Of a stretch of DNA of 11,302 nucleotides, positions 1 through 11,302 are shown in pieces. The stretch lies in contig JAFSAK010000133.1 in assembly GCA_017441045.1 (NCBI GenBank), positions 1 to 11,302 of the forward strand, written 5' to 3'. The notes below the pieces were generated by a model. The model was given only the letters and a program-made list of their open reading frames with translations. It ran no database searches and was not told the origin of the DNA. Position 1 is the stretch's first letter. Each line of letters begins with the position of its first letter. The position numbers were made by a program, and so were the translations under genes. Source of the stretch: Clostridia bacterium. GTDB taxonomy: Bacteria > Bacillota_A > Clostridia > Oscillospirales > Acutalibacteraceae.

Positions 1-617
1 ACACCGTGAAAGGCGCCTGCCATAAAGGGATTATCTTCGGGGGCATTACAGAAAACAACCAATTTTGCGCAACCGATACAGTCACGGTCGGCAGTTCTTA
101 CGGCGGCATCCTTAATAACTTTACCCATAAGTTTAACCGCATCCATATTTATACCCGCTTTGGTGGAGCCGATATTAACGGATGAGCAGATATTATTTGT
201 GATATCGAGGGCTTCGGGGATGGACTCTATAAGCCGCAAATCCCCCGCAGAAAAGCCCTTATGAACGAGGGCAGAATAACCGCCTATAAAATTAACGCCC
301 GTAGTGTCAGCCACTCTTTGCAAGGTTTTAGCATACATAACGGGGTCACCGCCCGAAGCGGCGGCCACCATAGCAATAGGCGTTACAGAAATTCTTTTAT
401 TTATAATGGGAATTCCATATTCGCTTTCAATATCCATACCCGTTTTAACGAGATTGCCTGCAAGACGGGTCATTTTTTCGTAAATTTTATCACAGGCAGT
501 TTTCGCATCTGAATCGGCGCAATCAAGTAGGGAAATACCCATAGTGATGGTGCGGATATCCAGATTATCCTGCCTGATCATATTTACGGTTTCCATTATA
601 TCCTTAAGATTAATCAT
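1..617 (-). CDS. UPF0210 / DUF711 (PFL-like) family protein, N-terminal part
   Basis: This reads leftward from ATG at 617-615 and stays open to the window edge, giving about 205 codons of a family usually near 450 residues, so only the N-terminal half is present. The protein opens [15 protein letters not shown], followed by [15 protein letters not shown], and later has [33 protein letters not shown] and [17 protein letters not shown]. These stretches are typical of the UPF0210 family, whose fold is related to pyruvate formate-lyase and ribonucleotide reductase. To my knowledge its biochemical function is unassigned. The ACT-domain gene lies 14 bases upstream, and this pairing is common in Firmicutes and other bacteria. 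A GAGG sits about 12 bases before the start, a loose ribosome site that suggests coupling to the gene ahead. Family assignment is firm; function is unknown. Confidence 0.92.
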
Positions 618-631
618 AAATTTACTCAACC

Positions 632-904
632 TCAAATACGGTGCATAGAATTGAAAATATCTTCGTGCATAACGTGAATTTCGAGCCCCATTTCGCGACC
701 TTGCTTCTGAAGATTATCAGAAAATTCGCTAAAGGAACAAGAGAGGGCGGATATATCCGTTAGCATAACCATACAGAACATATCCTCTAAAACCGACTGT
801 GTAATATCAATTATATTAACATTATATTCAGCGGCTGACGCGCTGATTTTAGAAATGATACCCACCGAATCTTTGCCGATAACCGAAATAACTGTTTTTT
901 TCAT
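632..904 (-). CDS. ACT-domain regulatory protein (UPF0237 family)
   Basis: A 90-residue protein consisting of essentially one ACT domain. The start [20 protein letters not shown] is the classic beta-alpha-beta opening (G-K-D-x-V-G-I), followed by [23 protein letters not shown] domains bind small ligands, often amino acids, and act as regulatory modules; GcvR is the best known relative of the stand-alone type. The ligand here cannot be read from sequence. The ATG at 904-902 overlaps the stop of the upstream membrane protein by one base, and the UPF0210 gene starts 14 bases after its stop. The three genes therefore look translationally coupled, and a shared role with the UPF0210 protein is likely but unproven. 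Length matches the family, so it appears complete. Confidence 0.9.
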
Positions 905-1359
905 TATTTTTCACTCTTTTCTTCTTCGTGTTTATGAACCTCATAATCTGCGGCCTGAAGGGCTACTCGCATTGCTCTTACAATTAAAGCCATACAGATT
1001 GCGGCGCCCCCTGCAATATAGAAGGGCATATAGAAAATACCCGCAACGAGCATTATGATACCTGCTAAAAGGCAACTATTGGAAATGGCGAGAAGGTGTC
1101 CTGTATTTTCAAATTCGAAAACTTTACCCGCTAAAATATTTTTAAGAAGTTTCATCAAAGAGAAAAGCGTAATTGCCGCCAAGGGTACACAAGGGTAGGT
1201 GGCGAGCATAATTGTAGCAAAAAGGTCGGCAGAGCGGCCGCGCACCTCAACATACCATCTTATAAGCCAAGGCAGTGCTACGGTAAATACAACTAATAAA
1301 ACCATAAAAACATAGGTTGCTATAAGGGCAATTTTAGCCGAGCGTTTATAATTTTTCAC
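904..1359 (-). CDS. DUF2975-family four-helix membrane protein
   Basis: A 151-residue protein with four predicted membrane segments at about residues 9-34, 46-69, 93-111 and 113-131, and a charged cytoplasmic tail (HKHEEEKSEK). The motif GKVFEFENTGHLLAISNSC at about 78-96 matches the conserved loop of DUF2975 proteins, which is my reason for the assignment. These proteins are often encoded next to a small XRE-type regulator of the YozG kind; none is seen here, although the window covers both sides of the gene. The start is GTG at 1359-1357, chosen because a GAGGTGA ribosome site (plus-strand 1366-1372) lies about six bases ahead. It is first in the leftward operon and sits directly behind a near-consensus promoter. 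The function is not known. Confidence 0.78.
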   Translation of the reverse strand: MKNYKRSAKIALIATYVFMVLLVVFTVALPWLIRWYVEVRGRSADLFATIMLATYPCVPLAAITLFSLMKLLKNILAGKVFEFENTGHLLAISNSCLLAGIIMLVAGIFYMPFYIAGGAAICMALIVRAMRVALQAADYEVHKHEEEKSEK

Positions 1360-1391
1360 TGGAAGTCACCTCGCAAAATTTTACAAATATC

Positions 1392-1420
1392 ATTATACAC
1401 CAAAGTTATCCCTTTTTCAA
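1392..1420 (-). promoter_or_regulatory. Sigma-A promoter for the leftward operon
   Basis: Read on the minus strand, TTGAAA (plus 1415-1420) and TATAAT (plus 1392-1397) are separated by exactly 17 bases. This is a near-perfect housekeeping promoter. Transcription would begin near 1385, leaving a leader of about 25 bases before the GTG at 1359. It serves the DUF2975, ACT and UPF0210 genes and points away from the phage-like cassette. Confidence 0.85.
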
Positions 1421-1424
1421 GTCG

Positions 1425-1453
1425 GTGAAAGGCACTTTTTGGCGGAGTATATT
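1425..1453 (+). promoter_or_regulatory. Weak candidate promoter for the virion cassette
   Basis: GTGAAA (1425-1430) and TATATT (1448-1453) are spaced by 17 bases and lie about 50 bases ahead of the first cassette gene at 1502. The -35 box matches the consensus at only four of six positions, so this is a weak candidate. It is nevertheless the best rightward candidate in the short space between the leftward promoter and the cassette. It would lie back to back with the strong leftward promoter. Confidence 0.3.
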
Positions 1454-1459
1454 AAATGT

Positions 1460-1477
1460 ATCGGAAGAAAATCCGAT
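1460..1477. repeat. 6-bp inverted repeat in the cassette leader
   Basis: ATCGGA (1460-1465) and TCCGAT (1472-1477) are perfect inverted arms around a six-base A-rich loop. They lie between the candidate -10 box and the ribosome site of the first cassette gene. This could be an operator half-site pair or a small leader hairpin. At this length chance is a real alternative. Confidence 0.3.
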
Positions 1478-1501
1478 GAATTTTATGACGGGAGGTTATC
1501 T

Positions 1502-1768
1502 ATGAAGAAAAAAGATGAATTTTTCCAAAGTTCACTTCGCGCTCTACTTAACGAGGAGTTATCCGAGGCGGAAAAGCAATCTCTTAAAGATGAGGGCTAC
1601 CTACTTAAAAAGCCAAAAAGAAAAGCCGCAGTTATGATAGCGCTCTATAAGAAGGCATCTTCGGGTGACCTTGCTGCCATAAAGGAACTTCGCAGCATCG
1701 CGGGTATGGGCGGCGAAATTCCAAAAGAGACGAGGGCGGTGACCATTATTGATGATATCGCCGATTAA
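1502..1768 (+). CDS. Putative phage terminase small subunit / packaging protein
   Basis: An 88-residue charged protein beginning MKKKDEFFQSSLRALLNEEL. I chose the ATG at 1502 over an upstream TTG at 1439 because GGGAGG sits eight bases ahead of it. The middle (KPKRKAAVMIALYKKASSGD, then LAAIKELRSIAG) resembles short proteins encoded just before large terminases in clostridial phages, where a helical segment ending in a GD-x-x-A-I-K-E-L type pattern recurs. No clear helix-turn-helix is visible. The role as DNA-recognition subunit of the packaging motor therefore rests mainly on position: its end overlaps the start of the large terminase gene by 17 bases. It is the first gene of the rightward operon. 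It could instead be an unrelated phage accessory protein. Confidence 0.5.
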   Translation: MKKKDEFFQSSLRALLNEELSEAEKQSLKDEGYLLKKPKRKAAVMIALYKKASSGDLAAIKELRSIAGMGGEIPKETRAVTIIDDIAD

Positions 1769-3053
1769 GATAAGCGGTGTTGCAGGTGAAGGGTACGATG
1801 AATTCTGGAATTGCAAAAAGCGGTACCGAGTTTTAAAAGGAGGCAAGGCCTCAAAAAAGAGTACCACCACCGCCCTCAATTTTATATATCGCATAATGCG
1901 GTATAAAGACAGTAACCTCCTTGTAGTGAGGCAGGTTATGAACACCCATAGGGATAGTACCTTCGCGCAACTCAAATGGGCCCAGAGTCGACTTGGAGTA
2001 TCACACCTATGGAACAACACCGTATCGCCTATGGAGATGACCTATATCCCAACGGGACAAAAAATAATATTTCGCGGATTTGATGATGTTCTTAAACTGG
2101 CATCTACCACAGTGCCTAAAGGGTATCTGAATTTTGTCTGGATTGAGGAGGCCTTCGAAATAGCAAACGAAGCGGATTTTGAAAAGCTTGACCTATCTGT
2201 GCCAAGAGGCACTCTCCCCGATGGTCTTTTCAAGCAAACAACCCTCACCTTTAACCCTTGGAGCAGTGAACACTGGCTCAAAAAACGCTTTTTTGATACT
2301 GCGCAATCGGATACTGCAACCTTTTCGACCAATTACCTCATAAATGAATTTTTGGATGAAACCGATAGGGCGGTATTTACTAAAATGAAGCGCCGAAATA
2401 TGAGGAAGTATCAGGTGGCGGGGCTTGGAAACTGGGGGATTTCAGAAGGACTTGTCTTTGAAAATTGGCAGATAGGAAGGCCGCAAATCAAAACAGAGGA
2501 GCAATATAAATGGAAAAACTTCTTCGGTCTTGATTACGGTTATACCAATGACCCTACGGCATTTATTGCTTTTCGCGCCAACCCTATTGATAAGATTCTT
2601 TATATCTATGATGAGTTTTATCAAAAAAGAATGCTCAACTGTCATATTGCCGAGGAAATTAAAAAACGGGGCTTTGCCAAAGAGCGTATAAGAGCCGATA
2701 GTGCCGAGCCGAAATCCAATGATGATTTACGGCGCCTTGGCATACAAAGAATTATGCCTTCCGTTAAGGGTAGCGACAGTATTCTGAACGGAATATCGGG
2801 TATAAACGAGTATGAGATTTATATAGATGCTCATTGCGTTAATACCATAAAAGAATTTTCTTCCTATGTTTATGATGATAAAAATTTAAAGAACGGAATG
2901 AAGATGCCTAAGGATACGGATAACCACCTTTGCGATGCACTCAGATACGCTTTTTACGATGTTAAATTTTTTCATCCGCAGAAAGAAGAAATTGAAATTA
3001 AAAGAGAAATGGGAATCAGCCCTAAAGATTTCAGTAAAGGATGGGATATATGA
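1752..3053 (+). CDS. terL: Phage terminase large subunit, PBSX type
   Basis: A 433-residue DNA-packaging ATPase and nuclease, full length for the family. The ATPase half shows a variant Walker A (GGKASKKS, about residues 30-37), a Walker B region FVWIEEA (about 128-134) and a coupling-type TFNPW segment. The nuclease half has the expected acidic residues: D261 in GLDYGYTNDP, D316 in RADSAEPKSND and D395 in DNHLCDALRYA. No catalytic residue appears lost, so the motor looks intact. It would load the prohead through the portal encoded downstream. The start is ATG at 1752, overlapping the upstream gene; a TTG one codon earlier is possible. Its stop overlaps the next ATG in an ATGA arrangement. 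An intact motor argues against a long-decayed prophage. Confidence 0.95.
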   Translation: MISPIKISGVAGEGYDEFWNCKKRYRVLKGGKASKKSTTTALNFIYRIMRYKDSNLLVVRQVMNTHRDSTFAQLKWAQSRLGVSHLWNNTVSPMEMTYIPTGQKIIFRGFDDVLKLASTTVPKGYLNFVWIEEAFEIANEADFEKLDLSVPRGTLPDGLFKQTTLTFNPWSSEHWLKKRFFDTAQSDTATFSTNYLINEFLDETDRAVFTKMKRRNMRKYQVAGLGNWGISEGLVFENWQIGRPQIKTEEQYKWKNFFGLDYGYTNDPTAFIAFRANPIDKILYIYDEFYQKRMLNCHIAEEIKKRGFAKERIRADSAEPKSNDDLRRLGIQRIMPSVKGSDSILNGISGINEYEIYIDAHCVNTIKEFSSYVYDDKNLKNGMKMPKDTDNHLCDALRYAFYDVKFFHPQKEEIEIKREMGISPKDFSKGWDI

Positions 3054-3232
3054 GTTTTATAAGTTTTTTAACGGTAGCCGCGGCCGCATTTTTGCTCGGT
3101 TTTTTGCTTGGATTTACATTTGGCGGAAAAGGTGGCGGAGTCAAAGCCCCATTTAAACCTTTTGTAAAGCACACAAGCATTAGCCGTGAATTTGAAAACT
3201 TTTTAACCTATGATGGCTCGGTACAAAAATAA
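3050..3232 (+). CDS. Small single-pass membrane protein of the virion cassette
   Basis: A 60-residue protein starting at ATG 3050, within the terL stop region (ATGA overlap), with AAAGGA about eight bases upstream. A longer frame from 3041 lacks such a site. Residues 3-25 form a hydrophobic, glycine-containing helix, followed by a GGKGGG linker. The C-terminus carries SREFENFLTYDGS (about 45-57), a tail motif I associate with small proteins found beside terminase genes in clostridial phage-like loci. Translation is probably coupled to terL. The function is unknown; anchoring packaging or assembly at the membrane, or a holin-like role, are possibilities that the sequence does not decide between. 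Confidence 0.6.
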   Translation: MSFISFLTVAAAAFLLGFLLGFTFGGKGGGVKAPFKPFVKHTSISREFENFLTYDGSVQK

Positions 3233-3259
3233 AATAGCACTGAATTTAAGGAGTTTAGT

Positions 3260-3910
3260 ATGGAAAAATCAGAAAGTTATAACTGTGAACAACCTGTGTC
3301 GCAGGAAGAAAATACGATTTCGAAAACAGGGGAAACCATACCTCTTTCTTCGGACGAAGGTATTAAAATTCCTATTAAATTTAATAAAGAGGAAAGGGAA
3401 CTTTCCGTAGAGGAAGCGGCATCCCTTGCTCAAAAAGGTCTCAAATACGATATGATAACCAAGGATTTTGACCGACTTCGCGTTTTAGCGCAGCAAAACG
3501 GTAAAAGCGTAGGTGAGTTTCTTTCGATGGTTGAAGGCAACCTTAAAAAAGAACGACGTGATGAAATTTTATCAAAGTGCGGCGGCAATGAGGAACTTAC
3601 GGATAATTTTATGAGTATGGAGGAAAAATTAGCCCACGATGACGGACAACTGGGGGAATTAAAAGAATTTTTCCCCGAAATTTCCGCATACGAACAATTG
3701 CCCGACGAGGTTGTTTTGCGAAGCCGCGAAAAAGGCAGCCGAATACTTGATGAGTATTTGAGGCATCTTCACTCCCTTAAAATGCAAAAGAGGGATGAGG
3801 AAGAAAAGAAAAAAGAAGTAAATAAACATACTCTGGGATCTTTAAAAACCGAAGATACGGGAACGGTTGACCCCGTTCGTAATATGTTTTTAAAGGGAAT
3901 CTGGGGATAA
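3260..3910 (+). CDS. Putative capsid scaffolding protein
   Basis: A 216-residue, highly charged, helix-rich protein immediately upstream of the major capsid gene, which is the usual place for a scaffold. AAGGAG lies nine bases before the ATG. The segment IKFNKEERELSVEEAASLAQ followed by KGLKYDMI (about 37-65) resembles scaffolds of clostridial siphophages and podophages, and the rest is rich in E, K and R with predicted helix and likely coiled coil. The C-terminus (DPVRNMFLKGIWG) is short and hydrophobic, as expected for a capsid-binding tail. It would direct assembly of the procapsid and leave before or during packaging. No protease motif is visible. Placement and composition support the call; sequence identity to a named family is not certain. 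Confidence 0.62.
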   Translation: MEKSESYNCEQPVSQEENTISKTGETIPLSSDEGIKIPIKFNKEERELSVEEAASLAQKGLKYDMITKDFDRLRVLAQQNGKSVGEFLSMVEGNLKKERRDEILSKCGGNEELTDNFMSMEEKLAHDDGQLGELKEFFPEISAYEQLPDEVVLRSREKGSRILDEYLRHLHSLKMQKRDEEEKKKEVNKHTLGSLKTEDTGTVDPVRNMFLKGIWG

Positions 3911-3935
3911 ATTAATTTGATAAGGAGAAAATTTT

Positions 3936-5120
3936 ATGTCTATTAATTCAATAGAAAATGCTGCAAGATATTCTGATGAACTCGATATTTTGTTTTCGCA
4001 GAAGAGTGCAACAGGTTTCTTTGCAGATAATGCGCTTACCACCAAATTCGTAGGCGCAAAAACCGTTATTATTCCCGATGTGGATTTTCAGGGACTTGCC
4101 GATTATGACCGCGATACAGGTTTTACCCGCGGCGCCATAACCGTAAGCAACGCTTCCTATACAATGGCTATGGACCGCGCCCGTTCTTTGCAGATTGACC
4201 GCGAAGATATGGATGAAACCGGCATTGCCAACCTTGCGGGTAAGATTTTGGGCGAATATGTTCGCACCAAGGTTGTTCCCGAATGCGATGCCTATGTTAT
4301 TTCTAAACTTGCCGGTCTTGCCGCAACAAGAGCCAATCTCGTTGATGGTGATATAAATAAGCCCTTTGAGGCACTTTGCAACCTTATTAACGAAGTGCAG
4401 AGCGTAGTTGGTTTTGATGGAGAACTAGTAGCATTCCTTGATAGTTCAATGTATGCGGCCCTTATAAATTCTGCCGAAATTTCACGTATGATAACCGTAA
4501 GTGATTTCAAGCAGGGCGAAGTTAATCTTAAGGTTAAATCGCTAAATGGTGTTGCCATTATTCCCGTAGTTAACGAGAGAATGAAGACAAGTTACACCTT
4601 CAATAACGGCGCGCAGGGCGGTTTTAAACCCGACCATAATGCCCGTGAAGTTTATATGCTTGTTTGTCCTAAGTCGGCGGCTCACCTCGTAAAGAAAACC
4701 GAGCAGATGCGAATTTTCACCCCCGAACAGAATCTTGATGCCGATGCATATAAGTTCGATTACCGCATTTACTATGATGTATTTGTAAAGAAGAGCGGAC
4801 TTGACAGTATCTGGGCTTGGATTGCTCCTAAAGTTACAGTTACTGCAGAGCCACAGAGCATCAATGTTACGATGGGCGAAAGTGATGAAACCCTTACCGT
4901 AACCGCAACCTGTGACGGCGGCGCGATTGGTTATCAGTGGTACTCTTGTAAGGATGAAAACGGTGGAGGCGCCGTGAAGATTGCCGATGCAACCGAAGCG
5001 CAGTTCACTCTCCCTGCTGACCTTACCGCAGGCACCCACTACTACTTTGCTAAAATTACGGTAGATGGCATTCCCGCAAAGGAAAGCGCTGTTTGCTGTG
5101 TAACTGTGGAAGAAGTTTAG
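3936..5120 (+). CDS. Major capsid protein with C-terminal Ig-like domain
   Basis: A 394-residue protein with a strong AAGGAG site. Residues 1-297 resemble major capsid proteins of clostridial phages. They start with SIENAARYSDELDILFSQ, contain DYDRDTGFTRGAI and DREDMDETG, and close with EQMRIFTPEQNLDADAYKFD and YRIYYDVFVKKSG. I take this as an HK97-fold shell protein. From about residue 299 a second domain begins (VTVTAEPQSINVTMGE, then LTVTATCDGG, YQWYSC, LTAGTHYYFAKITVDG), ending in VTVEEV. This has the strand pattern and central tryptophan of a bacterial Ig-like domain. Such domains typically project from the shell and can bind glycans or cell surfaces. The gene lies between the scaffold and an intrinsic terminator, consistent with high expression. 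Confidence 0.86.
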   Translation: MSINSIENAARYSDELDILFSQKSATGFFADNALTTKFVGAKTVIIPDVDFQGLADYDRDTGFTRGAITVSNASYTMAMDRARSLQIDREDMDETGIANLAGKILGEYVRTKVVPECDAYVISKLAGLAATRANLVDGDINKPFEALCNLINEVQSVVGFDGELVAFLDSSMYAALINSAEISRMITVSDFKQGEVNLKVKSLNGVAIIPVVNERMKTSYTFNNGAQGGFKPDHNAREVYMLVCPKSAAHLVKKTEQMRIFTPEQNLDADAYKFDYRIYYDVFVKKSGLDSIWAWIAPKVTVTAEPQSINVTMGESDETLTVTATCDGGAIGYQWYSCKDENGGGAVKIADATEAQFTLPADLTAGTHYYFAKITVDGIPAKESAVCCVTVEEV

Positions 5121-5133
5121 TTTAAATTTATGG

Positions 5134-5161
5134 GAGCCGCTTTTAAAAAAGCGGCTCTTTT
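5134..5161 (+). terminator. Intrinsic terminator between capsid and portal genes
   Basis: The arms GAGCCGCTTT and AAAGCGGCTC (5134-5143 and 5148-5157) form a 10-bp stem with a four-base loop, followed by TTTT. It sits 13 bases after the capsid stop and 35 bases before the portal start. There is no room for a clear new promoter between them, so the downstream genes probably depend on partial read-through. This would lower portal output relative to capsid. Confidence 0.8.
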
Positions 5162-5196
5162 ACAACAAAAAACTTTGAGTACCGGGGAGGTAGAAA

Positions 5197-6666
5197 ATGA
5201 ATCTTGAACCTAAACATATATATAATGAATATTTAAACGGAGTTAATTTTAAAGAGGCGCTCGGAAGCAAAGGGCTTTATGAACAGAGTAAAATCAACGA
5301 GCGTTTTTATATCGGTGACCAATGGTACGGCGCAAACTGCGGAAATGATCGCCCGCTCGTGCGATACAATGTTATAAAACGAATCGGGGATTATAAAATC
5401 TCTCAAATTATTTCGGCTCCAACTTCGGTTAAATTTTCGGCAGGCGGTTTTGCCGCCTCAAATAAAATTAATAAGGGAAATATAAAAAGCAGAGAAATCC
5501 TTAAAAATAAGGATGGTTTTGAAGGAAAAATCAACGAGGAAGAAATTAATCTTCTTATGCCCGTTCTTGAGGATTACAGAAAAACCGTTTCCCATAGAGT
5601 TTCCCTTGATTCGCTTCTGGTTTCCGTTCTGAAAAAGGCGTTCATAAGCGGCACGGGAGTTCTTTACACCTATTGGGATAAGGATGCAGATGCCGATAAT
5701 TTCGGGGATATAAATTGCGAAGTTTTGGATATCGGTAATGTTTATTTTGCCGACCCATACTGCACCAATATACAAATGCAACCGTATATTATTGTCGCAA
5801 GTGAGCTGGATGCGGATTCTCTGCGAAAAGAATTGGGTGAGAAAAAGGGGCGAAACCTAAAGGCCGATAAAAACGGCAAGGTTTTGGTGCTTACTAAGTT
5901 TTATAAGTCGGTCACCGCGAAAGGCAAATCCACCGTTAAATGCGTGAAGGTTACTGAAAACTGCGTCATAAGGGAAGAATTTGATACTAAACTTACTCGC
6001 TATCCGCTGGCATCTATAAGTTGGGAAGAAAAGGATGGAATTATTTATGGCGAAAGTGAGATTACCTATCTTATTCCCAATCAGATTGCCATAAACCGAA
6101 TGATAACGGCAAATGTATGGTCTGCTATGACTATGGGTATGCCTATGATGGTGGTAAATGGGGATACGGTAAATGCCGATATCACCAACGACCCGGGACA
6201 AATAATCAAGGTCTATGGCACGAATGAGGATGTTTCGGGAGCCATTAAATATGTTACTCCTCCTGATTTTTGTAGTAATCTTACGGGTAGTGTAAACGAA
6301 CTTGTAACCAATACCCTGACACAAAGCGGAGCCAATGAAGTAGCCCTCGGAGATAGCAGAGCGGATAACGCGGCGGCTCTTGCTACGATGCTAAATGCCG
6401 CTACTTTACCGCTACAACTTTTAAAGGATAAATACTATAGATTTTTAGGTGAACTTTCACTTATCTGGGTTGATTTCTGGTTTACCCATTACGGCAACCG
6501 TTCGCTTAAAATCGAAGATGAGAGCGGTATATGGTATATGCCCTTTGATGCGGGAAGATATGCGGATATTATCTGTTCTGCGAAGGTGAAGGCGGAGGAT
6601 ATGAATACGGGCGAAACCGCAGAAACAGTAAATATGCTTACAATGCTTTATGAAAAGGGCGTTTAA
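5197..6666 (+). CDS. Phage portal protein (reading frame ends early)
   Basis: A 489-residue open frame with GGGGAGG before the ATG. The N-terminus (RFYIGDQWYG, then RPLVRYNVIKRIGDYK) and the central part (SISWEEKDGIIYGESEITYL, then IPNQIAINRM) match portal proteins, the dodecameric ring at the capsid vertex through which DNA is pumped. The later NEVALGDSRADNAAAL and LSLIWVDFW segments also fit. The frame stops at TAA 6664-6666, right after MLYEKGV. The expected C-terminus continues in the -1 frame for 32 codons to TAG 6762-6764; a full product would be about 522 residues. Either programmed frameshifting or a one-base loss explains this. An insert-like lysine/asparagine-rich stretch (about 90-118) is also seen. 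The portal lies after the capsid gene, opposite to the usual phage order. Confidence 0.85.
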   Translation: MNLEPKHIYNEYLNGVNFKEALGSKGLYEQSKINERFYIGDQWYGANCGNDRPLVRYNVIKRIGDYKISQIISAPTSVKFSAGGFAASNKINKGNIKSREILKNKDGFEGKINEEEINLLMPVLEDYRKTVSHRVSLDSLLVSVLKKAFISGTGVLYTYWDKDADADNFGDINCEVLDIGNVYFADPYCTNIQMQPYIIVASELDADSLRKELGEKKGRNLKADKNGKVLVLTKFYKSVTAKGKSTVKCVKVTENCVIREEFDTKLTRYPLASISWEEKDGIIYGESEITYLIPNQIAINRMITANVWSAMTMGMPMMVVNGDTVNADITNDPGQIIKVYGTNEDVSGAIKYVTPPDFCSNLTGSVNELVTNTLTQSGANEVALGDSRADNAAALATMLNAATLPLQLLKDKYYRFLGELSLIWVDFWFTHYGNRSLKIEDESGIWYMPFDAGRYADIICSAKVKAEDMNTGETAETVNMLTMLYEKGV

Positions 6667-6764
6667 GTAAGCTGCAACTTATAAAGAGGTTGCCCGATGA
6701 AATCATAGCCGATAAGGAAGAAATCCTTGAGGAGTTAAATAAGGAGGCCAAAAATGAAGGGTAG
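6654..6764 (+). other. Portal C-terminus in the -1 frame, with slippery heptamer
   Basis: The heptamer A AAG GGC at 6654-6660 fits the X XXY YYZ rule in the portal reading frame. Slipping back one base gives GRLSKLQLIKRLPDEII and then ADKEEILEELNKEAKNEG, ending at TAG 6762. This is a charged, helical tail of the kind expected at the end of portal proteins. A stem of seven pairs including one G-U (6674-6680 with 6687-6693) lies 13 bases downstream, somewhat farther than typical stimulators. The -1 frame has a stop at 6651-6653, so the shift must happen between there and 6664. A single lost T in the TTT run at 6662-6664 would instead give GVLSKLQ, and fits the family at least as well. Confidence 0.7.
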
Positions 6765-7104
6765 CGGAATATTTGATAATGCAATGAAACTTTTGGGTTA
6801 TACCGATTCAAGCGGTGAAATTCAGGATAGCACAGGATTAAAAGCAAGGGCCACGGCCGCTATAAACCGAATTATTGCAGATTTGAAACTTAATATTTTC
6901 ATAGAAAAACTAACCGATGAAATTTCTATTTCACAAAGCGGGGAAGATGCCCTTATATACGGTACTGCCATGCTTTTGGCCCTTTCGGATAACGATGGGA
7001 GCAAAAATCAACTTTTTGCAAGTATTTATAATGCCAAAAGAAGCGCCTTTCGGGGCAATAAAACCTTCGTTAAGGATAACTTGCCTGTAGCAAACGAGGT
7101 GTAG
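6754..7104 (+). CDS. Putative head-tail connector / adaptor protein
   Basis: A 116-residue protein with a perfect AAGGAGG at 6741-6747 and ATG at 6754. The start overlaps the -1-frame end of the portal by 11 bases, which supports that extension being part of the portal gene. Helical segments around residues 26-50 and the segment GEDALIYGTAMLLALSDNDG followed by NQLFASIYNAKRSAF (about 63-98) resemble small neck proteins in clostridial phages that bind under the portal. The role would be to extend the portal channel and dock the next neck or tail component. Identification rests on position, size and this helical pattern, not on a named catalytic motif. The next gene begins three bases after its stop, so the two are likely coupled. 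Confidence 0.55.
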   Translation: MKGSGIFDNAMKLLGYTDSSGEIQDSTGLKARATAAINRIIADLKLNIFIEKLTDEISISQSGEDALIYGTAMLLALSDNDGSKNQLFASIYNAKRSAFRGNKTFVKDNLPVANEV

Positions 7105-7107
7105 TTT

Positions 7108-9207
7108 ATGAAATACGGCAATATTAAAAGTGAAATGCAAAAGCAGTTCCGTATAGGAGGTCTTTTCGGCGGAGTAAATCTTAAGGATGAAAAGTTTATT
7201 GAAAAGAACGAATTAAGTGACTGTAAAAATTTATGGTTTAAAAACGGTGCCCTTCGCACAAGAAGTGGAATAAGAGCATTAGAAAATAGCGTCATCAGTA
7301 AAATTGATGAATATTCCGAGTGCGTTTGGCCGTTTAAAATGACGGGAAGTTCGGTTTATATTAAGGATGAGAAAAAAGCCATTGCATATATGGTCGATGG
7401 CGATTATATGTCCTATGAACTATTGAGGGTTTTCTTCGTAAGTGATAACGGAAGTTTGGAAGAAACGGCTGCTATTCGTTTGCAAAGGACAAGTTCTGAG
7501 GTTTTTTATAGATTTTCCAATATTATGTTTTTCAACGCTTCTTCTACTACGGGCGGCGGTGTTTATGCCTTTGTTACCGTAAGGTCGGGAAGCGAAACGG
7601 TTTACCGTATATATGAAATCACCGAAAACTTTGATGGGTGGACAGAACTCGGAGTAACCGATTGCTATGTGCCGATTATTTATATGAATGGCAGAGGCAA
7701 TAAGTATGCCGAAGCCGAGTCGGGAACTATGTTTTATAATGCCAAACCCACCGAGCCAGAAGCTATTAATATGCTTAATCCTAAGTTTAATGCATATTTT
7801 ACTACCGACGGCGTATCAGGGACCTTTAAATTGCCCATTTCTGATATTGATGCCAATTTCGTAGAATGCAAAATTTATATTACACCTACCGAATATCTCA
7901 GATGGCTTGTAGAACCGGAATATGATAATACCATTCTTCTTTATGACGGTCATACCGTTGCCTTCAGAATCGATAGAGCAAAGGGAATCTTCAGTTTCAC
8001 CGAGGGACAAAAGGAATTTTTATGGCCATATATGTCGGGTTACGGTGGCAACAATATCGAGATAACGGCATATAAAACCATCCCTGATGCTTGGGGTAAA
8101 ATAGTAGGCGCCAATAGGTGCATAAGTTATAACGGAAGAATGTATTTCTGCGATAACGAATTTAGTGTCAATGAAATTTATTCCTGCCGAAAAACCGCGC
8201 CCCTTTATTTCCCGACCAATGCCAAGGTGGCAGTGGGGGATAGAACGGCGCCTATTACGGCTATGGGAATTGTTTGCAATAAATTTATCGTATTTAAACC
8301 TACCGAAATATATAAAATCAATGTTACGGTAGGCGATGTCTATTCGCCCGATGGTATCATATCGGGCGCAAAGGCGGGATTTTTGCATAATGATACTCTG
8401 ACTGCTACGGCGGTACATTCCTTTATCGGTTGCGATTGCCCCGATACCCTTCGCAACTGCTCTAACCGTCTTGTTTGGCTTTCTTCAGCGGGTAAGATTT
8501 ACACCCTCGCCACGACTACATACGGCAAGGAAAATAATATTTATGAAGTGTCTTCAAATATCGAAAACTTTCTTGACTATTATAGTGAAACCGCGCTTAA
8601 AAAGGCGTATGCCGTTGATATAGACGGATATTATATGTTAATACTAGGCGATAAAATGGCGGTTATGGATTATAGAATAAAGGATTTTGGATTTCCTTAT
8701 AAATATGCCAATCCCAATGAAAACAACGGTCAAATCGCTTGGTATTTCTGGGAACACAAAATCGGTGGAAGTATGGTTTCCGCCGATAAGGTAAATAAAA
8801 ATGTTGTCTTTGCTTGCAACAGTAAAAATCTAAAATTTCAGTATATTGCTATGTTGTCGGGTGAAAAGGATAAAGTTATAGAACAGAACGATAGCGGCGA
8901 AATATCATTTAAAGAATGTGATATTGAGGGAAGGGTTACTACCGCATTTACGGATTTTGAAAGTATGGATACTTTAAAAACCATAAATAAAATTCATATT
9001 GGTTTAGAGCCCGCTTCCGATATCAAAATAGCGGTATCGGGGGATGAAAACAGAGGTGAAGTTATTATAAGACCAAAAACAACGCGCTACGAGGTAACAC
9101 CTATAATTATCCCCATAAGAAAAACAAACCGACTTAAAATTTCTCTCGAAAGCAAGGATAGATTTGCGGTGGGCGGCATATTAATTAATTATACGCCCAT
9201 AGGTTAA
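7108..9207 (+). CDS. Large nozzle/stopper-like beta-rich virion protein
   Basis: A 699-residue, beta-strand-rich protein, the longest in the window. GAGGTG lies six bases before the ATG. The N-terminal pattern FRIGGLFGGVNLKDEKF, ELSDCKNLWFKNGALRTRSG (about 14-54) is of the type found at the start of podovirus tail-tube-B, nozzle and DNA-stabilising proteins, where a few N-terminal strands precede a propeller-like body. Repeated short strands with aromatic residues follow. The C-terminus carries TINKIHIGLEPASDIKIAVS and RFAVGGILINYTPIG, a compact beta domain. It would close the filled head and form a short nozzle. No membrane segment or signal peptide is evident. An alternative is a tail or receptor-binding protein. 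The fold assignment is inference and should be tested by structure prediction. Confidence 0.5.
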   Translation: MKYGNIKSEMQKQFRIGGLFGGVNLKDEKFIEKNELSDCKNLWFKNGALRTRSGIRALENSVISKIDEYSECVWPFKMTGSSVYIKDEKKAIAYMVDGDYMSYELLRVFFVSDNGSLEETAAIRLQRTSSEVFYRFSNIMFFNASSTTGGGVYAFVTVRSGSETVYRIYEITENFDGWTELGVTDCYVPIIYMNGRGNKYAEAESGTMFYNAKPTEPEAINMLNPKFNAYFTTDGVSGTFKLPISDIDANFVECKIYITPTEYLRWLVEPEYDNTILLYDGHTVAFRIDRAKGIFSFTEGQKEFLWPYMSGYGGNNIEITAYKTIPDAWGKIVGANRCISYNGRMYFCDNEFSVNEIYSCRKTAPLYFPTNAKVAVGDRTAPITAMGIVCNKFIVFKPTEIYKINVTVGDVYSPDGIISGAKAGFLHNDTLTATAVHSFIGCDCPDTLRNCSNRLVWLSSAGKIYTLATTTYGKENNIYEVSSNIENFLDYYSETALKKAYAVDIDGYYMLILGDKMAVMDYRIKDFGFPYKYANPNENNGQIAWYFWEHKIGGSMVSADKVNKNVVFACNSKNLKFQYIAMLSGEKDKVIEQNDSGEISFKECDIEGRVTTAFTDFESMDTLKTINKIHIGLEPASDIKIAVSGDENRGEVIIRPKTTRYEVTPIIIPIRKTNRLKISLESKDRFAVGGILINYTPIG

Positions 9208-9231
9208 TTAAACTACGCCAAAGGAGATAAT

Positions 9232-10329
9232 ATGAAACGAGCCGCAATTCTTTGCCTTTGCATTTTGCTGTTTGTTTGCGGTTGCCAAGAAAACAAAGGC
9301 CAAGAGAGAATAAAAGATGATAACAGTATCTATCATAAAGGGGTATGGGTAACCTACGGAGAACTTAACGGTATGCTTGCATCTGATTTCAAGGATGAAT
9401 TTTCAAAGGTTATAGAAAAATGCAAAGAAAAGGGCATAACCGATATTTTTGTTCATACAAGAGCTTTTTGCGATGCCTATTACCCATCCTCACTTTTTCC
9501 GATGGCTGAAAGTGTAAAAAGCGCAGAATTTGATATTTTGGAGTTTATGGTCGAGTCGGCGCATCAAAAAAACATACGGTTTCACGCCTGGATCAATCCC
9601 TATAGGGTGAGAACGGCGGACAATAATATTCAAAATATAAATCAAGAAAGCCCCGCGTATAAGTGGGGCTTATCGGAAGAACTCCTTGTAACAGGAAGCG
9701 GAATTTATCTTAATCCCGCTTCCTATAAGGCAAGGATACTTGTAACCGATGGGGTAAGGGAAATACTTAATACCTACGCCGTTGACGGCATACATTTTGA
9801 TGATTATTTTTATCCAATGGACCTAAATCAAGAAGATATATCCTCTTATCAGGAATACTGTGCTTCTACCGAAAGCCCCGTTTCAATAGAGGATTGGCGC
9901 AGAGGTAATGTGAATGCCCTTATCAGCGGGGTATATACGGCTATAAAATTTATAAATAAGGATATAATTTTTAGCGTAAGTCCCGCGGCGGATATTGAAA
10001 AAAACTATAATTGCCGTTATGCAGATGTTACAGTTTGGGGAGAGAGCGGCTGCGTTGATTGGATAATCCCGCAACTCTATTTCGGTTTTAATTATCCCGA
10101 CTCTAAATTCTGTTTCAATAATCTTCTGGATTCTTGGAAAAGGGAACTCAAAAGCAGCAAGGCGAAACTTTTAATAGGTCTTGCAAGTTATAAGGTTGGC
10201 ACCCAAACTATGCCCGATGCTGCCGAGTGGATTTTAGGTGAAGAAATAATTAAAGCCCAAGAGAAAATATGCGAAGAAGATGAAGATATCTACGGCCATC
10301 TGTATTTTTCTTATTCCTACATAAAATAA
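9232..10329 (+). CDS. GHL10/DUF187-type glycoside hydrolase lipoprotein
   Basis: A 365-residue lipoprotein. A basic N-terminus and hydrophobic core end in the lipobox VCGC with the lipidated cysteine at 18, so it should be anchored outside the membrane. The rest is a family-10-like (GHL10, PF02638) barrel: GVWVTYGELNGML near residue 38, FHAWINPYRVRT, VDGIHFDDYFYP (D185, D190, D191) and VDWIIPQLYFGF (around 276-286), ending in HLYFSYS. The E. coli relative DigH (YddW) cleaves peptidoglycan glycan strands stripped of stem peptides. The same substrate is likely here but not shown. It lies 24 bases after the virion cassette with its own AAGGAG and no terminator between, so it is probably co-transcribed. 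It could equally be a host gene next to the insertion point. Confidence 0.85.
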   Translation: MKRAAILCLCILLFVCGCQENKGQERIKDDNSIYHKGVWVTYGELNGMLASDFKDEFSKVIEKCKEKGITDIFVHTRAFCDAYYPSSLFPMAESVKSAEFDILEFMVESAHQKNIRFHAWINPYRVRTADNNIQNINQESPAYKWGLSEELLVTGSGIYLNPASYKARILVTDGVREILNTYAVDGIHFDDYFYPMDLNQEDISSYQEYCASTESPVSIEDWRRGNVNALISGVYTAIKFINKDIIFSVSPAADIEKNYNCRYADVTVWGESGCVDWIIPQLYFGFNYPDSKFCFNNLLDSWKRELKSSKAKLLIGLASYKVGTQTMPDAAEWILGEEIIKAQEKICEEDEDIYGHLYFSYSYIK

Positions 10330-10364
10330 TCGGCTTAACGGTTTTCCGTTAAGCCGATTTGTTT
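10328..10364. terminator. Bidirectional terminator between convergent genes
   Basis: A perfect 14-bp stem (10328-10341 with 10346-10359) with a TTTT loop begins on the stop codon of the lipoprotein gene and ends five bases before the stop of ilvE. T-rich sequence follows on the plus strand, and A/T-rich sequence flanks the other side. It therefore likely ends both the rightward cassette transcript and the leftward ilvE transcript. Confidence 0.88.
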
Positions 10365-11302
10365 TTAATCGCAAACCTTGGTTATCCAATTGAAGTCATC
10401 TTCAATTTTGCCCCATTGGATACCGGTAAGATTATCGTAAAGTTTTTGTGTCAGTTCCCCAATTTTGTTATCGCAAACGGTATATTCTTTACCTTCATAG
10501 AAAAGATTGCCGATGGGCGAAACAACGGCGGCGGTGCCTGTGCCCCAGGCCTCCTCTAAAAGACCGTTTTTAGCGGCATCAAAGAGTTCATCAACCGAAA
10601 TCTGTCTCTCCTCAACCTCATAGCCCCAACTTTTAAGCAGTTGAATGCAGGATTTTCTTGTAATACCGGGAAGAACGGAACCCATAAGCGCGGGGGTTAC
10701 GATTTTGCCACCGATTTTGAACATAACGTTCATAGCGCCAACCTCTTCGATATATTTACGTTCAACACCATCAAGCCAGAGCACCTGAGTATAGCCATTA
10801 TCTTCTGCTTTTTGGCCTGCCCGTAAGCTCGCGGCATAGTTGCCTCCGCATTTTGCTTCACCGGTTCCGCCTCTTACTGCGCGAACATCGGTAGATTCAA
10901 TGGCGATTTTAACGGGGTTGAGTCCCTCGGCATAGTAAGCGCCAACGGGGGAGCAGATAACCGCAAAAACGGCGTTTTTAACCGCGTGAACTCCAAGATG
11001 GGGATCATTTCCGTAAAGGAAGGGGCGGATATAAAGTGAAGTGCCCTCGCTTTTCGGTACCCAATCTTTTTCGAGTTCAACGAGGGTTTTTATAATATCC
11101 AATGCGCCTTCGGGGTCTAAAGTAGGAAGACAAAGACGGGCGGCCGAATTATTAAGACGCTTAACATTTTCTTCGGGTCTAAAGAGCTGAATTCCGCCTC
11201 GTTCGTTTCTATACGCCTTAAGTCCCTCAAAGACCTCGGCACCGTAATGAAAAACTGTGGATGCGGGGTGGGTAGGCAGGGGGCCAAAGGGAACTATGCG
11301 GG
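10365..11302 (-). CDS. ilvE: Branched-chain amino acid aminotransferase, C-terminal part
   Basis: This reads leftward into the window from beyond the right edge. About 311 codons are visible and roughly 30-45 N-terminal residues are missing. The enzyme moves the amino group between leucine, isoleucine or valine and 2-oxoglutarate using pyridoxal phosphate, in the cytoplasm. Visible hallmarks are VFHYGAEVFEGLKAYR, RPEENVKRLNNSAARLC, the Schiff-base lysine in GTGEAKCGGNYAASL, LWLDGVERKYIEEVGAMNVM and the late EAWGTGTAAVVSPIG. The pattern is that of the larger, BCAT-type class. A methionine-equivalent TTG at 11102 is internal, since the frame stays open and homologous upstream of it. It ends at a hairpin shared with the convergent lipoprotein gene. 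It is an ordinary host gene and marks the right border of the phage-like region. Confidence 0.95.
   Translation of the reverse strand, partial: RIVPFGPLPTHPASTVFHYGAEVFEGLKAYRNERGGIQLFRPEENVKRLNNSAARLCLPTLDPEGALDIIKTLVELEKDWVPKSEGTSLYIRPFLYGNDPHLGVHAVKNAVFAVICSPVGAYYAEGLNPVKIAIESTDVRAVRGGTGEAKCGGNYAASLRAGQKAEDNGYTQVLWLDGVERKYIEEVGAMNVMFKIGGKIVTPALMGSVLPGITRKSCIQLLKSWGYEVEERQISVDELFDAAKNGLLEEAWGTGTAAVVSPIGNLFYEGKEYTVCDNKIGELTQKLYDNLTGIQWGKIEDDFNWITKVCD

Follow-up and report, generated by a model that had tools for sequence, protein, structure and literature searches.

A podovirus-like virion cassette of gut Clostridia that is probably part of a dispersed gene transfer agent

The cassette described here comes from an uncultured lineage of gut Clostridia. 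Judging from its gene content and its inheritance in related genomes, it probably represents cluster I of a podovirus-like gene transfer agent (GTA) whose genes are dispersed over several loci and passed on vertically, or else a domesticated particle very similar to one. It lies in an 11,302-nucleotide stretch of Clostridia DNA (the window), where positions 1502-9207 are taken up by eight consecutive frames of the open reading frame list, all on the + strand, with overlaps or gaps of at most 87 bases, in the series TerS-like protein, TerL, small membrane protein, scaffold, capsid, portal, adaptor and nozzle. An earlier reading made without database searches (the sequence-only reading) had described eight rightward virion genes flanked by host genes, and both the frame list and the profile matches agree with it. 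The roles it had named hold for TerL, capsid and portal by profile and for the nozzle by fold; the names scaffold, adaptor and TerS were given solely by position and conservation. The window contains the following features:

3..635, - strand: DUF711 family host neighbour, partial; matches the gene at locus L026 (DUF711, 6.9e-198)
632..904, - strand: ACT-domain host neighbour (ACT_6, 7.9e-14)
904..1359, - strand: DUF2975-like host neighbour (DUF2975, 0.00033, under the curated cut-off; recurs at the site)
1502..1768, + strand: TerS-like protein, 88 aa, named by its place ahead of TerL
1749..3053, + strand: TerL, ATPase and RNase H-like nuclease (Pfam Terminase_3, 2.1e-48; Terminase_3C, 9.7e-26)
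3041..3232, + strand: small hydrophobic protein, 63 aa, kept in place (profile from 44 relatives)
3260..3910, + strand: probable scaffold, from conservation and its place ahead of the capsid gene
3936..5120, + strand: major capsid protein (phrog_422, 7e-72, residues 3-298)
5197..6666, + strand: portal (phrog_156, 1.5e-26)
6754..7104, + strand: probable head-tail adaptor, 116 aa, from place and conservation
7108..9207, + strand: tail nozzle, 699 aa (AlphaFold2 model and Foldseek)
9232..10329, + strand: GHL10 cell-wall enzyme, ninth gene (Pfam GHL10, 1.9e-46)
10365..11300, - strand: class IV aminotransferase, branched-chain type by eye, partial; matches the gene at L026 (Aminotran_4, 8.9e-33)

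The nozzle, which has no Pfam or PHROGs match, was recognised through its AlphaFold2 model (pLDDT 88.6), which matches the T7 gp12 and P22 gp10 nozzles (Foldseek against the PDB, probability 1.00), and by tblastn it distantly matches structural proteins of Bacillus phages. The 63-residue hydrophobic protein likewise gave no match in Pfam or PHROGs. Residues 294-392 of the capsid show weak Ig-like and Hoc-like matches (0.0016 and 0.0024), and the capsid C-terminus probably carries an Ig-like domain; a PDB sequence search with the capsid alignment returned weak matches alone, mainly antibody and decoration-protein chains, and one with the portal alignment returned nothing. The portal end, already singled out as the exception among the open frames, does stop early, the frame having 489 codons as against 522 in P0111, a portal from another assembly that is identical across all 489 residues and runs on for another 33 codons. 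Since P0111 is full-length, intact portal copies exist, and as far as this comparison indicates the early stop reflects either variation between strains or an error in the sequence.

Neither Pfam nor PHROGs matched an integrase, repressor, replication, tape measure, fibre, holin or endolysin gene in the ten frames of the region, in line with the earlier claim that life-cycle genes are missing at the locus; the integrase, repressor and replication genes of a functional temperate prophage were thus not found among the window frames searched. PICI-type phage satellites combine a packaging module with their own integrase and regulation, and Pfam and PHROGs matched no integrase or regulator in the window frames. 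For the surroundings, 82 flank proteins were collected from eight loci, of which nine from L026 were scanned with Pfam and 59 others with Pfam and PHROGs, the families listed for the 59 being the first 25 of 83 in Pfam and the first 25 of 45 in PHROGs. Host-type genes flank the cassette, by Pfam at L026 and among the matches listed for the 59 other proteins, which include at least one endolysin-type PHROGs match.

The limits drawn by the sequence-only reading hold for the eight genes and fall short on the 3' side, where the GHL10 gene (9232-10329), which it had left outside, is usually the ninth gene. Its product has an apparent lipoprotein signal, judged by eye, and matches the Cwp19 structure 5oq2 (E 8.2e-45). 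Among the best 80 of 282 loci, GHL10 lies directly 3' of the nozzle in 35 of the 52 with enough sequence and is missing in 17; the unit therefore measures about 8.8 kb and includes a cell-wall enzyme. In 44 of 63 genomes GHL10 sits 2.4-2.9 kb past the portal. The idea that it is a plain flanking host gene was rejected, as it is found behind the nozzle elsewhere on the chromosome too. Cwp19 of Clostridioides difficile, which acts as a lytic transglycosylase during autolysis in stationary phase (PMC6016235), has the GHL10 domain in common with the cassette enzyme; it is itself a surface-layer protein, and the accessible part of that article states no link to a particle operon. GHL10 also adjoins the DUF711 group in genomes without the cassette.

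Fibre and lysis genes, reported as missing, are indeed missing from this locus, but not from the genomes of relatives, where fibre, endolysin and holin form islands at separate chromosomal loci (Pfam and PHROGs on examples). Where the portal is of cassette type, 45 of 56 genomes contain the fibre N-terminal domain; among the remaining 14 genomes, two do (Fisher p 7.8e-6, without correction for kinship). The grouping was made by hand, after the data had been seen, from portal length and context, with G684, G685, G688, G689, G691, G692 and G694 set aside as prophage-type or unclear and G688 the least certain of them. One genome without the cassette, G709, still has the fibre-endolysin-holin set. 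The window's nearest relative, G001, gave no strong endolysin match, and its two fibre matches have as neighbours, where contigs end, two frames (1070 and 2204 aa) that look prophage-like (neighbour names in L253-L262, and ftsK, were read by eye from translations). From the relatives' genomes we infer that the fibre and lysis loci and the cassette make up one system.

Of the 70 draft genomes in the genus of the nearest relative, 63 contain a relative of the portal, and 51 of these 63 have just one match; in its family the figure is 67 of 300 drafts and in its order 135 of 394, just six of the last with E <1e-150; genus, family and order are the groups as defined by the tool. The core gene order is kept in 58 of the best 80 of 282 loci, prophage-like ones such as L089, L092 and L100 included, and in 12 of the 63 portal-bearing genomes of the genus an oppositely oriented DUF711 gene lies 4.2-6.8 kb upstream. 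Both checks proposed beforehand, for recurrence between the same neighbours and for purifying selection, turned out as the sequence-only reading expected: the gene set is present in several species, with the same DUF711 neighbour in those 12 genomes, and dN/dS, from three pairs with dS mostly unsaturated, is far below 1 (TerL 0.027-0.050, capsid 0.006-0.064, portal 0.030-0.077, nozzle 0.085-0.186), which bears out purifying selection.

Thirty hand-picked genomes were used for trees; 28 gave RpoB, G665, with a very short RpoB, was dropped, and of the 27 rows built, 24 genomes were common to the cassette and host sets. Across these 24 the cassette and host RpoB trees have nine of 21 splits in common, against a maximum of three in 2000 label permutations, and the cassette and host distances correlate with a Mantel r of 0.848, against a maximum of 0.512 in 5000 permutations; the other 12 splits differ, and G721 is clearly misplaced. 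Inheritance of the cassette thus appears largely vertical, co-diversifying with its hosts, with G721 as the exception. In the window's subclade, G683, G684 and G709 are without the cassette and have kept GHL10, and G663, G664 and G707 have truncated or split cassette genes in draft assemblies. Because carriers surround G683, G684 and G709 in the RpoB tree, where the three make up a single clade, their state was read as loss and an ancestral empty site was rejected. That relatives may lack the locus, named in advance as an argument against a maintained particle, is therefore true of some, but in this clade it reads as loss, and selection is purifying.

The other argument named in advance, that the same genes might sit in a full prophage, is also correct in part, as G696, of the same genus, holds a prophage with integrase, S24 repressor and a homologous virion module; that prophage, however, belongs to another lineage, in which TerS includes a DNA-binding domain. 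Within this genus, the podovirus-like prophage L199 (with L209) and the prophage-type loci L197, L198 and L203 carry homologues from TerL through to the nozzle, arranged as in the cassette and with the small membrane protein included, and L197, L198 and L203 have relatives of the repressor. Prophage-type capsids measure 295-303 aa in six of seven loci as against 386-411 aa in 59 of the 66 capsids of the cassette set, and five of the remaining seven come from prophage-like loci. Among the 58 loci of conserved order, S24-repressor-like proteins occur in L089 and L100 (strong) and in L061 and L072 (weak), and a single-query check found no relative of the G696 integrase. A further, portal-first type of stand-alone cassette in the same taxonomic order, L180 and L181, runs TerL-portal-scaffold-capsid-adaptor-nozzle, with a homologous portal (27% identity), a matching nozzle and no GHL10 match; by eye there is an ftsK-like neighbour and no integrase in the frames. 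L181 had been considered as a possible Faecalibacterium locus and was dropped, the named relatives of its portal being Butyricicoccus and Agathobaculum. From human faeces, the short phage records L283 and L284 yielded one portal-first relative and one TerL fragment.

The cassette also differs from the prophage-type loci in TerS, which bears a helix-turn-helix in those loci and not in the cassette: a DNA-binding domain was found in all seven prophage-type TerS tested and in neither of the two cassette TerS tested. In the cassette TerS, Pfam gave no helix-turn-helix up to E 1, the AlphaFold2 model has four helices (pLDDT 77) with no significant match in a fold search against the PDB, and residues 44-83 align with the C-terminal half of a prophage TerS in a weak profile comparison (probability 66.8). 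This form is conserved across many species; a TerS without a helix-turn-helix has been proposed as a mark of gene transfer agents.

RcGTA, of Rhodobacter capsulatus, makes a long-tailed particle in a host of another phylum. The definition of a GTA given in the accessible part of PMC9662315 names caudoviricete-derived proteins and caudovirion-like particles that package mostly random host DNA, a genome that is fully endogenized, often at multiple loci, and too big for the head, mostly vertical inheritance with co-diversification, and delivery of the packaged DNA to other cells. In the present case, the similarities of TerL, capsid and portal to profiles and of the nozzle to a known fold indicate caudoviricete-derived proteins; host flanks, the one-query integrase null and the relatives' fibre and lysis loci indicate an endogenized, multi-locus genome; and vertical inheritance with co-diversification is seen in the 24 genomes, G721 excepted. 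On random packaging of host DNA the TerS without helix-turn-helix bears indirectly. RcGTA combines vertical inheritance with several loci under the same definition (PMC9662315), and its TerS appears to be without an N-terminal DNA-binding domain, like that of the cassette (PMC6854486, accessible part).

The closest known system, likened here by published description, is FpGTA I and II of Faecalibacterium (Nat Commun, January 2026; PMC12946183), which its authors call the first GTA with podovirus-like morphology, reported from 12 Faecalibacterium genomes and not from Gemmiger or Subdoligranulum. As the accessible part of that article describes it, FpGTA is a stand-alone operon of about 10 kb in a gut relative, with TerS, TerL, portal, scaffold and capsid, similar to the cassette; its proteins are of the short-tailed-phage type, its TerS has no obvious DNA-binding domain, as in the cassette, and its fibre, holin and endolysin are in a separate operon, as in the cassette's relatives. 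The order in FpGTA I is apparently portal-scaffold-capsid, going by the accessions RCH50849.1 (capsid) and RCH50851.1 (portal), whereas here it is scaffold-capsid-portal, and a GHL10 gene, present in the cassette, goes unmentioned in that part of PMC12946183. A Faecalibacterium 16S-probe pattern matched none of the 70 genus genomes and none of the 394 order genomes.

For the cassette we infer particle formation, random packaging, lysis and delivery. The operon would be active in some cells, where small capsids would assemble around scaffold and portal and the terminase pair would load host DNA from no fixed starting point, since the cassette TerS is without the helix-turn-helix seen in the TerS of the related prophages. 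Adaptor and nozzle would then seal the particle, forming a short tail; the GHL10 enzyme and the endolysin-holin module encoded elsewhere would open the producer's wall, and the fibre, also encoded elsewhere, would recognise recipient cells.

A small chance has to be allowed for a domesticated particle, holding host DNA or empty, that serves killing or competition (PBSX-like) and not gene transfer; the same sequence evidence fits it, and the FpGTA authors leave such a role open for their own particle (PMC12946183, accessible part). Strong purifying selection on motor, portal and nozzle, however, and the difference in TerS, which is relevant to the choice of DNA, both point to a DNA cargo, and nothing among the nine genes resembles a toxin or a component of a contractile tail. 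That the cassette is a decaying prophage remnant, still intact in look, seems to us improbable: host and cassette trees are largely congruent, dN/dS between species is well under 1, and the portal is present in 63 of 70 genomes and the TerS without helix-turn-helix is kept in many species, against which stand the losses or truncations in G663, G664, G683, G684, G707 and G709, the early stop of the window's portal and the prophage with a homologous virion module in the same genus. In single species, the window's included, decay may nevertheless be under way. We give very little credence to a satellite or capsid-forming island mobilising itself with the aid of a helper phage, since the window has no integrase, a search of 58 loci with the G696 integrase as sole query found no relative, and the cassette has a chromosomal position common to 12 genomes and has diverged together with its hosts, even though a head and packaging module at a locus free of fibre and lysis genes would suit such an element, as would the related prophages that some of these genomes contain, G696 being one.

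Within the preferred reading as a gene transfer agent, we lean, with some reserve, towards an undescribed family of short-tailed GTAs that has co-diversified with a genus-level clade of gut Clostridia, with GHL10 in the head operon, scattered fibre and lysis genes and, in some species, a sigma-factor-like gene beside the lysis genes. GTAs with known genes outside the Alphaproteobacteria are few. If such a family exists, then taken with FpGTA and the portal-first cassettes it would make GTA-type exchange common in these gut bacteria and not a matter of one genus. The contrast, inside a single genus, between a cassette TerS without and a prophage TerS with a helix-turn-helix would allow a direct test of how a phage packaging motor loses its specificity. 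If particles are made, host-controlled gene exchange would be both widespread and long-lived in gut Clostridia.

The sequence-only reading had described eight consecutive rightward genes, and the plus-strand frames running from 1502 to 9207, overlapping or separated by short gaps, bear this out. A GHL10 enzyme is encoded on that strand as well, its gene starting 24 bases past the nozzle gene, and the opposite-strand neighbours of the cassette are host genes. GC content is 41% in the cassette and 42% in the left flank, rising to 48% in the right flank, which is short. The large terminase (TerL) has both terminase domains, and residues 3-298 of the capsid form a phage head domain (PHROGs), beyond which weak Ig-like matches occur. 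The portal belongs to the P22-like type (phrog_156, 1.5e-26; Pfam P22_portal, 2.4e-05, just under the cut-off). The 699-residue protein matches no family in Pfam or PHROGs; its AlphaFold2 model (pLDDT 88.6) resembles the T7 and P22 nozzles in the PDB, as well as short-tailed phage proteins in a viral structure library, where an uncharacterised protein placed in Siphoviridae ranks first. By position, three further genes are putatively named scaffold, adaptor and small terminase (TerS). The portal frame comprises 489 codons, and a portal from another assembly (P0111), 522 residues long, is identical across all 489, so that an intact portal exists in a very close strain; the early stop reflects either a genuine mutation or an error in the sequence.

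By scanning the portal alignment against one genome per species, we obtained 282 stretches encoding relatives, of which the best 80 were fetched. These best 80 of the 282 are from metagenome-assembled genomes, mostly of Clostridia, Oscillospiraceae or Ruminococcaceae bacterium and many from herbivore guts, and in 58 of them the genes run TerL-(scaffold)-capsid-portal-(adaptor)-nozzle. Recurrence between the same neighbours, the check proposed from the sequence, is seen in the nearest relative locus (L026, roe deer colon), which matches both flanks. A portal match occurs in 63 of the 70 genomes of its genus (a single match in 51 of the 63), in 67 of 300 in the family and in 135 of 394 in the order, with E below 1e-150 in only 6 of the order's 135; the genomes being drafts, absence of a portal is uncertain.

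The chromosomal position is partly conserved. The host gene DUF711 lies on the opposite strand, 4.2-6.8 kb upstream, in 12 of the 63 portal-bearing genomes, and it shares one contig with the portal in 18 genomes, 6 of which are arranged otherwise, so that the cassette has moved in other lineages. In genome G699 (L055, L205), DUF711 lies downstream of GHL10, not upstream of TerS, a local rearrangement. Comparing host RpoB and cassette trees for 24 genomes, we found 9 of 21 splits in common (at most 3 in 2000 label permutations) and a distance correlation of 0.848 (at most 0.512 in 5000 permutations), with several forks weak and genome G721 a clear exception. Three genomes (G683, G709, G684) have DUF711, ACT and GHL10, and two of them DUF2975, with no cassette between; since they form one RpoB clade nested inside carriers, the absence reads as loss. 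Elsewhere, TerS, a truncated TerL and GHL10 remain (G663), the adaptor, the nozzle and most of the portal are missing (G664), or the nozzle is split (G707), for which assembly errors are a possible alternative cause. Given these absent or truncated genes, the system is being lost in places within the window's subclade, and the copy in the window itself may be functional or impaired.

Purifying selection, which the earlier reading had put forward for testing by dN/dS, was confirmed in three mostly low-dS species pairs (L051-L054, L033-L034, L056-L057): 0.027-0.050 for TerL, 0.006-0.064 for the capsid, 0.030-0.077 for the portal and 0.032-0.065 for the adaptor. The same pairs gave 0.085-0.186 for the nozzle, 0.087-0.201 for GHL10, 0.052-0.242 for the scaffold and 0-0.17 for TerS. 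Between the window and L026, dS is mostly saturated, and the computable values of 0.06-0.18 are indicative only.

Around L026, Pfam assigned host families to seven of nine frames and left two unmatched. Seven further loci contributed 59 flank proteins; among these, host metabolism and transport make up most of the 25 commonest of 83 Pfam families, and transporters or unknowns most of the 25 listed of 45 PHROGs families, which include one endolysin-type and one antiterminator-type match. A search of 58 loci with one integrase query returned no relative; one S24 repressor query matched in the prophage-like loci L089 and L100 and, more weakly, in L061 and L072, where the proteins may be LexA-like. 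The genus does harbour separate podovirus-like prophages, with homologous TerL, small protein, scaffold, capsid, portal, adaptor and nozzle and with small frames upstream. Near one of these, in a genome that also carries the cassette (G696), lie genes for an integrase (1.6e-18) and an S24 repressor (1.1e-26), the latter with relatives in prophage-type loci L197, L198 and L203. Between capsid and portal, L197:8393-11818 and L203:7869-10604 hold a frame of 1142 and 911 aa, respectively, plus a second smaller one, which the sister L198 is without. The capsid C-terminal extension (window 4818-5120, weak Ig-like matches) is missing from 6 of 7 prophage-type capsids (295-303 aa); cassette-lineage capsids measure 386-411 aa in 59 of 66.

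Prophage-type TerS carries a DNA-binding domain in 7 of 7 tested (six PF13022, 1.4e-15 to 2.4e-19; one Terminase_2, 3.7e-12), whereas the two cassette TerS tested gave no HTH match up to E 1 and the cassette protein aligns only to the C-terminal half of its prophage counterpart (probability 66.8). An RcGTA study proposes loss of this domain as a feature of GTA-type small terminases (PMC6854486), which the cassette TerS resembles in that no such domain was detected. In the TerL tree, cassettes form one group of 49 rows and one of 8, prophage-type rows lie both between and alongside these, and the forks are partly weak, which makes one or more domestications a possible origin.

Among the 52 loci whose downstream sequence spans 1.3 kb or more, 35 have GHL10 directly after the nozzle (gap -77 to +60 bases), at several different chromosomal sites, and GHL10 lies 2.4-2.9 kb past the portal in 44 of the genus's 63 portal-bearing genomes; of the other 19, some stop at a contig edge and others are without it. 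The enzyme is a relative of Cwp19, a protein of solved structure (8.2e-45) that is described as a lytic transglycosylase taking part in C. difficile stationary-phase autolysis (PMC6016235). Because of this relationship, and because a small membrane protein, holin and endolysin follow GHL10 in L032 and L038 (L032: Holin_SPP1, 2.6e-21; phrog_435, 1e-43), we infer that it likely has a role in release.

Fibre and lysis genes occur elsewhere. A fibre-like protein (weak PHROGs matches in L097), an amidase endolysin, a small protein and a holin (Phage_holin_5_2, 2.2e-11, in L097) come after the nozzle in L081, L093, L097 and L103. In the window's subclade the nearest endolysins are on other contigs, with E below 1e-20 in 9 of 12 DUF711-site genomes. 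A fibre-like gene shortly precedes a strong endolysin in seven genomes (G002, G006, G008, G665, G666, G701, G705), five of which have a small holin behind it; the lysis parts of L256 are Amidase_3 with CW_7 and an r1t holin. The cassette-less G709 has a fibre-fibre-endolysin-holin set (L273). In all seven fibre-like proteins tested, the shared N-terminal domain matches phrog_19695 (5.1e-10 to 2.1e-18); six of them also match tail or tail-fibre families, partly via collagen-like repeats, and these matches support a putative fibre assignment. The domain is present in 47 of the genus's 70 genomes: in 45 of the 56 that carry a cassette-type portal and in 2 of the other 14 (Fisher p 7.8e-6, uncorrected for kinship). 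In 16 of 20 such places its gene has no neighbours that match the particle or lysis profiles, apart from a second fibre-like frame in two. In the window's nearest relative (G001), the two matches adjoin very large frames at the ends of contigs and may be part of prophages. Positions of the domain's gene elsewhere include:

L293: fibre-domain gene, upstream of hrcA and dnaK
L302: fibre-domain gene, after a GMP synthase domain gene
L303: fibre-domain gene, after argininosuccinate lyase and a transporter

Another subclade includes four genomes whose endolysin gene comes directly after one for a sigma-70 region 4 protein (172-181 aa), three of them with a holin too; this protein is a possible candidate regulator of the particle system:

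L264:9401-9940, sigma-70 region 4 protein (Pfam)
L265:10444-10959, sigma-70 region 4 protein (Pfam)
L268 and L281, sigma-70 region 4 protein

The closest described system is FpGTA of Faecalibacterium. FpGTA forms ~40 nm particles without identifiable tails, holds ~9 kb of DNA and has a second operon for fibre and lysis (PMC12946183). The separate fibre and lysis loci of the relatives parallel this second operon (FpGTA II) and give the dispersed layout expected of a GTA; their joint action with the cassette is putative. The gene order of the head operon (FpGTA I), inferred from two accession numbers (PMC12946183), resembles portal-first cassettes, not the window type, and a portal-first portal is 27% identical to the window's. 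Portal-first cassettes are seen in L180 and L181, which by eye adjoin an ftsK-like gene, and in L178, L182, L183 and L186; the L181 portal has named relatives in Butyricicoccus and Agathobaculum, and 129 of the order's 394 genomes have only a weaker, distant match of this kind. Searching open-licence papers, chiefly for work on GTAs, we found no report of the window-type family. The published GTA definition lists six features (PMC9662315); three are recognisable from sequence here and the other three are experimental in kind. Across a genus-level clade the cassette is inherited vertically and evolves under purifying selection; this short-tailed particle locus is best read as cluster I of a GTA, with putative DNA packaging and delivery.
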